Shown piece after piece: positions 1 to 64,000 of a stretch of 64,000 nt of DNA. Numbering within the stretch: position 1 is the first letter of the stretch; each line of letters opens with the position of its first letter. The DNA comes from Lentimicrobiaceae bacterium (GTDB lineage Bacteria > Bacteroidota > Bacteroidia > Bacteroidales > F082). The translations under genes and the position numbers were made by a program. The stretch covers positions 50,920-114,919 of the forward strand of contig SUWS01000003.1 in assembly GCA_015061365.1 (NCBI GenBank), in the 5' to 3' direction. Under the pieces are notes generated by a model, which saw only the letters and a program-made list of their open reading frames with translations, did not search any database and was not told where the DNA came from.

Positions 1-308
1 TATGTAATGTAAGTTCAGTGAATTACGTGACAGAAAATCCACAAGACGCATTCGGGTTCTTAGTGAAGGCTGTAGAGTTTTTCATTCCTGTGACAGACAA
101 TATCGACACCGAAGCCGAGCTTAAGAAGTTGGAAGAAGAGTTGAAATACGCACAAGGATTCTTGAAATCTGTCGAGGCAAAACTTTCTAACGAGAAGTTT
201 GTCAACGGCGCGCCAGCTGCTGTTGTCGATAAGGAGAGAAAGAAGAAATCCGATGCCGAAGCAAAGATTAAAGTCTTAGAGCAACAGATTGCGGCGTTGA
301 GGAAGTGA
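1..308 (+). CDS. valS: Valine-tRNA ligase, C-terminal end (5' partial)
   Basis: The reading frame is open to the left edge of the window (frame begins at base 3), so the track's GTG at 18 is not the true start. The visible part is the C-terminal tail of a class I valyl-tRNA synthetase, which charges tRNA-Val in the cytoplasm. The residues FFIPVTDNIDTEAELKKLEEELKY, then FVNGAPAAVVDKERKKK and a final Lys/Glu/Ala-rich helix, are the typical ValS C-terminal coiled coil that contacts the tRNA. The catalytic domain lies outside the window. A hairpin with a T-run follows 37 nt after the stop. Identification is confident despite the short fragment because this tail is distinctive. Confidence 0.93.
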   Translation, partial: CNVSSVNYVTENPQDAFGFLVKAVEFFIPVTDNIDTEAELKKLEEELKYAQGFLKSVEAKLSNEKFVNGAPAAVVDKERKKKSDAEAKIKVLEQQIAALRK

Positions 309-310
309 TG

Positions 311-344
311 GACAATTAACAATTAACAGTTAACAGTTAACAAT
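311..344. repeat. Heptamer tract (ATTAACA/GTTAACA)n after valS
   Basis: About five consecutive 7-bp units related to GTTAACA follow the valS stop. It is one of many heptamer tracts in this window and is directly followed by the terminator hairpin. Confidence 0.85.
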
Positions 345-378
345 ATAGAGACGTAAGATTTTGCGTCTCTATTTTTTT
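345..378 (+). terminator. Rho-independent terminator of valS
   Basis: Stem ATAGAGACG / CGTCTCTAT with a loop of about 10 nt, followed by a run of seven T. The stem sequence AGAGACG...CGTCTCT recurs elsewhere in the window, so this terminator belongs to a dispersed hairpin family. Confidence 0.85.
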
Positions 379-414
379 GTTTGAGAGCGGATTTTGATTT
401 TCAGTAGCCTCTAT

Positions 415-498
415 GCGTTAGGGATTGGAGCGGCATCCTTTTGGAGCGCAGCGGAGAAAGATATAGCGGAAAGCCCGACGGCGACAGCCGGAACGCCC
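415..498 (+). repeat. 84-bp dispersed repeat, copy 1
   Basis: GC-richer block running from GCGTTAGGGATTGGAGCGGC to GCCGGAACGCCC. A copy of the same length lies at 26364-26447 on the opposite strand with only a handful of differences by eye. The differences fall partly in short inverted repeats (CCCGACGGCGACAGCCGG; GGAGCGCAGCGGAG against GTAGCGTAGCGGAA), which hints at a conserved RNA or DNA structure. No open frame is shared. The gap 309-693 otherwise holds only the terminator and heptamer tracts. Confidence 0.85.
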
Positions 499-504
499 TC
501 CTTT

Positions 505-630
505 TAAAGTTTATAGTTAATAGTTAATAGTTAATAGTTTATAGTAGTTTTAAAGTTGAAAGTTTAAAGTTGAAAGTTGACGGTTTGCAATTAATGTGTT
601 GAAAGTTGAAAATGGTTTAAGGTTTAAAGT
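505..630. repeat. Heptamer tracts (ATAGTTA)n and (AGTTGAA/AGTTTAA)n
   Basis: AT-rich tract in which 7-bp units TAGTTAA/TAGTTTA give way to AGTTGAA and AGTTTAA units. It fills most of the remaining gap before the convergent SRPBCC gene. No promoter or gene is visible in it. Confidence 0.8.
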
Positions 631-693
631 AGAGTATTACCTTTACAGATTTAGGGGACTTCTACATGAAAACTCTTTCAAAGTTATAGAATT

Positions 694-1080
694 CTAAATC
701 TCAACAACTTTGTTTGCCATCATATTGACGAGATTCTGTAGCGGTCGCGACGCCATCATCTGCATAAGAGGGTTGAGTTGGGCATCGATTTCGAAGCAGC
801 ATTCTGTATGTTCGTTGTTTCTGATATGGATGTTCAACACAAATTGGAAAGGCGTCTTCCCGACAGGTGAGAGTTGTATCAGTTCATTTGGTTTTCGGTC
901 GCGAACTTGTAATGCGATGCTTCCCATTCCTTGGATGGTGAAGGAAAGGTTGTCGTTATCGGCGGTTATGTTTACTACCTGTTCCGGCAAAATAGGCGGC
1001 ATGTTGTTCATGTCGCCTATATATTCGAATAATTCTTCTGCGGAACGTTTGTTTGTGACCCAATTACTTTTGAAAATCAT
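694..1080 (-). CDS. SRPBCC (START-like) family protein
   Basis: A 128-residue cytoplasmic protein with the pattern of the SRPBCC/polyketide-cyclase fold: an N-terminal strand and helix (residues 1-30, NWVTNKRSAEELFEYIGDMNN), a central beta-rich region, and a long C-terminal helix (LMQMMASRPLQNLVNMMANKVV). Members bind hydrophobic ligands, but this small Bacteroidetes subfamily has no known ligand. It lies 54 bp downstream of pyrE on the same strand and is probably co-transcribed with it. The overlapping plus-strand ORF 710-1117 is a shadow. The fold call is by pattern only. Confidence 0.75.
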   Translation of the reverse strand: MIFKSNWVTNKRSAEELFEYIGDMNNMPPILPEQVVNITADNDNLSFTIQGMGSIALQVRDRKPNELIQLSPVGKTPFQFVLNIHIRNNEHTECCFEIDAQLNPLMQMMASRPLQNLVNMMANKVVEI

Positions 1081-1134
1081 AATTGTTAAAACTTTACGCT
1101 TAATTTTTAATCTTTAGTCGTCAATAGACTTCAA

Positions 1135-1782
1135 TTACATTCTTGCGTCGCTCCAAGCCTGTGGGTCTTTTTTCCATTCCATCAAAGAAGCCAAGTCGTT
1201 TTCTCTGATGTAGTTTTCTTCTGCAGCTTTCTTAATCAACGCGTCATAGTTTGTCAAGGTAAACAATTCGCATTTGTTCTTCTTGAAGTTTTCTGCTGCT
1301 ATATCCATTCCGTAAGTGAAGATGGCGAGCATTCCTTTTATGACGGCGCCTTTTTCGCGTAAAGCCTCAACGGCGTTCAAACTCGACTTGCCTGTAGATA
1401 CGAGGTCTTCGATGATAACGACAGATTGTCCGCTATTGATGATACCTTCGACTTGGTTGTTCATGCCGTGTGATTTTTTCTCGGAACGTACATAAACGAA
1501 AGGCAGTCCTAATTCTTGAGCTACCAACGCACCTTGTGGGATGCCACCTGTTGCTACACCTGCTATCACATCTGGAGTGCCGAACTTATCTAAACACATG
1601 TTTTTGAAGCCTTCACGGATAAAAGTTCTTACCTGTGGATATGATAATGTCACGCGATTGTCACAATAGATAGGACTTTTTAATCCTGATGCCCATGTAA
1701 AAGGATTTGCAGGATTCAATTTAATTGCTTTAATTTGCAAAAGAAAACTGGCAAGAGCCATTGATGTTTCTTGTTCGTTCAT
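1135..1782 (-). CDS. pyrE: Orotate phosphoribosyltransferase
   Basis: Joins orotate to PRPP to form orotidine 5'-phosphate in pyrimidine synthesis. The 215-aa protein starts at the ATG of MNEQETSMALASF (1782). The track's longer ORF runs through the promoter, and its extra 47 residues (MYFQTLDSN...) have no family similarity. Visible motifs are the substrate-binding region NPFTWASGLKSPIYCDNR, YVRSEKKSHG, and the PRPP-binding loop VVIIEDLVSTGKSS (a DLVSTGKS form of the usual D-D-x-x-T-x-G-x-S). It is the first gene of a likely pyrE-SRPBCC operon, divergent from the NUDIX gene with only 26 bp between start codons. Confidence 0.95.
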   Translation of the reverse strand: MNEQETSMALASFLLQIKAIKLNPANPFTWASGLKSPIYCDNRVTLSYPQVRTFIREGFKNMCLDKFGTPDVIAGVATGGIPQGALVAQELGLPFVYVRSEKKSHGMNNQVEGIINSGQSVVIIEDLVSTGKSSLNAVEALREKGAVIKGMLAIFTYGMDIAAENFKKNKCELFTLTNYDALIKKAAEENYIRENDLASLMEWKKDPQAWSDARM

Positions 1783-1805
1783 AAAATTAACCTTTAAATT
1801 TTTCG

Positions 1806-1813
1806 CAAATGTA
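1806..1813 (-). promoter_or_regulatory. -7 promoter element of pyrE
   Basis: On the minus strand this reads TACATTTG, a match to the Bacteroidetes -7 consensus TAnnTTTG, 23 nt before the pyrE start codon. It overlaps the predicted ATG of the divergent NUDIX gene (1809). No good -33 TTG is seen at the expected distance. Confidence 0.6.
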
Positions 1814-2432
1814 TAGACTTTTTTGCAATAATAAAACCCTTGAGTGCATAAATTTTTTTGAACAATGCATAGATGTTGAAACGGATGAGTCGTTATATTC
1901 GAGTCAAGTGTTTGAAAATACATTAGATAAGATAAAAAAATGGCTCGAAGACGGTGACGAAAATTTAGTTATTGATGATGTTGAAAACAAGATTTTGTCA
2001 GCTGTGATAAAAAAAATATTTCGTTTTGCGCCGGCGGCTGGAGGTGTAGTTGTGGTCGACAATTCGGTAGTCGCGATAGAAAGGAACGGAATTCCAGATT
2101 TGCCCAAAGGTCATATCGAGAGAGGCGAGTCGCCCGATGCAGCCGCATTAAGAGAAGTTCGTGAAGAGACAGCAATCTCAAATCTAACGATAATAAGACA
2201 ACTTCCATCTACGTTTCATTGCTATCTTCTCGACGGACAATGGACACTGAAACAAACTTCGTGGTTTATGATGAAGACCGACAACGGATTCAAGTCTAAA
2301 CCTCAAACCGAAGAAGGAATATCAAAAGTGTTCCTCCTAAATAAAGATAATGTTAATGATTTTTTAGAAAAGACATTCATCTCTTTAAAGATTACGTTGG
2401 GAGAAGAGATTTTAAAGATAATTAACAGTTAA
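1809..2432 (+). CDS. NUDIX hydrolase
   Basis: A 207-aa NUDIX-fold protein. These enzymes hydrolyse nucleoside diphosphates linked to another group; the substrate cannot be told here. The Nudix box is at about residues 102-124, GHIERGESPDAAALREVREETAI, which fits GX5EX7REUXEEXGU except that the last Gly is Ala. All metal-binding Glu residues (REVREE) are present. The N-terminal ~75 residues (MYRLFCNNKTLEC...) resemble the extra domain seen in Bacteroidetes NUDIX proteins, which supports the start at 1809 even though that ATG sits on the pyrE -7 box. The stop codon TAA lies inside a (GTTAACA)n repeat, so the last residues (INS) are repeat-encoded. Confidence 0.85.
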   Translation: MYRLFCNNKTLECINFFEQCIDVETDESLYSSQVFENTLDKIKKWLEDGDENLVIDDVENKILSAVIKKIFRFAPAAGGVVVVDNSVVAIERNGIPDLPKGHIERGESPDAAALREVREETAISNLTIIRQLPSTFHCYLLDGQWTLKQTSWFMMKTDNGFKSKPQTEEGISKVFLLNKDNVNDFLEKTFISLKITLGEEILKIINS

Positions 2433-2490
2433 CAATTGACAATTAACAGTTAATAATTAACAGTTGACAATTTACAATTAATAATTTAGG
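2421..2490. repeat. Heptamer tract (ATTAACA/GTTAACA/ATTGACA)n
   Basis: Near-continuous 7-bp units that include the stop codon of the NUDIX gene and fill the gap to coaD. Confidence 0.85.
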
Positions 2491-2530
2491 ACAATAGTTT
2501 AAGGGCAGAAGTAGAAATGCGTATTCATAA

Positions 2531-2563
2531 AGTCCGTTGTCTGTTGACTGTTGTCCGTTGACA
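2531..2563 (-). repeat. CAACAGA-type element, intergenic copy upstream of coaD
   Basis: Plus strand AGTCCGTTGTCTGTTGACTG.... On the minus strand it is four heptamers (GTCAACG, GACAACA, GTCAACA, GACAACG) followed by GACT. It is the same roughly 32-nt element found in frame inside birA, ftsH, hldD and the methyltransferase gene. It ends about 10 bp before the coaD start codon. Confidence 0.85.
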
Positions 2564-2572
2564 ATAAAAAAT

Positions 2573-3049
2573 ATGAGAAAAGCAGTATTTTCGGGTTCGT
2601 TCGACCCTATAACAAAAGGTCACGAGGATATAGTATTGAAAGCCATGCCTCTTTTCGATGAGGTGATTGTGGCTGTAGGAATTAACAACGTAAAGAAATG
2701 CGCATTTCCTTTAGAGCGGCGTCTTCAGTGGATAAAAGATACTTTTGCAGATTATCCAAAGGTGAAGGTTACGCATTATGAAGGACTTACCGTCGACTTC
2801 TGTAAAGATAACGGAGCTGATTTCATCATAAGAGGTTTGCGTGGTAGTGCCGACTTGGAATATGAGACGACGATAGCGGAAGCAAACAAAAAGATAAATC
2901 CTGAAATAGAGACGATATTTTTCTTGACAGAGCCGTCGCTGAGATGCGTGTCGTCGACAGTGGTCAGAGATTTGCTGAAACATAATTGCTCGGTTGAGCA
3001 GTTCGTTCCGGAGAAGGTTTGTATTGAATCTGAGAAACTGAGAATCTGA
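2573..3049 (+). CDS. coaD: Phosphopantetheine adenylyltransferase
   Basis: Transfers AMP from ATP to 4'-phosphopantetheine, the penultimate step of coenzyme A synthesis. The start is the ATG of MRKAVFSGSFDPITKGH (2573); the track's 12 extra residues are translated from an upstream repeat. The 158-aa length is normal. Seen are the nucleotidyltransferase motif FDPITKGH (T-x-G-H) at residues ~10-17, the FIIRGLRGSADLEYE region, and the C-terminal ISSTxVR-type motif as CVSSTVVRDLL. The last residues (IESEKLRI) and the TGA stop are encoded by an AATCTGAG/AAACTGAG octamer tract, so the native C-terminus has been replaced or extended by repeat DNA. Confidence 0.95.
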   Translation: MRKAVFSGSFDPITKGHEDIVLKAMPLFDEVIVAVGINNVKKCAFPLERRLQWIKDTFADYPKVKVTHYEGLTVDFCKDNGADFIIRGLRGSADLEYETTIAEANKKINPEIETIFFLTEPSLRCVSSTVVRDLLKHNCSVEQFVPEKVCIESEKLRI

Positions 3050-3075
3050 GAAACTGAGAATCTGAGAAACTGAGA
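3021..3075. repeat. Octamer tract (GAATCTGA/GAAACTGA)n over the coaD stop
   Basis: Six to seven 8-bp units alternating between AATCTGAG and AAACTGAG. The tract begins inside coaD and supplies its stop codon. The same octamers follow secA and the merR gene. Confidence 0.85.
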
Positions 3076-3091
3076 ATTGGCTAAAGCCTTA

Positions 3092-3457
3092 GTTCAAAGT
3101 TCAAAAGCCTTGGTTCAATAAATCTCTCGCAGAGACGCAAAGGACGCGAAGTTCAAAGTTCAAAAGCCTTGGTTCAATAAATTTCTCGCAGAGACGCAAA
3201 GGACGCGAAGTTCAAAGTTCAAAAGTCTTGGTTCAATAAATTTCTCGCAGAGACGCAAAGGACGCGAAGTTCAAAGTTCAAAAGTCTTGGTTCAATAAAT
3301 TTCTCGCAGAGACGCAAAGGACGCGAAGTTCTAAGTTCAAAAGCCTTGGTTCAATAAATTTCTCGCAAAGACGCAAAGGACGCGAAGTTCTAAGTTCAAA
3401 AGCCTTGGTTCAAAGCTCAAAGTTCAAAGCTCAAAGTTCAAAGTTCAAAGTCTTCTA
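3092..3457. repeat. 59-bp tandem repeat array with heptamer flank
   Basis: Five full 59-bp units (starting at 3092, 3151, 3210, 3269 and 3328) and a partial sixth, nearly identical to one another. Each unit combines TTCAAAG heptamers, AAGCCTTGGTTCAATAAAT, and TCTCGCAGAGACGCAAAGGACGCGAA. After 3411 it decays into (CTCAAAG/TTCAAAG)n. There are no unique spacers, so this is not a CRISPR array. Together with the octamer tract it fills the gap 3050-3504, where no gene is visible. Confidence 0.95.
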
Positions 3458-3504
3458 ATGTTTCCGGATTTAAAATATTAATGATAATATCACGTTATCT
3501 TATC

Positions 3505-4914
3505 ATGAAAAAGTACATTTTAATAATAGCGTTATTTTTAAATCTTAATTTATTTTCACAAAATGTCTCTATCAAAGGAGCTGTCAGGCAGTCGGCAAAT
3601 AGCGATAAGCAATCAACATCATTGGTTCGTCTTCTGACATATAACGATATGTTGACTTGCGAGCAGACTACGATTTATGAGACTTATACTGATGATAATG
3701 GAAATTTCGTCATTGAGACAAATATCGACGATATAGTCATGGCACAGATCGCTGTTGATTTGGAGCGTGTTGACATTCTGTTACGTCCCGATTCTGATTA
3801 TGAAATTGAGATAATCATACCAGAACAAAATGATGACGTTTCTTATTTCGAACGCCAGAGTCCAACCTTAAAAATGATTAAGGAAAATGACGATGACTTG
3901 TATTATCAATATTCCATGTCGAATATGATTATCGACGATTTTGTCTTAAATAATTTTAACAAACTTTATAGAGGACGACAGATTTCTTTGTTGGATAGCT
4001 TAGATGTCAATATAAATAAGGAATTGGGAGATATAAGCTCCGATTTTGTGAGAGACAATTTACAATATCGTAAGGCGGCAATTCAGATGATGGTAAATAA
4101 CAACGCGAAGAGAGTCATTGAAAACTATTACAATAAGAAAGAGATACTCTATTCCAATCCAGCGTATATGAATTTGTTTCAGGAAATTTTCACTAATTAT
4201 CTTGCCTCACGACAGTTTAATCCTTCAGAAATACGCAACCTGCTTTATGCCGACTATGACAGTTTCTTAAAATATGTTAAGGAAAAAGATGTCTTTTTGT
4301 CAGATAATGAAGATTTGTCAGAGTTGATTGTAGCTTGGAACCTGAGACGTATGTATTATGAGATGCCAGACGAAAAAAATGAAATCTTGAACTATCTCGA
4401 TTATATCGCGAAACACACGAAAAGTGTAGAGAACAGAAAGTTGGTTGTTGATATTTTAACACAAATCAAGAGATTGTCGTTCGGTTCAGATGCTCATGGT
4501 TTTTCTTTAAAAGACAAGGATGGCAGAACAGTTACTTTGTCCGATTTTAAAGACGACCTCGTACTTATGCAATTTGTCGATCATAAGTCTAATATGACAG
4601 ACTATCAATTTGAGATGTTGGATAATCTTTCGAGACAATGGCAAGACACGATTCAGATTTTCACTATCGCCAACAGGGAATATTTCGAAGAATATAAGCA
4701 GATGTTTGAAGATAAAGGATATGAATGGACGTTGTTAAACCTTGAAGACGACATACTTCTTCTCGAGAAATATCAGATCAGAATCTTCCCGGATTATGTG
4801 ATTCTCGGAAAAGACAATAAGATTGGAATGTCGCCAGCGCCGTCACCCGATCAATATTTGGACTTTCATGTGAGAAGAATTTACAACTATTATAAAAAAA
4901 ATGATAAAAAATAA
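3505..4914 (+). CDS. Exported protein with redox-inactive thioredoxin-like C-terminal domain
   Basis: A 469-aa protein; I take the start at MKKYILIIALFLNLNLFSQ, a good signal peptide, rather than the ATG eight codons upstream. Residues ~20-330 are alpha/beta with an early beta-sandwich-like section (GAVRQSANSDKQSTSLVRLLTY) and a long helical middle, as in Bacteroidetes proteins that carry a thioredoxin domain at the end. The last ~130 residues (SLKDKDGRTVTLSDFKDDLVLMQFVD...) follow the AhpC/TSA/TlpA pattern. The place of the CxxC motif reads FVDHKSNM, so no catalytic cysteines remain, and the protein is probably not an oxidoreductase. The secA promoter starts right after its stop codon. Confidence 0.7.
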   Translation: MKKYILIIALFLNLNLFSQNVSIKGAVRQSANSDKQSTSLVRLLTYNDMLTCEQTTIYETYTDDNGNFVIETNIDDIVMAQIAVDLERVDILLRPDSDYEIEIIIPEQNDDVSYFERQSPTLKMIKENDDDLYYQYSMSNMIIDDFVLNNFNKLYRGRQISLLDSLDVNINKELGDISSDFVRDNLQYRKAAIQMMVNNNAKRVIENYYNKKEILYSNPAYMNLFQEIFTNYLASRQFNPSEIRNLLYADYDSFLKYVKEKDVFLSDNEDLSELIVAWNLRRMYYEMPDEKNEILNYLDYIAKHTKSVENRKLVVDILTQIKRLSFGSDAHGFSLKDKDGRTVTLSDFKDDLVLMQFVDHKSNMTDYQFEMLDNLSRQWQDTIQIFTIANREYFEEYKQMFEDKGYEWTLLNLEDDILLLEKYQIRIFPDYVILGKDNKIGMSPAPSPDQYLDFHVRRIYNYYKKNDKK

Positions 4915-4915
4915 T

Positions 4916-4923
4916 TATCTTTG
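4916..4923 (+). promoter_or_regulatory. -7 promoter element of secA
   Basis: TATCTTTG, a match to TAnnTTTG, followed by GCAC. It lies two bases after the preceding stop codon and leaves a leader of about 110 nt before secA. Confidence 0.65.
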
Positions 4924-5042
4924 CACAACATTTGTTAAAATGATTTCGAGATTTTTATCTCACGATAAAAAGTAACTATAATATAAATTGTGCATCATGC
5001 AAAATTATGAATCAAGCATCATGCATTAAGAATTAAAGAAGT

Positions 5043-8000
5043 ATGGGATTTTTAGCTAAACTCTTCGGTAATAAGGCATCGCGCGACAACAAAGCCTTGC
5101 AGCCGATTTTGGATAAGACATTAGAAGCTTATGAGAAAATAAAGAATTTAGATACTGACGCTCTTCGTCATAAGACAGTTGAGTTTAAGGAATATATCAA
5201 CAACTACATCGCTGACGACGAAGCTCGCATCAAAGAACTGAAACTGAAAGCTGAAGATGAAGACCTTGACCTCGAGAAGAAAAACGACATTTACGAACAG
5301 ATAGATAAATTGGAGAAACATGTCCTCGAAAGAATCGAGGAAGCTCTCAACAATATTATGCCTGAAGCTTTTGCTGTCTTGAAAGAAACAGCGAAACGTT
5401 TCAAAGAGAATGAGGTTGTAGAAGCGACAGCTACAGAATTAGACCGTGACCTCGCAGCGAGATTCGATCATATCAACGTTGAAGGCGACAAGGTTTATTA
5501 CGATAACAGCTGGGTTGCAGGCGGCAACACTATAACTTGGGACATGGTTCCGTATAACGTACAGGTCATTGGCGGTGCTGTCTTGCATCAAGGTAAGATC
5601 GCTGAGATGGCAACTGGTGAAGGTAAGACCTTAGTCGCGACCTTCCCTGTATATCTCAACGCTCTCGCAGGTCGTGGTGTTCACGTAGTTACCGTTAACG
5701 ATTATCTCGCGAAACGTGACTCCGAGTGGATGGGAACGATATATGAATTCCTCGGTCTCACCGTAGACTGCATCGACAAGCATGAGCCTAACTCACAGGC
5801 ACGTCGTAACGCTTATCTCGCAGACATCACCTACGGAACAAACAACGAATTCGGCTTCGACTACCTCCGTGATAATATGACAGGTAATCCAGAAGAACTC
5901 GTTCAACGAAAACACCATTTCGCTATCGTCGACGAGGTTGACTCCGTCTTGATAGACGACGCTCGTACACCTTTAATCATATCCGGACCGACACCACGCG
6001 GTGACCATCAAGAGTTCGACATATTGAAAGGAGACGTGGTGAAACTTTATGAAGCACAAAAACGTCTCGTGACTTTATGCCTCGCCGAAGCAAAGAAAAT
6101 ATTGACCGACCCTAATGCTACTGAAGACCAAAAACGTCATGGAGCCGACCAGCTTTTCCGCGCTTACAGAGGTCTTCCTAAAAACAACGCCTTGATTAAG
6201 TTCTTAAGCGAAGAAGGTATGAAGACCCTCATGCAGAAGACCGAAGGCTTTTATCTCCAGGAACAACAGAAAAATATGCATATCATCGACGATGAACTTT
6301 ATTTCGTCATCGATGAGAAACTTCATAGCGTCGACCTTACAGAGAAAGGTATCGACGAACTTACCAAAGCATACAACGACCAAACGTTCTTCATCTTGCC
6401 TGACGTAGGTTCTGAGATAGCCGAGCTCGAACGCAGCGAACTTCCTAACGACGAGAAACTGATGAAAAAGTCGGAACTGCTCCGCAACTATTCAGAGAAA
6501 TCGGAACGCCTGCATACAGTGCAACAATTACTTAAGGCATATACCTTGTTCGAAAAGGATGTCGACTATGTCATCATGGACAATAAGATTAAGATTGTTG
6601 ACGAACAGACAGGACGTATCATGGAAGGTCGTCGTTGGTCGGACGGTCTGCATCAGGCTGTAGAAGCAAAGGAAAACGTCCATATCGAAGCTGCGACACA
6701 GACATACGCGACAATCACTTTGCAGAACTACTTCCGTATGTATCATAAGTTGGCAGGTATGACAGGTACTGCTGAGACTGAAGCCGGCGAGTTCTGGGAC
6801 ATCTATAAGTTAGATGTAGTCGTTATTCCTACCAACAAGCCTATCGCTCGTATCGACGCGGAGGATCTGATATATAAGACAAAACGTGAGAAATATAATG
6901 CCGTCATCGATAAGATAGAAGAGTTCGTTGCTGATGGTCGTCCTGTTCTTGTAGGTACGACATCCGTTGAGGTTTCAGAGCTTCTCTCCAGAATGCTTAC
7001 TCGTAAGGGCATCAAACATAATGTCTTGAACGCTAAGTTGCATGCCAAGGAAGCTCAGATCGTTAAAGACGCAGGTCAAGCTGGAACGGTAACAATAGCA
7101 ACTAATATGGCTGGTCGTGGTACTGACATCAAGTTGGGACCAGGAGTTAAAGAGGCAGGCGGTCTCGCCATCATTGGCACAGAACGTCACGAGTCACGCC
7201 GTGTTGACCGTCAGTTACGTGGTCGTTCAGGTCGTCAGGGCGATAATGGTAGCTCTCAGTTCTTCGTGTCGTTGGAAGACGACCTCATGCGTATGTTCGG
7301 CTCAGAACGTATTGCTCCTATCATGGATAAATTAGGTCTTCAGGAAGGCGAAGTGATCCAACACTCGATGATCACAAAACAGATTGAAAAGGCTCAGAAG
7401 AAAGTAGAAGAGAATCACTTCGGAACACGTAAGCATCTTCTTGAATATGACGACGTGATGAACTCACAACGCGAGGCGATATACGAAAAGAGACGCCATG
7501 CCTTGTTCGGAGAACGTCTTTCAATAGACATCAACAATATGATGTATGACCTCGGCGAATCGTTGATAGAGAAATATCAGGAAGTCAACGACTATGACGG
7601 ACTTAAATTAGAAATCATCTCCAAGATGGGTATCGATGTTCCTTTCGACGAAGACGAATTTAAACGCTCAAAACTCGATGTGCTCGCAGATAAGTTGTTC
7701 GAGACAGCATTGGAAGTCTATAACAATAAGACACGTATCATAGGTGAGAAGACACTTCCTGTGATAGAGAACGTTCATAAGAACACACAATATGAAAACA
7801 TCCTGATTCCGTTTACCGACGGTAAGAAGAGCATGAACGTGGTTGTCAACCTCAAGAAAGCTGTAGAAAACGGAGCGAGAGAAATAACATTGGCGGTAGA
7901 GAAATTCATTACGCTCGGCATTATCGACGAATCATGGAAAGAACATCTCCGCGAATTGGACGACCTTAAACAATCTGTAAGAAATGCGACTTACGAACAG

Positions 8001-8330
8001 AAAGATCCTCTCTTGATTTATAAATTCGAGTCGTTCAACCTGTTCAAACAGATGATACAAAAGATAAATACAGATGTGATCTCATTCTTGATGCGCGCCG
8101 ACGTTCCTATGCAAGACGGAAGTCAGGTGAGAGAACAAAGAGCGAGAGCCATCGACAGAAGCAGGCTGAAAGAACAACGCAACGACCTCTTGTCGCAAGC
8201 TCACAGCAACACACAAGAACGTCAAGTGACACAGCCTATTCACGTGGAGAAAAAAGTCGGACGCAACGACCCTTGTCCTTGCGGTAGCGGCAAGAAATAC
8301 AAAAACTGCCACGGAAAAGATGAATTATAG
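5043..8330 (+). CDS. secA: Protein translocase ATPase SecA
   Basis: The motor that pushes unfolded preproteins through SecYEG. At 1095 aa it is about 200 residues longer than E. coli SecA, as is usual in Bacteroidetes, mostly through insertions in the N-terminal and helicase regions. Motifs seen: Walker [11 protein letters not shown] (~residue 189), the DEAD-like [45 protein letters not shown], and a C-terminal zinc-binding tail [19 protein letters not shown] (CxCx8CH) that in other SecAs binds SecB or ribosomes. Transcribed alone from its own promoter. The stop is followed at once by octamer repeat DNA. Confidence 0.98.
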
Positions 8331-8428
8331 AATCTGAGAAACTGAAAATCTGAGAATCTGAGAATCTGAGAATCTGAAAATCTGAGAATTTTCTCAGGTT
8401 TTCAGGTTTTCAAGTTCTCAGATTTTAA
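8331..8428. repeat. Octamer tract (AATCTGAG)n with inverted half
   Basis: About seven AATCTGAG-type units run into their own inverse (TTCTCAGGTTTTCAGG...TTCTCAGATTTT), making a palindromic arrangement between the convergent secA and birA genes. It slightly overlaps the 3' end of birA (stop at 8418). Confidence 0.85.
8377..8402. terminator. Repeat-derived bidirectional hairpin between secA and birA
   Basis: AAAATCTGAGAA / TTCTCAGGTTTT with a 2-nt loop; one T-G wobble. The T-rich arms on both sides suit a terminator for both converging genes. It is built from octamer repeat units. Confidence 0.6.
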
Positions 8429-9194
8429 ATACGATTTCCTTCAAATCACAAACGACTTCACGGTCGTTTTTTTCTTTTAAGATGAGACGACCAAATCTGT
8501 CATAACCAGTAATTATCATTTCTTTAACCTTACCTTCGTGTTCGTAAAAAGCCCACTGATTGTAGCGATACAATTTATCAGTGTAGAGATGTTGAAAATT
8601 GAAAGTTGAAAGTTGAAAGTTGAAAGTTGAGTTAATCGAATTGGAAGATGCCTGTTGTCTGTTGACTGTTGTCTGTTGACTAAGTTTATTGCATATCTCA
8701 TTCAATAACATTTCTAAATCATAATCCTTTCCCGTAATCATTTTCATCGAGATAGGATTCGGAAGACTTTCGTCGAAAGACGTTTGATTTACATTAAGTC
8801 CGATTCCAATGATGGAAGTACCAAGCATCACACCTTTGATTTCATTCTTTATCAAGATGCCTGCGATTTTTCTGTCGTTGAAATAAATGTCGTTAGGCCA
8901 TTTTATGAAAAGATTTTCTTCAGGAAGATAATTTTTCAAAACGTTAATCATGGCGACAGAAACCATCTGAGTGAGAAGAAACTGATCTTCGGCTTTGAGA
9001 AAACTCATATCAAGAGCTATGCTGAAAAGCAGATTCTTTCCATCTTCGCTTTGCCATATATTCCTCCCCTGCCCTTTTCCCGATGTCTGAAAATCGGTGA
9101 CGACAACATTATCAGCAACATCTTCACCTTTATCTAAAAGATTCTGAAGGTAAGAATTAGTAGAATCTATATTTTTGAAATGGGTTATTTTCAT
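8418..9194 (-). CDS. birA: Biotin-[acetyl-CoA carboxylase] ligase with in-frame repeat insertion
   Basis: Attaches biotin to carrier proteins by way of biotinyl-AMP. The 258-aa protein starts at MKITHFKNIDSTNSYL (9194). The N-terminal DNA-binding domain of E. coli BirA is absent, so this is the monofunctional type. Seen: DSTNSYL, the biotin/ATP loop SGKGQGRNIW (~38-47), KWPNDIYFNDRKIAGILIKNE (~98-118), and GIGLNVN (~130-136). Residues ~172-202 (SQQTTVNRQQASS...FNFQLSTFNFQ) are translated from a CAACAGA-type element plus a GTTGAAA-type tract. The insertion lies between the catalytic core and the small C-terminal domain (YRYNQWAFYEHEGKV...), where a helix is expected, and the frame stays open. 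Confidence 0.93.
   Translation of the reverse strand: MKITHFKNIDSTNSYLQNLLDKGEDVADNVVVTDFQTSGKGQGRNIWQSEDGKNLLFSIALDMSFLKAEDQFLLTQMVSVAMINVLKNYLPEENLFIKWPNDIYFNDRKIAGILIKNEIKGVMLGTSIIGIGLNVNQTSFDESLPNPISMKMITGKDYDLEMLLNEICNKLSQQTTVNRQQASSNSINSTFNFQLSTFNFQHLYTDKLYRYNQWAFYEHEGKVKEMIITGYDRFGRLILKEKNDREVVCDLKEIVFKI
8591..8681 (-). repeat. Composite in-frame repeat insertion inside birA
   Basis: Read on the coding strand: a ~30-nt CAACAGA-type element (8652-8681), a short linker, then (CAACTTT)n heptamers (8591-8630). Together they encode about 31 residues with no stop codon. Confidence 0.9.
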
Positions 9195-9243
9195 GATGCG
9201 AAAATAAACATTTTGCACAATCAATAGTGCAGTTTTTGTAAAA

Positions 9244-9312
9244 TAATGCACAATTCATAATGCACAATTTATAATTCATAATGCATAATTCATAATGCAT
9301 AATTTATAATAA
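9244..9312. repeat. Heptamer tract (CATAATG/CATAATT/CACAATT)n
   Basis: Seven-bp units in tandem fill the divergent gap between birA and the next lipoprotein gene. Confidence 0.8.
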
Positions 9313-9324
9313 AATTTTTTTACA

Positions 9325-9332
9325 TATATTTG
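9325..9332 (+). promoter_or_regulatory. -7 promoter element of lipoprotein pair
   Basis: TATATTTG followed by CAAG, 24 nt before the start codon at 9357. It matches TAnnTTTG. Confidence 0.6.
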
Positions 9333-9356
9333 CAAGTAGTTTTGAATCTCCACAGA

Positions 9357-10040
9357 ATGAAAAAAATATTACTAATCTTTATTATCTGCATGATTTCGAC
9401 TTCATGCGTACACGATTGTATTCCGAGCAAAAAGAATGTTCGTTACGCACAATCAAACGATTATATAGAATGTATAGACGCTGAAGATTTGAAAGCATTG
9501 ATCACTTCAGACACTACTAAATATAAAATCGTTGTTTTCTATAGTGTGTGTTGCGGTCCATGCATGAGGCATTTTGAGGAAACTTATTCTCCCGCATACA
9601 ACAAATATAGTGACAGCATAAATTTCTATTTTATAAATTATAACACGGGCGGCGTAAGATATGCCCGTGAACATCTTGAACAATACGGACTGTTTGATGG
9701 AAAAGCATTGTGCTTCTTAGACCTTGAAAATCCTGATTTCCACTACGACAATATTCAATATCTCAATAATATAGCGAACTATGTTTTCGATAGTGAACCG
9801 AAAATAAATGGAAATTTTGGAACTCCATGTGAATTCATCATAAGCAAAGACAACAATGTGCTGAAACAGCTCACCACTACGCCGACATCGGGATCTGCTT
9901 TCACAACGATGCAGTTATGGCAAATCGAAATCGACAAGATAAATGAAATAAATTTTGACTCTATTTACAGACAAGACATAGAGTTTGATTTATTTAACGA
10001 ACTACCTGTATGCACCGACGAACATTGTCCAATATTTTAA
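9357..10040 (+). CDS. Thioredoxin-like lipoprotein (CGPC)
   Basis: A 227-aa protein starting at MKKILLIFIICMISTSC, a lipoprotein signal with lipobox STSC (Cys at ~17); the nine residues ahead of it in the track are upstream DNA. It is expected on the periplasmic face of a membrane. Residues ~60-75 read VVFYSVCCGPCMRHFEET, a thioredoxin-type active site CGPC with one more Cys just before it, followed by a thioredoxin-like region up to ~190. It could be a thiol-disulfide oxidoreductase of the TlpA kind, but similarity outside the active site is weak. One base separates it from the next lipoprotein gene, so the two are an operon. Confidence 0.75.
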   Translation: MKKILLIFIICMISTSCVHDCIPSKKNVRYAQSNDYIECIDAEDLKALITSDTTKYKIVVFYSVCCGPCMRHFEETYSPAYNKYSDSINFYFINYNTGGVRYAREHLEQYGLFDGKALCFLDLENPDFHYDNIQYLNNIANYVFDSEPKINGNFGTPCEFIISKDNNVLKQLTTTPTSGSAFTTMQLWQIEIDKINEINFDSIYRQDIEFDLFNELPVCTDEHCPIF

Positions 10041-10041
10041 A

Positions 10042-10662
10042 ATGAAAAGATTTTTATTATATATACCATTGTTAATTTCTATCCTGTGCTTATCGTCATG
10101 TCAGGCAGTCTGGGACATGACAGTATCGCCTTTCGTAGAATATGACATGGAAGAATCAGACATCAGATGGTCGAAATATTATCCTGAATGCGATTATATT
10201 TTTTACGAAATAGACTCATCATTACGAGACATTTTCTTGCATGATGAAAAGTATTGCACTTATAGATGGAGATTGAAATACGATTCGCCGGCATCTCCTA
10301 TACAGACAATCATGTTCGACAAAGAAGGAAAATGTGTTGGCGGATATGAATTCTGCTATGGCAATGCGAAAATACTTGATGTTTATAATGATATTCCAAT
10401 CTTTCAAAGGAATATCTACAACGACACCATATTTGAAATCATAAAGTTTGACAGCTATATAGGTTTGTTTGACACAGATGTTGCAAAGAAAGAAGAGGTA
10501 TCTCAAACTTTGAGTAACTATGACTATAATATTATTGTAGTTTGGAGTTATTACGGCGGTTATTACATGAAACGTCATTTACGTCAGGTAAAGAAATACG
10601 TTGAAGAATTTGGTAACGAATATAAATTCAGAGTGATATATTTGAGAATCAATAAAAAATGA
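10042..10662 (+). CDS. Lipoprotein of unknown function
   Basis: A 206-aa protein that I do not recognise. It starts at MKRFLLYIPLLISILCLSSC with lipobox LSSC, directly after the stop of the thioredoxin-like lipoprotein (1 bp apart). The mature part is acidic and Tyr-rich (SKYYPECDYIFYEIDSS; VVWSYYGGYYMKRHLRQVKKYVEEF). The C-terminal stretch, with a predicted strand and helix, resembles the second half of a thioredoxin-like fold but has no CxxC. The tight coupling suggests that it works with its neighbour. Confidence 0.65.
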   Translation: MKRFLLYIPLLISILCLSSCQAVWDMTVSPFVEYDMEESDIRWSKYYPECDYIFYEIDSSLRDIFLHDEKYCTYRWRLKYDSPASPIQTIMFDKEGKCVGGYEFCYGNAKILDVYNDIPIFQRNIYNDTIFEIIKFDSYIGLFDTDVAKKEEVSQTLSNYDYNIIVVWSYYGGYYMKRHLRQVKKYVEEFGNEYKFRVIYLRINKK

Positions 10663-10672
10663 CCAATGACAA

Positions 10673-10747
10673 AATTCTCAGGTTTTCAGATTCTCAATTT
10701 CTCAGATTCAAAAAAAATCCGTTGTCTGTTGTCTGTTGTCTGTTGAC
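10673..10747. repeat. Octamer tract plus CAACAGA-type element upstream of rsfS
   Basis: TCTCAGAT/TTTCAGAT octamers are followed by TCCGTTGTCTGTTGTCTG..., the intergenic (reverse) orientation of the CAACAGA element. The tract ends 7 nt before the rsfS -7 box. Confidence 0.85.
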
Positions 10748-10753
10748 TTTTAT

Positions 10754-10761
10754 TATCTTTG
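10754..10761 (+). promoter_or_regulatory. -7 promoter element of rsfS-ftsH
   Basis: TATCTTTG followed by GCAG. The heptamer element just upstream offers a TTG every 7 bp; the one at 10729-10731 leaves 22 nt to the -7 box, inside the range used by Bacteroidetes promoters. Confidence 0.65.
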
Positions 10762-10787
10762 CAGAAATAATTTTTTCAACTATAAAT

Positions 10788-11159
10788 ATGAGAGTTAGAC
10801 ACGAGTCAGATAATCCGGAATTTGTAGTCTCCGCTGTTGTTGAGACTATGCAAGAACTTAAAGCCAAAGAAGTGGTATCGTTAGATTTAAGAGATATACA
10901 TTCAGCTGTGACAGACTATTTCGTGATATGCCACGCGCAGTCGAAGACACAGGTTTCTGCCATCGCTGACAGAATTTTAGACAACTTACGTGACAACCAT
11001 CATGTCAAACCATACCATTATGAAGGTTTCGAAAACTCGGAATGGATTTTGTTAGACTACATCGACGTAGTAGTTCACGTTTTCTTGGAACCAAAACGAG
11101 AGTTTTATAAATTAGAATCGTTATGGGCTGACGCTGAACGAACTTCATACGAAGATTAA
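10788..11159 (+). CDS. rsfS: Ribosomal silencing factor RsfS
   Basis: Binds ribosomal protein uL14 and keeps the subunits apart in slow growth. The true start is MRVRHESDNPEF at 10788: the track's 43 extra residues cover octamer repeats, a CAACAGA element and the promoter. The 123-aa protein has the family core: VVETMQELKAKEVVSLDLRDI, TDYFVICHAQSKTQVSAIADRI, and the C-terminal SEWILLDYIDVVVHVFLEPKREFYKLESLWADA. It precedes ftsH by 29 bp, a common Bacteroidetes order. Confidence 0.95.
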   Translation: MRVRHESDNPEFVVSAVVETMQELKAKEVVSLDLRDIHSAVTDYFVICHAQSKTQVSAIADRILDNLRDNHHVKPYHYEGFENSEWILLDYIDVVVHVFLEPKREFYKLESLWADAERTSYED

Positions 11160-11188
11160 GTTTAACGTAAATTAAAACAACTGATTAA

Positions 11189-13189
11189 ATGGAGAACAAC
11201 AATCCTTTTGGAAATTTTTCAAACGACAAAAACGACAACAAACCAAAAAAGAAGTTCAATTTTTATTGGATCTATGTAATCTTGACGGCGGTATTTCTCG
11301 GTTCTATATTTTTCAACGGACCGAAAAGCGCGGAAGAAATCGACAAAGGCAAATTAATCACATTACTGAAAGACAGAGATGTCGAGAAGATTGACCTCGT
11401 CAACGGAGAAGTTGCGGAGATCTATCTTAACGAGTCGGGAATGAACAAATATTTCCCTAACGATAAATCTAACGCTTTCAACCAAATACCGAACTACACA
11501 TTCCGCATAGGTTCATTGGAACGTTTCGAACAAGACATTGAAGCCGCACAGGAAGGTTTCGCCGATCCCGTTTACGCCAATATGGTTAAACGTCACAACT
11601 GGGGAAGTGAAATCATCTCATGGATCTTACCTATTTTATTAATATTCGGATTCTGGTTCTTGATAATAAGAATGATGGGACGCAACGGAGGTGCCGGCGG
11701 CGGAGGTAACGTCTTCAATATCGGTAAGTCGCAGGCTAAACTTTACGACAACGCTTCTGATGTTAAGGTCACATTTAAAGACGTTGCCGGCTTGGAAGAA
11801 GCGAAAGAAGAAGTGGTTGAAGTGGTCGACTTCCTCAAGAATCCTAAGAAATATACACGTCTCGGCGGCAAGATTCCGAAAGGCGTTTTGTTGGTAGGCC
11901 CTCCTGGTACAGGTAAGACATTATTAGCCAAGTCTGTTGCCGGTGAAGCTAACGTTCCTTTCTTCAGCATCTCAGGTTCCGACTTCGTAGAGATGTTCGT
12001 TGGCGTGGGTGCTTCGAGAGTGAGAGACTTATTCAAACAGGCAAAAGAAAAGTCACCGAGTATAATATTTATTGATGAGATCGACGCCATAGGTCGCGCT
12101 CGTAGCAAGAGCCCGATGAGCGGTGGTAACGACGAAAGAGAAAGCACCTTGAACCAGCTCCTTACAGAGATGGACGGATTCGGCACTAACTCAGGCGTCA
12201 TCGTCATAGCAGCGACAAACCGCGCCGACATCTTAGACAAGGCTCTTATGCGTGCCGGACGTTTCGACCGTCAGATCTACGTCGAACTCCCTGACCTCAT
12301 CGGCCGTAAGGAGATTTTCGAGGTACACATGCGTAAGCTCAAACTCGCCGATGATGTCGACAAAGAGTTCTTAGCAAAACAGACACCTGGATTCTCGGGA
12401 GCCGACATCGCTAACGTCTGTAACGAGGCTGCTCTCATCGCGGCACGTCGTAACAAAGAATCTATCGAGAAACAAGATTTCTTAGACGCCATCGACCGTA
12501 TCGTCGGCGGTCTTGAAAAGAAAAATAAGGTCATCACCGATTCAGAGAAAAAAGTCATCGCTTTCCATGAGGCGGGTCATGCCACAACGAGCTGGCTTTT
12601 GGAGTTCGCTCATCCTCTCGTAAAGGTCACCATCGTTCCTCGCGGCAAGGCTCTCGGCGCAGCATGGTATCTGCCTAACGAACGCCAGATCACCACAAAA
12701 GAACAGATGTATCATGAGATGATAGCTACACTCGGAGGTCGCGCCGCTGAACAACTCATCTTCGGTCATATATCCACCGGCGCGCTTAGCGACTTGGAAA
12801 AAGTTACGAAACAAGCTACGGCAATGATCGCTTATTATGGATTGGACGAAAGAATAGGTAACAGAAGTTATTACGACTCGACAGGTCAGCAAGATTATGC
12901 TCTGACAAAACCATTCAGCGAGAAGACCGCGGAAATAATCGACGAGCAAGTAAGCAAACTTATCGAGAGCGCATATCAAGAAGCTCTTAGAATATTAGGC
13001 GAAAATATCGACGGACTGACACAACTCGCCAACAAACTCATCGACAAGGAAGTGGTTTTCGGCGACGACCTTGAGATGATATTCGGCAAACGTCCGTGGG
13101 TCAAAGAGGAAATTGATTTTCCGAAAGAAAGTCAACAGACAACAGACAACGGACAACAGTCTGAGTCGACAGAAGAGAATTTAGTTTAA
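11189..13189 (+). CDS. ftsH: ATP-dependent zinc metalloprotease FtsH
   Basis: Membrane-anchored AAA+ protease that degrades misassembled membrane proteins and regulatory proteins. Two membrane segments (FYWIYVILTAVFLGSIFF ~25-42; IISWILPILLIFGFWFLIIRMM ~143-164) flank a periplasmic loop. Then come Walker A GPPGTGKT (~237), Walker B IIFIDEIDA, the second region of homology with the arginine finger (ADILDKALMRAGRFDRQI), and the zinc site HEAGH (~459-463). The C-terminal tail KESQQTTDNGQQSESTEENLV is encoded by a CAACAGA-type element. Its stop codon TAA lies in a following (AGTTTAA)n tract. Normal FtsH tails are variable, so this is probably harmless. Confidence 0.98.
   Translation: MENNNPFGNFSNDKNDNKPKKKFNFYWIYVILTAVFLGSIFFNGPKSAEEIDKGKLITLLKDRDVEKIDLVNGEVAEIYLNESGMNKYFPNDKSNAFNQIPNYTFRIGSLERFEQDIEAAQEGFADPVYANMVKRHNWGSEIISWILPILLIFGFWFLIIRMMGRNGGAGGGGNVFNIGKSQAKLYDNASDVKVTFKDVAGLEEAKEEVVEVVDFLKNPKKYTRLGGKIPKGVLLVGPPGTGKTLLAKSVAGEANVPFFSISGSDFVEMFVGVGASRVRDLFKQAKEKSPSIIFIDEIDAIGRARSKSPMSGGNDERESTLNQLLTEMDGFGTNSGVIVIAATNRADILDKALMRAGRFDRQIYVELPDLIGRKEIFEVHMRKLKLADDVDKEFLAKQTPGFSGADIANVCNEAALIAARRNKESIEKQDFLDAIDRIVGGLEKKNKVITDSEKKVIAFHEAGHATTSWLLEFAHPLVKVTIVPRGKALGAAWYLPNERQITTKEQMYHEMIATLGGRAAEQLIFGHISTGALSDLEKVTKQATAMIAYYGLDERIGNRSYYDSTGQQDYALTKPFSEKTAEIIDEQVSKLIESAYQEALRILGENIDGLTQLANKLIDKEVVFGDDLEMIFGKRPWVKEEIDFPKESQQTTDNGQQSESTEENLV
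13131..13160 (+). repeat. CAACAGA-type element, in frame in the ftsH tail
   Basis: GTCAACAGACAACAGACAAC... encodes QQTTDNGQQ. Same orientation and frame as the copies in birA, hldD and the methyltransferase gene. Confidence 0.9.
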
Positions 13190-13216
13190 AGTTTAAGGTT
13201 TAAAGTTTAAGGTTGA
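13184..13216 (+). repeat. Heptamer tract (AGTTTAA/GGTTTAA)n over the ftsH stop
   Basis: Four to five AGTTTAA/GGTTTAA units start at the ftsH stop codon. Confidence 0.8.
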
Positions 13217-13257
13217 GATTCAAGACCTTACTTTAAACCTAATTTTATTTAATACAA

Positions 13258-13923
13258 ATGAGTGTCTTCGGATATAATAAAGATTGTACAAGTAAGGAGC
13301 AGATCCTCACAAAGGTTCGTGAAGCTATCTTGGAGAAAGACGAGAAGCATTTCTCAACGATAAATCTTCAAGATGACACTTGGCTGCCTTTTGATGAAGA
13401 AGACGGTGCTGAGTTCACTTTCGTCAAACGTTTCAAGGAAAACGGCGGCATCTTCATGTATTTCGAAGAGATGGAACATTTCAAAGAGGCCATGCAACAG
13501 TTCGTTGCTGAGAATAATTGGTCACCGCTACTTACGACAAGCCCTTATATTAAAGAGATATTCGCCGACAGCGAGATAGAGTTTTCCGACGACTACAGAG
13601 ATATGGAACGTAAGAATAAAGTCAGCATTATTGATTGTGAGTGCATGATAGCGCAGACGGGCAGCATTATGGTTTCTGATGCGACAGCCGGTTCTCGTGC
13701 CGCTTACGCTTTCGCCGATACTCTTATAGTTGTGGCTCATCCTTCTCAGATTGTGGCTAAGATGAAAGACGCCTTCTGGCTGATGAAAGAAAAATACTGC
13801 GACAACCAGCCCGCTATCATGACGATAATAAGTAGGTCGACACGCAGTACAGATATCGAAAACACATTGGTTATAGGCGCATACGGATTCAAGCAGATAG
13901 CGTTATTCTTGGTAGAAGAATAG
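13258..13923 (+). CDS. LUD domain protein (LutC/YkgG-like)
   Basis: A 221-aa protein of the LUD family, which includes the LutC subunit of lactate utilisation. The C-terminal half shows the family pattern: SIIDCECMIAQTGSIMV, AAYAFADTLIVVAHPSQIV, and IISRSTRSTDIENTLVIGAYG. There are no lutA or lutB genes nearby. In many Bacteroidetes a LUD protein follows rsfS-ftsH and precedes cdsA. Here cdsA is absent and a convergent membrane protein gene follows after 4 bp. The real role of the stand-alone protein is unknown. Confidence 0.85.
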   Translation: MSVFGYNKDCTSKEQILTKVREAILEKDEKHFSTINLQDDTWLPFDEEDGAEFTFVKRFKENGGIFMYFEEMEHFKEAMQQFVAENNWSPLLTTSPYIKEIFADSEIEFSDDYRDMERKNKVSIIDCECMIAQTGSIMVSDATAGSRAAYAFADTLIVVAHPSQIVAKMKDAFWLMKEKYCDNQPAIMTIISRSTRSTDIENTLVIGAYGFKQIALFLVEE

Positions 13924-13927
13924 ATAT

Positions 13928-15028
13928 TCAGCCATTCATCCGTTTGGTTAGTTCCTCCACAAACTTAAATTCGCTGAGCAGCTGCTTCGCGATTATTCTT
14001 ATCAAAGTATACACAGGAATGGCTACAATCATTCCGACAACACCGCCAATATTTCCAGCCATCAAGATAACTAAGAATATCTCAATAGGATGTGCAAAGA
14101 CGCTTTTTGAATAAATAGTAGGTTGTAAGACGAAGTTGTCAACAGCATTGGCTGCTACAAATACTCCTATTATTTCCAAGGTGTTAGGTAAAATCAGATC
14201 GTAAGCACCTATGCCAAGATTTGATATAATGCCTATTATGACTCCTATGCAACCGCCCATCAACGGACCGAGATAAGGAACGATATTCATGAAACCTCCT
14301 ATTACAGCTATAATCAGGGCGTTCTCCACACCGAAGATTGTAAGGCCTAAGAATATCAATATCATCATGCATAATAATTCAGCAATCAATCCGAACATAT
14401 AACGTGTAAGCATCTCTCTTGAATCGTGGAGTATGTTCTTCATACGCAAGGTTTGTTCGTCAGGAGTTATAGCCATGAAGATATTATGAACTATCTGTGG
14501 ATCCTTTAAGAGGAAAAATGTCAGAAAAACTGTAGAGAATAAGCCGATAACAAAAGAACTTGTCTTAGATACTATGCCTCCGACAACGCTACGTATATTA
14601 TCCCAGTTGGCTATGGAATATATCTTTGCTTCAATAACATTCAGGATATTTTCTTCAGGTCGTATGATATTATATTGGATGAGTAAGTCGTAGATATGCT
14701 CTATCGGTTTCTCGAAATAAGCTACTATGGCGTCGGTGTCGATATTTGATAATATTATGATTTCCTTGTTTATCAATGGTATGATGAATAAGAAAATAAG
14801 GGAGAATATCAGAAACATCACTGCCATGGTTATGACAGCCGAAGCTGAATCGCCGAGATGTAACTTTTTAATATGAATTTTTTTGAGTCTTTCGCATAAT
14901 GGACGACCGAGCATTGATAAGATGACTGCCATAGCGAAATATATGAATATATCTGGAAAGAAATATATCAATGCTCCGGCAGCTAATATTCCCGCGACAG
15001 GTTTTATGAAAGATATTATTTTGTTCAT
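13928..15028 (-). CDS. AI-2E/PerM family membrane protein
   Basis: A 366-aa inner-membrane protein with about eight hydrophobic segments (such as IFIYFAMAVILSMLG, AVITMAVMFLIFSLIFLFIIPLI, FVIGLFSTVFLTFFLL). The conserved family motif GGFMNIVPYLGPLMGG is at ~255-270, and a PxxIY-like QPTIYSKS follows. Members are proposed exporters or permeases; the substrate is unknown. The gene converges on the LUD gene with only 4 bp between stops and no terminator visible there. Confidence 0.88.
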   Translation of the reverse strand: MNKIISFIKPVAGILAAGALIYFFPDIFIYFAMAVILSMLGRPLCERLKKIHIKKLHLGDSASAVITMAVMFLIFSLIFLFIIPLINKEIIILSNIDTDAIVAYFEKPIEHIYDLLIQYNIIRPEENILNVIEAKIYSIANWDNIRSVVGGIVSKTSSFVIGLFSTVFLTFFLLKDPQIVHNIFMAITPDEQTLRMKNILHDSREMLTRYMFGLIAELLCMMILIFLGLTIFGVENALIIAVIGGFMNIVPYLGPLMGGCIGVIIGIISNLGIGAYDLILPNTLEIIGVFVAANAVDNFVLQPTIYSKSVFAHPIEIFLVILMAGNIGGVVGMIVAIPVYTLIRIIAKQLLSEFKFVEELTKRMNG

Positions 15029-15215
15029 CTGCGTAAATATAGGGGATTTCTATAAATTGCTTTGCAAGTGATTTATGAATTTTTCTTTGAGAAGATTTTT
15101 GTTTATCTTGAGAGAACATAGCGAGCTATGTGATTGAAAGATAGACGAAAATATTCCAAGAAAAAACATAAAGCACGCAAAAGTTCCTATCATAATTGTC
15201 ATAATTTATTTAAAC

Positions 15216-15289
15216 GGGGAATTTATAGAAGTCCCCTATAAGTAGTGACGTGTCAATGATGCTGTATAACTAAACACCGACACGTCACT
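15216..15289. repeat. Two hairpins in the perM-ddl gap
   Basis: The first is GGGGAATTTATAGAAGTCCCC (15216-15236). The second has an 11-bp perfect stem AGTGACGTGTC / GACACGTCACT (15244-15289) and is related to the GAGACGTGTC hairpins elsewhere. The second lies 16 nt past the ddl stop on the minus strand and may help end ddl transcription, but no T-run follows. Nothing else is visible in 15029-15304. Confidence 0.65.
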
Positions 15290-15304
15290 GTAGTTTCTTC
15301 TCTT

Positions 15305-16276
15305 TTAAAATAAGTTTTCTAATGTCATTCCGAAGAGACGGCTCAACGGTATTCCCATCTCGGCGGCTTGTTTAGGCATGATGCTCGCCTCCGACATTCC
15401 AGGGACGATGTTGACTTCGATAAAGAACAAGCCTTCTTCGTTAAGGATATAATCGAAGCGAGCAAATCCTTTACAGCCGAAGCTCTCGTAAAGCATGGCG
15501 GAAGTAGCTTTTACCTCAATCTCTTCCAATTCTTCCAATTCGGCTGGAGTGATTTCGTCCGATTTTCCATTTGTATATTTTGCCTCATAGTCGAAGAATT
15601 CGTTTTTACTTACTATCTCAGTAAGAGGAAGAACCATCATCTTGCCTTTATGTTCGATGACGCTGCAAGCGAGTTCACGTCCTTTCACGAATTTCTCGCA
15701 CATTATCTGGTCGCCGGCGTTGAAAGCGGTTTCTACCGCCTTGTCGAAATCTTCTTCAGTATTGACTTTACTTACACCAACGCTTGATCCGTTACAAGTA
15801 GGTTTCACAAACAGAGGCAATCCCAATTCTTCGATAATCTCACTCTTGTCGATGAAATCACCTTTGTTTATAGTTATTGATGGAGATACTGTCGCTCCGT
15901 GAGCCGCTGCTATATGTTTTGTCAGGTCCTTATTGAATGTCAATGCACAAGTTGTGAAATTAGATGAGGTATAAGGTATGCCTAACATCTCGAAATAACC
16001 TAAGATCTCACCGTTCTCGCCGGGAATGCCGTGAACAGCATTGAAAACGGCGTCGAAAGTGATTTTTTTACCGTCGACGTTGATGGAGAAATCGTTCTTG
16101 TCGACAGGGATATGCAAGTCGTTATCGGTAAGATGATACCATTCACCCTTTTTTATCACGATAAGATATGAATCGTAAATTGTTGAATCTAAATGTTTTT
16201 TTACAACTTTAGCACTCTTGATGGAAATCTCGTATTCACCGGAATAACCTCCACAAATAATTGCAATCTTTCTCAT
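15305..16276 (-). CDS. ddl: D-alanine-D-alanine ligase
   Basis: ATP-grasp enzyme that makes D-Ala-D-Ala for peptidoglycan. The 323-aa length is normal. Motifs: N-terminal IAIICGGYSGEYEISIKSAKVV (~4-25), VHGIPGENGEILGYFEMLGIPYTSS, LPLFVKPTCNGSSVGVSKV, GRELACSVI, and the metal/ATP site GFARFDYILNEEGLFFIEVNIVPGMSEAS (ending in NxxPG). It is divergent from the PASTA-protein gene, which is also a cell-wall gene, with facing -7 boxes between them. Confidence 0.96.
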   Translation of the reverse strand: MRKIAIICGGYSGEYEISIKSAKVVKKHLDSTIYDSYLIVIKKGEWYHLTDNDLHIPVDKNDFSINVDGKKITFDAVFNAVHGIPGENGEILGYFEMLGIPYTSSNFTTCALTFNKDLTKHIAAAHGATVSPSITINKGDFIDKSEIIEELGLPLFVKPTCNGSSVGVSKVNTEEDFDKAVETAFNAGDQIMCEKFVKGRELACSVIEHKGKMMVLPLTEIVSKNEFFDYEAKYTNGKSDEITPAELEELEEIEVKATSAMLYESFGCKGFARFDYILNEEGLFFIEVNIVPGMSEASIMPKQAAEMGIPLSRLFGMTLENLF

Positions 16277-16307
16277 AATAATATTTCAATAAAAAAATTA
16301 AATTCGT

Positions 16308-16315
16308 TATCTTTG
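16308..16315 (+). promoter_or_regulatory. -7 promoter element of PASTA-T9SS-rluD operon
   Basis: TATCTTTG, 57 nt before the start codon at 16372; matches TAnnTTTG. Confidence 0.65.
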
Positions 16316-16321
16316 TCGCAC

Positions 16322-16329
16322 CAAAGTTA
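16322..16329 (-). promoter_or_regulatory. -7 promoter element of ddl
   Basis: On the minus strand TAACTTTG, 46 nt before the ddl start. It lies 6 bp from the opposing -7 box, so the two promoters overlap and may interfere with each other. Confidence 0.6.
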
Positions 16330-16371
16330 GCAAAAACACGTTATTAAATAACATTAAAAAATTAAAAATAA

Positions 16372-17427
16372 ATGAAAGCCTTCAATTTTTTAACCAAAAG
16401 GGCGTTTTACATACATCTGCTGATAGCTATAGCATTAGTTGTCATAATAATAGAGTCAGTATTCTTATCTCTGAACTCGTACACACGTCATGGTGAAGAA
16501 ATCGTAGTTCCTGATTTTGTAGGTTTGGATTGTGATTCGATATTGGACATCTATGGCGACGATTTTAATTTCGTCTTGATGGATAGCATATATTCGAGAA
16601 CCTTTCATGAAGGATCTATATTTCAACAAGATCCTATGCCAGGTTCCAAGGTGAAGAAAGGTCGTAACCTTTATTACGTAAAGATTTCTGAAGGTCCTGA
16701 AAGAGTGATAATGCCAAACCTTCGTAATCTGTCGTTGCGTCAAGCTATCGTTTCCCTCAGATCTAATGGATTGAAACTGGAGAGTTTGGAATATGTGGAA
16801 CATTTCGCAAAGAACGCCGTAGTGGAACAGATGTTTGACGGCAGTGTCATCAATCCAGGAGAGGAAATCGTTAAAGGCAGCTCCCTGAAACTCCTCGTTG
16901 GTCTTGGTAGTGGTGATAAGAGAACACATCTTCCAAACTTATTGACGGTTAAGAAAGAAAATGTTAAAGACAATATCTTGGAAGCCTCGCTTAACCTTGG
17001 TAAAGAGATATATATGGATAACGATGAAAAAGGAAAATACAGAGTGTATAAGATGGAACCGGCATACGACATTAAGACGCTCGTCCCTCTTGGCTCTGAA
17101 GTGAATGTCTGGTATCGCTCCGAAAGCAAATTCGATTTCGATTCGTATGGCAGAGAACTCTTTAAGAAAGATTCTGTCCTCACGGTGATGAAGAAGAAAA
17201 AATTATCAGATGATACAATTAAATACGTAACCGATAGTTTTGATTATATCATAACTCATAGACTTTTCCAATTCGATTCTATAAGTCGCGAGTACGACAA
17301 GAGCCTCATCCTAAAAAGAGATTTCTTCGAATATATATATCGTGACGACACTATCGACAGGAATACGTTAAACGAATTAATTAATAATGGAATTAAAGCA
17401 AATTATAATTACTACTATGAAGATTAG
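16372..17427 (+). CDS. PASTA domain membrane-anchored protein
   Basis: A 351-aa protein with one N-terminal membrane anchor (~13-35, IHLLIAIALVVIIIESVFLSL) and a periplasmic part with PASTA repeats. The first is ~40-110 (EIVVPDFVGLDCDSILDIYG ... GSIFQQDPMPGSKVKKGRNLYYVKIS), the second ~112-180 (VIMPNLRNLSLRQAIVSLRSNGLKLE ... NPGEEIVKGSSLKLLVG), and a third, weaker one is ~190-260. PASTA domains bind peptidoglycan or muropeptides; there is no kinase or transpeptidase domain here. The gene overlaps the next by 11 bp. Its place beside ddl and rluD matches a common Bacteroidetes neighbourhood. Confidence 0.9.
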   Translation: MKAFNFLTKRAFYIHLLIAIALVVIIIESVFLSLNSYTRHGEEIVVPDFVGLDCDSILDIYGDDFNFVLMDSIYSRTFHEGSIFQQDPMPGSKVKKGRNLYYVKISEGPERVIMPNLRNLSLRQAIVSLRSNGLKLESLEYVEHFAKNAVVEQMFDGSVINPGEEIVKGSSLKLLVGLGSGDKRTHLPNLLTVKKENVKDNILEASLNLGKEIYMDNDEKGKYRVYKMEPAYDIKTLVPLGSEVNVWYRSESKFDFDSYGRELFKKDSVLTVMKKKKLSDDTIKYVTDSFDYIITHRLFQFDSISREYDKSLILKRDFFEYIYRDDTIDRNTLNELINNGIKANYNYYYED

Positions 17428-19471
17428 AATTTTGATATTTATATCTCTGATATCTGTTGGACTAAAAGGTTTTTCACAAGAATATCTGACAGGATTATCT
17501 CATGGAACGCCAACAAATACCATGAGGTTGACAAAGTCGCAGACGTTGACACTTCCTTTCTTCGATGATTTTTCCGAGAACGATGTCGTTACGAATGCAA
17601 ATAGATGGAAGAATCAGTATGTGTTCGTCAACTCTGGTTTCCCGTTATTTCCTATTAATTACAATGCCGCCACATTTGACGCTCTCGATGAGATTGGAAG
17701 AGTATATTCTCATGCAAGCAGCAACCCGTTCGTAGCTGATTCGTTGATGTCTAATCCGATAAGTCTTGATGGCATGTCACCCGCCGACTCTCTATACTTC
17801 AGTTTTTACTACCAGCCTCAGGGCTTGGGCGACGCTCCTGAATCGACAGACTCGTTGGTGCTCATGTTCGGCTGTGTCGTAGATACATTCAGAATTGAAT
17901 ACGATTCGGTCTTCGTCTATGAAATGTTCGAATATATGCAAGTCGATACGATATTTCCAGGCGACATCCTGTATCACGACATGAATTCGTCATGTAATCA
18001 GGATATGTACACACTGTCGCAGAGCTTATATACAGCGGAAGATTCTTTGGTGAAGGTGGCAATTCCTTGCGACACCGTCTTTTATACAGAATTCGTCTGG
18101 AACCATATATGGAGCACTGAAGGCATGAGCTTGGATTCATTCCTTGTTGTCAACAACGGAAACTATTTCAAACAGGTGATGATTCCTGTCGTCGACGAGA
18201 AATATTTTAAAAATGACATGATAGTCCTTTTCTATAATTATGCGACATTGCCTTCATCGATGTATCCTAACGACAGAAGTAACGTCGACAATTGGAATAT
18301 CGACTTCGTTTATTTTGACAAAAATCGTTCATACAACGACATCACATATCCATTGATTACTTTCTCCGAAAAATCGCCTTCATTTTTGAAACGTTATCAA
18401 TCAATGCCTTACCGACAATATAAGAGCAATCCTACTGTTGCGATGTCAACCAACTACAAAATGTATTTCATTAATTTAGATTCTGTCGGAGCAAATGTTC
18501 AATATTCATGTAAGATTGAAAATATGACAAACGGATGGTCTTATGATTACGAAGCGGACTGGTCGACAGTTTCACCTTACGCTAATCACGGGATTCATGA
18601 GTACCCTGTGCATTTCAACAACTTCCTTTTTGATATGGATGATAAACTCGATATGGCAACATATCAGATCACACATATTATCAATGTAGATGAAAATTCG
18701 TCGTCGGCAAAAGGCGACACTATCGTAGGATTACAAGTCTTTGACAACTACTACGCCTACGATGACGGTACTCCGGAAAGAGGCTACGGCGTGGTTCCTG
18801 ACGATTCTTATTTCGCTTCTCAATTTACCATATCCGTACCTGATACCTTGTGCGGCGTGCAACTGTTTTTCAACAGAACGCATAACGATGCCAATTACGA
18901 CTTTTTCGATATTGTGGTATGGAACGACAATAACGGCAAACCGGGTAATGAAGTATATCGTCTTAAAAACCAACGACCAATTTGGGATGAGGATGAGATC
19001 TATAAATTCGCCTATTATCCTTTTGATAAAGTCCTGAGAGTGAACGGAACTATCTATGTAGGAATAATGCAACACTCAAGAGAAAGCATAAATATAGGTT
19101 TTGATACATCTGTTGATAATAGTCAATATAATTTCTATGAGACCGGCGACGGTTGGCTTAATAGTCAGATGAAAGGCTCATTGATGATACATCCTGTTCT
19201 CGGCGGCGACTATGTCATTGAGGAAAACGAGGTACAGAAAACACGACTCGGACTTTATCCTGTTCCTTCACAAAATGAAGTGAACATAAGCGAATTACCT
19301 GCCGATGTCTGTGAGGAGATAATAATCTTTGATATGACAGGTCGCATCGTTAAACGTTTTAGTTATGATGTTCGTCTCGACGTTAGCGATTTGTCGAACG
19401 GACTTTATATGATACGAGTAGTCACCGATGAAGGTAAGTCGTATACTGAAAAATTCTTGATTTCTAAATGA
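17417..19471 (+). CDS. Secreted protein with type IX sorting domain
   Basis: A 684-aa protein starting at MKIRILIFISLISVGLKGFSQ, a clear signal peptide, inside the last codons of the PASTA gene. The body is beta-rich and Asp/Ser/Tyr-rich without a family I recognise. The last ~75 residues (LGLYPVPSQNEVNISEL ... IIIFDMTGRIVKRFSY ... DVSDLSNGLYMIRVVTDEGKSYTEKFLISK) form a Por-type C-terminal sorting domain, used for export by the type IX system. It overlaps rluD by four bases (ATGA), so PASTA, this gene and rluD look translationally coupled, an odd place for a secreted cargo protein. Confidence 0.88.
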   Translation: MKIRILIFISLISVGLKGFSQEYLTGLSHGTPTNTMRLTKSQTLTLPFFDDFSENDVVTNANRWKNQYVFVNSGFPLFPINYNAATFDALDEIGRVYSHASSNPFVADSLMSNPISLDGMSPADSLYFSFYYQPQGLGDAPESTDSLVLMFGCVVDTFRIEYDSVFVYEMFEYMQVDTIFPGDILYHDMNSSCNQDMYTLSQSLYTAEDSLVKVAIPCDTVFYTEFVWNHIWSTEGMSLDSFLVVNNGNYFKQVMIPVVDEKYFKNDMIVLFYNYATLPSSMYPNDRSNVDNWNIDFVYFDKNRSYNDITYPLITFSEKSPSFLKRYQSMPYRQYKSNPTVAMSTNYKMYFINLDSVGANVQYSCKIENMTNGWSYDYEADWSTVSPYANHGIHEYPVHFNNFLFDMDDKLDMATYQITHIINVDENSSSAKGDTIVGLQVFDNYYAYDDGTPERGYGVVPDDSYFASQFTISVPDTLCGVQLFFNRTHNDANYDFFDIVVWNDNNGKPGNEVYRLKNQRPIWDEDEIYKFAYYPFDKVLRVNGTIYVGIMQHSRESINIGFDTSVDNSQYNFYETGDGWLNSQMKGSLMIHPVLGGDYVIEENEVQKTRLGLYPVPSQNEVNISELPADVCEEIIIFDMTGRIVKRFSYDVRLDVSDLSNGLYMIRVVTDEGKSYTEKFLISK

Positions 19472-20562
19472 TTATGACAGAACGTTTTGAAGATATAAAA
19501 GAAGAAGAAAAGAAGCAGGATTTCATCGGAAAATATCAAGACGAAGAAACTGAAGAATCTACAGAACTTTACGAACATTTCCGTATCGTGGCGGATCCTG
19601 GTCAGTCGTTAGTGCGTATCGACAAGTTTCTACAGAACAGAATGGAGAACGTCTCTCGCAATAGGATTCAGAATGCGGCAAAGGCAGGAAGCATCTTAGT
19701 GAACGGCAATCCTGTCAAGCAGAATTATAAGATAAAACCTAACGATGTGGTCTCTATCGTACTTTCATTCCCGCCACGCGAAGTAGTCATAACTCCGGAA
19801 AATATTCCTTTGGAAATAGTCTACGAGGACGATGATGTCATCATCATAAACAAACAAGCCGGTCTTGTCGTGCATCCTGGTCACGGTAATTTCGATGGTA
19901 CACTTCTGAATGCCTTGGCATATCATTTTAAGAATACAAATCAGAAGGTAGAAAACGGATTCGGTTATCTCGTACATCGTATCGATAAAGACACTACAGG
20001 TCTGATGATCGTGGCGAAGAACGAAACCGCGCAGACAGTATTAGCGAAACAGTTTTTTGAACATAGCATCACGCGTCGTTATCAGGCTCTCGTATGGGGC
20101 GATTTTGAAAATGATGAAGGTACGATAGAAGGTAATATCGGACGCAGCCTTAAAGACAGGATAGCGATGGCGGTGTTTCCAGACGGCTCGCAAGGAAAGA
20201 CAGCCGTTACACATTATAAGGTCTTGGAACGATTTAATTATGTTACCTTAGCAGAATGTCGTTTGGAGACGGGACGCACACATCAGATACGCGTGCATTT
20301 CCAACATATCGGACATCCTCTCTTCAACGATTATCTATATGGTGGCGACACGATTATCAAAGGTACTACATTCTCGAAATATCGTCAGTTTATCGAGAAC
20401 TGTTTCAGAGAGATACCACGTCATTGCCTGCATGCCAAGATTTTAGGTTTCGTGCATCCGACAACGGGAAAAGAAATGTATTTCGACTCGGAACTGCCAA
20501 AAGATATGGTGGCAGTCTTAGATAAATGGCGTAATTATATAAAAAGTAGAATTGACAATTGA
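19468..20562 (+). CDS. rluD: RluD-like 23S rRNA pseudouridine synthase
   Basis: Isomerises uridines in 23S rRNA (helix 69 in E. coli). The 364-aa protein has an N-terminal S4 RNA-binding domain (~48-105, SLVRIDKFLQNRMENVSRNRIQNAAKAGSILVNG) and a catalytic domain with HRIDKDTTGLMIVAK, whose Asp (~172) is the nucleophile. Further motifs are AECRLETGRTHQIRVH and GHPLFNDYLYGG. A second ATG two codons downstream is equally possible as start. The final residues RIDN and the TGA stop run into a GACAATT-type repeat tract. There is a non-conserved, charged ~45-residue N-terminal extension. Confidence 0.93.
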   Translation: MIMTERFEDIKEEEKKQDFIGKYQDEETEESTELYEHFRIVADPGQSLVRIDKFLQNRMENVSRNRIQNAAKAGSILVNGNPVKQNYKIKPNDVVSIVLSFPPREVVITPENIPLEIVYEDDDVIIINKQAGLVVHPGHGNFDGTLLNALAYHFKNTNQKVENGFGYLVHRIDKDTTGLMIVAKNETAQTVLAKQFFEHSITRRYQALVWGDFENDEGTIEGNIGRSLKDRIAMAVFPDGSQGKTAVTHYKVLERFNYVTLAECRLETGRTHQIRVHFQHIGHPLFNDYLYGGDTIIKGTTFSKYRQFIENCFREIPRHCLHAKILGFVHPTTGKEMYFDSELPKDMVAVLDKWRNYIKSRIDN

Positions 20563-20644
20563 TAATTAACAATTAACAATTTACAATTAACAATTGACAA
20601 TGATAGATTAATAACTGTAAACTGTAAATTGTAAACTATAAACT
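20551..20644. repeat. Heptamer tract (ATTAACA/ATTGACA) and ACTGTAA units
   Basis: Seven-bp units fill the gap between rluD and hldD and supply the rluD stop codon. The second half reads ACTGTAA/ATTGTAA/ACTATAA. Confidence 0.8.
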
Positions 20645-20648
20645 GATT

Positions 20649-21686
20649 ATGATAGTAATAACTGGAGCAGCGGGTTTCATCGGCAGCGTAGTCGCAGGTG
20701 AACTTAATAATAGAGGTCGTAACGATTTAGTGTTAGTCGATGATTTCTCTAAGAAACAGAAGGAGAGAAATTATATTGACTTAAGATATAATGTGCTGAT
20801 TAATAGAAATGACTTCTTCGATTGGTTCGAGGAAAATCATTATTATGTAGATTTCGTGGTTCATCTCGGAGCTCGTACCGATACTACGGAATTCGACTGG
20901 AACGTGTTCCAGAAACTCAATGTCGATTATACTGAGACGATGTTTTCCTTATGCGCTGAATATCAGATCCCGTTGGTATATGCTTCATCGGCTGCGACAT
21001 ACGGCAACGGTGAGTTAGGCTATGACGACAGTCACGAGGTGGTGGAGAGATTGCAACCTTTGAATCCTTACGGACGTTCTAAGAATGAAGTCGACAAATG
21101 GATTTTGAAACAAGAGAAACAGCCGCCTTTCTGGGCAGGTTTAAAGTTTTTCAACGTCTATGGTCCTAATGAATATCACAAAGGACGTATGGCTTCTGTC
21201 ATATTCCATTCGTTCAATCAGATAAACGCTACAGGAAAGGTGAAGTTGTTCCGCTCGCATCGTCCGGATTTCGAAGACGGACAACAACTCCGCGACTTTA
21301 TCTATGTTAAAGACATTGCTAACGTAATCTGTTTTATGATGGAAGGTCAACAGACAAAAGTCAACGGACAACAGACATCGTCCACAGAAAATTTCAATTC
21401 TCAACTTTCAACTTCCAATTTAAAGAGCGGTATCTACAACCTCGGTACGGGAAAAGCACGCAGTTTCTATGACTTGGCAGCTGCTACTTTCAAAGCGATG
21501 GGAAAAGATGTTAATATCGAATTTATCGACATTCCAGAAGACATAAGAGATAAGTATCAATACTTTACCGAAGCCAATATGACAAAACTTAGAGATGCCG
21601 GCTACGATAAAGAATTCACTTCATTAGAAGATGGCGTTGAGGATTATGTGAAGAATTATTTGAGGGATTTTATAGAAGTTCCTTAA
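20649..21686 (+). CDS. hldD: ADP-L-glycero-D-manno-heptose 6-epimerase with in-frame repeat insertion
   Basis: SDR-type epimerase that makes the heptose precursor of lipopolysaccharide inner core. The 345-aa protein has the NAD-binding GAAGFIGSVVAGEL (~6-19), HLGARTDTTEFDWN, YASSAATYGNG, the catalytic Tyr/Lys in NPYGRSKNEVDKW, and NVYGPNEYHKGRMASV, FEDGQQLRDFIYVKDI, all typical of HldD. Residues ~233-258 (GQQTKVNGQQTSSTENFNSQLSTSNL) are encoded by a CAACAGA element followed by CAACTTT-type heptamers. The insert lies just before SGIYNLGTGKARSF, a surface loop in this fold, so activity is probably kept. Related sugar epimerases cannot be fully excluded. Confidence 0.9.
   Translation: MIVITGAAGFIGSVVAGELNNRGRNDLVLVDDFSKKQKERNYIDLRYNVLINRNDFFDWFEENHYYVDFVVHLGARTDTTEFDWNVFQKLNVDYTETMFSLCAEYQIPLVYASSAATYGNGELGYDDSHEVVERLQPLNPYGRSKNEVDKWILKQEKQPPFWAGLKFFNVYGPNEYHKGRMASVIFHSFNQINATGKVKLFRSHRPDFEDGQQLRDFIYVKDIANVICFMMEGQQTKVNGQQTSSTENFNSQLSTSNLKSGIYNLGTGKARSFYDLAAATFKAMGKDVNIEFIDIPEDIRDKYQYFTEANMTKLRDAGYDKEFTSLEDGVEDYVKNYLRDFIEVP
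21345..21421 (+). repeat. Composite in-frame repeat insertion inside hldD
   Basis: CAACAGA-type element (about 21345-21375) followed by a degenerate (CAACTTT) tract (about 21393-21421). Same order, strand sense and reading frame as in birA. Confidence 0.9.
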
Positions 21687-21723
21687 GTATGAGAAAGTGA
21701 TTTAGAATAGAACATTTTTATAA

Positions 21724-21731
21724 CATCTTTG
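21724..21731 (+). promoter_or_regulatory. Possible -7 element of patatin gene
   Basis: CATCTTTG, one mismatch to TAnnTTTG, 25 nt before the ATG at 21756. Weak. Confidence 0.35.
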
Positions 21732-21755
21732 TAAAGAATAAATAAGATATAGGTA

Positions 21756-24032
21756 ATGGACAATGGACGGATAATAACAGTCTGCTGTCAGCGTTTTGTT
21801 GGCAGTATCAACTCAAAGCTCAAAGCTCAAAGCTCAAAGCTCATAGTTGTTCTTTTATCTTTTGTCTTTTGTCAGAATCTCATTGCCCAAACCAACGATT
21901 CCATCACTCGGCCTCGCGTTGGTGTAGTTCTCAGCGGTGGAGGAGCTAAAGGATTCGCCCACATCGGCGTACTCAAAGTGATAGAGGAGTCGGGGTTGCC
22001 GATAGATTACATCGCGGGCACGAGTATGGGCAGTATCGTCGGCGGACTTTATTCCATAGGATATTCGCCGGAGACTATGATTCGTTTAGTGAAAGAGCAG
22101 AACTGGGACGCTGTGATGTCGGACGCCATTCCTCGCAAATATATATCCGTAGATGATAAAATATTAGATCGTCATTATCTTGCCACTTTCCCTTTTAGAA
22201 ACCGTAAGATCGAGATGAAGTCGGCTATTTATGACGGCGCGATGGTGAATCTGCTTTTGGCTCGACTTACGTCGCCAGTCTATAACATAAGGAACTACAG
22301 TGAATTATCGGTTCCGTTTTTATGTGTGGCTGCCGACATAGAAACGGCGGAGGCTTACGAGATGACGAGAGGCAACTTGCAGCGTTCTATAAGGGCGTCT
22401 ATGTCGATCCCGTTTTATTTCACGCCAGTAGAGGTAGACGGACGACTGCTCATCGACGGTGGAATGAGAAATAATTTCCCGGTACATAACTTAAGAGACA
22501 AAGGACTTGACATTATAATAGGTGTCAACGTTCAACGTGATTTTCGGAAGAAAGACGACCTCAACTCTCTCGCTAAAATCCTCGACCAGATGATAGCCAT
22601 GACTGACATCGACGCTAATATGAAAGCGCAGGAAGATGTCGACATCCATATAAAACCTAACTTATCGAATTTCGGCATGATGGATTTTAATTATTATGAC
22701 ACCATCATCGCTCTCGGTGAACAGGCGGCACGCCAATATCTTCCTGAATTTAAACGCTTAGCTGATTCTATCAAGTCGATAGAAGATTATACTTTGGAAC
22801 GTCCTGATATAGAACCTCTCGACACCATATTCGTGATCTCGTTAAAAGTGAAAGGCGTGAAGCAGGAAAGCGAGAACTTCATAAAGAAATCATTAGGAAA
22901 ACATTATCCGGCAACGATGGCAATTGACGATATCGAGACTTCCATTATGAGAATTTACGCCACCGGATATTTCAGCGATATATGGTATGAACTCGAACCT
23001 GCCGTTAAAGGCGTCAACTTGGTTATTCATTGCAAAGAGAGAGAAGAAGAGACAGTTTCCGTGGTAGCTCATTACGACAGCGACTACGGAATAGGAATCT
23101 TAGCTAATGTCACCTTGAAAAATATCTTGAAATTTCCTACACGTTCAACATTGTCGGCGGATATTAACATAGCTGAAGATCCTTACTTCAAACTTCGTCT
23201 TCATTCCAATGTGTCGCAGAAATTTAAATATGGTGTCGACCTCTCTGTGATAAGTCTGTTTATGAATCAATATAGCGACTATGTAATTAATAATTCATAC
23301 AGCGTGCAAGACAATAAGTTAGATCTCTTCTTTGAATTTATGCCTAATTTAAAACGTCAGTTCAGAATCGGTACGGCGGCGAATTATGTTCACCTTCGCG
23401 ACAACCTGATACATACCGTCAGTTCGGATAATTACGACTTTATCAGTTACGCATATTTCAACTATTATATCAACAATGAAGATTCGCCGACATTCGCTTC
23501 GAGAGGTTGGAAATTCAATCTCAATGGTAAGTATATCATGCCTGTGATAAAAATGGATGACGGAAGCATGATGAAAAACTCCATCGTTTTAAAAGCTGAT
23601 GTCAGCGGTTCTATAGCAATAGGGAAACGTCATTCCTTGAAAATAGGAGCGACGTTAGGTTCATCTTTATTGCAAGAAGAACCACCTCTCAGCTACCAGT
23701 TCTTCGTAGGTGGACAGTCGAATATGAACTATTTTGATAATATCATATCTTTCGACGGATTGAGGTTTACCCAACTATACGGCGACCATATAGCTATCGC
23801 AAAGATGTCGTGGCAATATAACTTCTACAAGAACTTGTATGCCATCGCCAATGTGAACGGAGGCTATATAAATTCTGACTATAATAGTTGGTTCTCTGAC
23901 AAGAGTTTTGTTTTCGGTTGCGGACTGACGTTTGGTATTGAGACAATGGCAGGTCCTATAGAGTTAAGTCTCATGGGAAGTAACAGATGTTCCGACTTAG
24001 TAGGGTTTTTAAATGTAGGTTATTGGTTTTAA
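21756..24032 (+). CDS. Patatin-like phospholipase fused to POTRA and outer-membrane barrel
   Basis: A 758-aa protein of the PlpD/type Vd kind. A signal peptide (hydrophobic KLIVVLLSFVFCQNLIAQ, ~28-45) is followed by a patatin domain (~50-330) with the oxyanion loop VVLSGGGAKGFAHIGVL, nucleophile GTSMGS, and catalytic Asp in IDGGMRNNFPV. A single POTRA-like module follows (~350-430), then a ~16-strand barrel to the C-terminal Phe (GYWF), as expected for an outer-membrane protein. The only ATG in frame is 21756, giving an unusually long n-region of ~27 residues. Part of that region (SKLKAQSSK) is encoded by (CTCAAAG)n heptamers. pyrH follows after 23 bp. Confidence 0.9.
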   Translation: MDNGRIITVCCQRFVGSINSKLKAQSSKLIVVLLSFVFCQNLIAQTNDSITRPRVGVVLSGGGAKGFAHIGVLKVIEESGLPIDYIAGTSMGSIVGGLYSIGYSPETMIRLVKEQNWDAVMSDAIPRKYISVDDKILDRHYLATFPFRNRKIEMKSAIYDGAMVNLLLARLTSPVYNIRNYSELSVPFLCVAADIETAEAYEMTRGNLQRSIRASMSIPFYFTPVEVDGRLLIDGGMRNNFPVHNLRDKGLDIIIGVNVQRDFRKKDDLNSLAKILDQMIAMTDIDANMKAQEDVDIHIKPNLSNFGMMDFNYYDTIIALGEQAARQYLPEFKRLADSIKSIEDYTLERPDIEPLDTIFVISLKVKGVKQESENFIKKSLGKHYPATMAIDDIETSIMRIYATGYFSDIWYELEPAVKGVNLVIHCKEREEETVSVVAHYDSDYGIGILANVTLKNILKFPTRSTLSADINIAEDPYFKLRLHSNVSQKFKYGVDLSVISLFMNQYSDYVINNSYSVQDNKLDLFFEFMPNLKRQFRIGTAANYVHLRDNLIHTVSSDNYDFISYAYFNYYINNEDSPTFASRGWKFNLNGKYIMPVIKMDDGSMMKNSIVLKADVSGSIAIGKRHSLKIGATLGSSLLQEEPPLSYQFFVGGQSNMNYFDNIISFDGLRFTQLYGDHIAIAKMSWQYNFYKNLYAIANVNGGYINSDYNSWFSDKSFVFGCGLTFGIETMAGPIELSLMGSNRCSDLVGFLNVGYWF
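21812..21842 (+). repeat. (CTCAAAG)n tract inside the signal-peptide coding region
   Basis: Four perfect 7-bp units encode about residues 19-29, the charged region of the patatin-barrel signal peptide. Confidence 0.85.
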
Positions 24033-24055
24033 ATAATAATATAAATTTTTACGAT

Positions 24056-24760
24056 ATGAAATACACAAGAGTACTTTTGAAATTAAGCGGTGAAGCCTTG
24101 ATGGGAAATCAACAATATGGCATCGATCCGGAACGTTTAAATGACTATGCGGAAGAGATTGCGGAAGCGTCGAGACAAGCGCAGATAGCTATCGTCATCG
24201 GTGGCGGCAACATATTCCGCGGGCTGCAAGGTGCGAGCAAAGGCATGGACAGAATACAAGGTGACTATATGGGAATGTTAGCTACTGTTATCAACAGCAT
24301 GGCGTTACAATCCACATTGCAATCTAAAGGCGTGAAGACTGCGCTTTTGTCGGGTGTGTTCATCGACCGTATCGCTGATTCCATGAGCAGTGCCAAGGCA
24401 ATAAAACTTCTCGAAGAAGGTAATGTCGTCATCATTGGTGGAGGCTCAGGAAATCCGTTCTTCACTACAGATACCGCCTCAGCGTTGAGAGCCGTTGAAG
24501 TGAGAGCCGACATCATCTTGAAAGGAACTCGCGTCGATGGCATTTATACCGCCGACCCGGAAAAAGACCCGACAGCAACAAAATTCGAACATATCACATA
24601 CGACGAGGCCTACAACAAAAACCTTAAAGTAATGGATCTTACCGCATTTACTTTATGTAAGGAAAACAATATGCCGATGTATGTCTTCGATATGAACACC
24701 AAAGGCAATCTGTTAAAAGTCCTTAACAGAGAAGAAATCGGAACTTTAGTTACAAAATAA
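24056..24760 (+). CDS. pyrH: Uridylate kinase
   Basis: Phosphorylates UMP to UDP; a member of the amino-acid-kinase fold. The start is MKYTRVLLKLSGEALMG (24056), not the track's longer form, which overlaps the end of the patatin gene. The 234-aa length is typical. Motifs: LKLSGEAL, IVIGGGNIFRG, DYMGMLATVINSMALQ, VVIIGGGSGNPFFTTDTASALRA, and ILKGTRVDGIYTADPEKDP. The neighbour frr is also its neighbour in many other bacteria. Confidence 0.97.
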   Translation: MKYTRVLLKLSGEALMGNQQYGIDPERLNDYAEEIAEASRQAQIAIVIGGGNIFRGLQGASKGMDRIQGDYMGMLATVINSMALQSTLQSKGVKTALLSGVFIDRIADSMSSAKAIKLLEEGNVVIIGGGSGNPFFTTDTASALRAVEVRADIILKGTRVDGIYTADPEKDPTATKFEHITYDEAYNKNLKVMDLTAFTLCKENNMPMYVFDMNTKGNLLKVLNREEIGTLVTK

Positions 24761-24783
24761 TGTTGATATAAGCGAAAAATTTT

Positions 24784-24791
24784 TATTTTTG
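24784..24791 (+). promoter_or_regulatory. -7 promoter element of frr
   Basis: TATTTTTG, 20 nt before the frr start codon. frr therefore probably has its own promoter although it follows pyrH. Confidence 0.6.
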
Positions 24792-24811
24792 TGCTGTAAA
24801 AAGTTTTTATT

Positions 24812-25375
24812 ATGACAGACGAATCTCAATTTATTTTAGACGAGACAACTGAAACCATGGAGAACACCATGAAACACATGGAAAATGAGTTTCAGAAGAT
24901 AAGAGCCGGCAAGGCAAGTCCAGCTATGTTGCAAGGCGTTAAGGTAGAATATTACGGAACCATCGTTCCTATCGAACAAACTTCAAATATCGGTACTCCC
25001 GACCCACGTCAAATCATCGTCCAACCTTTCGATAAGGGTTCAATCCAGGCTATCGAAAAAGCTATATTGGCAGCCAACTTAGGATTCAATCCTAAAAACG
25101 AAGGTGATTTCTTGCGTATCCTCGTTCCTCCATTGACAGAAGAACGCCGTAAGGATCTGGCAAAACGTTCAAAGACAGTGGCAGAAGAAACAAAGGTTGG
25201 TATACGTAACATTCGTCGTAACGCTAACGACGACGCCAAGAAACTAAAAGACGAAGGCGTATCAGAAGATGAAGTCAAATTGGTGACAGATAAGATCCAG
25301 GAACTCACCGACAAATATGTCAAGAAGATTGATGAGTTATGTGAACTTAAAGTGAAAGACATCTTAACAGTATAA
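24812..25375 (+). CDS. frr: Ribosome recycling factor
   Basis: Splits post-termination ribosomes together with EF-G. The 187-aa protein is nearly all helix: an N-terminal arm (METMKHMENEFQKIRAGKASPAML), the small domain (VKVEYYGTIVPIEQTSNIGTPDPRQIIVQPFDKGSIQAIEKAI), and a C-terminal helix pair (EERRKDLAKRSKTVAEETKVGIRNIRRNANDDAKKL). An intrinsic terminator follows two bases after the stop. Confidence 0.98.
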   Translation: MTDESQFILDETTETMENTMKHMENEFQKIRAGKASPAMLQGVKVEYYGTIVPIEQTSNIGTPDPRQIIVQPFDKGSIQAIEKAILAANLGFNPKNEGDFLRILVPPLTEERRKDLAKRSKTVAEETKVGIRNIRRNANDDAKKLKDEGVSEDEVKLVTDKIQELTDKYVKKIDELCELKVKDILTV

Positions 25376-25376
25376 A

Positions 25377-25403
25377 AAAAAACTCCCGCAAGGGAGTTTT
25401 TTT
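25377..25403. terminator. Bidirectional terminator between frr and the YitT gene
   Basis: AAAAAACTCCC / GGGAGTTTTTT with loop GCAA and T-runs on both strands. A GNRA-type loop makes this a strong terminator. It serves frr and the convergent YitT gene. Confidence 0.92.
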
Positions 25404-25429
25404 GTTGAACGCTAAATGATAACTATATA

Positions 25430-26293
25430 CTATTTTTTCATCATCTCGAATCCTTTACCATAAACGCCCATCACGGTATTGACGGAAACGAACGCGGCCG
25501 GATCAAGTTGTTTCACGATCCTAATGACACGCTGCGACTCAGTCTTTCTTACTACGACCATCACGATGTTGTTCTCAGTCTTGGTGTACCATCCAGTACC
25601 TTTTATCATCGTAACGCCACGATGAATTTCTTCTCCTACTTTATCAGCGATTTCATCAGGTCTCTGTGAAAAGATGAACATCTGCACCGATTGTTTGCTG
25701 CCGTTCATCGTCAGGTCCATCGTATAACTTGTTACCATAAGTCCGACGTAGCTGTATATCAAGAGTTCTAAATCTCTGAAGACAAAATAAGAACATGAGA
25801 TGATAGCTACGTTAATGAATAAGGTAAGACGACCTAAGGTGATGTTGCGGTATTTGTTTATCATCATGACGATTATGTCGGTGCCGCCGGTGCTGCTTCC
25901 TTCCAAGAAGATAAAGGCGCAAGCAACGCCGTTCAATCCTGCGCCGAGCACTGCCGAAAGAAAACGATCTTCAATGATAGGTGCTAAGAAGACATATTCT
26001 TGCAGGATGTAAAACACTACAGATGTCACAATGACGGAATAGATTGTGCTTAAAGCGAATCTTCTTCCCAAAGACCTGAATGCGATTAATATTAGAATTG
26101 CATTTAAAGCGAATATCGAGATACCTGTCGGTAATCCCGTAACCCAATAGATTATGGTGGCGAGACCTGTCACACCACCGCCGAGCATATTACTCGGGAT
26201 GAGAAACCCTGTCCATCCGATAGCTGAAATTATGATCGCTACAGTGATAATGATGTGGCTTCTTACTTCTTGCCAGATAATTGATTTATTCAT
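25430..26293 (-). CDS. YitT family membrane protein (DUF161/DUF2179)
   Basis: A 287-aa inner-membrane protein with about five to six membrane segments in residues ~10-190 (HIIITVAIIISAIGWTGFLIPSNMLGGGVTGLATIIYW..., EGSSTGGTDIIVMMINKY) and a cytoplasmic DUF2179 domain at ~205-287 (VQMFIFSQRPDEIADKVGEEIHRGVTMIKGTGWYTKTENNIVMVVVRKTE). The glycine-rich GGGVTGLA and GSSTGGTDI motifs define the family. Its function is not established. Upstream it borders repeat DNA and no consensus promoter is visible. Confidence 0.9.
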   Translation of the reverse strand: MNKSIIWQEVRSHIIITVAIIISAIGWTGFLIPSNMLGGGVTGLATIIYWVTGLPTGISIFALNAILILIAFRSLGRRFALSTIYSVIVTSVVFYILQEYVFLAPIIEDRFLSAVLGAGLNGVACAFIFLEGSSTGGTDIIVMMINKYRNITLGRLTLFINVAIISCSYFVFRDLELLIYSYVGLMVTSYTMDLTMNGSKQSVQMFIFSQRPDEIADKVGEEIHRGVTMIKGTGWYTKTENNIVMVVVRKTESQRVIRIVKQLDPAAFVSVNTVMGVYGKGFEMMKK

Positions 26294-26314
26294 ATTATTT
26301 TATTTTTTTATCAA

Positions 26315-26338
26315 TAGACAACAGACAACGGTCAACAG
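26315..26338 (+). repeat. CAACAGA-type element, intergenic copy
   Basis: AGACAACAGACAACGGTCAA..., three to four heptamers in the 26294-26593 gap, about 20 bp upstream of the YitT start codon. Confidence 0.8.
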
Positions 26339-26363
26339 CTTTTTGTTTGAAATCTGAATATTT

Positions 26364-26447
26364 GGGCGTTCCGGCTATCGCCGTCGGGCTTTCCGCTATA
26401 TCTTTTTCCGCTACGCTACAAAAGGATGCCGCTTCAATCCCTAACGC
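26364..26447 (-). repeat. 84-bp dispersed repeat, copy 2
   Basis: Reverse complement of the block at 415-498, same length, with about seven to eight differences by eye. The gap 26294-26593 holds this copy, a CAACAGA element, a stretch AGACGCATCAATTTCCC related to the GAGACG hairpins, and a terminator; no gene is visible. Confidence 0.85.
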
Positions 26448-26557
26448 TCTTTTGAGGCGTGGACATGAAACGGGAGCAGAGTGCCGAGACTGATTTACAA
26501 TTCAAATTAGACGCATCAATTTCCCTTTTGTCTCTTGTCTTTAGTCAGTTTTAAATA

Positions 26558-26587
26558 TTAAAAAAGTCGCCACATTGTGACGACTTA
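26558..26587 (-). terminator. Terminator of the carboxyltransferase gene
   Basis: On the minus strand AAGTCGTCACAATGTGGCGACTT folds into a stem with one mismatch and is followed by TTTTTTAA. It lies just past the stop at 26594. Confidence 0.8.
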
Positions 26588-26593
26588 TCTGTT

Positions 26594-28360
26594 TTATTTT
26601 TCAATAAAAGCGATAGTCTCGCCTTTTTCTACAAGTTTACCTTGAGGTGCGACGGCCTCCACGATCTTGCCTGGCCACAGTGCCACGACAGGTTCTTGTC
26701 CGTAAGGTGCTTGGATTTGTGCGATTATATCACCTTCTTTATATGAGGTACCTACGGCTGGTGTTGTAGACTTGTCGTTGAAGTCGATGTCCCATAATAT
26801 TCTTCCGCCGACAGGAGCCACTACAGGTTCTGCGTTTGGATGACGTAATGCTCTCAGGTCAGGAATCTTGACGTCGGCACCGCCTTGTGAGAACTTAGCT
26901 TTCATCTTTTCTTCTAATTCCTGGTTGAAGCGACGTTTAGCCTCACCAGATTTATATTCACGATATTGTTTTTCGTGCATAGCGAATTCGAAGAGTTCTT
27001 CTTCGTCAGGACCGAGATCCCAGCCGTTTTCTTCCATCTCTTTACGGAAACGTGGAAGTTCATCCGGATAGTTGTCTTGAGGATTGCCTTCGAAGAACTC
27101 GAGACCTTTTTTCTTAGCCAAGTCAATAATCTCTTGATCCAATTTACCTGGAAGCTGACCAGCCTTACCGAGTATCATGCCCCATGCGGCAGGGTCGATA
27201 GAGTTTTCATAACGAGCATCGCCCTTGCTTAATGAATAGAGATTCATCAAAGCGATGTTCTTTGTATATTGACTGAACGGTGTTACCAACGGAGGATAGC
27301 CGAGTTTTGGCCAAATATTCTGTACTTCGTCGAAGAGTTGAACGAGGAGTTCGTCTTCTGAGAGTTCTTTCTCGCCTTTGTTTTTAAGGTTCATGTTGAT
27401 GGCAGCGTGAACGCCTTTGAGGTCAGCCATGAGAGAACCCATCATACCGCCTGGGAGTCCGCAGCCTAACATCAACGAGTTGAGATAACGGTTACGTGGG
27501 TCGATCCAATAGCCGAGGAAGTCGTCGATGAAACTTTGTGTCATGGCGCGTGCTTCCATATATGCGTTCATGTCGATGTCTTTTACTAAGAAACCTGCGT
27601 CTTTCAACATAGCTTGTACTGAAATTACGTCAGGGTGAACCATACCCCATGAGAGTGGTTCCATTGCTACGTCTAAGTAGTCGGCACCTGCTTGTGCTAC
27701 CTCAAGCATGGAAGCCATGGAGAGACCTGGACCGGAGTGACCGTGATATTGTACCTTGATTTCTGGATGTTGTTTCTTGATAGCAGCGACGACCTTACCT
27801 AATGAGAAAGGACGGCCAATACCTGCCATATCTTTCAGTGCTATTTCTTTTGCGCCTGCTTGGATGAGTTTCTCAGCCATGTTGATATAATATTCTGCTG
27901 TGTGAACAGGTGAGTAGGTGATACTCATGGCAGCTTGTGAAATCATGCCGGCTTCGTTAGCCCATTGGATTGAAGGTATGATGTTACGAACGTCGTTCAA
28001 TCCGCAGAAGATACGTGTGATGTCGACACCTTGAGCTTTCTTTACTTTGTACATGAGCTGACGTACGTCGGCTGGGACAGGGTTCATGCGGAGAGCGTTG
28101 AGTGCGCGGTCGAGCATGTGACATTCGATGCCGCCCTTGTGCAATGCCGCGGTGAAAGCTCTCACCGAATGGTTTGGATTCTCACCATATAATAAGTTAA
28201 CTTGTTCTGCTGCACCACCGTTAGATTCGACGCGGTCGAAACAACCCATCTTAATAATAATAGGTGCTATCTGTTCTAATTGGTCTTTACGAGGAACATA
28301 TTTACCGGAACTTTGCCACATGTCACGGTAAACCAAGCTGAATTTTATTTCTCTTTTCAT
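26594..28360 (-). CDS. Carboxyltransferase subunit (OadA/PycB-like) with biotinyl-like tail lacking the lysine
   Basis: A 588-aa protein. Residues ~1-300 form the TIM-barrel carboxyltransferase of pyruvate carboxylase and oxaloacetate decarboxylase: FSLVYRDMWQSSGKYVPR, GCFDRVESNGGA, the metal-ligand HGHSGPG, and the probable carbamylated Lys in IALKDMAG. A conserved C-terminal carboxyltransferase segment follows (~300-470). The last ~75 residues have the BCCP/lipoyl fold pattern (APVGGRILWDIDF...VGTSYKEGDIIAQIQAPYGQEPVVALWPGKIVEAV...VEKGETIAFIEK), but the place of the biotinylated EAMKM reads QAPYGQEP. It must then use a separate biotin carrier or act differently. Transcribed alone. Confidence 0.85.
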   Translation of the reverse strand: MKREIKFSLVYRDMWQSSGKYVPRKDQLEQIAPIIIKMGCFDRVESNGGAAEQVNLLYGENPNHSVRAFTAALHKGGIECHMLDRALNALRMNPVPADVRQLMYKVKKAQGVDITRIFCGLNDVRNIIPSIQWANEAGMISQAAMSITYSPVHTAEYYINMAEKLIQAGAKEIALKDMAGIGRPFSLGKVVAAIKKQHPEIKVQYHGHSGPGLSMASMLEVAQAGADYLDVAMEPLSWGMVHPDVISVQAMLKDAGFLVKDIDMNAYMEARAMTQSFIDDFLGYWIDPRNRYLNSLMLGCGLPGGMMGSLMADLKGVHAAINMNLKNKGEKELSEDELLVQLFDEVQNIWPKLGYPPLVTPFSQYTKNIALMNLYSLSKGDARYENSIDPAAWGMILGKAGQLPGKLDQEIIDLAKKKGLEFFEGNPQDNYPDELPRFRKEMEENGWDLGPDEEELFEFAMHEKQYREYKSGEAKRRFNQELEEKMKAKFSQGGADVKIPDLRALRHPNAEPVVAPVGGRILWDIDFNDKSTTPAVGTSYKEGDIIAQIQAPYGQEPVVALWPGKIVEAVAPQGKLVEKGETIAFIEK

Positions 28361-28398
28361 ATTATATTTATTGATAATTTTACAAAATTTATAGTCTA

Positions 28399-28406
28399 CA
28401 AAAATA
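28399..28406 (-). promoter_or_regulatory. -7 promoter element of carboxyltransferase gene
   Basis: On the minus strand TATTTTTG followed by TAG, about 39 nt before the start codon. Confidence 0.6.
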
Positions 28407-28446
28407 ATATTTTTTTCCCAATCGTGAATTAGTAATTTTATGTTAG

Positions 28447-28545
28447 TTTCTCAGATTTTCGGTTTCTCAGATTTTCAGATTCTCAGATTCTCAGATTTTC
28501 AGATTCTCAGATTTTCAGATTCTCAGATTTTCAGATTCTCAGATT
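28447..28545. repeat. Octamer tract (TTTCAGAT/TCTCAGAT)n
   Basis: About twelve 8-bp units directly after the merR stop codon, the same family as the tracts at coaD, secA and rsfS. Confidence 0.88.
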
Positions 28546-28884
28546 CTATTTATTCTCTTTACTCTCAAGTTCCTTGTCAAGTTCCAATAAAAATTTCTTT
28601 GTTTTCTCCAATGTCATCAAGACTGTCGTCTTTCTTTCTAATTGGTCGAAGTCTTTTTTAAGGGCGTCTTTAGCACCTTGCAGTGTATAGCCTTGAACTT
28701 TGACGAGCTGGTAAATCATACGGAGATAACGAAGGTCACGTTGTGTAAACATTCTGTTGCCCTTGTTACTCTTACGAGGTCTCAATACAGAAAATTCACT
28801 TTCCCAATAACGTATGAGAGAGGTGTTGACGTTAAACATCTCAGCCACTTCACCTATGCGATAGTATAATTTTTCGTCATTCAT
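28546..28884 (-). CDS. MerR family transcriptional regulator
   Basis: A 112-aa DNA-binding protein with the MerR winged helix-turn-helix at residues ~7-75 (YYRIGEVAEMFNVNTSLIRYWESEFSVLRPRKSNKGNRMFTQRDLRYLRMIYQLV) and a C-terminal dimer helix. No effector domain or cysteine sensor is present. This short form with RYWESEF and RKSNKGNR is common in Bacteroidetes. It lies 2 bp downstream of the M23 peptidase gene, so they form an operon. The target is unknown. Confidence 0.9.
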   Translation of the reverse strand: MNDEKLYYRIGEVAEMFNVNTSLIRYWESEFSVLRPRKSNKGNRMFTQRDLRYLRMIYQLVKVQGYTLQGAKDALKKDFDQLERKTTVLMTLEKTKKFLLELDKELESKENK

Positions 28885-28886
28885 GT

Positions 28887-29858
28887 TTAGTCCATTGTTT
28901 GCGAAGGATGTTGCGACAACTCGAGTATCTTGTCGTATTCTTCAGGAGTTAAGTCGTTATAGAAGAAGTTTATAGGATTTACGGTCTTGTTGTTTTTTAT
29001 CACTTCGTAATGAAGGTGAGGTGCGGTTGATTTTCCTGTGTTTCCCATGGTGCCTATTTCTTGTCCTCTTTTTACCTTATCTCCTTTCTTTACCATAATG
29101 GTGTTGAGGTGAGCATAACGTGTCATATAGCCATATCCATGGTCGACGAGGATGTTGTTGCCGTAACCGTTTTTGTTCTTTTCTACTTTTTTTACGACGC
29201 CATCGCCTGTGGCGTAAATTCCTGTTCCGATGGGACCGCTGAAGTCGATACCTCCATGAAATTTCGTCACCTTATAAAACGGGTCAGTACGTTGTCCGTA
29301 ATGCGATGAGATTCTGTATATGTCGGTGTCTTTTACGGGCATGATGGCTGGAATACAGGCGAGCATCTCCGACTTGTTCTTCGCCATCTCGTAAATCTCG
29401 TCAAAAGATTTCGACTGAACGTAAAGCTGACTTGAAAGTACGTCGATTCTTTTGGCTGTGTTAATGACCATGTCTGAATTGACGTAGCCGTCTAATGCCA
29501 CATAACGGTTGGAACCTCCATAACCCGCTTTTCTCACTGATGAAGGAATTGGTTCCGATTCAAAGATTACCCTGTAAATGTTGTCGTCCCGTTCCTCCAT
29601 TTCGCCTAACAACAAATCTATTTCGTCAATTTTGTCGTTCATGATGTCGTATTGCAACCTGAGATATTCTATCTCTCGCGCCTGCATCCTCTCGGTTGGC
29701 GAACCGAAGAAATTCTGAATCAAGATAACTATGAGAAATGCTGTTGCACCCGTAGATAAAAGATATAAGACAACACTCCAGAATCTCTTCTTTTGCGATG
29801 TCTTATATTCTTCGTATTCAAGTGTCTGTGGATTGAAGATGTATTTCTTTTTTGCCAT
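28887..29858 (-). CDS. M23 (LytM) family peptidase, membrane anchored
   Basis: A 323-aa cell-wall peptidase or divisome-type factor. It has one membrane segment (~26-50, FWSVVLYLLSTGATAFLIVILIQNFF), a coiled-coil stretch (~58-90), and a LytM domain at ~190-310 with the zinc ligands HGGID and HLHYE (~281). HGYGYMTRYAHL is also present, so the domain looks catalytically complete, unlike EnvC-type proteins that lack zinc ligands. Divergent from alaS; followed by merR. Confidence 0.93.
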   Translation of the reverse strand: MAKKKYIFNPQTLEYEEYKTSQKKRFWSVVLYLLSTGATAFLIVILIQNFFGSPTERMQAREIEYLRLQYDIMNDKIDEIDLLLGEMEERDDNIYRVIFESEPIPSSVRKAGYGGSNRYVALDGYVNSDMVINTAKRIDVLSSQLYVQSKSFDEIYEMAKNKSEMLACIPAIMPVKDTDIYRISSHYGQRTDPFYKVTKFHGGIDFSGPIGTGIYATGDGVVKKVEKNKNGYGNNILVDHGYGYMTRYAHLNTIMVKKGDKVKRGQEIGTMGNTGKSTAPHLHYEVIKNNKTVNPINFFYNDLTPEEYDKILELSQHPSQTMD

Positions 29859-29902
29859 TCTCAGAATTTTGTCTTTATATGAAAAATATTCTATTAATTC
29901 TG

Positions 29903-29910
29903 CAAAAATA
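29903..29910 (-). promoter_or_regulatory. -7 promoter element of M23-merR operon
   Basis: On the minus strand TATTTTTG followed by CAG, 45 nt before the start codon. Confidence 0.6.
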
Positions 29911-29924
29911 ATATTTTTTTGAAC

Positions 29925-29932
29925 TAAATTTG
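29925..29932 (+). promoter_or_regulatory. -7 promoter element of alaS
   Basis: TAAATTTG followed by CAA, 42 nt before the alaS start. It is back to back with the M23 promoter. Confidence 0.6.
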
Positions 29933-29973
29933 CAAAAATTTTTTTCGATTAAATATTTAACACATTATTATAT

Positions 29974-32595
29974 ATGAAAGCAAGTGAAATTCGTAACAGC
30001 TTCTTGAAATTTTTTGAATCTAAACAGCATCTCATAGTGGCATCGGCTCCTATAGTGGTTAAAAATGACCCTACTTTGATGTTTACTAACGCAGGTATGA
30101 ATCAGTTTAAAGATGTCTTCCTCGGCAACGCTCAATATAAATCTAACAGAGTCGCCGACATACAAAAATGTCTTCGCGTGTCGGGAAAACATAACGACCT
30201 TGAAGAAGTAGGTCGCGACACTTATCATCATACTATGTTCGAGATGATGGGCAACTGGTCGTTCGGCGATTATTTCAAAAAGGAAGCTATCGCTTGGGCT
30301 TGGGAATTTCTTACTGAAGTGTTGAAAATCGACAAGAATAAATTGTACGTCACTGTCTTCGGCGGCGACGCTAAAGATAACTTAGAACCAGACAACGAAG
30401 CCTTTGAATTCTGGAAAGAACATATCGACGAGTCGAGAATAATTTACGGTAGCAAGAAAGACAACTTCTGGGAAATGGGCGACCAAGGTCCTTGCGGTCC
30501 ATGTTCTGAAATACATATCGACATCCGCGATGAAGAACAACGTAAACTTGTCGATGGTAAAGAGTTAGTAAATAAAGATAATCCGGAAGTGATCGAGATA
30601 TGGAACCTCGTATTTATGCAGTTTAACCGTATGGCTAACGGCAGCCTCGTGAACCTCGCAGCAAAACATATCGACACAGGAATGGGATTTGAACGTCTCG
30701 TCCGCGTCATTCAAAACAAGAAATCAAATTATGACACCGACGTATTCACTCCGTTAATTAATAAGGTTGCTGAACTTTCTGGTAAAGAATACGGCAAAGA
30801 AGAAATGGTAGACATTGCGATGCGTGTCATCTCCGACCACTTACGCGCTGTAAGTTTCGCTGTCGCCGACGGTCAGCTTCCTTCTAACAACGGCGCGGGT
30901 TATGTGATACGCCGCGTCTTACGTCGCGCTGTACGTTATGGCTACACATTCTTAGGTTTCACAGAGCCTTTCGTTTATAGAATCTTACCAGTCTTGGTTC
31001 AAGAAATGGGCGAACAATATCCGGAATTGAAATCGCAACAAGAATTGGTTGCTAAGGTCATCAAAGAAGAAGAAACTTCATTCTTGAGAACCTTGTCGCA
31101 AGGCATCAGACGTTTCGAGTCTTATATCGAACAAAATCCAGATGCTAAAGTCATCGACGGCGCTTTCGCATTCGAACTCTTCGATACTTACGGTTTCCCT
31201 GTCGATTTGACAAACCTCATGGCTGAAGAGAAGAATCTTACTGTCGATATGGAAGGTTTTAAAAACAATCTTGAAGAACAGAAAAACCGTTCCCGTAAGG
31301 CCGCTGAGAAATCGTCAGGCGACTGGGTCGTTGTTGTTGAAGATGACAAAGCAACAGAGTTTAAAGGTTATAACGAACTGACGACTACATCGAAGATTAT
31401 GCGTTACAGAGAAGTCATCGCTAAGAATAAGAAACATTATGAAATAGTCCTCAACGCTACTCCTTTCTATGCTGAGATGGGCGGTCAGGTCGGCGACATC
31501 GGTACTTTGACATCAGAAGATGAAGTGTTAAAAGTTCTTAACACTGTTAAAGAAAACGATTTGATTATTCATATCACAGATAAGATTCCAACAAATCCTG
31601 AGGCTGAGTTCACAGCTGTTGTCGATGTGAAGAGAAGAAAGAAGATTGAAGCTAACCACACGACAACTCACTTGATGCATGCCGCTTTACGTCAGGTTCT
31701 CGGCAATCACGTCGAACAAAAAGGTTCGTTGGTAAATGACGAGAGATTACGTTTCGACTTCAGCCATTTCTCAAAGATGACAGACGAAGAGATTAAGGAA
31801 GTTGAGCGCATCGTCAACGAGAAGATCAGAGAAGATATTTTGAACAACACATACGAAAACGTTCCTATCGAAGAAGCTAAGAACATGGGAGCTATGGCTT
31901 TGTTCGGAGAGAAATACGGCGACCATGTGAGAGTCGTTGCCTTCGATAAAGAGTATTCTGTTGAACTTTGTGGCGGTACACACATCGCATCGACAGGTCG
32001 CATCGGTTCTTTCAAGATTTTATCAGAAGGTGCCATCGCTGCTGGCGTACGTCGTATCGAAGCTGTAACAGGTGAGGAAGTGATGAACTATTTGGATCAT
32101 CAGATTGAACAGATTTCTAAGATAAAAGAAATCGTCAAGACATCAGGCGACTTGATTAAGGCGATAGAAAATCTCAACGCACAAAATCAGACATTACAGA
32201 AGAAGGTAGAGCAGATGATGCACGACAAAGCCGTTGCTGAAGCACGTAGCATCTACAACACTGCTGTCGATTATGAAGGACGTAAGTTGATTGTTGCTAA
32301 AGTTGAAGCCGACGTAAACCAGATGAGAACCATCGCTACATCAGTCAAGGAGTTGGATGCAGAAGCCATCTTGATTATGGGCGGTATTTTTGAAGCCAAG
32401 CCAGCATTATGCGTGATGATACCACAGTCGTTAGTTGATGAACGCAAGTGGGATGCAGGCGCCATGATCAGAGAAGCTGCCAAAGAAATTCAGGGCGGCG
32501 GTGGCGGTCAGAAGACACTCGCTACAGCAGGCGGAAAAAATGTCGATGGCATAGAAAAAGCTATCAACATATTGAAAAATTTCTTATCTTTGTAA
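29974..32595 (+). CDS. alaS: Alanine-tRNA ligase
   Basis: Charges tRNA-Ala and edits mischarged Ser/Gly. The 873-aa length is normal. Residues 1-~240 are the class II catalytic core (EIRNSFLKFFESKQHLIVASAPIVVKNDPTLMFTNAGMNQFK; CGPCSEIH). The editing domain has HTTTH (~564-568) and CGGTH (~667-671). A coiled coil and the C-Ala domain (GGGGGQKTLATAGGKN) end the protein. A perfect 11-bp hairpin follows the stop. Confidence 0.98.
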   Translation: MKASEIRNSFLKFFESKQHLIVASAPIVVKNDPTLMFTNAGMNQFKDVFLGNAQYKSNRVADIQKCLRVSGKHNDLEEVGRDTYHHTMFEMMGNWSFGDYFKKEAIAWAWEFLTEVLKIDKNKLYVTVFGGDAKDNLEPDNEAFEFWKEHIDESRIIYGSKKDNFWEMGDQGPCGPCSEIHIDIRDEEQRKLVDGKELVNKDNPEVIEIWNLVFMQFNRMANGSLVNLAAKHIDTGMGFERLVRVIQNKKSNYDTDVFTPLINKVAELSGKEYGKEEMVDIAMRVISDHLRAVSFAVADGQLPSNNGAGYVIRRVLRRAVRYGYTFLGFTEPFVYRILPVLVQEMGEQYPELKSQQELVAKVIKEEETSFLRTLSQGIRRFESYIEQNPDAKVIDGAFAFELFDTYGFPVDLTNLMAEEKNLTVDMEGFKNNLEEQKNRSRKAAEKSSGDWVVVVEDDKATEFKGYNELTTTSKIMRYREVIAKNKKHYEIVLNATPFYAEMGGQVGDIGTLTSEDEVLKVLNTVKENDLIIHITDKIPTNPEAEFTAVVDVKRRKKIEANHTTTHLMHAALRQVLGNHVEQKGSLVNDERLRFDFSHFSKMTDEEIKEVERIVNEKIREDILNNTYENVPIEEAKNMGAMALFGEKYGDHVRVVAFDKEYSVELCGGTHIASTGRIGSFKILSEGAIAAGVRRIEAVTGEEVMNYLDHQIEQISKIKEIVKTSGDLIKAIENLNAQNQTLQKKVEQMMHDKAVAEARSIYNTAVDYEGRKLIVAKVEADVNQMRTIATSVKELDAEAILIMGGIFEAKPALCVMIPQSLVDERKWDAGAMIREAAKEIQGGGGGQKTLATAGGKNVDGIEKAINILKNFLSL

Positions 32596-32606
32596 GAAGT
32601 AAAATG

Positions 32607-32638
32607 TAATAGAGACGTAGAAACATGCGTCTCTATTA
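32607..32638. terminator. GAGACG-type hairpin after alaS
   Basis: TAATAGAGACG / CGTCTCTATTA, an 11-bp perfect stem with a 10-nt loop, 11 nt past the alaS stop. Only a weak T-rich stretch follows, so it is an imperfect intrinsic terminator; the stem core is shared with the valS terminator. Confidence 0.65.
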
Positions 32639-32669
32639 CTTAATTTATTAACCAATAAACTAAAATATT

Positions 32670-33542
32670 ATGAGTAAAATTTCAATCAGATTTTTCAATG
32701 ATCGTGAAGTTCGTGCCGTGTGGGACGAAGAAAATTCCAAGTGGTGGTTTAATGTTGTGGATATAATAGGCGTTTTAAATGAACAGGACGATTATACCAA
32801 GAACAGAAATTACTGGAAGTATCTAAAAAATAAATTGCGAAAAGAGAACGACCAGTTGGTTAGTCGCACTAACCAACTCAAATTAACAGCTTCTGATGGA
32901 AAGAGGTATTTAACAGATACTCTCGATAGTGATGGAGTTATCGCCTTGGCAAAGAATTTCCCAAACAGTCGCTCAAATGAATTCCTCGATTGGTTTTTAT
33001 ACAGCGACAATACCATTGACGGACAAAGTAAAAAGAAAGCCTACACCTTGTTTGAAAGTGGCTTATTGGATAGCCTCGAAGTGGGAAGCATGAAATGTCT
33101 TCAGCAGATTCATGCCTATTTGTTCGGAGGGCTTTACGATTTCGCTGGAAAGATAAGAACCAAGAATATCAGTAAGGGCGGATTCACTTTTGCGCCATGC
33201 CAGTATTTTGACATTACTTTGAGAACTATTGAGAATATGCCAGAGACAACATTCGACGAGATTATGGATAAATATATCGAGATGAATGTGGCGCATCCTT
33301 TCATGGAAGGCAATGGACGAAGCACGAGAATATGGCTCGACTTGATGCTGAAACGTTCATTAAAGAAATGTGTCGATTGGAGCCGTATCAACAAGAATGA
33401 TTATCTCAACGCGATGAGCATAAGTCCTGTTGATGGGACAGAGATAAAGAGCTTGGTTGAAAACGCCTTGACGAACAAAATCAACGACAGAGAGATCTTT
33501 ATGAAAGGAATAGATTATTCGTATTATTACGAGGAGCAGTGA
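32670..33542 (+). CDS. Bro-N/Fic fusion protein (probable AMP-transferase)
   Basis: A 290-aa protein of two joined domains. Residues ~1-108 match the Bro-N/antirepressor type seen in phage and viral DNA-binding proteins (SIRFFNDREVRAVWDEENSKWWFNVVDIIGVL ... ALAKNFPNSRSNEFLDWF). Residues ~115-290 are a Fic domain with the complete active motif HPFMEGNGRSTR (~209-220), upstream AGKIRTKNISKGGFTFAPCQY, and the ending KGIDYSYYYEE. Fic enzymes usually transfer AMP to hydroxyl groups of target proteins. I do not see an inhibitory (S/T)xxxE(G/N) motif or an adjacent antitoxin. It is a lone gene between alaS and rdgB. Confidence 0.85.
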   Translation: MSKISIRFFNDREVRAVWDEENSKWWFNVVDIIGVLNEQDDYTKNRNYWKYLKNKLRKENDQLVSRTNQLKLTASDGKRYLTDTLDSDGVIALAKNFPNSRSNEFLDWFLYSDNTIDGQSKKKAYTLFESGLLDSLEVGSMKCLQQIHAYLFGGLYDFAGKIRTKNISKGGFTFAPCQYFDITLRTIENMPETTFDEIMDKYIEMNVAHPFMEGNGRSTRIWLDLMLKRSLKKCVDWSRINKNDYLNAMSISPVDGTEIKSLVENALTNKINDREIFMKGIDYSYYYEEQ

Positions 33543-33574
33543 GAACTTAATTGACAATGGATAAGTTCGTAATC

Positions 33575-33613
33575 AAAATAAATTATGAATTATGCATTAT
33601 GAATTATGAATTG
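33575..33613. repeat. Heptamer tract (AATTATG/CATTATG)n
   Basis: Five 7-bp units between the convergent fic and rdgB genes. They are reverse in orientation to the tract upstream of the lipoprotein at 9357. Confidence 0.8.
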
Positions 33614-33615
33614 CA

Positions 33616-34191
33616 TCAGTGTCTCATTAAAAACTCCACGAGTTTCTGTGTAGCTCTACCTCTGTGGGAAATCTTGTTTTTCACTTCCATTGGCATCTCT
33701 GCGAAAGTCTGATCGAAGCCGTCAGGTAAAAATATCGGGTCGTAGCCGAAGCCTTTTTCTCCGTGTTGTTCCTTGGTGATGACGCCTTCCACTTTTCCTT
33801 CAAAGAGATATTGTTCTCCGTTGAGGTTAAGAGCTATCACTGTCTTGAAGCGAGCCTTACGGTTTTCGACACCTTCTAAGGCTTCTAAAAGTTTATTAAC
33901 ATTATCTTGATAAGAACAGCCTTCGCCTGCGTAACGTGCCGAATAAACGCCAGGAGCTCCGTCTAAAGCATCGACTTCCAATCCGGTGTCGTCAGCGAAA
34001 CAATCGATATGATAATTGTTTGTGACGTAATTAGCCTTAATGATGGCGTTGTCTTTTAATGTCTCTCCATCTTCAACAATATCTTCATGGCAGTTGATGT
34101 CGTGAAGTCCTAAGATGTTAAAATCTTTTAAGATAGCTCTAAGCTCTTCCAATTTATGAGCGTTGTGAGTTGCGAAAACTAAATCTTTCAT
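33616..34191 (-). CDS. rdgB: XTP/dITP diphosphatase
   Basis: Removes non-canonical purine nucleotides (dITP, XTP). The start is [17 protein letters not shown] (34191); the track's seven extra residues come from a CAACAGA-like tract. The 191-aa protein shows the Ham1 motifs [60 protein letters not shown], and [14 protein letters not shown]. All expected substrate-binding residues are visible. Confidence 0.96.
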
Positions 34192-34198
34192 ATTTTCT

Positions 34199-34231
34199 AA
34201 GTCAACGGACAATAGTCAATAGTCTTTGTCC
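34199..34231 (-). repeat. CAACAGA-type element, degenerate intergenic copy
   Basis: AGTCAACGGACAATAGTCAA... directly upstream of the rdgB start codon on the plus strand, with A/T changes in two heptamers. Confidence 0.75.
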
Positions 34232-34306
34232 ATAATTTTATTTATTATTATTTTTTTCTATTTTTCATTTTATAGTCAACATTCGCTGGAAGTCAGATGT
34301 GGTTGA

Positions 34307-34338
34307 AGTCTGTTGTCCGTTGTCTGTTGACTGTTGTC
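34307..34338 (-). repeat. CAACAGA-type element at the 3' end of ung
   Basis: Plus strand AGTCTGTTGTCCGTTGTCTG...; read on the minus strand it is four heptamers followed by GACAACAGACTTC. It begins 3 nt after the ung stop codon. Confidence 0.85.
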
Positions 34339-34340
34339 TT

Positions 34341-35021
34341 TTACAAACTCCAGTCGATAGGTTTGATATTATGATTTATTAAATATTCATTTGTTTTAGA
34401 AAAATGATGGCATCCGAAGAAACCACGTGATGCGGATAGGGGAGAAGGGTGAACAGTTTTCAGTATGAGATGTTTGTTATGGTCGATGAGGTTTTCTTTA
34501 GCGATGGCATAGTTTCCCCAGAGTATGAAAACGAGGTTTTGTTTTTTGTCGGACAGTGCTTTTATAGCTGCGTCGGTGAAACGTTGCCAGCCTATTTTAG
34601 CGTGAGACGCGGCTTCATGGGCTCTTACTGTTAGAGAAGCGTTTAGAAGTAAGACGCCTTCTTTTGCCCATTTTTCTAAATTTCCATTCATTGGGATAGG
34701 AATATTTAAGTCTTGATTTAATTCCTTAAAGATATTTTGCAGACTTGGCGGTTTCTGTATTCCGTCTGGAACTGAGAATGCCAGTCCGTGAGCTTGTCCA
34801 TCGTTATGATATGGGTCTTGACCTAAGATAACGACTTTAACATTATCGAATGGCGTAAGATTAAAAGCGTTGAATATAAGTGGTGATGGTGGGAACACTA
34901 TATGACGTCTCTTCTCCTCAATGAGAAAATTCTTAATCTCAATGAAGTATGCCTGTTCAAATTCATTTTTCAGTACCTCGTACCATTTTTCCTCGATGTC
35001 AGGTTTCTTTATCAGTGTCAT
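34341..35021 (-). CDS. ung: Uracil-DNA glycosylase
   Basis: Removes uracil from DNA, starting base excision repair. The 226-aa family-1 enzyme has the water-activating motif VVILGQDPYHNDGQAHGLAFSV (Asp ~67), PSLQNIFKELNQD, VLLLNASLTVRAHEAASH, VFILWGNYA, and the His loop HPSPLSASRGFFGC. The gene ends within a few bases of a CAACAGA-type element. Confidence 0.97.
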   Translation of the reverse strand: MTLIKKPDIEEKWYEVLKNEFEQAYFIEIKNFLIEEKRRHIVFPPSPLIFNAFNLTPFDNVKVVILGQDPYHNDGQAHGLAFSVPDGIQKPPSLQNIFKELNQDLNIPIPMNGNLEKWAKEGVLLLNASLTVRAHEAASHAKIGWQRFTDAAIKALSDKKQNLVFILWGNYAIAKENLIDHNKHLILKTVHPSPLSASRGFFGCHHFSKTNEYLINHNIKPIDWSL

Positions 35022-35111
35022 TAAAATTTATTTTGTAAATAATGTACAAATATCGATAAAATATCGTTACTTTGTAAAAGAAAAAATAATAATAATATAA
35101 TAGTTCAGATA

Positions 35112-35240
35112 ATGAAAAAGTTTCTTTTGTTGGTTATCACCGTGTGTTTCTTAGGAGCAGTTTTAAGTTCGTGTCATCAGACGCAGTCATGTCCTGCCTA
35201 CAACAGTTATAAGCATTATCAAAAGGAGAATGCTTTTTAA
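35112..35240 (+). CDS. 42-aa small lipoprotein (not in ORF track)
   Basis: ATG at 35112 gives MKKFLLLVITVCFLGAVLSSC, a full lipoprotein signal peptide with lipobox LSSC (Cys 21), then a mature part of only about 22 residues with CPAY and a basic/aromatic tail ending NAF. The stop at 35240 is followed by an intrinsic terminator. Very short lipoproteins with a CPAY motif are familiar in Bacteroidetes, but the function is unknown. It is divergent from ung, and a near-consensus -7 box (TTACTTTG) lies upstream at about 35068-35075. Confidence 0.8.
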   Translation: MKKFLLLVITVCFLGAVLSSCHQTQSCPAYNSYKHYQKENAF

Positions 35241-35284
35241 CATTTACAGTGTTCGGAATAATTTATTAGTGTTTTTATGACATA

Positions 35285-35314
35285 AAAAAAGAGCATCGAT
35301 TGATGCTCTTTTTT
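35285..35314. terminator. Bidirectional terminator
   Basis: AAAAAAGAGCATC / GATGCTCTTTTTT with a 4-nt loop. It ends the small lipoprotein gene (plus) and the T9SS protein gene (minus). Confidence 0.92.
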
Positions 35315-35332
35315 ATTATATGCGATACTTAA

Positions 35333-38317
35333 TTAGTATACCAAAATTTTTGTTGTGTTAGAAACTGTACCAGCTTGTACTCTTACGATATATGTTCCTG
35401 ATGTGAGACCATTGACATTGAAGTTAGCTGAGTGAGAACCTTCTCCGTATGTTCCTAATACTTGATTCATAACCATACGACCTGATAAGTCATAAACTTG
35501 CATTGTAACCTGAGCTTTGTCAGCAACATTGAAGTTTATTGTTGCGTCACTTACGATTGGGTTAGGGAAGATATTCATTTCAAATGATTGTGACATTGTT
35601 GGTTCTTCAATGCCAAGTTCACTTCCTGATACGAGGTAGTTGTCGCATCTGTATAAACCTCTACCGTATGTTGCGATGTATATCATGCCTTCATTGTTGA
35701 TACCTGGATAAGTTATTGTTGTAATGTCACCAATTTCATCAACTAAATATACGTAAGCATTGTCATGATTTGCTTGTAATTGTTGTTTGATTTCCATTAC
35801 AGGGACGCCTGTGATGGCTGTTGGTTTCCAAGTGTTCATATCATCTGATGTATAGACACCATTTTCAGTTCCGACGAATACTTTACCAGTTGTGCTCTCT
35901 ATTAAACTTGAATATACAGGAGCTTGAGTAGGGCTTGTTACAGCTGAGAATGTAGCACCGTCTGTTGCATGGAAGATGTAATTTTCATTACCGTAGTTAC
36001 CCAATGTAACGATTACTTCATTTGCATCATTAGGATTGATAGCGATGCTTGTGATAGCTTGACCATTGAATACTGTTCCGTCCATTTCTTCGAATGTGAT
36101 AACGCTTGGTATTGCAGGTACTGCAGGGATTGAGTCTGTTCCATCTACACCAGGTACGGCTGGAACTTCTGCTTGACCTATTGCAGCCAATTCTGTAACA
36201 GCGTCAGTCAAACCTGTTGCTTTATACAATTTACCTTCTATTGTACCTACGTATGCGATGTCGCCGTCTGCTGATATTGTAAGTGCATTTGGAATACCAG
36301 TGATTGAACCGATTTGCCACCATCTTGCTACTTCATTGAATACTAACGCATCTCTTGTCATAAAAACTTTACCTTCAACAGCGACTACCATTGTTGAAGA
36401 AATGATGTCTTGTACTTCTATTGAATCGCCGGCTGCCAATGGAGCCTCAAGTATATACTCGAATGGATATTCCGAGTTATGGCTTCTTAGCTGTATTTTA
36501 TCACCAGCAGGAATTGCCAATGTGTCTCTGTTGATATATTTTGCAAATTCAACAGCTTTAGTATCGTTATAATTTTCGAAAAGTGCTATAGGTGTTCTGA
36601 AAGCGTTGGTATTGACGATAGCTGGTTTATAAGTTGAACTTGATGATTGTTCTGTTGCTGAGTAAGCGAAGTTTTCTTTGTCATAGTCGTAACCTGCTGT
36701 TTGTGTTCTCATCAATGGAGTTCCTACTGCATTGGAACCTGTTGTAGTGACGAACATTATCTGAGGATTGATAGTTGAAATAGCACAAGGACCACCTGCT
36801 TTTGTATAATCGAATGAACCGTATGTTTCAGCTGCATTTGTAGTTGCGATATCATTAGGATAGATGGCGTTTCCTTCTGTGATGCTGTTTGTTGTTGGGT
36901 CACCAAAAACATTGATTGTACCATGATCGAGAGATCCTCCTAATGTCATATTGTTATCACCAGCGAAACCGACACTGAACATTCTTGCTACAGATGTGTG
37001 ATTTTCAGCATTGATCATATAACGGTTGCAGCCTTCAAATTGGTAACCGGCAGCCGCACTGCATGTGCCTTTGAAGATACCACCTTCGCTACCTACGAAA
37101 AATTCATTTACATTAGCTGGGTTGAAAGTGATTTCTTGGATGCCATAGTGAATGTATTGGTAGTTGTAGTAGAATGCGCCTCCTGATTGTGCGATTTGGA
37201 ATCCGGCACCGCTTGATATACATTCCATTCTGAAGATGCCTTCGCCAAATACGTCTCTCATAACCCATAAGTTCTGACCACCGATTAAAACTTTTCTTGG
37301 GTCATTAGGATATACTTTCATGGCATTGTCTAACATACCACGTGAACCGAATATGTCGTACATTGCAGTTGCTGTATAGGCTGTTTCCCAAGTCTCACCG
37401 TGATTACTTGTATAATATATGTTACCTGTTTCGCTTGAATTTTTCAGATAGGCAACATAGATATAGTTGTGATCTGATGGAGATACAGCAATAATTTTAT
37501 ATGTGTCTTCTGCAGGTAACATGTTCTCTTCACCAGTTGTGATTGCTACAAATTCGTCATTATCATCTTGCATGTAGACATCACTTCCGATGACAGCGAT
37601 GAGTTCACCATCTGAGCATACTTCGATACCGAATGCTTCACCTTCTTTGATGTTAGATGCAGTGTTGCCTTCAATCGACATGATACCTTCGTTTGTTGCT
37701 GCATAAACCTTGTTTCCGTAAACAGCCATATCATTGACGAATGCTACTGATGATGTGTTTTCAACAGGTGTTTCGCTGCCCAATTTGTAAATACCTGTAC
37801 CAACGAAACTTGTTTCATAATTGAGTTCTGACAATCCGTTTTGGTTGTGCGCTCCACGACCGTCACCTGTACCGATGTAGATTGTGCCGTCTTCTGTTTG
37901 GACCATACAACTTACCATTAAGTTCTGGCTTACAGAAGCCCATGTGATGCCGCCGTTAGTAGTCTTGAACACGCCGCCACCCATTGTACCGATGTAAATG
38001 GTTTTGTTTGTCGCATCTTGATTGTCATAAACAATACCTCTTGTCAATGAACCGTAATTATCTGGTCCTAATGAAGTCCAATTTAATTCACCATCTCTTG
38101 ATTGTGAATTTTTTGTTGCTTCAAGCATCCATGCCGGATCGATTAAACCTGTCTCCTGATTTGCACGGATACTCTTCATAAACGATTGTGCAGTAGTTTG
38201 TGATGTGCTTCTAGGATCGTATTTTCCAGAATCACCATTTGCACTAACTACAAAACTTGTTTGCGCTAAGATAATGATAGTCAAAAGCAAACTAATTGGT
38301 AAAAATCTTTTTTTCAT
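35333..38317 (-). CDS. Large secreted beta-propeller-like protein with type IX sorting domain
   Basis: A 994-aa exported protein with signal peptide MKKRFLPISLLLTIIILAQTSFVVSA. The body contains BNR/sortilin-like propeller repeats with recurring signatures (TIYIGTMGGGVFKTTNGGITWASVS; IYIGTGDGRG; NIYYTSNHGETWET; GKVFVGTENGVYTSDDMNTWKP), typical of glycosidase- or VPS10-like propellers. The last ~80 residues (NIFPNPIVSDATINFNVADKAQVTMQVYDLSGRMV ... GLTSGTYIVRVQAGTVSNTTKILVY) are a Por-type sorting domain, so export by type IX and surface anchoring are expected. Codon use is even and the frame is intact. The ligand or substrate is unknown. Confidence 0.88.
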   Translation of the reverse strand: MKKRFLPISLLLTIIILAQTSFVVSANGDSGKYDPRSTSQTTAQSFMKSIRANQETGLIDPAWMLEATKNSQSRDGELNWTSLGPDNYGSLTRGIVYDNQDATNKTIYIGTMGGGVFKTTNGGITWASVSQNLMVSCMVQTEDGTIYIGTGDGRGAHNQNGLSELNYETSFVGTGIYKLGSETPVENTSSVAFVNDMAVYGNKVYAATNEGIMSIEGNTASNIKEGEAFGIEVCSDGELIAVIGSDVYMQDDNDEFVAITTGEENMLPAEDTYKIIAVSPSDHNYIYVAYLKNSSETGNIYYTSNHGETWETAYTATAMYDIFGSRGMLDNAMKVYPNDPRKVLIGGQNLWVMRDVFGEGIFRMECISSGAGFQIAQSGGAFYYNYQYIHYGIQEITFNPANVNEFFVGSEGGIFKGTCSAAAGYQFEGCNRYMINAENHTSVARMFSVGFAGDNNMTLGGSLDHGTINVFGDPTTNSITEGNAIYPNDIATTNAAETYGSFDYTKAGGPCAISTINPQIMFVTTTGSNAVGTPLMRTQTAGYDYDKENFAYSATEQSSSSTYKPAIVNTNAFRTPIALFENYNDTKAVEFAKYINRDTLAIPAGDKIQLRSHNSEYPFEYILEAPLAAGDSIEVQDIISSTMVVAVEGKVFMTRDALVFNEVARWWQIGSITGIPNALTISADGDIAYVGTIEGKLYKATGLTDAVTELAAIGQAEVPAVPGVDGTDSIPAVPAIPSVITFEEMDGTVFNGQAITSIAINPNDANEVIVTLGNYGNENYIFHATDGATFSAVTSPTQAPVYSSLIESTTGKVFVGTENGVYTSDDMNTWKPTAITGVPVMEIKQQLQANHDNAYVYLVDEIGDITTITYPGINNEGMIYIATYGRGLYRCDNYLVSGSELGIEEPTMSQSFEMNIFPNPIVSDATINFNVADKAQVTMQVYDLSGRMVMNQVLGTYGEGSHSANFNVNGLTSGTYIVRVQAGTVSNTTKILVY

Positions 38318-38490
38318 ATCGCCTAATTTAGATATTTATTACTATTTATAATTCACCGTTTAAGGGTGCTAAATTACTATATTTTTTGAATACACGCAAG
38401 TAATTTTGTGTAAAAAAAATATTTTTTTTTATATCGTCCTACGTTGATTTTGATTGTCTTCGGCAAAGTTTGAATTATCAAATACTTATC

Positions 38491-39261
38491 TTAATATTTG
38501 ATGATTGTTGATGATGGCAGCCAACCTACACTTCCGTTAGCGATCTTTATCTTTTCCCATTCTCCGGTTTTGTCTAAGATTTTCACTTTCGAACCTTCAT
38601 GCAAAACGAAAAGGTCGACACTTGATGATGATGGCGAACTTTTTACAGTAATGGTCGGTGAAACGATAATACCTTCATTATTACTCCTCATATAGTTGTA
38701 TTTTTTTGTCGTAATACTAAAGGTGATTATTGTCAGCAATATAAGTGTGATGCATAAAAAGAACATGCTTTTTTTCAATATTCGGGTCCTTGCTGTCAAG
38801 TATAAAAATAAAGACAACAGAAGGAAACCAGTGACGATTAATGAGATGATCGACCATGTTTTGAGTGTAAATAGATTGCTGAAATTATTCCACCATGTTT
38901 TTATGAAAATCTCAGGAACAGGCTCGATCTTATCACTTATGAATGCTTTGGCGATTTCAATATTGTGTTTTGTATCCTCATTGTTTGGGTCTAATTTTAA
39001 TGATTTCTCATAATAATATATTGCCTTCGGATAATTCCTTATTTTATAGTAGCTGTTTCCTAGATTATAATATAGTTCTGGCGATGAATATCCTTTGTTG
39101 ACGATACTTTCGTATACAATGACAGCTGAATCGTAAGCGTTCTGGTTGTATAACTCATTGGCTTTAATAAATAATTCATCCGGATTTTGAGCTTTCACTT
39201 CTGGGCATAATAAGCCTCCGATGAAAAGCATTATCACTATTATGGGTGTTGTGGTCTTCAT
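38491..39261 (-). CDS. batE: BatE: TPR and SH3 domain membrane protein
   Basis: A 256-aa protein, last in the Bat operon. A signal peptide precedes TPR units at ~28-105 (ELFIKANELYNQNAYDSAVIVYESIV; PELYYNLGNSYYKIRNYPKAIYYYEKSLKLDPNN), two membrane segments follow (~132-152, ~163-182), and an SH3-like domain ends it (~200-256, SPTITVKSSPSSSSVDLFVLHEGSKVKILDKTGEWEKIKIANGSVGWLP). In Bacteroides and Leptospira, Bat proteins were linked to aerotolerance, but their biochemical role is unsettled. It follows batD after 5 bp. Confidence 0.88.
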   Translation of the reverse strand: MKTTTPIIVIMLFIGGLLCPEVKAQNPDELFIKANELYNQNAYDSAVIVYESIVNKGYSSPELYYNLGNSYYKIRNYPKAIYYYEKSLKLDPNNEDTKHNIEIAKAFISDKIEPVPEIFIKTWWNNFSNLFTLKTWSIISLIVTGFLLLSLFLYLTARTRILKKSMFFLCITLILLTIITFSITTKKYNYMRSNNEGIIVSPTITVKSSPSSSSVDLFVLHEGSKVKILDKTGEWEKIKIANGSVGWLPSSTIIKY

Positions 39262-39266
39262 GTCCT

Positions 39267-41117
39267 TTATTTTAAAAGTTTCTCTGATTTTGTTATTAAC
39301 TCGATACCTTTTTGATATAAGTCGTCCATCTTTTTATTAGGGTCGCCTGGGGCAAATCTCGCAAATTCACAGTTGTTTAATAATTCAATGAATTCGTTGA
39401 CTATATCTTCACTCACGTTCTTGCTTAACATCATTTCTTTTACAGTCTCCATTGATAATTGCGATCTGACTATGTTTAATTTGTCTGAAATATATCCCCA
39501 TAATGCCTGCGATAATTCCTCATAAAAACTATTTTGATTGTTTATCTTCAAGAAATTGTATGCGTTGGTCAATCGCTTCTTTGCAACTTTCGTGGCTTGT
39601 TTGTTTCTCGCTAATCCTTGGTCTTTGTTGAACTGGACTTTTCTTTTAAAGATCACGAGTGCTATCAGGAAAATGGCAAGCATCATACATAATATAATAA
39701 TGTATGTTGTCGACATATAGAAAGTCACTCCTGTAATGGTTAGCTTGTTGTTGTTGCTGTCATTGATATGTCGGATATCGTTGCCCAAATATTTGATGTC
39801 GGCCTGACCTGGTGTATAGACAATATTGTTGCTCGAATTACCATCACCTTTGTTAACTTTTATGTGCTGAGCTTCAGACTTTAATGTTTCGTATCTCTCC
39901 AACGAGGTGTTAAAGTATGAGAACTCTATTTCGTTCAATGTGAAATCACCTGAGACTCTTGGGATAACAATATATTCTGCCTTTTTGCTTCCGCTTATCC
40001 CTAATGCATTGTCTTTTATTGATGAGGTTATTTTGGGATCGTATACTTCGAAATCAGGAGGAAATGTTGGTTTAGGCAATTCTAATAATTCTATGTTGCC
40101 CTTGCCTGATACGGTTAACGTTAATGTAAATGCTTCGTTGACTTTAAGTTCATTTTTATCTATCTTGGATGTGAATGTGAACTGACCGACAGCACCCTTG
40201 AAACTTTGTGGTTTGTTAGCTGTGGGTAAAGGCATCACTTCTATTGTAATTGGTTGTGACTTAATGTCTTTTTTGACGTTGGTGTAAGTGGTTCCAAAAA
40301 CGTCACCAAAGAAGTCTTCAAAAGGATCGTATGTTTGAGACCTATTCCTTTGTTGTCTTATTTGTGCTAAACAGGTTATGTCAAGAGGATCAATTGTTAG
40401 AGTGCCAGACTTTTGTGGGAATAATACTATCTCTTGTATAGTGGCGACATTGTATTGCCTACCATCCTTCATGACAGACGATTGCTGAAGTGTGCCGTTA
40501 TTGTCAGTGATGTCTTTTGTCCAGAATCCGGAATACGACGGAGCTTTGGAAACAGATAGTTGGGAAATTGGTATATTGTAAAACAAACGGTAGGTTAACA
40601 TGATTTGTTCTCCTATGTAAGCCTTTCTCTTGCTTGGAATAGCTTCCATGAAGATTTCTTTTGAACTGCTCGTTGTTTGGGAACTGTTGTTCACGTTGTC
40701 ATTTCCAGATCTGTATGTATTTCCGTTTGATGAAGCAACTACGTTTATTTCACATGGTTCGCTCGTGATCCTTTTTTTATCTACAGTAATTGATGCTTGT
40801 GGCATGGTGAAATTACCTTCTTTGATGGCTCTGAGATGAAAAGAATATGTCTGTGTGTTTGTCTTTGTAACAGAGCCATTTATAATCTGAACACTGGAAC
40901 TCGTCGATGAGAACGGTCCGCCTATAACTTCAAAGTTTGTAAAGTTTGGAGTTCTGAAATCTTTTCCATCACCGTTCAACTCATACGACACCTGAAATTG
41001 CTCGCCAACTGAGACCTGTTTTTTACAAATTGTTTTGAAAGTAACATCGCTTTGAGCCTGAATAGAATACAAAGCAATGAACATAATTACCATTATATTA
41101 AAGAGCTTATTTTTCAT
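39267..41117 (-). CDS. batD: BatD family protein
   Basis: A 616-aa protein with signal peptide (IMVIMFIALYSIQAQ), a long beta-sandwich periplasmic region with two related segments (VSVGEQFQVSYELNGDGKDF; KVNEAFTLTLTVSGKGNIELLELPKPTFPPDFEVYDP), one membrane segment (~468-490, YIIILCMMLAIFLIALVIFK) and a cytoplasmic helical tail. The core motif GPFSSTSSSVQIINGSVTKTNTQTYSFHLRAIKEGNFTMPQASI is diagnostic of BatD. It probably scaffolds the BatA/BatB von Willebrand proteins in the membrane. 40 bp after batC. Confidence 0.92.
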   Translation of the reverse strand: MKNKLFNIMVIMFIALYSIQAQSDVTFKTICKKQVSVGEQFQVSYELNGDGKDFRTPNFTNFEVIGGPFSSTSSSVQIINGSVTKTNTQTYSFHLRAIKEGNFTMPQASITVDKKRITSEPCEINVVASSNGNTYRSGNDNVNNSSQTTSSSKEIFMEAIPSKRKAYIGEQIMLTYRLFYNIPISQLSVSKAPSYSGFWTKDITDNNGTLQQSSVMKDGRQYNVATIQEIVLFPQKSGTLTIDPLDITCLAQIRQQRNRSQTYDPFEDFFGDVFGTTYTNVKKDIKSQPITIEVMPLPTANKPQSFKGAVGQFTFTSKIDKNELKVNEAFTLTLTVSGKGNIELLELPKPTFPPDFEVYDPKITSSIKDNALGISGSKKAEYIVIPRVSGDFTLNEIEFSYFNTSLERYETLKSEAQHIKVNKGDGNSSNNIVYTPGQADIKYLGNDIRHINDSNNNKLTITGVTFYMSTTYIIILCMMLAIFLIALVIFKRKVQFNKDQGLARNKQATKVAKKRLTNAYNFLKINNQNSFYEELSQALWGYISDKLNIVRSQLSMETVKEMMLSKNVSEDIVNEFIELLNNCEFARFAPGDPNKKMDDLYQKGIELITKSEKLLK

Positions 41118-41157
41118 CTTTATAAATTTTATTGCAAAAATAAAACCTTATTTAATA

Positions 41158-41895
41158 TTACCAATCTTTTAATGACCTTCTTTTTTGCATCTTAGATGCT
41201 TTTTTGTCATTCATTTCTTCCATTGTTTCTTTCTCTTGATTCTCGAGAGCTTTTAACATTCGCTCAGCATCTTCTTTTGAAAGTTCCTGCTGTTGTTGCT
41301 GCTGCTGTTGTTGCTGCTGTTGATCTTGTTGCTGTTGATCTTGTTGCTGTTGCTCTTGTTGTTGCTCTTGTTGCTGCTCTTGTTGCTGCTCTTGTTGCTG
41401 CTCTTGTTGCTGCTCTTGCTGTTGTTGATCTTGCTGATTTTGCTGTTGATTCTGTTGCTGTTGTTGAATCATTTTCCAGCGGGCATATTCAAGATTATAC
41501 CTTGCATCCTCATCGTTTGGATTGAGTTTCAGGGAATTTTTATATGCCTCGAAGGCTTCTCCATATCTTTCCTGTGCCATCAAAGTGTTACCTAAATTGT
41601 AATATGCGCCAGATTCAATTTCTTTAGATGTTTCTCTTTTTGTCAATTCTGAGAAGTTTTTTTCAGCATCTTCATAGTTACCTTGCGAATATAAAGCATC
41701 ACCTAAATTGAATTGTGCTTTTGGATTGTAATCTTTATCCAATGATTTTCTGTATTTTATTTCGGCTTCCGAATAGCTGCCTTTCTTGAAGTCATTGTTT
41801 CCTTGTCTGATAAGGGCTTTGTCATTTTGTGCTTGTGCGCAGAAACAAGCTGAGACAAAGAAAAAACAGATGCATATTTTACTTATCGTTTTCAT
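41158..41895 (-). CDS. batC: BatC: TPR protein with long polyglutamine tail
   Basis: A 245-aa protein starting at MKTISKICICFFFVSACFCAQAQ (signal peptide); the start at 41907 is the alternative. Both overlap the end of batB. Three TPR-like units lie at ~24-135 (GNNDFKKGSYSEAEIKYRKSLDKDYNPKAQFNLGDALYSQGNYEDAEKNFSEL...). Then a stretch of about 60 residues made almost only of Gln with Glu, Asp and Asn spacers, and a basic end (KASKMQKRRSLKDW). The region is encoded by CAA/CAG arrays in 12-bp super-repeats. Glutamine-rich tails occur in other BatC proteins, but this one is long and likely length-variable. Antisense ORFs of poly-Leu/Val are shadows. Confidence 0.9.
   Translation of the reverse strand: MKTISKICICFFFVSACFCAQAQNDKALIRQGNNDFKKGSYSEAEIKYRKSLDKDYNPKAQFNLGDALYSQGNYEDAEKNFSELTKRETSKEIESGAYYNLGNTLMAQERYGEAFEAYKNSLKLNPNDEDARYNLEYARWKMIQQQQQNQQQNQQDQQQQEQQQEQQQEQQQEQQQEQQQEQQQQDQQQQDQQQQQQQQQQQQELSKEDAERMLKALENQEKETMEEMNDKKASKMQKRRSLKDW
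41287..41470 (-). repeat. Trinucleotide/12-bp CAA-CAG repeat in batC
   Basis: Coding-strand CAG/CAA arrays with GAG and GAC spacers, including several near-perfect 12-bp GAGCAGCAACAA units; a candidate for slippage-driven length change in steps that keep the frame. Confidence 0.9.
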
Positions 41896-42943
41896 TTCTC
41901 GGATCAAAAAAGTTAAATTTGGATTCCCATTCCTTCTTGCTGGAAGAAGTCATAATTTCTATGATTAAAAGTATAATTGCGACACCCAAAAACCATTGAA
42001 ATTGGTCTTCGTAGTCTGTGAAGACTTTAGATTCAATTTCTGATTTTTCCGTCTTATTTATGTTATCTATTATTTCATCCAAGCCGACGTTGGAGTTGCT
42101 GGCTCTTCTGTATATACCGTCTCCAATTTCTGCTATTTGGCGTAACATATTGTCGTCTAATTTAGTGATGACGATTTTTCCTTCGTTGTCTTTTTTATAT
42201 CCAGTTCGTTTGCCATATTGGTTGTATAGTGGGATAGGAGCGCCTTCTTCTAATCCCATACCAATTGTGTATAATTTAATGCCTAATTTAGCGGCTTCTT
42301 GAGCGGCCTTGATTGCATCGCCATTCTCGTGATCTTCTCCATCGGATATGACGATAATTGCTTTGTTGTATTCGCTGTTGCCGAAAGATTTTATTGCCAA
42401 ATTAATTGCTGTCCCAATTTCAGTGCCTTGTGAAGGAATCAAACTGGTGTTGATGGTTGATAAGAATAACTTTGCCGCTGCGTAGTCGGTCGTAATTGGT
42501 AATTGTACGTATGCATTACCGGCAAATACTATTATTCCTATCCTATCGCCATTAAGTTTGTTTATTATATTGTTGATTGCTTGTTTGGAACGTTCAAGAC
42601 GGCTCGGAGCTATGTCTTCAGCATTCATCGAATTTGAGATGTCGATGCAGAACATCAAATCGATGCCTTCTCGTTTGGATTCCTCCATCTTAGATCCTGT
42701 CTGTAAATTCGCGGATGCGAGGATGCCAAGAATAATAACCATCATAAACAATATAAACTTTATGTTGCTTCTTCCATTTGATGCCAAAGGTATGAGGAAT
42801 TCCATGAATTTTTCGTTGGCAAATCTCTTGAATTGTCGTTTGTTGATGATTCTGATAGAAACATAGATGGCAATCAATACAGGTATGACCAATAGCCAAT
42901 ATAGATATTCTGGATGTTCAAATCTTAAAATATGTGTTTCCAT
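41879..42943 (-). CDS. batB: BatB: von Willebrand type A membrane protein
   Basis: A 354-aa protein with N-terminal membrane segments (~14-32, ~62-80), a VWA domain (~95-290) and a C-terminal membrane segment (FQWFLGVAIILLIIEIMTSS). The MIDAS metal site is intact: MFCIDISNSMNAEDI (DxSxS), a later Thr in LPITTDYAAA, and ISDGEDHENGD. VWA proteins of this type bind partner proteins in a metal-dependent way and usually work with a MoxR ATPase. batA precedes it by 10 bp. Confidence 0.93.
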   Translation of the reverse strand: METHILRFEHPEYLYWLLVIPVLIAIYVSIRIINKRQFKRFANEKFMEFLIPLASNGRSNIKFILFMMVIILGILASANLQTGSKMEESKREGIDLMFCIDISNSMNAEDIAPSRLERSKQAINNIINKLNGDRIGIIVFAGNAYVQLPITTDYAAAKLFLSTINTSLIPSQGTEIGTAINLAIKSFGNSEYNKAIIVISDGEDHENGDAIKAAQEAAKLGIKLYTIGMGLEEGAPIPLYNQYGKRTGYKKDNEGKIVITKLDDNMLRQIAEIGDGIYRRASNSNVGLDEIIDNINKTEKSEIESKVFTDYEDQFQWFLGVAIILLIIEIMTSSSKKEWESKFNFFDPRNENDK

Positions 42944-42953
42944 ACTACTTCAA

Positions 42954-43952
42954 TTATTCTGTTATTGATTTGAAAATCGTGTTCTTTAATATGAAGGATA
43001 GTAGCAATAAGAACAGACCTAACATTACAAGCGGATAGAATTCTTCATGTAATCTTTTGAATTCATTTACTTGTATTTTTGAACGTTCCATCTTATCGAT
43101 CTCTGCGTAGATCTGCTCAAGTTTCTCCTTTGATTCCGCACGGAAATATTTACCTCCTGTTTCGGTTGCAATTTGTTGTAGTAATTCATCGTTAATCGTT
43201 ACAGGAACTTGCTGATACTGAATTCCCCCAAAAGGTGTTTGTGTAGGATAGGGGGCTGTGCCTCTTGTTCCTGCACCTATGGTGTAAACTCTTATACCAA
43301 ATAATTTTGCCATTTCCGCTGCTGTTGATGGGTCGATGGAACCGGCATTGTTATCACCGTCTGTTAGCAAAATTACAACCTTAGAAATGGCTTCGCTGTC
43401 TTTAAGTCGACTTATTGCAGATGCTAATCCGTCGCCTATAGCGGTGCCGTCTTCTAACATTCCGCATTTCATGTCTTGTAACATGTTGAGCATCATACCG
43501 TGATCTGTCGTCAGTGGAACTTGCGTAAATGTTTCTCCACTAAAAACTACAAGACCCATTCTGTCGTTTGGACGTCCTTTGACAAACTCTGAAGCAACAG
43601 ATTTGGCTGCTTCTAATCTGTCAGGTTTAAGGTCAGCCGCGAGCATACTGCTGGAAATATCCATCGCCAATACAATGTCAATACCTTCAACATTGACCTC
43701 TTTATTTTTTGAACTGCTTTGTGGTCGGGCTAATGCTATGATAAACAATGCTAATGCACATATTTCTAAAACAAACACAATATGTCTGAGATATGATTTC
43801 CACGATTTAGGCAGTTCGCTGAAAAATCCAGTGTCAGAGAAACGGACGTATGCTTGCTGTTTATTGCGGCTAAATATGTACCATAATATTAATAATGGTA
43901 TTATAATCAATCCTAAAAGGAAATATGGCGATGCAAATTCGATAGAATTCAT
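42954..43952 (-). CDS. batA: BatA: von Willebrand type A membrane protein
   Basis: A 332-aa paralogue of BatB with the same layout: membrane segments at ~10-27 and ~58-75, VWA domain ~88-290, C-terminal segment (FYPLVMLGLFLLLLSFIL). MIDAS residues: VLAMDISSSMLAADL, VPLTTDHGMM and LLTDGDNNAG. The family N-terminal FASPYFLLGLIIIPLLILWY fits BatA. The start overlaps the upstream gene's stop by four bases (ATGA), indicating translational coupling. Confidence 0.93.
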   Translation of the reverse strand: MNSIEFASPYFLLGLIIIPLLILWYIFSRNKQQAYVRFSDTGFFSELPKSWKSYLRHIVFVLEICALALFIIALARPQSSSKNKEVNVEGIDIVLAMDISSSMLAADLKPDRLEAAKSVASEFVKGRPNDRMGLVVFSGETFTQVPLTTDHGMMLNMLQDMKCGMLEDGTAIGDGLASAISRLKDSEAISKVVILLTDGDNNAGSIDPSTAAEMAKLFGIRVYTIGAGTRGTAPYPTQTPFGGIQYQQVPVTINDELLQQIATETGGKYFRAESKEKLEQIYAEIDKMERSKIQVNEFKRLHEEFYPLVMLGLFLLLLSFILKNTIFKSITE

Positions 43953-44986
43953 TTTGATTCCTCCATTTCTTGATTTGCTGGTTCCTCCTTTTCTGCTTCG
44001 TGTTTTCTAATCTTTGCTTCTTCAACTCTTCTTCTTTCCATCTCCTGGTGGAAAATATAACTCTCTTCAACGAAAGTGTTTATGTTGTTGAATGCAGTTT
44101 CGTTTTCTTTCGGATTAGGGTTAGCTTTTGCGAATTTAACGAGGTCGGCAGTTATAAGAGTGTTTTCAAACTTACTGATGATTGTCTTGTCGATGTCTAA
44201 TTTTTTGACTTCCATAAGTATATCGTCAGACGTCATTTCAACGGCATCAATACTAAATTGTCCTTCAAGATATTCTCTCACTATATCAGTTAAATCCGTG
44301 TAATATTCCTTTGATTTCCCTGATTGCCATAGATTTGAATCCTTAAGTTGAGATAATTTTTCGCGTGCGGTAATGATGGCAGGAATACTCGGCGCAATGT
44401 CCTCTTCTTCTTTCTTTTCTTTATTCTTTGCACGCCTGATGAGATGTATCGTTAACAGTACCAATGCTGCTAAAATAATAGCACCTCCGATAAATGGTGT
44501 AGTCTCTATGAACGTGATGTTCTGTTTTATCGGCATTTTGATCGGCTTGTAAGCCGTTGTTGTATCTATAGATACTGGTTCTACGTAAACATACATATAC
44601 TCCGTAAAACATTTCTCAGTAGCGGTGTCGTTGGCAGATTTAGAATATTTTATTCCGATCGGTGGAATTTCAATATATCCAGTGTCAAAACTTGCTAAGG
44701 TTAAAGTCTGTGAAACGATCACGTTATTGTTGATAGGAGTGCTGCTAATTTCACTCCTTTTTATAATCTCTATGTTTTTACTTAATGTGTCTTTAAAGAT
44801 ATCCCAATCAATTACATAGCTATTAGGTATATTGACATCAATTTTATAATTGAAGGGCTGACCTGCAAAAACGCTGTCTCTGTCGATGCTTCCGTTGGCG
44901 TAGATGTTTTGTGCAAAACAATTGTTAAGTTTTGTTGTCATTATCATCGCCAATATGATGCTTAATATGTACGATTTCCATCTCAT
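43949..44986 (-). CDS. Bat operon membrane protein (DUF4381-like/BatD-like)
   Basis: A 345-aa protein between the DUF58 and batA genes. A signal peptide (ILSIILAMIMTTKLNNCFAQ) precedes a periplasmic beta-sandwich region (SVFAGQPFNYKIDVNIPNSYVIDW ... GYIEIPPIGIKY), one membrane segment (~163-185, FIGGAIILAALVLLTIHLI), and a charged cytoplasmic tail with a helical region (LTDIVREYLEGQFSIDAVEMTSDDIL). Its order of parts resembles BatD in miniature. Proteins at this site are common in Bacteroidetes Bat operons; their role is unknown. Four-base overlaps on both sides. Confidence 0.75.
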   Translation of the reverse strand: MRWKSYILSIILAMIMTTKLNNCFAQNIYANGSIDRDSVFAGQPFNYKIDVNIPNSYVIDWDIFKDTLSKNIEIIKRSEISSTPINNNVIVSQTLTLASFDTGYIEIPPIGIKYSKSANDTATEKCFTEYMYVYVEPVSIDTTTAYKPIKMPIKQNITFIETTPFIGGAIILAALVLLTIHLIRRAKNKEKKEEEDIAPSIPAIITAREKLSQLKDSNLWQSGKSKEYYTDLTDIVREYLEGQFSIDAVEMTSDDILMEVKKLDIDKTIISKFENTLITADLVKFAKANPNPKENETAFNNINTFVEESYIFHQEMERRRVEEAKIRKHEAEKEEPANQEMEESK

Positions 44987-45861
44987 CGTCTTGATTCTCT
45001 TTTCTTAAATAACTGCATTAATGGTTTAACATAATCTATATCTGTATAAATCAGAGTGTTGTCGATGCCATTGTTAGCAAAGATCTTGTTGAGCCTAATT
45101 GATTCAGATTGGATATGCTTTTGATATGCCTCGTTCCATGAACTCATTGATGTGTCGATCCATACATCTTTGTTGGTTTCAGAATCTCTGAATTTTACAA
45201 GTCCGATTTTAGGAATTACCAATTCTCTTTTATCAGTAATTCTTAAACAAACTAAGTCATGTTTGTTAGCGGCGATTCTAATCTGTTGGTCGAATGGCTT
45301 GTTTGATATAAAATCTGAAATTAAGAAAGCTGTGGTACGCTTCTTTATTGCACTTGTCAGGAAACGTAATCCCTCACCGATATCAGTGCCCTTATGTTGT
45401 GGTGTAAATGTTACTATCTCTCTGATAATACGTAATATATGACTCGATCCTTTTTTGGGAGGAATAAACTTCTCAATCTGGTCGCTGAAGAAGATCACCC
45501 CAACCTTGTCATTGTTCTGTATTGCGGAGAATGCTAAAACGGCTGCTAATTCGGCAGTAAGATCTCGCTTAGATATATTGACGGAGCCAAAGTCGTTTGA
45601 ACCAGAGACATCAATTAGTAACATGACAGTCATTTCTCTTTCTTCTTCGAATACCTTGACAAAAGGTCGGTTGAAACGAGCCGTTACATTCCAATCTATA
45701 TTACGAATGTCGTCACCATATTGATATTCACGAACTTCACTGAAGGTCATACCACGCCCTTTGAAAGCACTATGATATTGACCTGAAAAAATATTGTTGG
45801 TCAAGCCACGTGTCTTAATCTCGATTTTTCTAACCTTTTTAAATAGTTCGTTTGTTTCCAT
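44983..45861 (-). CDS. DUF58 domain protein
   Basis: A 292-aa cytoplasmic protein of the DUF58 family, a divergent VWA-like fold. The signature GRGMTFSEVREYQYGDDIRNIDWNVTARFNRPFVKVFEEERE (~35-76) is diagnostic, followed by the VWA-like LLIDVSGSNDFG and TTAFLISDFISN. DUF58 proteins nearly always sit next to MoxR ATPases, as here (11 bp), and are thought to be their partners or substrates. The start of the next gene overlaps its stop by four bases. Confidence 0.93.
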   Translation of the reverse strand: METNELFKKVRKIEIKTRGLTNNIFSGQYHSAFKGRGMTFSEVREYQYGDDIRNIDWNVTARFNRPFVKVFEEEREMTVMLLIDVSGSNDFGSVNISKRDLTAELAAVLAFSAIQNNDKVGVIFFSDQIEKFIPPKKGSSHILRIIREIVTFTPQHKGTDIGEGLRFLTSAIKKRTTAFLISDFISNKPFDQQIRIAANKHDLVCLRITDKRELVIPKIGLVKFRDSETNKDVWIDTSMSSWNEAYQKHIQSESIRLNKIFANNGIDNTLIYTDIDYVKPLMQLFKKRESRR

Positions 45862-45872
45862 AATTCAATAAA

Positions 45873-46865
45873 TCACGGCACTTCAACAATGTTTAAAATC
45901 TCATTGATAATTTCTTCTGTCGTTATATTCTCAGCTTCTGCTTCGTATGTCAAACCGATACGGTGTCTCATTACGTCAGGTGCTACAGCGCGAACATCTT
46001 CTGGGATGACATAACCGCGGCGTTTTATAAAAGCGTATGCCTTAGCAGCCATAGCTAAATTGATAGTAGCACGTGGCGATCCTCCGTAACTGATGAGGTT
46101 AGCAAACTTCTTTAATTTATAATCGTTTGGATAACGTGAAGCAAAAACGATGTCGGTGATGTAGTTTTCTATTTTTTCGTCAAGATATACTTCTCGACAG
46201 ACTTTCCTTGCATTCAGAATTTCTTTTGTGGAAGTAACAGGCTTTACTTCTGGATAATCTTTGTTGATATTCTGACGAAGAATGATCTTTTCTTCTTCCT
46301 TTTTAGGATAGTCTATTATGACCTTTAACATAAAACGGTCGACCTGTGCTTCTGGAAGCGGATATGTACCTTCTTGCTCTATCGGGTTCTGTGTCGCCAT
46401 TACGAGGAACGGGTCAGGTAGTGCGAAAGTGCTTTCTCCAATGGTGACTTGATGTTCCTGCATAGCTTCTAATAATGCGCTTTGTACCTTGGCTGGCGAA
46501 CGGTTGATTTCATCGGCTAATACGAAATTAGCGAAAACAGGTCCCTTACGAACTATGAACTCTTCGTTCTTCTGACTGTAAATCATAGTACCAATCAAGT
46601 CGGCTGGTAAAAGGTCCGGAGTGAACTGGATACGGCTGAAATCTGCATCGATAATGCTTGATAATGTTTTGATGGCAAGTGTCTTAGCCAATCCAGGAAC
46701 GCCTTCAAGAAGAATGTGACCATTTGATAATAAACCAATAAGCAATCTTTCTGTCATGTGTCTCTGACCGACTATAACCTTGCTCATTTCAAGATTAATG
46801 AGGTCGATGAAATGGCTTTCATTCTTAATTCTTTCGTTAAGTTCACGAATATCTGTCTCTATCAT
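45873..46865 (-). CDS. moxR: MoxR family AAA+ ATPase
   Basis: A 330-aa ATPase, first gene of the Bat operon. Walker A GVPGLAKT (~55-62), Walker B FVLADEINRSPAKVQSALLEAMQE, sensor 1 FLVMATQNPIEQEGTYPLPEAQVDRF, and the MoxR-type C-terminal lid SRYPNDYKLKKFANLISYGGSPRATINLAMAAKAYAF...RRGYVIPEDVRAVAPDVMRHRI. MoxR proteins act as chaperone-like partners for VWA proteins, here probably DUF58, BatA and BatB. It has its own -7 element, so the operon need not depend on the upstream sigma-factor gene. Confidence 0.95.
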   Translation of the reverse strand: MIETDIRELNERIKNESHFIDLINLEMSKVIVGQRHMTERLLIGLLSNGHILLEGVPGLAKTLAIKTLSSIIDADFSRIQFTPDLLPADLIGTMIYSQKNEEFIVRKGPVFANFVLADEINRSPAKVQSALLEAMQEHQVTIGESTFALPDPFLVMATQNPIEQEGTYPLPEAQVDRFMLKVIIDYPKKEEEKIILRQNINKDYPEVKPVTSTKEILNARKVCREVYLDEKIENYITDIVFASRYPNDYKLKKFANLISYGGSPRATINLAMAAKAYAFIKRRGYVIPEDVRAVAPDVMRHRIGLTYEAEAENITTEEIINEILNIVEVP

Positions 46866-46896
46866 TTTGACTGTTTTTTTGTATTATTAATATGTG

Positions 46897-46904
46897 CAAA
46901 ATTA
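46897..46904 (-). promoter_or_regulatory. -7 promoter element of the Bat operon
   Basis: On the minus strand TAATTTTG followed by CACA, 32 nt before the moxR start; matches TAnnTTTG. Confidence 0.6.
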
Positions 46905-47015
46905 ACAAGTTTTTGTCGATTTTATTGTATTTATTTTGACAAAAATTTATAATCTGAGTTTCGAACAATGACTTGTTTAGTATACGACTCATCGCTCGAA
47001 ACTCGAAGCTGTTCG

Positions 47016-47525
47016 CTAATTTGGACAATATTCACTTAATTGTTGCATTAGTTTCTTTCTGCTATAGAAGATTCTGCTTTTTACGGTTCCAATTGTAAAA
47101 TGTAGACAATCAGCGATTTCCTTGTATTTGTATCCTTCGTTGTACATGTCAAAGGCGCGTCTGAATTCTTCGTCCAATTGTTTTATTCCTTTCTCTAATT
47201 CAATTGCGTTCAGGATGGACTCTGGATCTGTGTCGGTATGCGAATTACTGATATTTAAATAGTAAAGATCTTCTGTCTGGTCGATGATGGTGTTCGCTTT
47301 TTTGGTTCTTCGATAGTTATTAATGAATATGTTTTTCATGATGGTATAAACCCATGCCTTGAAATTGTTGTGATTGACGTATTTCTCCCTGTAGATTAAT
47401 GCTTTGAGAAATGTCTCTTGTGTTAAGTCTTTGGCGTCGTCTTCGTTGCCGGTCAGTTGTTTTGCAAATGTTTCAAGATTGCCTTGAAGATTTGTCAGAT
47501 TGGTGTTGAATTCAATTGTTGTCAT
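47016..47525 (-). CDS. ECF-type RNA polymerase sigma factor
   Basis: A 169-aa sigma-70 family protein. Region 2 is at ~17-75 (FAKQLTGNEDDAKDLTQETFLKALIYREKYVNHNNFKAWVYTIMKNIFINNYRR) and region 4 at ~115-162 (LDEEFRRAFDMYNEGYKYKEIADCLHFTIGTVKSRIFYSRKKLM), with no region 3, so it is an ECF sigma factor. No anti-sigma gene is adjacent. The type resembles the widespread Bacteroidetes SigE/ECF42-like group, but subgroup assignment needs a search. It has a strong housekeeping-type promoter. Confidence 0.92.
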   Translation of the reverse strand: MTTIEFNTNLTNLQGNLETFAKQLTGNEDDAKDLTQETFLKALIYREKYVNHNNFKAWVYTIMKNIFINNYRRTKKANTIIDQTEDLYYLNISNSHTDTDPESILNAIELEKGIKQLDEEFRRAFDMYNEGYKYKEIADCLHFTIGTVKSRIFYSRKKLMQQLSEYCPN

Positions 47526-47577
47526 TTTGATGTTGTTTTTGTGTTTAAAATTGGGTTGTTTTTTGTTGTTGCGAGTG

Positions 47578-47607
47578 CAAAAATAATATACAATTTTTAT
47601 TTGTCAA
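47578..47607 (-). promoter_or_regulatory. Promoter of ECF sigma gene (-33 and -7)
   Basis: On the minus strand TTG, 19 nt, then TATTTTTG: the best-spaced Bacteroidetes promoter in the window along with that of tRNA-Asp. The start codon is 53 nt further on. Confidence 0.75.
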
Positions 47608-47705
47608 TACCCTTCTATGGCAATCTGACCCCATAATGACCGTTTTGTTTTCTATTGGATTGATTTATTGTATTTTACGAAATGTTAAAAAAATGTTAAA
47701 TTTTG

Positions 47706-47782
47706 AAAGTTAACGGAAATTTGAAAAAGTTAACGGAAATCTTATTAAATTTTAAGGATTTTTGACATAAGTTAACGGAAAT
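47706..47782. promoter_or_regulatory. Threefold direct repeat AAGTTAACGGAAAT, possible operator
   Basis: Copies start at 47707, 47727 and 47769, that is 20 and 42 bp apart, close to two and four turns of the helix, so all three face the same side. Each contains the palindrome GTTAAC. The sites lie in the divergent gap 47526-47873 between the sigma-factor gene and the DUF2520 operon. The gap otherwise holds only AT-rich sequence and promoter elements. Confidence 0.6.
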
Positions 47783-47848
47783 TAAGAATGCGTATTTACT
47801 TACTTCGTATTGTAAATTATGATTTGTCGATTGTTAATTATTTTTTCG

Positions 47849-47856
47849 TATCTTCG
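47849..47856 (+). promoter_or_regulatory. Possible -7 element of the DUF2520-lpxB operon
   Basis: TATCTTCG, one mismatch to TAnnTTTG, with TTG about 22 nt upstream; the start codon is 17 nt downstream. Confidence 0.45.
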
Positions 47857-47873
47857 TAGAAAATTATTCAGAG

Positions 47874-48641
47874 ATGATTCCATTCTTTAAAATATGTATA
47901 ATAGGTTCTGGAAATGTTTCTTACACATTTTCTAATGTGTTGAAAAACAATGGTATAAATCCTAAGTATATTTTGATACGTAATGTAGATAAAATACCTG
48001 AAGTTGAGAGTCTATTTGGAGTGGAAACTGTTGCGGATTATGATATAATCTCAGACTGTGACCTGATAATTGTAGCGGTAAATGATGATTCGATAAAGGA
48101 TGTGGCTTCTAATCTTAAAAATTTTAAAGGATTGGTTGTTCATACATCAGGAACACAATTTTCTTCTGTTTTAGATTGTGTTGATAATTACGGGGTTTTG
48201 TATCCTTTGCAAACATTGACAAAAGGTTTTGATGTCGATTTTAAAATGGTGCCGTTACTTATAAATGCTTCATCATCTGATAATTTGAATAAATTGAAAC
48301 ATCTTGCTGACTTACTTTCTGAGTTTGTAATTGAATGTTCCGACGAAGACAGGAGTTATATCCACATGAGTGCTGTTTATGTGTCTAATTTTGTGAATGT
48401 AATGTTGCAAATAGGAAATAAATTATTAGCTAACAAAGGTTTAGATGTTTCGGTGTTAAATCCTTTGGTACGTGAAACGATTAATAAATCTTTTGCATTA
48501 GGTCCGGAAAATGCTTTGACAGGTCCTGCTAAAAGAGGTGATGTGAATACTATCGACAAACATAAGTTTATGTTAAAAGACAATGTTGAAGAAAAACAGA
48601 TTTACGAATTATTGACAAATTATATAATTAACAAATATTAA
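47874..48641 (+). CDS. Rossmann-like/DUF2520 protein
   Basis: A 255-aa protein with an N-terminal NAD(P)-binding fold (~6-35, KICIIGSGNVSYTFSNVLKNNG) and a C-terminal helical DUF2520 domain (~130-250) with HMSAVYVSNFVNVML and GPAKRGDVNTIDKH. It resembles F420-dependent or 3-hydroxyacid-type NADP reductases, but no substrate is known. It is first in a tight plus-strand operon leading to KdsC-like phosphatase, prenyltransferase, Maf and LpxB, and the order is common in Bacteroidetes. Confidence 0.88.
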   Translation: MIPFFKICIIGSGNVSYTFSNVLKNNGINPKYILIRNVDKIPEVESLFGVETVADYDIISDCDLIIVAVNDDSIKDVASNLKNFKGLVVHTSGTQFSSVLDCVDNYGVLYPLQTLTKGFDVDFKMVPLLINASSSDNLNKLKHLADLLSEFVIECSDEDRSYIHMSAVYVSNFVNVMLQIGNKLLANKGLDVSVLNPLVRETINKSFALGPENALTGPAKRGDVNTIDKHKFMLKDNVEEKQIYELLTNYIINKY

Positions 48642-48645
48642 CAAA

Positions 48646-49170
48646 ATGAAGAATTATAAAGAAAAATTAAAAGATATTACTACTTTCATATTTGATTATG
48701 ATGGTGTTATGACTACTGGTGAAGTTTTAGTGGATGGTAATGGCATTCCGTTGAGAAGTAGTGATGTTAAGGATGGCTATGCTCTCCAATTAGCAGTTCG
48801 TCTCGGATACAATGTCGCGGTTATCACTGGCGGTTATTCTGTGTCTATAGAAAAAAGAATGGCGATGTTGGGCGTTAAAGACGTCTTCGTGCGTTCTGCT
48901 AATAAAGTTGAAGTCTTGGAGAGATATATGAAAACCAATGATTTAAAGCCTGAACAAATTATGTATATGGGAGATGACTTGCCAGATTATCCTGTGATGA
49001 AAATCATCGGCTTGCCTGTATGTCCAGCCGATGCATCTCCTGAGATTAAAGATATTAGTCTCTATATCAGTAATCGTAATGGTGGTAGAGGTGCTGTTCG
49101 TGATATTATAGAACAAGTTCTGAAAGCTCAAGATAAATGGATGAAAGATTTTGCCTGTTATATTTGGTAG
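48646..49170 (+). CDS. kdsC: KdsC-like HAD phosphatase
   Basis: A 174-aa C0-type HAD phosphatase without cap domain. The catalytic motif FDYDGVMTTGEV (~14-25) has the nucleophile D-x-D; VAVITGGYSVSIEKRM is motif II, and MYMGDDLPDYPVM is motif IV. This matches KdsC, which dephosphorylates KDO-8-phosphate for lipopolysaccharide, and YrbI-type enzymes. A closely related sugar-phosphate phosphatase cannot be excluded. lpxB in the same operon supports an envelope role. Confidence 0.85.
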   Translation: MKNYKEKLKDITTFIFDYDGVMTTGEVLVDGNGIPLRSSDVKDGYALQLAVRLGYNVAVITGGYSVSIEKRMAMLGVKDVFVRSANKVEVLERYMKTNDLKPEQIMYMGDDLPDYPVMKIIGLPVCPADASPEIKDISLYISNRNGGRGAVRDIIEQVLKAQDKWMKDFACYIW

Positions 49171-49179
49171 TTTCTGATT

Positions 49180-50124
49180 ATGAATAAGATAAAATGTTTT
49201 TTTAAGTTAATCCGTTACTCGAATCTTTTGATGATAGCTTTAATGACGTTTTTAGTCTATTATTGCTTGATGTTACCGATGTTTAAGACTGGTATTGTCG
49301 GTGCGGTGCCTTCGTCTCCTGCGTTTATTTTGCTCGTGATTTCTTTACTTTTTATAGTCGCAGGTGGTTATGTGATTAATGATTATTTTGATGTGGAAAT
49401 CGACAAGATAAACAAGCCTGATAAACTTATAGTATCAAGAGTTTTCTCCGAAAATGTCACTAAGTTTTTTTATATAACATTGACATTCTTAGGTTTACTT
49501 AGCGGATTGCTGTCAAGTATAATGATTTTGAATTCGAAGTTTTACCTGCTTTTCGCAATTTTGTTTTTGCTGGTTTGTATGCTTTATTCATATTCTGCAT
49601 ATTATAAAAAGAAATTAATAGTTGGCAACTTGATAGTATCCGTATCGGTTGCATTTGCTGTTTTTCTACCTTGGCTATTTGAAATATTGTATCTTTCAAA
49701 TAATACACTGATACTTTATGCGGTAGGGGATACTTTGATGTTAACTTTACCTTATGTATTGATATACACTATCTTTGCCTTTTTCATGACTATGATGAGA
49801 GAGATAATAAAAGATGCTGAAGATTTTAAAGGTGATCTTGTAACTCTTTGTCGTACAATACCAATTGTATTGGGAATTAAAAAGATGAATATAATATTAG
49901 GATTTATAGTTTTTTTGTTATGTGCGGTTATACTTTATTATCAGATGGTTCTATATTACCAGCATTCTTATTTTGCTTTAAGTATTATGTTCATTATTTG
50001 GATTAGTCTACCGATTTCAATAATTAAGTTATTTAACAAAAAAGTTGATATCGATTATCATAGTTATTCGGTTTTCTTAAAAATAATTATGTTGTTAGGT
50101 GTTTTATCAATGATATTTATATAA
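49180..50124 (+). CDS. UbiA family prenyltransferase
   Basis: A 314-aa integral membrane enzyme with about nine membrane segments. The first Asp-rich motif is VINDYFDVEIDKINKPDK (~65-82), and the second is MREIIKDAEDFKGD (~206-219). In Bacteroidetes this form is usually annotated as geranylgeranylglycerol-phosphate geranylgeranyltransferase-like, but the acceptor is uncertain; it could be a quinone or lipid head group. It starts 9 bp after kdsC. Confidence 0.88.
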   Translation: MNKIKCFFKLIRYSNLLMIALMTFLVYYCLMLPMFKTGIVGAVPSSPAFILLVISLLFIVAGGYVINDYFDVEIDKINKPDKLIVSRVFSENVTKFFYITLTFLGLLSGLLSSIMILNSKFYLLFAILFLLVCMLYSYSAYYKKKLIVGNLIVSVSVAFAVFLPWLFEILYLSNNTLILYAVGDTLMLTLPYVLIYTIFAFFMTMMREIIKDAEDFKGDLVTLCRTIPIVLGIKKMNIILGFIVFLLCAVILYYQMVLYYQHSYFALSIMFIIWISLPISIIKLFNKKVDIDYHSYSVFLKIIMLLGVLSMIFI

Positions 50125-50126
50125 TT

Positions 50127-50708
50127 ATGTTAACAAATTTAAAGAAATACAATATTATATTAGCTTCAAAATCTCCGAGACGTCAGGAATTGTTAAAGGG
50201 TATAGGGATTGCTTTTAACATTATGACTAAAGATGTTGATGAGTCGTATTCTAAGAATATATCTGTATATGAAGTAGCTCCTTTTTTGAGCTTGAAAAAA
50301 GCTAAAGCATTTGATGAATCGGAACTTCCTGAAAACTACATGGTTATAACAGCCGATACTGTCGTGCTTATTAATGATACAATTCTTGGTAAACCAAAAG
50401 ATGATGACGACGCACGTAAAATGCTGAAGGTTTTGTCGGGGAATAAGCATTCTGTTATCACTGGAGTTACAGTTCGAACTAAAGAAAAAACAAAGACATT
50501 CTCTGTTACTTCAAAGGTTTCATTTGATGTGCTCGATGAAACTGAAATTAATTATTATGTTGATAATTTTAAGCCGTTCGATAAGGCGGGATCATACGGC
50601 ATACAGGAATGGATTGGTTATATTGGAGTTAACGGCGTAGATGGTTCATATTTTAATGTTATGGGATTGCCGACGCAGAGATTGTATCAAATCTTAAAGA
50701 ATTTCTGA
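50127..50708 (+). CDS. maf: Maf family nucleotide pyrophosphatase
   Basis: A 193-aa house-cleaning enzyme that hydrolyses dTTP/UTP or modified nucleotides. Motifs: ILASKSPRRQELLKGIG (~10-26), VDESYS, VITADTVVLINDTILGKPKDDDDARKML (~72-99), SGNKHSVITGV, and YVDNFKPFDKAGSYGIQEW. This fits the dTTP/UTP (YhdE-like) subtype. Two bases separate it from both neighbours. Confidence 0.95.
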   Translation: MLTNLKKYNIILASKSPRRQELLKGIGIAFNIMTKDVDESYSKNISVYEVAPFLSLKKAKAFDESELPENYMVITADTVVLINDTILGKPKDDDDARKMLKVLSGNKHSVITGVTVRTKEKTKTFSVTSKVSFDVLDETEINYYVDNFKPFDKAGSYGIQEWIGYIGVNGVDGSYFNVMGLPTQRLYQILKNF

Positions 50709-50710
50709 TT

Positions 50711-50977
50711 ATGAAGATAAAGGATAGTTTTATATTGGGTGTTATTATGTCTGTGGCGATTTTTTTCGTCTTTTATGGTGTAATCAATTTTTTTACTTCT
50801 TACCCATATTTCTCGCAAAGTCGTGATTCTCTGTGGGTTTATATTATTTCACTTGTGCCAAATCTTTTGTTGTCAAGATTTATGTTGGTGAAATGGGAAT
50901 ATGAGTCATTGGGTAAAGGTGTGTTGTTAACTACGTTAGTGTGTATTTTATTAATAATGTATATAGTTTTGAAATGA
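50711..50977 (+). CDS. Small three-segment membrane protein
   Basis: An 88-aa hydrophobic protein with segments at ~7-30 (FILGVIMSVAIFFVFYGVINFF), ~43-60 and ~70-87. There is no recognised domain. It begins 2 bp after maf, and its stop overlaps the lpxB start by four bases (ATGA), so it is clearly expressed with lpxB. A role near lipid A synthesis is only a guess from position. Confidence 0.8.
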   Translation: MKIKDSFILGVIMSVAIFFVFYGVINFFTSYPYFSQSRDSLWVYIISLVPNLLLSRFMLVKWEYESLGKGVLLTTLVCILLIMYIVLK

Positions 50978-52095
50978 AATATTACGTGATAGCGGGTGAG
51001 GCGTCTGGTGATCTTCACGGTTCGAATCTGATAGCCTCCATAAAGAAAAGGGATCCTCGTGCGAAGATTCGTGCGTGGGGCGGTGACCTCATGAAGGCTC
51101 AGGGTGCTACTTTGGTGAAGCATTACCGTGATTTGGCTTTTATGGGTTTTGTTGAAGTTCTTATGCATCTGAGGATTATCTTAAATAATCTTAAGTTTTG
51201 TAAAAAAGATATTTTGAATTTTGCACCAGATGCGATAATCCTTATCGATTATCCTGGATTTAATATTAAGGTGGCTAAATTCGCTCATAAACATAATATT
51301 AAGGTTTATTATTATATTTCTCCTCAGGTCTGGGCTTGGAAAAAACGTAGGGTTTATACCTTAAAAAAAGTGGTCGACAAGATGTTGGTGATCTTGCCGT
51401 TTGAGAAACCATTTTATGAAGAATATGATATGGATGTTCATTTTGTGGGACATCCGTTGCTTGATGAGATGTCAAAGTTAAAGAATGTTAACAGGAAAGT
51501 TTTTCTTAAACAGAATAATCTTGATCCGAAGAAAGAGGTTATAGCCTTGCTGCCAGGCAGTCGTACTCAAGAAGTGTCGCGTATGCTTGAAATAATGCTC
51601 AAAGTTATTGAACTTTATCCGGAATATCAATTTGTTATAGCAGCAGCTCCATCGCTTACTGAGGAATTCTATAAATCACTCATCGGAAAAGAAAATGTTA
51701 CTTTGCTTTTTAACAAGACATACCAATTGCTACAGGTGGCGAGTGCTGCTATAGTTACCTCTGGAACAGCGACTTTAGAGACCGCATTATTGTATGTTCC
51801 AGAAGTGATTTGTTATAAGGGAAATCCTATCTCATATAGGATCGCAAAGAATCTGATAAAGATAAAATATATTTGTCTTGTTAATCTTATTATGGATAAA
51901 CCTGTGGTTAAGGAATTGATACAGGATGATTTAACGCCTGAAAATATTAAGTCTGAATTAGATCAGTTGTTGACTAATCCCAAAAGACAACGTGCAATCC
52001 TTGAAGATTATGATGAATTAAGACATGTTCTGGGTAATGCCGGAGCTTCCGACAATGCAGCTTCTATTATAGTGTCAGATCTTAAAAAGAAATAA
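50974..52095 (+). CDS. lpxB: Lipid-A-disaccharide synthase
   Basis: Joins UDP-2,3-diacylglucosamine and lipid X in lipid A synthesis. The start is MKYYVIAGEASGDLHGSNL (50974), inside the preceding gene's stop; the track's start is 11 codons earlier. The 373-aa protein has the family motifs GEASGDLHG, DYPGFNIKVA, VYYYISPQVWAWKKRR, FVGHPLLDE, IALLPGSRTQEVSRML, and TSGTATLETAL. It confirms that the organism makes lipopolysaccharide. Confidence 0.96.
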   Translation: MKYYVIAGEASGDLHGSNLIASIKKRDPRAKIRAWGGDLMKAQGATLVKHYRDLAFMGFVEVLMHLRIILNNLKFCKKDILNFAPDAIILIDYPGFNIKVAKFAHKHNIKVYYYISPQVWAWKKRRVYTLKKVVDKMLVILPFEKPFYEEYDMDVHFVGHPLLDEMSKLKNVNRKVFLKQNNLDPKKEVIALLPGSRTQEVSRMLEIMLKVIELYPEYQFVIAAAPSLTEEFYKSLIGKENVTLLFNKTYQLLQVASAAIVTSGTATLETALLYVPEVICYKGNPISYRIAKNLIKIKYICLVNLIMDKPVVKELIQDDLTPENIKSELDQLLTNPKRQRAILEDYDELRHVLGNAGASDNAASIIVSDLKKK

Positions 52096-52199
52096 GGAAT
52101 TTTACTAATATTTTTTAACATAAAATATTGTAAATAAATATATTGTATATCAAAAAATATTTATATCTTGCGCCATGAATCCAAAATTTGTGAAGCAAG

Positions 52200-54317
52200 A
52201 TGATTTCTTGGTGTAAATATCCGTTTATCAGACTCTTGATCCCTTTTGCGATAGGGGTTGTATCTGCTTTTTCGTTTAATATGGTGGTGGCTGAAGAGAA
52301 AGTGGTAATTTCTTTATTAATATTTCTTACACTTTTATTATTAGCCTTAATCATAATATCAGAAAAAATCAGGAATTATAGTTATCGTTGGATATTCTCA
52401 TTTCTGCTGTTCTTGTTTCTTGCTCTCTCTGGATTTACCTTTGTTGTAAATGCTGATTATAGATTGAGAGTTAATGATATACCTGAAATAGATGATGTGT
52501 CAGAATACTATATAGCACGGTTGTATGAATCTCCTTCGCATAGAGAAAAAACGTTAAAAGTAACATTAAATGTTTTGGCGTATAAGAGTGGTAATACTCT
52601 TCAAAATATTGATTCTAAGGTTATTGCTTATTTTGAGAAGAGTGAAAAATCAACAACTCTAAAGTATGGCGATTGCATAATTATTTTTGCAGATCCGGAA
52701 GAAGTGGAGAAGCCTCCGAATCCTGAGCAGTTTGATTATAAAGATTATCTGTATAAAAAAGGTATATCTCATCAAGTTTATCTTAAATCTGACGACTGGA
52801 TTGATTTGAATGAAAATAGATCTAACCCTATATATAGATTCTCATATTGGATGCGTGATTTTCTTCTTGAGACTATGCAAAAGCTTGGTGTTCATGAGGA
52901 AGAATATGCTGTTGCGGCTGCGATATTGCTTGGCTACGATGATAGTCTTCCGCAGGAACTCAGACAGAAATATGTGGCGGCAGGAGCTATGCATATTCTT
53001 TGCGTGTCGGGACTTCACGTGGGCGTGATATTTATGGTGTTTTCATATATGCTTTTCATCTTGGATGAAAGAAAGAATAATCAGCGTATCATCAAGCAAT
53101 TGATATTATTAATTCTTATATGGTTTTATGCTCTTCTCGCCGGACTCGCTCCCTCGATATTAAGAGCGACGATAATGCTTTCTTTTGTAATTATAGGAAA
53201 TATTATTAATAGAAATGGGGTGGTGCTAAATTCGTTGGCGGCTTCTGCTTTCATATTGTTATGTGTTAACCCAGCTAATCTCTTTGATGTGGGATTCCAA
53301 CTTTCGTATGCAGCTGTGATAGGAATAGTTGTCCTTCAAAGACCAATTATGAAGTTGTTTTACTTCAAATATAATATTGTCAATAAGATATGGGAGGTTA
53401 CTTCGGTGACTTTAGCGGCTCAAATCGCTACGGCACCATTTACGATTTATTATTTCCATCAGTTTCCGACGTATTTCTGGCTTAGCAACCTTTTCATGTC
53501 ACCAGTTTCTTCTGTAGTTATAATAGGCGGAATGCTGATGCTTTTACTGTTTTTTATCCCTTATGTTAATGTTGTAATAGCATGGGTCGTATCAAAGATG
53601 ATTTTCGTGATGAACTATGGTGTATGCTGGATAGAGTCGTTGCCATATTCTATATTAAAAGGACTTTACATAAATGAAATACAGTTCGTTATTTTGTTAT
53701 TTGTCTTGCTCGCTATTTTGTTATTTGTTCAACTTAAGAACAAAACAATACTTTTTTCAATAATGATAATGTCAATCCTTTTCCTACTTGTCAATGTGAA
53801 TAATAATTTGAAAATTAATATGCAGAAGGAAATAATAATTTATTCAATTAATAATGTGACTGCAATAGATTTTATATTTGGAAGGGAGCATTTGATCTTG
53901 TCGGATAGTCTTTTTATAAATGATAAATCGGCTTTTTCATATAACATAGAGAACTGTTTGGTGAGTAGGGAAGTCTTTCATAACGGAAATAGTAAACTTT
54001 TAGAAGATGATTTTGATTACAATTTAATAAAAAAGAGAAAAAATGTCGTAACTTTTGATGAAAAGTTGATAGGATTGTCAGATGGAAGCATTTTTTCTAA
54101 AGTAGAGCTACAGTATAAGATTCCCTTAGATTATATGGTTGTTTATGGTCGTAGAAAGCAAACATTATCATATATTTTGAATGTCTATAGATTTGATTAT
54201 CTGATAATTGATAGGAGTGTGCCGAGCTATTTGGCCTCAAAACTAATGGATGAAGCAGATGCTTTGGGTATTAATTATCATAATATTAGGGAAGATGGAG
54301 CATTTATTATAGAATAA
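52200..54317 (+). CDS. comEC: ComEC/Rec2 family DNA-transport channel
   Basis: A 705-aa membrane protein of the ComEC family, the channel for single-stranded DNA uptake. N-terminal membrane segments (~10-90) precede an OB-like DUF4131 domain (~95-200) and the competence domain (~225-500), with CVSGLHVGVIFMVFSYML and APSILRATIMLSFVIIG. The C-terminal ~170 residues correspond in position to the metallo-beta-lactamase domain but show no HxHxDH, as is common in Bacteroidetes. Other uptake genes are not in the window. A 104-bp gap follows lpxB. Confidence 0.9.
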   Translation: MISWCKYPFIRLLIPFAIGVVSAFSFNMVVAEEKVVISLLIFLTLLLLALIIISEKIRNYSYRWIFSFLLFLFLALSGFTFVVNADYRLRVNDIPEIDDVSEYYIARLYESPSHREKTLKVTLNVLAYKSGNTLQNIDSKVIAYFEKSEKSTTLKYGDCIIIFADPEEVEKPPNPEQFDYKDYLYKKGISHQVYLKSDDWIDLNENRSNPIYRFSYWMRDFLLETMQKLGVHEEEYAVAAAILLGYDDSLPQELRQKYVAAGAMHILCVSGLHVGVIFMVFSYMLFILDERKNNQRIIKQLILLILIWFYALLAGLAPSILRATIMLSFVIIGNIINRNGVVLNSLAASAFILLCVNPANLFDVGFQLSYAAVIGIVVLQRPIMKLFYFKYNIVNKIWEVTSVTLAAQIATAPFTIYYFHQFPTYFWLSNLFMSPVSSVVIIGGMLMLLLFFIPYVNVVIAWVVSKMIFVMNYGVCWIESLPYSILKGLYINEIQFVILLFVLLAILLFVQLKNKTILFSIMIMSILFLLVNVNNNLKINMQKEIIIYSINNVTAIDFIFGREHLILSDSLFINDKSAFSYNIENCLVSREVFHNGNSKLLEDDFDYNLIKKRKNVVTFDEKLIGLSDGSIFSKVELQYKIPLDYMVVYGRRKQTLSYILNVYRFDYLIIDRSVPSYLASKLMDEADALGINYHNIREDGAFIIE

Positions 54318-54357
54318 CTTTTTTTGAAAGAATATTATTGATTATCAATTTATTATA

Positions 54358-54395
54358 AATTTTTTTTAAAAAAAATGAATTTTTTTTAAAAAAAA
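54358..54395 (+). promoter_or_regulatory. Phased T8A8 tracts upstream of tRNA-Asp (UP-element-like)
   Basis: Two copies of TTTTTTTTAAAAAAAA about 20 bp apart sit directly upstream of the -33 box. Such tracts bend DNA and bind the RNA polymerase alpha C-terminal domain in other bacteria. Confidence 0.6.
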
Positions 54396-54397
54396 GC

Positions 54398-54427
54398 TTG
54401 CAGATTCAAAAAAAGGTTGTATCTTTG
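54398..54427 (+). promoter_or_regulatory. Promoter of tRNA-Asp (-33 and -7)
   Basis: TTG (54398-54400), 19 nt, then TATCTTTG (54420-54427) followed by CAC. A textbook Bacteroidetes promoter. Confidence 0.8.
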
Positions 54428-54474
54428 CACCCGTAATCAACAACGAAACAACGAAGTTGATAAACAGAAAAGCA

Positions 54475-54549
54475 GGTGCTGTAGTTCAGTTTGGTTAGAA
54501 TGCCTGCCTGTCACGCAGGAGGTCGCGAGTTCGAGTCTCGTCAGCACCG
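54475..54549 (+). tRNA. tRNA-Asp (GTC)
   Basis: 75-nt cloverleaf: acceptor GGTGCTG / CAGCACC with discriminator G, D-arm GTTC...GAAT, anticodon stem CCTGC / GCAGG with loop CTGTCAC (anticodon GTC at 54510-54512), and T-arm GCGAGTTCGAGTCTCGT. No CCA is encoded. It stands alone between its own promoter and terminator. Confidence 0.98.
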
Positions 54550-54550
54550 C

Positions 54551-54582
54551 AAACCGCTCGGAAGTCTCTGAGCGGTTTTTTT
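54551..54582 (+). terminator. Terminator of tRNA-Asp
   Basis: AAACCGCTC / GAGCGGTTT with a 10-nt loop, then a T-run. Confidence 0.92.
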
Positions 54583-54604
54583 ATTTATTCTATCTGACTT
54601 CCAC

Positions 54605-54633
54605 AAAAAAAAGAGACGATATTCGCCTCTTTG
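54605..54633 (-). terminator. Terminator of the kinase operon
   Basis: On the minus strand AAAGAGGCGAATATCGTCTCTTT with one mismatch, followed by a run of T. Confidence 0.8.
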
Positions 54634-54663
54634 ATGTATGCACTTCTCATTAGGTATTACATA

Positions 54664-55410
54664 TCACTCATGTATCGCCTTTATTGCCACTAAATTCTTA
54701 CCTTCTTTAATAGCCTCTCTTATTTTCTCATGTCCTTTGATAACATGGAATCTTCCTTCTTTCTTAACGATTTCTATCTCGTTTGAAACGTTGTCTTTAA
54801 TGTTTTCATTATCCTTGCTTAGATCAAGGTTTTTGGGCGACATCCACACCTTATTATATTCTTTACCTTGTTCAAAAGCTAAGAAACTGCTTAATACCAA
54901 TTCATTGACTTCTTCTTTTGTGGCATGGCTTGTGTCGATGATAAAATCGTAATTATTGTAATTATCAATATCTACATTATAGAAGGTCTTGTATCTCAAT
55001 ACTTCGCTTTGACGTCTCTCTATGATTTCCTTCTTGGCTGTTTCCATATCAGAATATGACTCACTGACGCGTCCTTTGTCGTTGAAGATACGTTCCGTTG
55101 CCGTGTCAATATCGACATACATATAAATCTTAAAAGACTTTGGTACGAAATACCATGCTAATCGGGAGTCGAAGATAATGTTCTCCTCTTTTTCGCCCAT
55201 TTCCTTGATGGCATCGTCGACCATATTGTCGTATTTTGGATTACTTTCGATGAATTGGTTAAATTCTTTTGCTGTCATTCCGTGCTGTTCCGCTAACCTC
55301 CGAAATATCAATCCAGCAGATTCTATCCTATAGTTAATATTGTTTATCAAATGGTTAGCTACTGTGCTTTTGCCGCTGCCCAAATCGCCAGCTATAGTAA
55401 TATTTATCAT
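54664..55410 (-). CDS. P-loop kinase (cytidylate-kinase-like) with ParB/Srx-like tail
   Basis: A 248-aa two-domain protein. Residues 1-~180 are a P-loop nucleoside-kinase fold with Walker A AGDLGSGKST (~7-16), Asp-Arg binding DSRLAWYFVP, and a lid with ERRQSEVLRY; the pattern is that of cytidylate-kinase-like proteins. Residues ~189-248 (VWMSPKNLDLSKDN...VKKEGRFHVIKGHEKIREAIKEGKNLVAIKAI) follow the ParB/sulfiredoxin pattern: a GH-x3-RxA box after a glycine-turn strand. This fold also occurs in ADP-dependent serine kinases. Substrate unknown. It is the last gene of a three-gene operon with two small membrane proteins. Confidence 0.75.
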   Translation of the reverse strand: MINITIAGDLGSGKSTVANHLINNINYRIESAGLIFRRLAEQHGMTAKEFNQFIESNPKYDNMVDDAIKEMGEKEENIIFDSRLAWYFVPKSFKIYMYVDIDTATERIFNDKGRVSESYSDMETAKKEIIERRQSEVLRYKTFYNVDIDNYNNYDFIIDTSHATKEEVNELVLSSFLAFEQGKEYNKVWMSPKNLDLSKDNENIKDNVSNEIEIVKKEGRFHVIKGHEKIREAIKEGKNLVAIKAIHE

Positions 55411-55425
55411 TTTGTAATGTTTTTA

Positions 55426-55884
55426 TTAACCTTCAACGTTGGTGATGTCTGTAACTTTCTCCATGATGTTCTTATTGATGGTGACAAAGACTTTGAGTGG
55501 AGCCATGATAACTACCATCATTAATTCTAAAAAGTAGATAGGCCAGACGTGATCCTCTGCTGTGGTTATCTGATATATAATAAGTATTATTGTGAAAGTC
55601 ATGAACAGAAATTTGCCGTATCGTTTTCTTCTGAACAACAGAATCAGACTAACGACTAACATTCCGACTATAAACCACAGTATTGCAGACATCATCATTC
55701 CTTGAAACAAAGTCTCTCCTGAATACTCTGGATCGTAGACGTTTCTGTAAAAGATTCCGAAGATAGTAAGAAGCAAAAAATACAGCAGGTAATATGTTAT
55801 GGCGAATGCTCCGACAAGTTTGACACCTAAGGTTAGTTTCCTGCCTCTGATGAAAATGTCCGTTATTTTTTGCTTCTTATTCAT
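55426..55884 (-). CDS. Membrane protein of unknown function
   Basis: A 152-aa protein with four predicted membrane segments (~22-44, ~64-86, ~92-110, ~112-132) and a basic N-terminus. No family recognised. Its start overlaps the stop of the upstream gene by one base (TAATG), and the kinase gene follows after 15 bp, so the three genes are an operon. Confidence 0.75.
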   Translation of the reverse strand: MNKKQKITDIFIRGRKLTLGVKLVGAFAITYYLLYFLLLTIFGIFYRNVYDPEYSGETLFQGMMMSAILWFIVGMLVVSLILLFRRKRYGKFLFMTFTIILIIYQITTAEDHVWPIYFLELMMVVIMAPLKVFVTINKNIMEKVTDITNVEG

Positions 55885-56366
55885 TATTGCATGGATTTTT
55901 TATAATGTGGATAATACATAGCAATAAATAATGCAGTCCATAAGACTGGTCCGAATGTGATCTTGGTAAATACTGTGATCACTATCAACATGAGAATCTG
56001 TGCGATGGCATAGATATGGAATCCTCTTTTCTGTAATTTCCACATCATCAAGACCCCGACGAACGACGCTACATAAAGTACCATCTCAAGGAAGTAATAT
56101 CCTCTACCTATAGAGAAAGCCATCTCTGAGGCTTGAGCCATAATCTCCCAGCTGTCGCCCATCTGTTCTGCCATGTCTTCATAAATTCCTTCGCCGGCAG
56201 CCATCTGTGCAAATAAGCTCTGAAATGTGTCGTAGAACGCAAATGATATGAAATTTGACAATGCACTCCAAACGGCGTTGATGAATGATAAAACACATAA
56301 AACAGTAAGCATCTCCGGACGCTTCGCTGGTTCTTGCTCTATATTGTATTCTTCTTGATATTCCAT
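55884..56366 (-). CDS. Membrane protein of unknown function
   Basis: A 160-aa protein with an acidic N-terminus (MEYQEEYNIEQEPAKRPEM), a first membrane segment (~19-40), a Met/Glu-rich loop (~45-85), and two or three further segments to ~155 (FLEMVLYVASFVGVLMMW; IYAIAQILMLIVITVF; VLWTALFIAMYY). No family recognised. First gene of the operon leading to the kinase. The start is close to an ATAGTTT heptamer tract with no visible promoter. Confidence 0.72.
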   Translation of the reverse strand: MEYQEEYNIEQEPAKRPEMLTVLCVLSFINAVWSALSNFISFAFYDTFQSLFAQMAAGEGIYEDMAEQMGDSWEIMAQASEMAFSIGRGYYFLEMVLYVASFVGVLMMWKLQKRGFHIYAIAQILMLIVITVFTKITFGPVLWTALFIAMYYPHYKKSMQ

Positions 56367-56374
56367 ACTACTTA

Positions 56375-56516
56375 AAGTTTATAGTTTATAGTTTATAGTT
56401 AATAGTAGTGTTGGAGTTTAAAGTTTATAGTTAATAATTATTCAGATAAACTTTTATACTTAAAAACTTTTAACTTTCTAACTACTATGAACTATAAACT
56501 ATCAACTTTTAACTAT
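56375..56516. repeat. Heptamer tracts (ATAGTTT/ATAGTTA/AACTATA)n
   Basis: AT-rich 7-bp units in the gap between hutH and the membrane-protein operon; the second part is roughly inverse to the first (TATAGTTTATAG against CTATAAACTATC), so the region can fold back. Confidence 0.78.
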
Positions 56517-56517
56517 A

Positions 56518-58011
56518 TCATATTTCAACATTATAGTTTTGTAAAAAGTTCACTGATTTTGCTATTTCAGTGTACATGACTTTGTCGGTCTTGACGAACT
56601 CGACTTCCTTGCGATATTCTGCCACGAAATTCTCTATAGTCTCTGACGATTTCAATGGTCTTCTGAAGTCTAATGCCTGTGCTGCGTTGAACAACTCTAT
56701 CGCCAAAACTCTCTCCAAGTTGTCGGCTACGCGCAATGCTTTTGTTGCTGCGTTGGCACCCATACTGACGTGATCTTCTTGTCCTTGTGATGACTCGATG
56801 CTGTCGACAGATGCTGGAGAACATAATTGTTTGCTTTGACTTACGATAGAAGCTGCTGCGTATTGAGGAATCATAAATCCTGAGTTGAGACCTGGTTCCG
56901 CTACTAAGAATGAAGGAAGCTCACGTTTGCCACCGATGAGCTGATATACTCTTCTTTCGCTGATGTTGCCGAGTTCTGCCATTGCTATCGCCAAGAAATC
57001 CAAAGTGATGGCGAGAGGCTGTCCGTGGAAGTTACCTGCTGAGATGACTAAATCTTCGTCAGGGAAAATTGTCGGGTTATCGGTGACAGCGTTAATCTCA
57101 TTCAAAAACACTGAAGCTACATAGTCGATAGCGTCTTTTGATGCGCCGTGAACCTGAGGTATGCAGCGGAACGAATAAGGATCTTGTACGTGTTTCTTCT
57201 CGCGTGCAATTAATTCACTGCCTTTTAAGAAATTACGAAAACGCTCAGCAGTCTTGATTTGTCCTTTATGATGACGGATTTGATGTACTTGATCGAAGAA
57301 AGGCTCGATGCGACCGTCGAAAGCGTCTAATGAGACAGCACCGATGAGGTCGGCGAGATATGAGAGACGGAATGCCTTTAACAAGACGTATGTTCCGTAT
57401 GAGCTCATGAACTGTGTTCCGTTGAGAAGTGCCAAACCTTCTTTAGATTGAAGTGTGATAGGCTCCCATCCAAATTCCTTCATCACCACTTCGGCAGGAA
57501 CTATTTCGCCTTTGTAATGAACTTCGCCGAGACCGAGCAAAGGTAACATCAAGTTAGCCAATGGAGCTAAGTCGCCAGATGCTCCGAGTGAACCTTGGTT
57601 ATAGACTACAGGAAGCACGTCGTTGTTGAAGAAGTCGATGAGACGTTGTACTGTAACGACTTGCACGCCAGAGTTGCCGTAAGAAAGGCTCTGAACCTTC
57701 AATAAAATCATGATGCGGATAATCTCTTTCGGGACGAGTTCGCCAGTGCCACAAGCGTGCGACATCACCAAGTTCTTTTGAAGCGTACTTAAATCTTCTT
57801 TTGAGATATTATGATTACATAAAGAACCGAAACCCGTTGTGATACCGTAGATTGGAGTTGTCTGAGTCTCCATTTTCTTGTCTAAATAATCACGGCATTT
57901 CTGGATACGAGCCTTAGCGTCGTCTGATAAAGCGAGTTTATAACCTTTTGTTACGATTTCATTAACTCTTGCAAATGTTAATGTCTCTGCTGAAATATAA
58001 TGTGTATTCAT
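56518..58011 (-). CDS. hutH: Histidine ammonia-lyase
   Basis: Converts histidine to urocanate and ammonia. The 497-aa protein has the self-forming MIO cofactor site GSLGASGDLAPL (Ala144-Ser145-Gly146), YGITTGFG (~55-62), GTQFMSSYG, and QDPYSFRCIPQVHGA; the tail SSQGQEDHVSMGANAA also fits HAL. No hutU, hutI or hutG is in the window. A tyrosine ammonia-lyase cannot be strictly excluded, but the motifs fit HAL better. It lies directly downstream of hisS on the same strand, about 90 bp apart. Confidence 0.93.
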   Translation of the reverse strand: MNTHYISAETLTFARVNEIVTKGYKLALSDDAKARIQKCRDYLDKKMETQTTPIYGITTGFGSLCNHNISKEDLSTLQKNLVMSHACGTGELVPKEIIRIMILLKVQSLSYGNSGVQVVTVQRLIDFFNNDVLPVVYNQGSLGASGDLAPLANLMLPLLGLGEVHYKGEIVPAEVVMKEFGWEPITLQSKEGLALLNGTQFMSSYGTYVLLKAFRLSYLADLIGAVSLDAFDGRIEPFFDQVHQIRHHKGQIKTAERFRNFLKGSELIAREKKHVQDPYSFRCIPQVHGASKDAIDYVASVFLNEINAVTDNPTIFPDEDLVISAGNFHGQPLAITLDFLAIAMAELGNISERRVYQLIGGKRELPSFLVAEPGLNSGFMIPQYAAASIVSQSKQLCSPASVDSIESSQGQEDHVSMGANAATKALRVADNLERVLAIELFNAAQALDFRRPLKSSETIENFVAEYRKEVEFVKTDKVMYTEIAKSVNFLQNYNVEI

Positions 58012-58051
58012 GTTTGTATGTTTGTTTTGTTAATTATTTCTCATTTTTTAT

Positions 58052-58096
58052 GAGACGTATCAATGTGTATCATTGTAAGTTGCATTGATGCGTCTC
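58052..58096. repeat. GAGACG-type hairpin between hisS and hutH
   Basis: GAGACGTATCAATG / CATTGATGCGTCTC, a 14-bp stem with one G-U pair. It can act as a terminator for hisS although no long T-run follows; same family as those after valS and alaS. Confidence 0.75.
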
Positions 58097-58104
58097 TACA
58101 ATTG

Positions 58105-59466
58105 TTAATTGTTAATTTTATTTAACAGTTCCTCTGCGCTGACATTCTCCTGTCTTCCTTCTTTCATCCATTTCACGGTGAAGGTCTTGTTATTCATCTC
58201 GTCTTCGCCAGCCATGACGACTACAGGTATTCCGCGTTGGTCGGCATATTTCATCTGTTTCTGAATCTTAGCTGAGTCGGGATAAATCTCTGCGTTGATG
58301 CCGTTTCTTCTAAGTTGTTGAAGATAAGGCAAGCAGTAACGTTCTTCATTTTTTCCGAAGTTAAGGAAGATGACTTCAGTGCTATCGATGTTTCTCTCCG
58401 GAAAGAGGTTCAGCTCTGTGAGTACGTCATAGATACGATCGGCGCCGAAGCTGATGCCCACGCCAGACACGCCTTGTAGTCCGAAGATGCCGGTGAGGTT
58501 GTCGTAACGTCCGCCGCCTGAGATGCTGCCCATCGCCACGTCTTTCGCCTTGACTTCAAAGATAGCTCCGGTGTAGTAGTTCAAGCCGCGGGCGAGAGTG
58601 AGGTCGAGTTCATATTCGATGCCGACATTCATATCGTCGATGTAATCGAACAATGTCTCTAATTCCTCAATACCTTTTTCGCCAATTTCTATTCCTGACA
58701 TGAGTGACTTAAGCTGAGCAAACTTCTCACGAGCGTCACCGTTCATAAATAATATAGGCTGTAACTTCTCTATTGCGTTTTCATCTAAACCTTTCTGAGC
58801 GAGTTCTGCATTAACAGCTTCAATTCCAATCTTGTCTAATTTGTCGATAGCGACAGTGATGTCGACCAAAGCGTCAGGTTTACCGATATATTCTGCTATG
58901 CCGGCAAGTACTTTTCTGTTATTTATCTTTAAGACTACGTTAATCTTCAGTGCGTTAAAGACCTCGTCGACTATTTGTACGAGTTCAGCTTCGTTGAGGA
59001 GCGAGTTACTTCCAACAATATCGACATCGCATTGATAGAACTCACGGTAGCGACCTTTCTGAGGACGGTCGGCACGCCATACAGGTTGAATCTGATAGCG
59101 GCGGAACGGGAACGAAATCTGATCGCGATATTGTACCACGAAACGAGCGAAAGGCACTGTGAGGTCATAACGCAGACCTTTCTCACAAATCTTACCTGCA
59201 ATCTTCTCCGAATGAAGAGTCTCGCCATTCTGTTCCACGCCCGACATGAAGTCGCCGGAGTTCAATATTCTGAACAGAAGCTTGTCGCCTTCCTCTCCGT
59301 ATTTTCCGAGAAGAGTGCTGAGATTCTCCATAGAAGGAGTCTCAATAGGTTGAAATCCAAAACGTTTAAAAACTGTCTTTATAGTATCAAAAATATAATT
59401 ACGACGAACCATGACTTCAGGTAAGAAGTCACGAGTTCCTTTCGGTATTGAAGGTTTCTGAGCCAT
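58105..59466 (-). CDS. hisS: Histidine-tRNA ligase
   Basis: Charges tRNA-His. The 453-aa class II enzyme has [13 protein letters not shown] at the N-terminus, motif 2 [19 protein letters not shown] (~131-149), the histidine loops [15 protein letters not shown] and [13 protein letters not shown], motif 3 [15 protein letters not shown], and the C-terminal anticodon-binding domain (~350-450). The stop codon abuts GTTAATT heptamers. Confidence 0.97.
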
Positions 59467-59489
59467 TTGTTAATTTTTTAAATAGGAAA

Positions 59490-59497
59490 CAAAGATA
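59490..59497 (-). promoter_or_regulatory. -7 promoter element of hisS
   Basis: On the minus strand TATCTTTG, 24 nt before the hisS start. Confidence 0.65.
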
Positions 59498-59562
59498 GGA
59501 AAATAATGCGAAATTCATAATTCATAATGCATTTTTTTATGAGGAATTCTTGTCGAGAAGAT

Positions 59563-60957
59563 TTACAATCCTTCAAGAAAGACCTTTATCATCCACAAGG
59601 TGCAGGCTTCGAAATGGTCTACTGGTTCTTCGAGTTCTGTGGCGTCTACTTTGTCGCCGAACGCTTCTTTCATAGCTATAGAATTCTCGTAAGGCACGGT
59701 CCTATCTCCACTGCTGTAAAACAACCTGATACGATGCGACGGGGTCCAGTCTCTTGTCAGATCATTTTTATCTAAACATTTGTATAGGTCTTTGACAATC
59801 TCGGAATTATTGTTGAACATGGCTTCCTTGAAGATGTCTGATAAATAGATCTCATCATCGGAAAGATCTTCGTCTACGGTAATTCTCAGGTTTTTTACGA
59901 GTAGTTCATTTATTTCAGCGGTGGTGAAGTTCTTGCTTTCAAACATATAATCTATAGTATCTTTCATCTGCAGATATTCGTCGGAGAACATTTCTTCTTC
60001 GGTATATTTCCCGAGAATGTCGGGATATGATTGCATCATCGATTTCAGTGTAAATGGATATATCAAAGGATATGAGGTCTTTCCCTTTTCGAAATATTTT
60101 TCCATTGTCAAGGATGGGTTATATGGGCCGGCTGCTGCATACGAATATTCAAACTTCCATACCTCAGCGTATTCAGGATTTGTATCCATAAATTTGTGGA
60201 CAGCCAACGCGTTGCCGCCTCCTTGCGAAGCTCCTATAACACACGTCGTCCAATCTTCTTTCAATTCGCAAGAGGCAACTTCATCAAACAGAGTATAACC
60301 TGCTGCTAAGGCATCTATTGAATTTGTCGCACACAAGTCATGGTTGAGATACGGATGTGGTAAGTGACGTGTCAGTCCGTATCCTATGTAGTCAGGCATG
60401 ATGGTGAGTGTGTTACCTGTAACTAAAAGTTCGAACGGGGAACATTGTGTCGGGGCTTCCGCATCCGAAGTGATTGTAAAATGTTCAACCATGACAATCT
60501 TTTCGGGAGAGATGTCATGCCATACCGTGTCATTATTCTTGCGGTAGACGCGCCATAATGCGGCAGATGAGATTTCTATAGGTTCGCCGTTAACGTCTGT
60601 TGAATAATATGAATAAGCGATTTTCCTGAGTCCTAATTCAATATCGTGAGTTCCTATCGTCGTAGCGATGCTGTCGGCAAAACTGTTGATGTCAGCGATG
60701 ACCATATTTTTAAAAAACGTTGTCTGAACATCGTCTCCTAAGTTAGAGAATATCTGTTCTATAATGTCCAACGCCGCGATTGTCTCATCATCGAGCACAT
60801 TGTAATACACAGCCTCAGGATAGTTGTTTCCTACATTGTCGTTTTCATCACTTCCATTTTGTTGCTTTCTGTCGCAAGAGGCCGTAGCTATTATCAATAT
60901 GATAGCGGAGAATAATCTTAAAAATGATTTGTTCGCACTAATAAGTTTTGATAACAT
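59563..60957 (-). CDS. Alpha/beta-hydrolase lipoprotein
   Basis: A 464-aa protein with a lipoprotein signal (LFSAIILIIATASC, Cys ~28) and a secreted alpha/beta-hydrolase domain. The nucleophile elbow is CVIGASQGGG (Ser ~244), the acid is probably in FYSSGDRTVPYEN, and the His in EPVDHFEA, a complete triad. MPDYIGYGLT before the elbow is typical of secretory lipase-like esterases. It lies 10 bp downstream of a type IX cargo gene, so both surface proteins are made together. Confidence 0.82.
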   Translation of the reverse strand: MLSKLISANKSFLRLFSAIILIIATASCDRKQQNGSDENDNVGNNYPEAVYYNVLDDETIAALDIIEQIFSNLGDDVQTTFFKNMVIADINSFADSIATTIGTHDIELGLRKIAYSYYSTDVNGEPIEISSAALWRVYRKNNDTVWHDISPEKIVMVEHFTITSDAEAPTQCSPFELLVTGNTLTIMPDYIGYGLTRHLPHPYLNHDLCATNSIDALAAGYTLFDEVASCELKEDWTTCVIGASQGGGNALAVHKFMDTNPEYAEVWKFEYSYAAAGPYNPSLTMEKYFEKGKTSYPLIYPFTLKSMMQSYPDILGKYTEEEMFSDEYLQMKDTIDYMFESKNFTTAEINELLVKNLRITVDEDLSDDEIYLSDIFKEAMFNNNSEIVKDLYKCLDKNDLTRDWTPSHRIRLFYSSGDRTVPYENSIAMKEAFGDKVDATELEEPVDHFEACTLWMIKVFLEGL

Positions 60958-60967
60958 ATATTGGTAA

Positions 60968-61756
60968 TTATTTCTTTATAATCTTTTCAATAATCTCATG
61001 ATTATCTATCGCTACCTTCACGAAATAAACACCAGCGTTGAGTCCTGAAATGTCAACACCTTCTTCATTGTATTTGCCTTCATACATCATCACTCCGTTT
61101 ACTGTGAAAATCGTAATATTCGTTATTTCTTTTTCTGTCTCAATGAGAAGTTGGTTCTCGACAGGATTTGGATAAACGTTAAAAGAAATCTCATTTTCCG
61201 CCACCGATTCCACCGAGATTAATTCAACGTTGTCGATTCTTATTCCGTTGGCGTCGACTCCACTACAGTTGTGATGACGGAATCCGATGTACATATTTTT
61301 TCCGGCATATTCGCTGAGGTCGACAAATTCCTCACCCCATTTGTCATTAGGATACGGTTCTGTATATTTTTTGCTCCATATTTCCAAGAAGTTAATTCCG
61401 TCTTCTGAAACAATAACTCCAAAATTTTCGTTAAAGTAAATAATGTCAGACTGGCAATGGAAGAAATGCAGCTGTGAATTTTCTGTAATTAAATAGGTCT
61501 CACTTGTGAAAATGTAGTTGTCTGGAGTCAGTTCGCCAGCGTTGTAACATGAGGAATACAGACCGTAAGTGCCGTCCATTCCACCTGATGTTGTGGTGTT
61601 ATGTAACTCCCATGTATGACCGTCGCCATCGGCATCTATACCAGTCCAGCCATCAAAGGTGTTGTTATTGAAGTTAAACGAAAATGTAGTTTCCTGTGCA
61701 TTGACAATTGTCAACAAACCTAATAGGCATAATGTCGTCAGTAGAATTCTTTTCAT
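60968..61756 (-). CDS. Secreted jelly-roll protein with type IX sorting domain
   Basis: A 262-aa protein with signal peptide MKRILLTTLCLLGLLTIVNAQ, a choice-of-anchor-J/MAM-like beta-sandwich (~22-175; FDGWTGIDADGDGHTWEL, PDNYIFTSETYLI, GKNMYIGFRHHNCSGVDANGIRIDNVEL), and a Por-type C-terminal sorting domain (~188-262; FNVYPNPVENQLLIE ... GLNAGVYFVKVAIDNHEIIEKIIKK). It is probably a surface-bound carbohydrate- or protein-binding factor. First gene of the operon with the hydrolase lipoprotein. Confidence 0.88.
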   Translation of the reverse strand: MKRILLTTLCLLGLLTIVNAQETTFSFNFNNNTFDGWTGIDADGDGHTWELHNTTTSGGMDGTYGLYSSCYNAGELTPDNYIFTSETYLITENSQLHFFHCQSDIIYFNENFGVIVSEDGINFLEIWSKKYTEPYPNDKWGEEFVDLSEYAGKNMYIGFRHHNCSGVDANGIRIDNVELISVESVAENEISFNVYPNPVENQLLIETEKEITNITIFTVNGVMMYEGKYNEEGVDISGLNAGVYFVKVAIDNHEIIEKIIKK

Positions 61757-61783
61757 AGTTATAAGTTTTAAATTATTTTCTCA

Positions 61784-61791
61784 CAAAGATA
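61784..61791 (-). promoter_or_regulatory. -7 promoter element of jelly-roll/hydrolase operon
   Basis: On the minus strand TATCTTTG followed by TGAG, 28 nt before the start codon. Confidence 0.65.
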
Positions 61792-61865
61792 GGAAAAAGT
61801 AAATAGAAAATAGACAACGGATAATGGATTTTTTTGAACTTATACTGTGAACATAGAAATCCTCT

Positions 61866-63134
61866 TTAGCATTTACTTCCTAAAACTAACACTTTCTTAT
61901 CTCCTTTCATCGTGGTTCCGAAGATGTAGAAATCGTCGCCGTCTTTGAAGCCGAGATGCTTCCTCAACTCCTCCGCTGATAATGGAAAGTTGCGGACTGC
62001 GATACTTACCTTCGATAAAGATTGTTGTCCGTAGTCTGTTGTCTGTTGACTTAAAATCTTCTTCGCCTTCTTGTCAAAAGGGACAACATTAATAACTTCA
62101 AAGGTTCTTCCTGGGAAGTCGGTAACTAATTCATCGGAGGTGTAGAGATGACTGTTTCTATGTAATTTCTTGATATTAAATCTTTGCGACAATAACTTAA
62201 ACGGAGCCGCTTTCATACAAGCCACCCCCGGTTCGTAAAGATATTTTCCTATCTCATCAGCGAAAGTAGGAACTGTCTCTTGTTCCTCATCTTCACTAAA
62301 AGTAAAACTCCAGTTTTCTCGAAGGTCTATTGTTATGAGCTGTGAGCAAGCTTTGGATGAAGTCTGTTGTCCGTTGTCTGTTGTCCGTTGACATAAAACC
62401 AAAACTTCTTTGCATTCATTCTTCACCGCTACGACATGTATCTCCTTAATATTTTTTAACTCTTTCTTAATGATGTCGATGTCGAGCATGGGAGAGAGTT
62501 TTACGATGACGGTATTCGTCTTTTCAAATAACAAATTTTGCAGCTCCGCCACATCGGGACTGCAGTCGTGAAGAGAAACCATCTTACGTCCGTATTCATC
62601 TCTGCGAGCAGGATCTAGATAGATGCAATCGACATTGTCACATTGAGAAAGGAAGTCTTCTGCTTTGGCATTGACGACTTTAATACTTTTATTTAATACT
62701 TTGAAATTATGACGTGCCAACTCACAGAGTTCTTCTTGTGCCTCGATGTAAATCGTCTCATCGAAATTATCAGAAAGATAAGCAGTGTCAACGCCCATTC
62801 CTCCGGTGAGGTCGATGAGAGTTCTTTTTCCTCCCACAGATTGACACTGATTTTCACTGATGTTACATTGTGCCTCTTCGTCTCTGTGACTTATAGTCCT
62901 TTTATATTTTGCTGTCAACTCTGACGAGCATTGTTCCAAAGATAGTCGCTTCGGGAAAAGCAACTCATCGTTCTCCGACCAAGAAGGCAACTTCTTCTTC
63001 AGCATCTGTCTCGCTTGTATCTGTCGTATGACGAATTGTTTATCAATGTCATCTGGAAACTTCGACAATGCTAACTTATTGACATCGTCGTTAAGATGCA
63101 CGTTGATAAAATCTTTGGTCAATTCATGATTCAT
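61866..63134 (-). CDS. Class I SAM methyltransferase with THUMP-like tail and two repeat insertions
   Basis: A 422-aa protein. After a ~100-residue helical N-terminus comes a Rossmann methyltransferase domain with LIDLTGGMGVDTAYL (~107-121) and DCIYLDPARRDEYGRKM (~169-185, a DPARR catalytic-type motif). A THUMP-like domain with SIAVRNFPLSAEELRKHLGFKDGDDFYIFGTT ends the protein. Probably an RNA methyltransferase; the target is unknown. Two CAACAGA-type elements are inserted in frame: CQRTTDNGQQTSS (~249-260) and SQQTTDYGQQSLS (~362-374). Both fall between structured segments. Confidence 0.85.
   Translation of the reverse strand: MNHELTKDFINVHLNDDVNKLALSKFPDDIDKQFVIRQIQARQMLKKKLPSWSENDELLFPKRLSLEQCSSELTAKYKRTISHRDEEAQCNISENQCQSVGGKRTLIDLTGGMGVDTAYLSDNFDETIYIEAQEELCELARHNFKVLNKSIKVVNAKAEDFLSQCDNVDCIYLDPARRDEYGRKMVSLHDCSPDVAELQNLLFEKTNTVIVKLSPMLDIDIIKKELKNIKEIHVVAVKNECKEVLVLCQRTTDNGQQTSSKACSQLITIDLRENWSFTFSEDEEQETVPTFADEIGKYLYEPGVACMKAAPFKLLSQRFNIKKLHRNSHLYTSDELVTDFPGRTFEVINVVPFDKKAKKILSQQTTDYGQQSLSKVSIAVRNFPLSAEELRKHLGFKDGDDFYIFGTTMKGDKKVLVLGSKC
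62021..62050 (-). repeat. CAACAGA-type element, in frame in methyltransferase gene (second)
   Basis: On the coding strand GTCAACAGACAACAGACTAC... encodes QQTTDYGQQ. Confidence 0.9.
62361..62392 (-). repeat. CAACAGA-type element, in frame in methyltransferase gene (first)
   Basis: On the coding strand GTCAACGGACAACAGACAAC... encodes QRTTDNGQQ followed by TSS, the same flank as in hldD. Confidence 0.9.
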
Positions 63135-63152
63135 AATGCGTAATTCATAATT
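63121..63152. repeat. Heptamer tract (CATAATG/CATAATT)n upstream of methyltransferase
   Basis: Three to four 7-bp units overlapping the start of the methyltransferase gene (ATG at 63134). Confidence 0.7.
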
Positions 63153-63158
63153 ATATCA

Positions 63159-63213
63159 AGAGACGTGTCAATTACATCGTGTTTATTTTATTTGGTGTAA
63201 TCGACGCGTCTCT
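63159..63213. repeat. GAGACG-type long hairpin between cstA and methyltransferase
   Basis: AGAGACGTGTCAATTACA pairs with TGTAATCGACGCGTCTCT with two mismatches, around a ~19-nt loop. It lies 28 nt past the cstA stop on the minus strand and may serve as its terminator. Confidence 0.75.
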
Positions 63214-63241
63214 ACTTGTTGTCTCGTTGACTTGTCGTTAT

Positions 63242-64000
63242 TTATAACACTGGTTCGTTTTTCTTTTTCCAGCTCGCGAACCAGACGATGGCTGTTATCG
63301 TAGCGACGCCACCGATTATGTAGGCTATCGTCTCGTTCATTCTGAATCCTTCTGGTGCGATGCAGATATATGTAGTGACGACGCAGGTCATGAACAAGGC
63401 TGGAATCAAAGTCACGAAATAGTTTTTCTTCTCAAGGACGAGATAAACCGTTATCGCCCAGAGCGTGAAGACCGACAAGGTCTGGTTGCACCATGAGAAG
63501 TAACGCCATATTATCGTGAAGCCGTCGTTGTTCATAATACTGAATATCAACAATCCTAATGATGCCGCGAACAATGGAGCGCAGAGTAGCAGTCTCTTCG
63601 AGATGCTTTTCTGTTCCATCTTCAACATATCGGCGAGTATAAGTCGTGCCGAACGCATGGCGGTGTCGCCGGATGTTATAGGTGCTGCTATCACACCGAG
63701 TACCGCGAGTATTCCGCCTATCACACCGAGCCAGTCTTTACAAATGAAATCAACGACTTGCGCTGCGGTGAAGTCTGTTCCATGTTGTTCAAAGAAGGCT
63801 GTGGCTGCTGCCGCCCATATCAAAGCGACGATGCCTTCTACTATCATGGCGCCGTAAAATACAGGGCGTCCGTGTCTTTCATTTTTGATGCATCGTGCCA
63901 TGAGAGGCGACTGCGTGGCGTGGAATCCGCTGATGGCTCCGCAGGCGATAGAGATGAACATCATAGGAAATATCGGTCCTGGCTCGTACTTGGTGCCGAA
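63242..64000 (-). CDS. cstA: Carbon starvation protein CstA, C-terminal part (5' partial)
   Basis: The frame is open through the right edge of the window (FGTKYEPGPIFP precedes the track's first Met), so the gene starts outside. The visible ~253 residues hold at least six membrane segments and the conserved stretches ACGAISGFHATQSPLMARC, ERHGRPVFYGAMIVEGIVALIWAA, and APITSGDTAMRSARLILAD, which are diagnostic of CstA, a peptide or pyruvate transporter induced on carbon limitation. The shorter C-terminus fits the Bacteroidetes form. Confidence 0.95.
   Translation of the reverse strand, partial: FGTKYEPGPIFPMMFISIACGAISGFHATQSPLMARCIKNERHGRPVFYGAMIVEGIVALIWAAAATAFFEQHGTDFTAAQVVDFICKDWLGVIGGILAVLGVIAAPITSGDTAMRSARLILADMLKMEQKSISKRLLLCAPLFAASLGLLIFSIMNNDGFTIIWRYFSWCNQTLSVFTLWAITVYLVLEKKNYFVTLIPALFMTCVVTTYICIAPEGFRMNETIAYIIGGVATITAIVWFASWKKKNEPVL

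Follow-up and report, generated by a model that had tools for sequence, protein, structure and literature searches.

How can tandem arrays that have a period in common, and not a sequence, come to lie close together in the same genome? The question is raised by a 64,000-nt stretch of DNA from a Lentimicrobiaceae bacterium (the window; positions below refer to it unless another locus is named), in which a preliminary description noticed short arrays of seven unit types, each with a period of 7 or 8 nt. All seven types are present in the window as short arrays, as identified with Tandem Repeats Finder. Reports of heptamer arrays go back to 1990 and concern many bacteria. On balance, those described here are probably heptameric and octameric simple-sequence arrays of this known kind, which vary in length by whole units, spread from locus to locus and gradually alter their sequence.

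Heptad and octad arrays in the window and its genome

The interval 505–630 is intergenic and flanked on both sides by convergent open reading frames, which end at 308 (+ strand) and 694 (− strand). It contains (TTAATAG)6, alternating GTTTAAA and GTTGAAA units and additional GTTGAAA copies. The corresponding arrays extend over 504..545 (TTAATAG/TTTATAG, six units) and 549..580 (GTTTAAA alternating with GTTGAAA, the AGTTGAA type of the preliminary description, also readable as AAAGTTG). Further heptad arrays are composed of GTTCAAA/GCTCAAA (six units, 3408..3451), ATAATTC/ATAATGC (9.7 units, 9243..9310), CTCAAAG (4.6 units, 21812..21843) and AATTATG (4.6 units, 33581..33612). A 59-bp tandem repeat of 5.5 copies (3091..3413) includes a pair of GTTCAAA heptads as well as a stretch of CGCAGAGACGCAAAGGACGCGA. 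Octads of the AATCTGAG type are found at 3026–3077, 8329–8389 and 28448–28547, in the first case as three 16-nt dimers of GAATCTGA/GAAACTGA (3026..3077) and in the last as 12.5 units of TCAGATTY (28448..28547).

A scan for matches at lags 7 and 8, as proposed in the preliminary description, covered 344,554 bases (∼345 kb) of the 2.94-Mb draft genome, which consists of 115 contigs (G000); the window occupies 50920–114919 of contig 98. It returned 98 arrays at lag 7 and 26 at lag 8, compared with none at either lag in a first-order Markov control. Periods of 5, 6, 9, 10, 11 and 13 gave 0–1 arrays each. The 98 lag-7 arrays fall into 26 consensus classes. The step spectrum was then resolved in 349 intergenic regions (68 kb) of G000 and two sister species, G027 and G009, by counting exact lag-match runs of at least 9. 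Lags 7, 14, 21 and 28 have 129, 132, 84 and 46 runs, and lags 8, 16 and 24 have 43, 51 and 27; each of the remaining lags from 4 to 30 has 0–7, versus about 2–4 expected. Outside strong arrays, the excess is found at 7 (24 versus 3.6), at 8 (12 versus 3.0) and at multiples of both, and at no other lag. A set of 80 loci with flanks from many phyla, which was chosen by one exact heptad array and is not a random sample, contains further arrays in these flanks: lag 7 accounts for 100 of them, lag 8 for 20, lag 6 for 10 and lag 9 for 7. The preliminary description took the period, rather than one mobile sequence, as the common feature of the arrays. The lag spectrum bears this out and fits a process with a fixed step of 7 or 8 nt.

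The arrays had also been described as intergenic. This is true of most of them: although 89% of the sample consists of predicted genes, gene-internal arrays number 22 out of 151. The exceptions include several arrays in linkers near protein C-termini, such as that of birA, and a CAACAGA array at 13130..13157 (13133–13159 in Tandem Repeats Finder) lies within a gene near its C-terminal end. Two other loci of the genome, L006 (7204–13780) and L007 (2677–7082), contain a row of similar-sized genes of ∼2 kb, all of which carry an in-frame array of the CAACAGA type close to the C-terminal end, and heptad arrays, some of them as hairpins, are located between these genes. An artefact of short-read assembly is unlikely, because arrays also occur in relatives of the class that are represented by a single contig, for example G350.

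Dispersed elements of other kinds share the window with the arrays. An Rfam search of the window for known repeated RNAs returned just one tRNA and one Flavo-1 RNA (RF01705; 26378–26452, − strand). An element related to Flavo-1 lies at about 414–498 (+ strand), and copies of Flavo-1 or this relative are numerous in G027 and G009. Another dispersed element, of ∼200 bp (15038–15241), is present at over 30 sites in G009, many of which are contig ends, and at a few sites in G027.

Unit vocabularies and turnover between sister species

The units had been called unrelated, which is not the case in this genome. Among the heptads used at least three times, 28 of 29 types belong to one network of single substitutions, and this network has 56 edges compared with 20.5 ± 5.2 in letter-shuffled controls. 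AAC or AAT (RTT on the opposite strand) occurs in 93 of the 98 units of G000 (75 expected) and in 80 of 99 units of the multi-phylum set (58 expected); the octads of other sets have no such excess. A universal GTT anchor was considered and rejected. GTT-N4 counts do not exceed those of the reversed pattern in several genomes, G000 included (91 versus 283), and the triplets came out mixed in an unbiased column test, so that just a weak AAY/RTT excess is left. Transition-only variation, which would have been a sign of RNA pairing, was discarded too, as transitions exceed transversions only mildly.

Within a genome, units recur from site to site. For four members of the genus, 78% of within-genome site pairs have a unit in common, versus 5% of pairs between genomes, figures that are indicative in that the sites were selected by the RTT pattern among the matches listed. 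The contrast was reached by none of 2000 label permutations of these listed sites. From this shared vocabulary we infer that units are copied between loci. Alternatively, each array may have arisen by slippage at its own locus, with no exchange between loci. Orthologous coding ends do contain near-repeat seeds for such events (in one case, ATTAACAGATAA of G027 corresponds to ATTAACAGTTAACAATTGAC of G000), and one gene end carries octads in G009 but heptads in G000. Random seeds, however, would not give the same units at the majority of loci in a genome and other units in its relatives, and the proportion of within-genome pairs with a shared unit reaches 98% in G014 and 100% in G017 among the sites listed, compared with the 5% between genomes. 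A purely local origin is therefore very unlikely.

Between sister species, arrays come and go and change in length by whole units, and an array can keep its place while the order of its variants changes. Synteny of the window with G027 and G009 was established by DNA search. The 41 orthologous intergenic pairs with G027 comprise 7 with arrays in both genomes, 5 with arrays in G000 only and 29 with arrays in neither. Four arrays, at 2432, 3049, 13189 and 34212, face short, array-free orthologous regions in both sister species. The first of these (AATTAAC/AATTGAC, 9.6 units, 2420..2486) spans a stop codon (gene end at 2432), the second is the octad array at the 3′ end of a coaD-like gene, and the third (GTTTAAA/GTTTAAG, 13183..13214) runs across a stop codon. 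Just upstream of the start of the coaD-like gene, a GTTGTCC/GTTGACT array (2536..2562) corresponds to about two units in G009 and to none in G027. AATTAAC/AATTGAC and AACTGTA arrays extend across a gene end at 20550..20645; here (20562), G000 has heptads, G009 has octads (AACTCTAG/AATTCTAA) and G027 has no array.

One clear case of copy-number change by whole units is provided by the array at 9243–9310, which in G027 is exactly 35 nt (five units) shorter between nearly identical flanks. Two inverted heptad arms at 56372..56517 (AGTTTATA... and ...AACTATAAACT) are kept in G027, with the order of the unit variants permuted between the two genomes. In birA, the arrays GTTGAAA (5.7 units, 8591..8630) and CTGTTGT/CTGTTGA (8652..8681) are in frame. 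The birA linker has 45–47 residues in 14 relatives and 60, 52 and 48 residues in G000, G027 and G009, respectively, and it is written in heptads only in these three. At the site 8652..8681, G027 has CAACAGA arrays and G009 CAACAGC arrays, and other genus members have no array; the CAACAG units of the three sister species differ in their last base, and further unlike heptads lie alongside. Local copying of whole units, together with an exchange of words between loci, would account for the presence and absence of arrays, the change of length in unit steps, the permuted variants and the dialects.

Placement of arrays relative to genes

Gene ends were predicted with a dicodon-based gene finder built for this analysis. 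Of 119 array edges that face a stop codon, 51 are no more than 5 nt away from the gene end, whereas arrays placed at random in these regions would give 9.5; the start side has no enrichment (10 of 109 edges, 7.6 expected). In the three sister species, 84 stop-anchored arrays were counted among 501 gene ends. A cruder ORF set likewise placed 35 of 85 stop-side edges of G000 at gene ends (5.2 expected). With this ORF set, stop anchoring is weaker in the 80-locus set (31 of 116, 8.8 expected), in which the start side exceeds expectation as well (15 of 90, 8.1 expected), and there is none in the few arrays sampled from further genus members (5 of 15, 4.7 expected). In the open-licence literature we found no earlier description of stop-codon anchoring.

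Two simple accounts of this placement were rejected. The insertion of arrays is not a source of new stop codons, since C-termini keep their length: they agree within three residues in 34 of 41 ortholog pairs with stop-anchored arrays and in 101 of 119 array-free controls. Nor are arrays confined to terminators or promoters, as they are found in tandem, convergent and divergent intergenic regions alike.

The surroundings of some arrays are recurrent. At 312..344, an ACAATTA/ACAGTTA array (4.7 units, with ACAATTA/GTTAACA as a further form) lies 2–6 nt past a stop codon and is followed directly by a terminator-like hairpin that has a T run. A family of terminator-like hairpins, GTAGAGACG...CGTCTC, is located directly 3′ of stop-anchored heptad arrays at 345–378 and at many other loci (L009, L017). 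GTTGWCY arrays, whose TTG is repeated with a 7-nt period ahead of a promoter −7-like element, are found 8–10 nt upstream of a TATCTTTG box at 10718–10770 of the window and at L012 (13432) and L022 (19414). In the window, the array consists of 3.6 GTTGTCT units (10721..10745), followed by the TATCTTTG −7-like box at fixed spacing.

Stop-codon anchoring would be expected if the arrays were selected RNA or DNA elements, serving as the arms of stems, as spacing between a stop codon and its terminator, as stop modules outside the reading frame or as arrays bound by proteins that need a 7- or 8-nt spacing. Inverted arms are in keeping with this. They are formed, for example, by the octad arrays AGAATCTG (7.6 units) and TCAGGTTT (four units) between the convergent ends of two genes (8329..8426), and arms that score at least 20 occur in 24 of 77 regions with arrays, where a control with swapped halves predicts 11.8. 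The same applies to the sense-strand stop codon contained in the units of 74 of the 84 stop-anchored arrays, which is partly explained by 30 arrays that overlap the stop codon, and to the fixed 8-nt distance of GTTGWCY arrays from the −7-like box, seen in 2 of 11 arrays listed. Arrays are, however, freely gained and lost at housekeeping genes between sister species. They occur in sense and antisense orientation and in both intergenic and coding DNA, no unit sequence is common to all species, and two thirds of the array regions have no strong inverted partner. We thus regard selected elements as an unlikely explanation. For simple-sequence arrays that spread by copying, the sites behind stop codons and in protein linkers are most likely those at which copies are tolerated. 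The arrays may have a role in the spacing between genes and terminators.

Origin of the fixed step

How would arrays of this kind arise? In the mechanism we propose, whole units would be copied with slippage, which lets arrays grow and shrink. A new array would be seeded where short near-repeats match arrays that already exist and copy them by recombination or a switch of template, and continued exchange among loci would give rise to a species dialect. The period is shared and the sequence is not, because the copying of whole units inherits the period and leaves the sequence free to drift. Mismatch repair does not act on loops larger than about 4 nt; it would remove shorter periods and would not set an upper limit. 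Loss of MutS was ruled out as a cause, as MutS1 is intact in G000, G009 and G027. The step of 7 or 8 nt most likely reflects the length of primer–template duplex that the replicative polymerase must hold to extend a slipped end. Polymerase slippage at about 7 nt has been proposed for heptameric simple repeats, with the step tied to the DNA segment that contacts the polymerase (Mrazek et al. 2007, as cited in PMC4679880 and PMC4692102). Two points count against our explanation. Generic slippage predicts varied unit lengths, and lags 5, 6, 9 and 10 are at chance, short repeats included; slippage alone also does not predict stop-codon anchoring.

Another candidate is a novel copying activity with an intrinsic step of 7 or 8 nt, a preference for gene 3′ ends and the ability to copy words between loci, which would yield an evolving species dialect with a fixed step. 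We consider such an activity quite improbable. A dedicated enzyme that writes the arrays, such as a telomerase-like reverse transcriptase (RT) with a short RNA template, is highly improbable. The confinement of the step to 7 and 8 and the species-specific vocabularies across many unlinked loci would suit such an enzyme, and the bacterial RT system DRT10 is reported to produce tandem-repeat DNA from an RNA template (PMC12632851). That telomerase-like product, however, needs an RT and a repeat-encoding RNA in one genome, and RVT_1 was not found in many array-rich, highly complete genomes, for example G085, G071, G134 and G232. The sole RVT_1 gene of G000 is the RT gene of a diversity-generating retroelement (DGR), although RTs too divergent for RVT_1 and other families would escape this model. 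The DGR is located at L274 (G000:C65), positions 1721–6826 on the − strand. Its template repeat (TR) lies at the start of the RT ORF, a bAvd-like gene is included, and an 869-aa fibronectin-type protein, whose end is Lcl_C-like, carries the variable repeat (VR) there; the two repeats have 150 of 172 identities, with mismatches at TR adenines.

The preliminary description also looked to a conserved protein that would mark genomes with arrays, and held that arrays in all relatives, regardless of gene content, would speak against one. In a hand tally of 28 array-rich and 267 other genomes of the class, RVT_1 is present in 13 and 82 genomes, respectively. SbcD, whose absence was considered as a permissive factor, is over the cut-off in 5 of the array-rich and 49 of the other genomes, which is no association. 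Neither protein is therefore required. The XseA model has no match above the cut-off across the whole genus and is thus uninformative here. RTT-N4 arrays of six units are carried by all 36 genus genomes tested, which argues against a particular protein as their mark within the genus; in the class, six-unit GTT-N4 matches occur in 127 of 295 genomes.

Whole-unit copying of simple sequences also agrees with arrays reported elsewhere. The preliminary description found the number of unit classes unusual for one region, which is overstated, since heptamers are over-represented among the long simple repeats of many bacteria. As here, 7-nt units exceed other lengths in these prokaryotic repeats (Mrazek et al. 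2007, as cited in PMC4679880 and PMC4692102); the arrays studied here differ by the additional 8-nt step, by all other lags being at chance and by their starts at stop codons. The short tandemly repeated repetitive (STRR) sequences of the cyanobacteria Calothrix and Nostoc likewise comprise several heptamer units per genome, three being reported for Calothrix (PMC4692102), and are mostly intergenic. In contrast to STRR, the present arrays have a larger, species-specific vocabulary, octads and in-frame arrays in protein linkers, and their host phylum differs, the context being that of Bacteroidota (Flavo-1 RNA, TAnnTTTG boxes) and not cyanobacterial. The TAACTGA repeats of Beggiatoaceae, cyanobacteria and Bacteroidetes (PMC4679880) are also intergenic heptamers with presence and absence among close relatives and 7-nt indels, such as those between Cyanothece strains (PMC4679880). 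Whereas that family has one dominant unit, mostly just upstream of start codons, the arrays here have many units and mostly follow stop codons, and TAACTGA is absent among the array consensus classes listed for G000. Finally, the GGGAATC and GGGGA(C/T)T repeats of Xanthomonas and Nostoc (PMC4692102) are heptamers, some in inverted pairs, that lie between the same genes in related species and vary in length and sequence, as do the arrays here. They are G-rich and possibly quadruplex-forming, whereas the present arrays are mostly A+T-rich. As far as the open-licence literature goes, we found no earlier description of a sharp spectrum of 7 and 8 only that includes octads, or of species dialects with a fixed period.

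Taken together, the genus offers an unusually clean test bed for the origin of such arrays, with a step of only 7 or 8 nt, word turnover between sister species, empty sites and placement at stop codons. If a property of the polymerase sets the step, purified polymerases of these species could reveal it directly. If a novel enzyme sets it, comparison within the genus narrows the search space.
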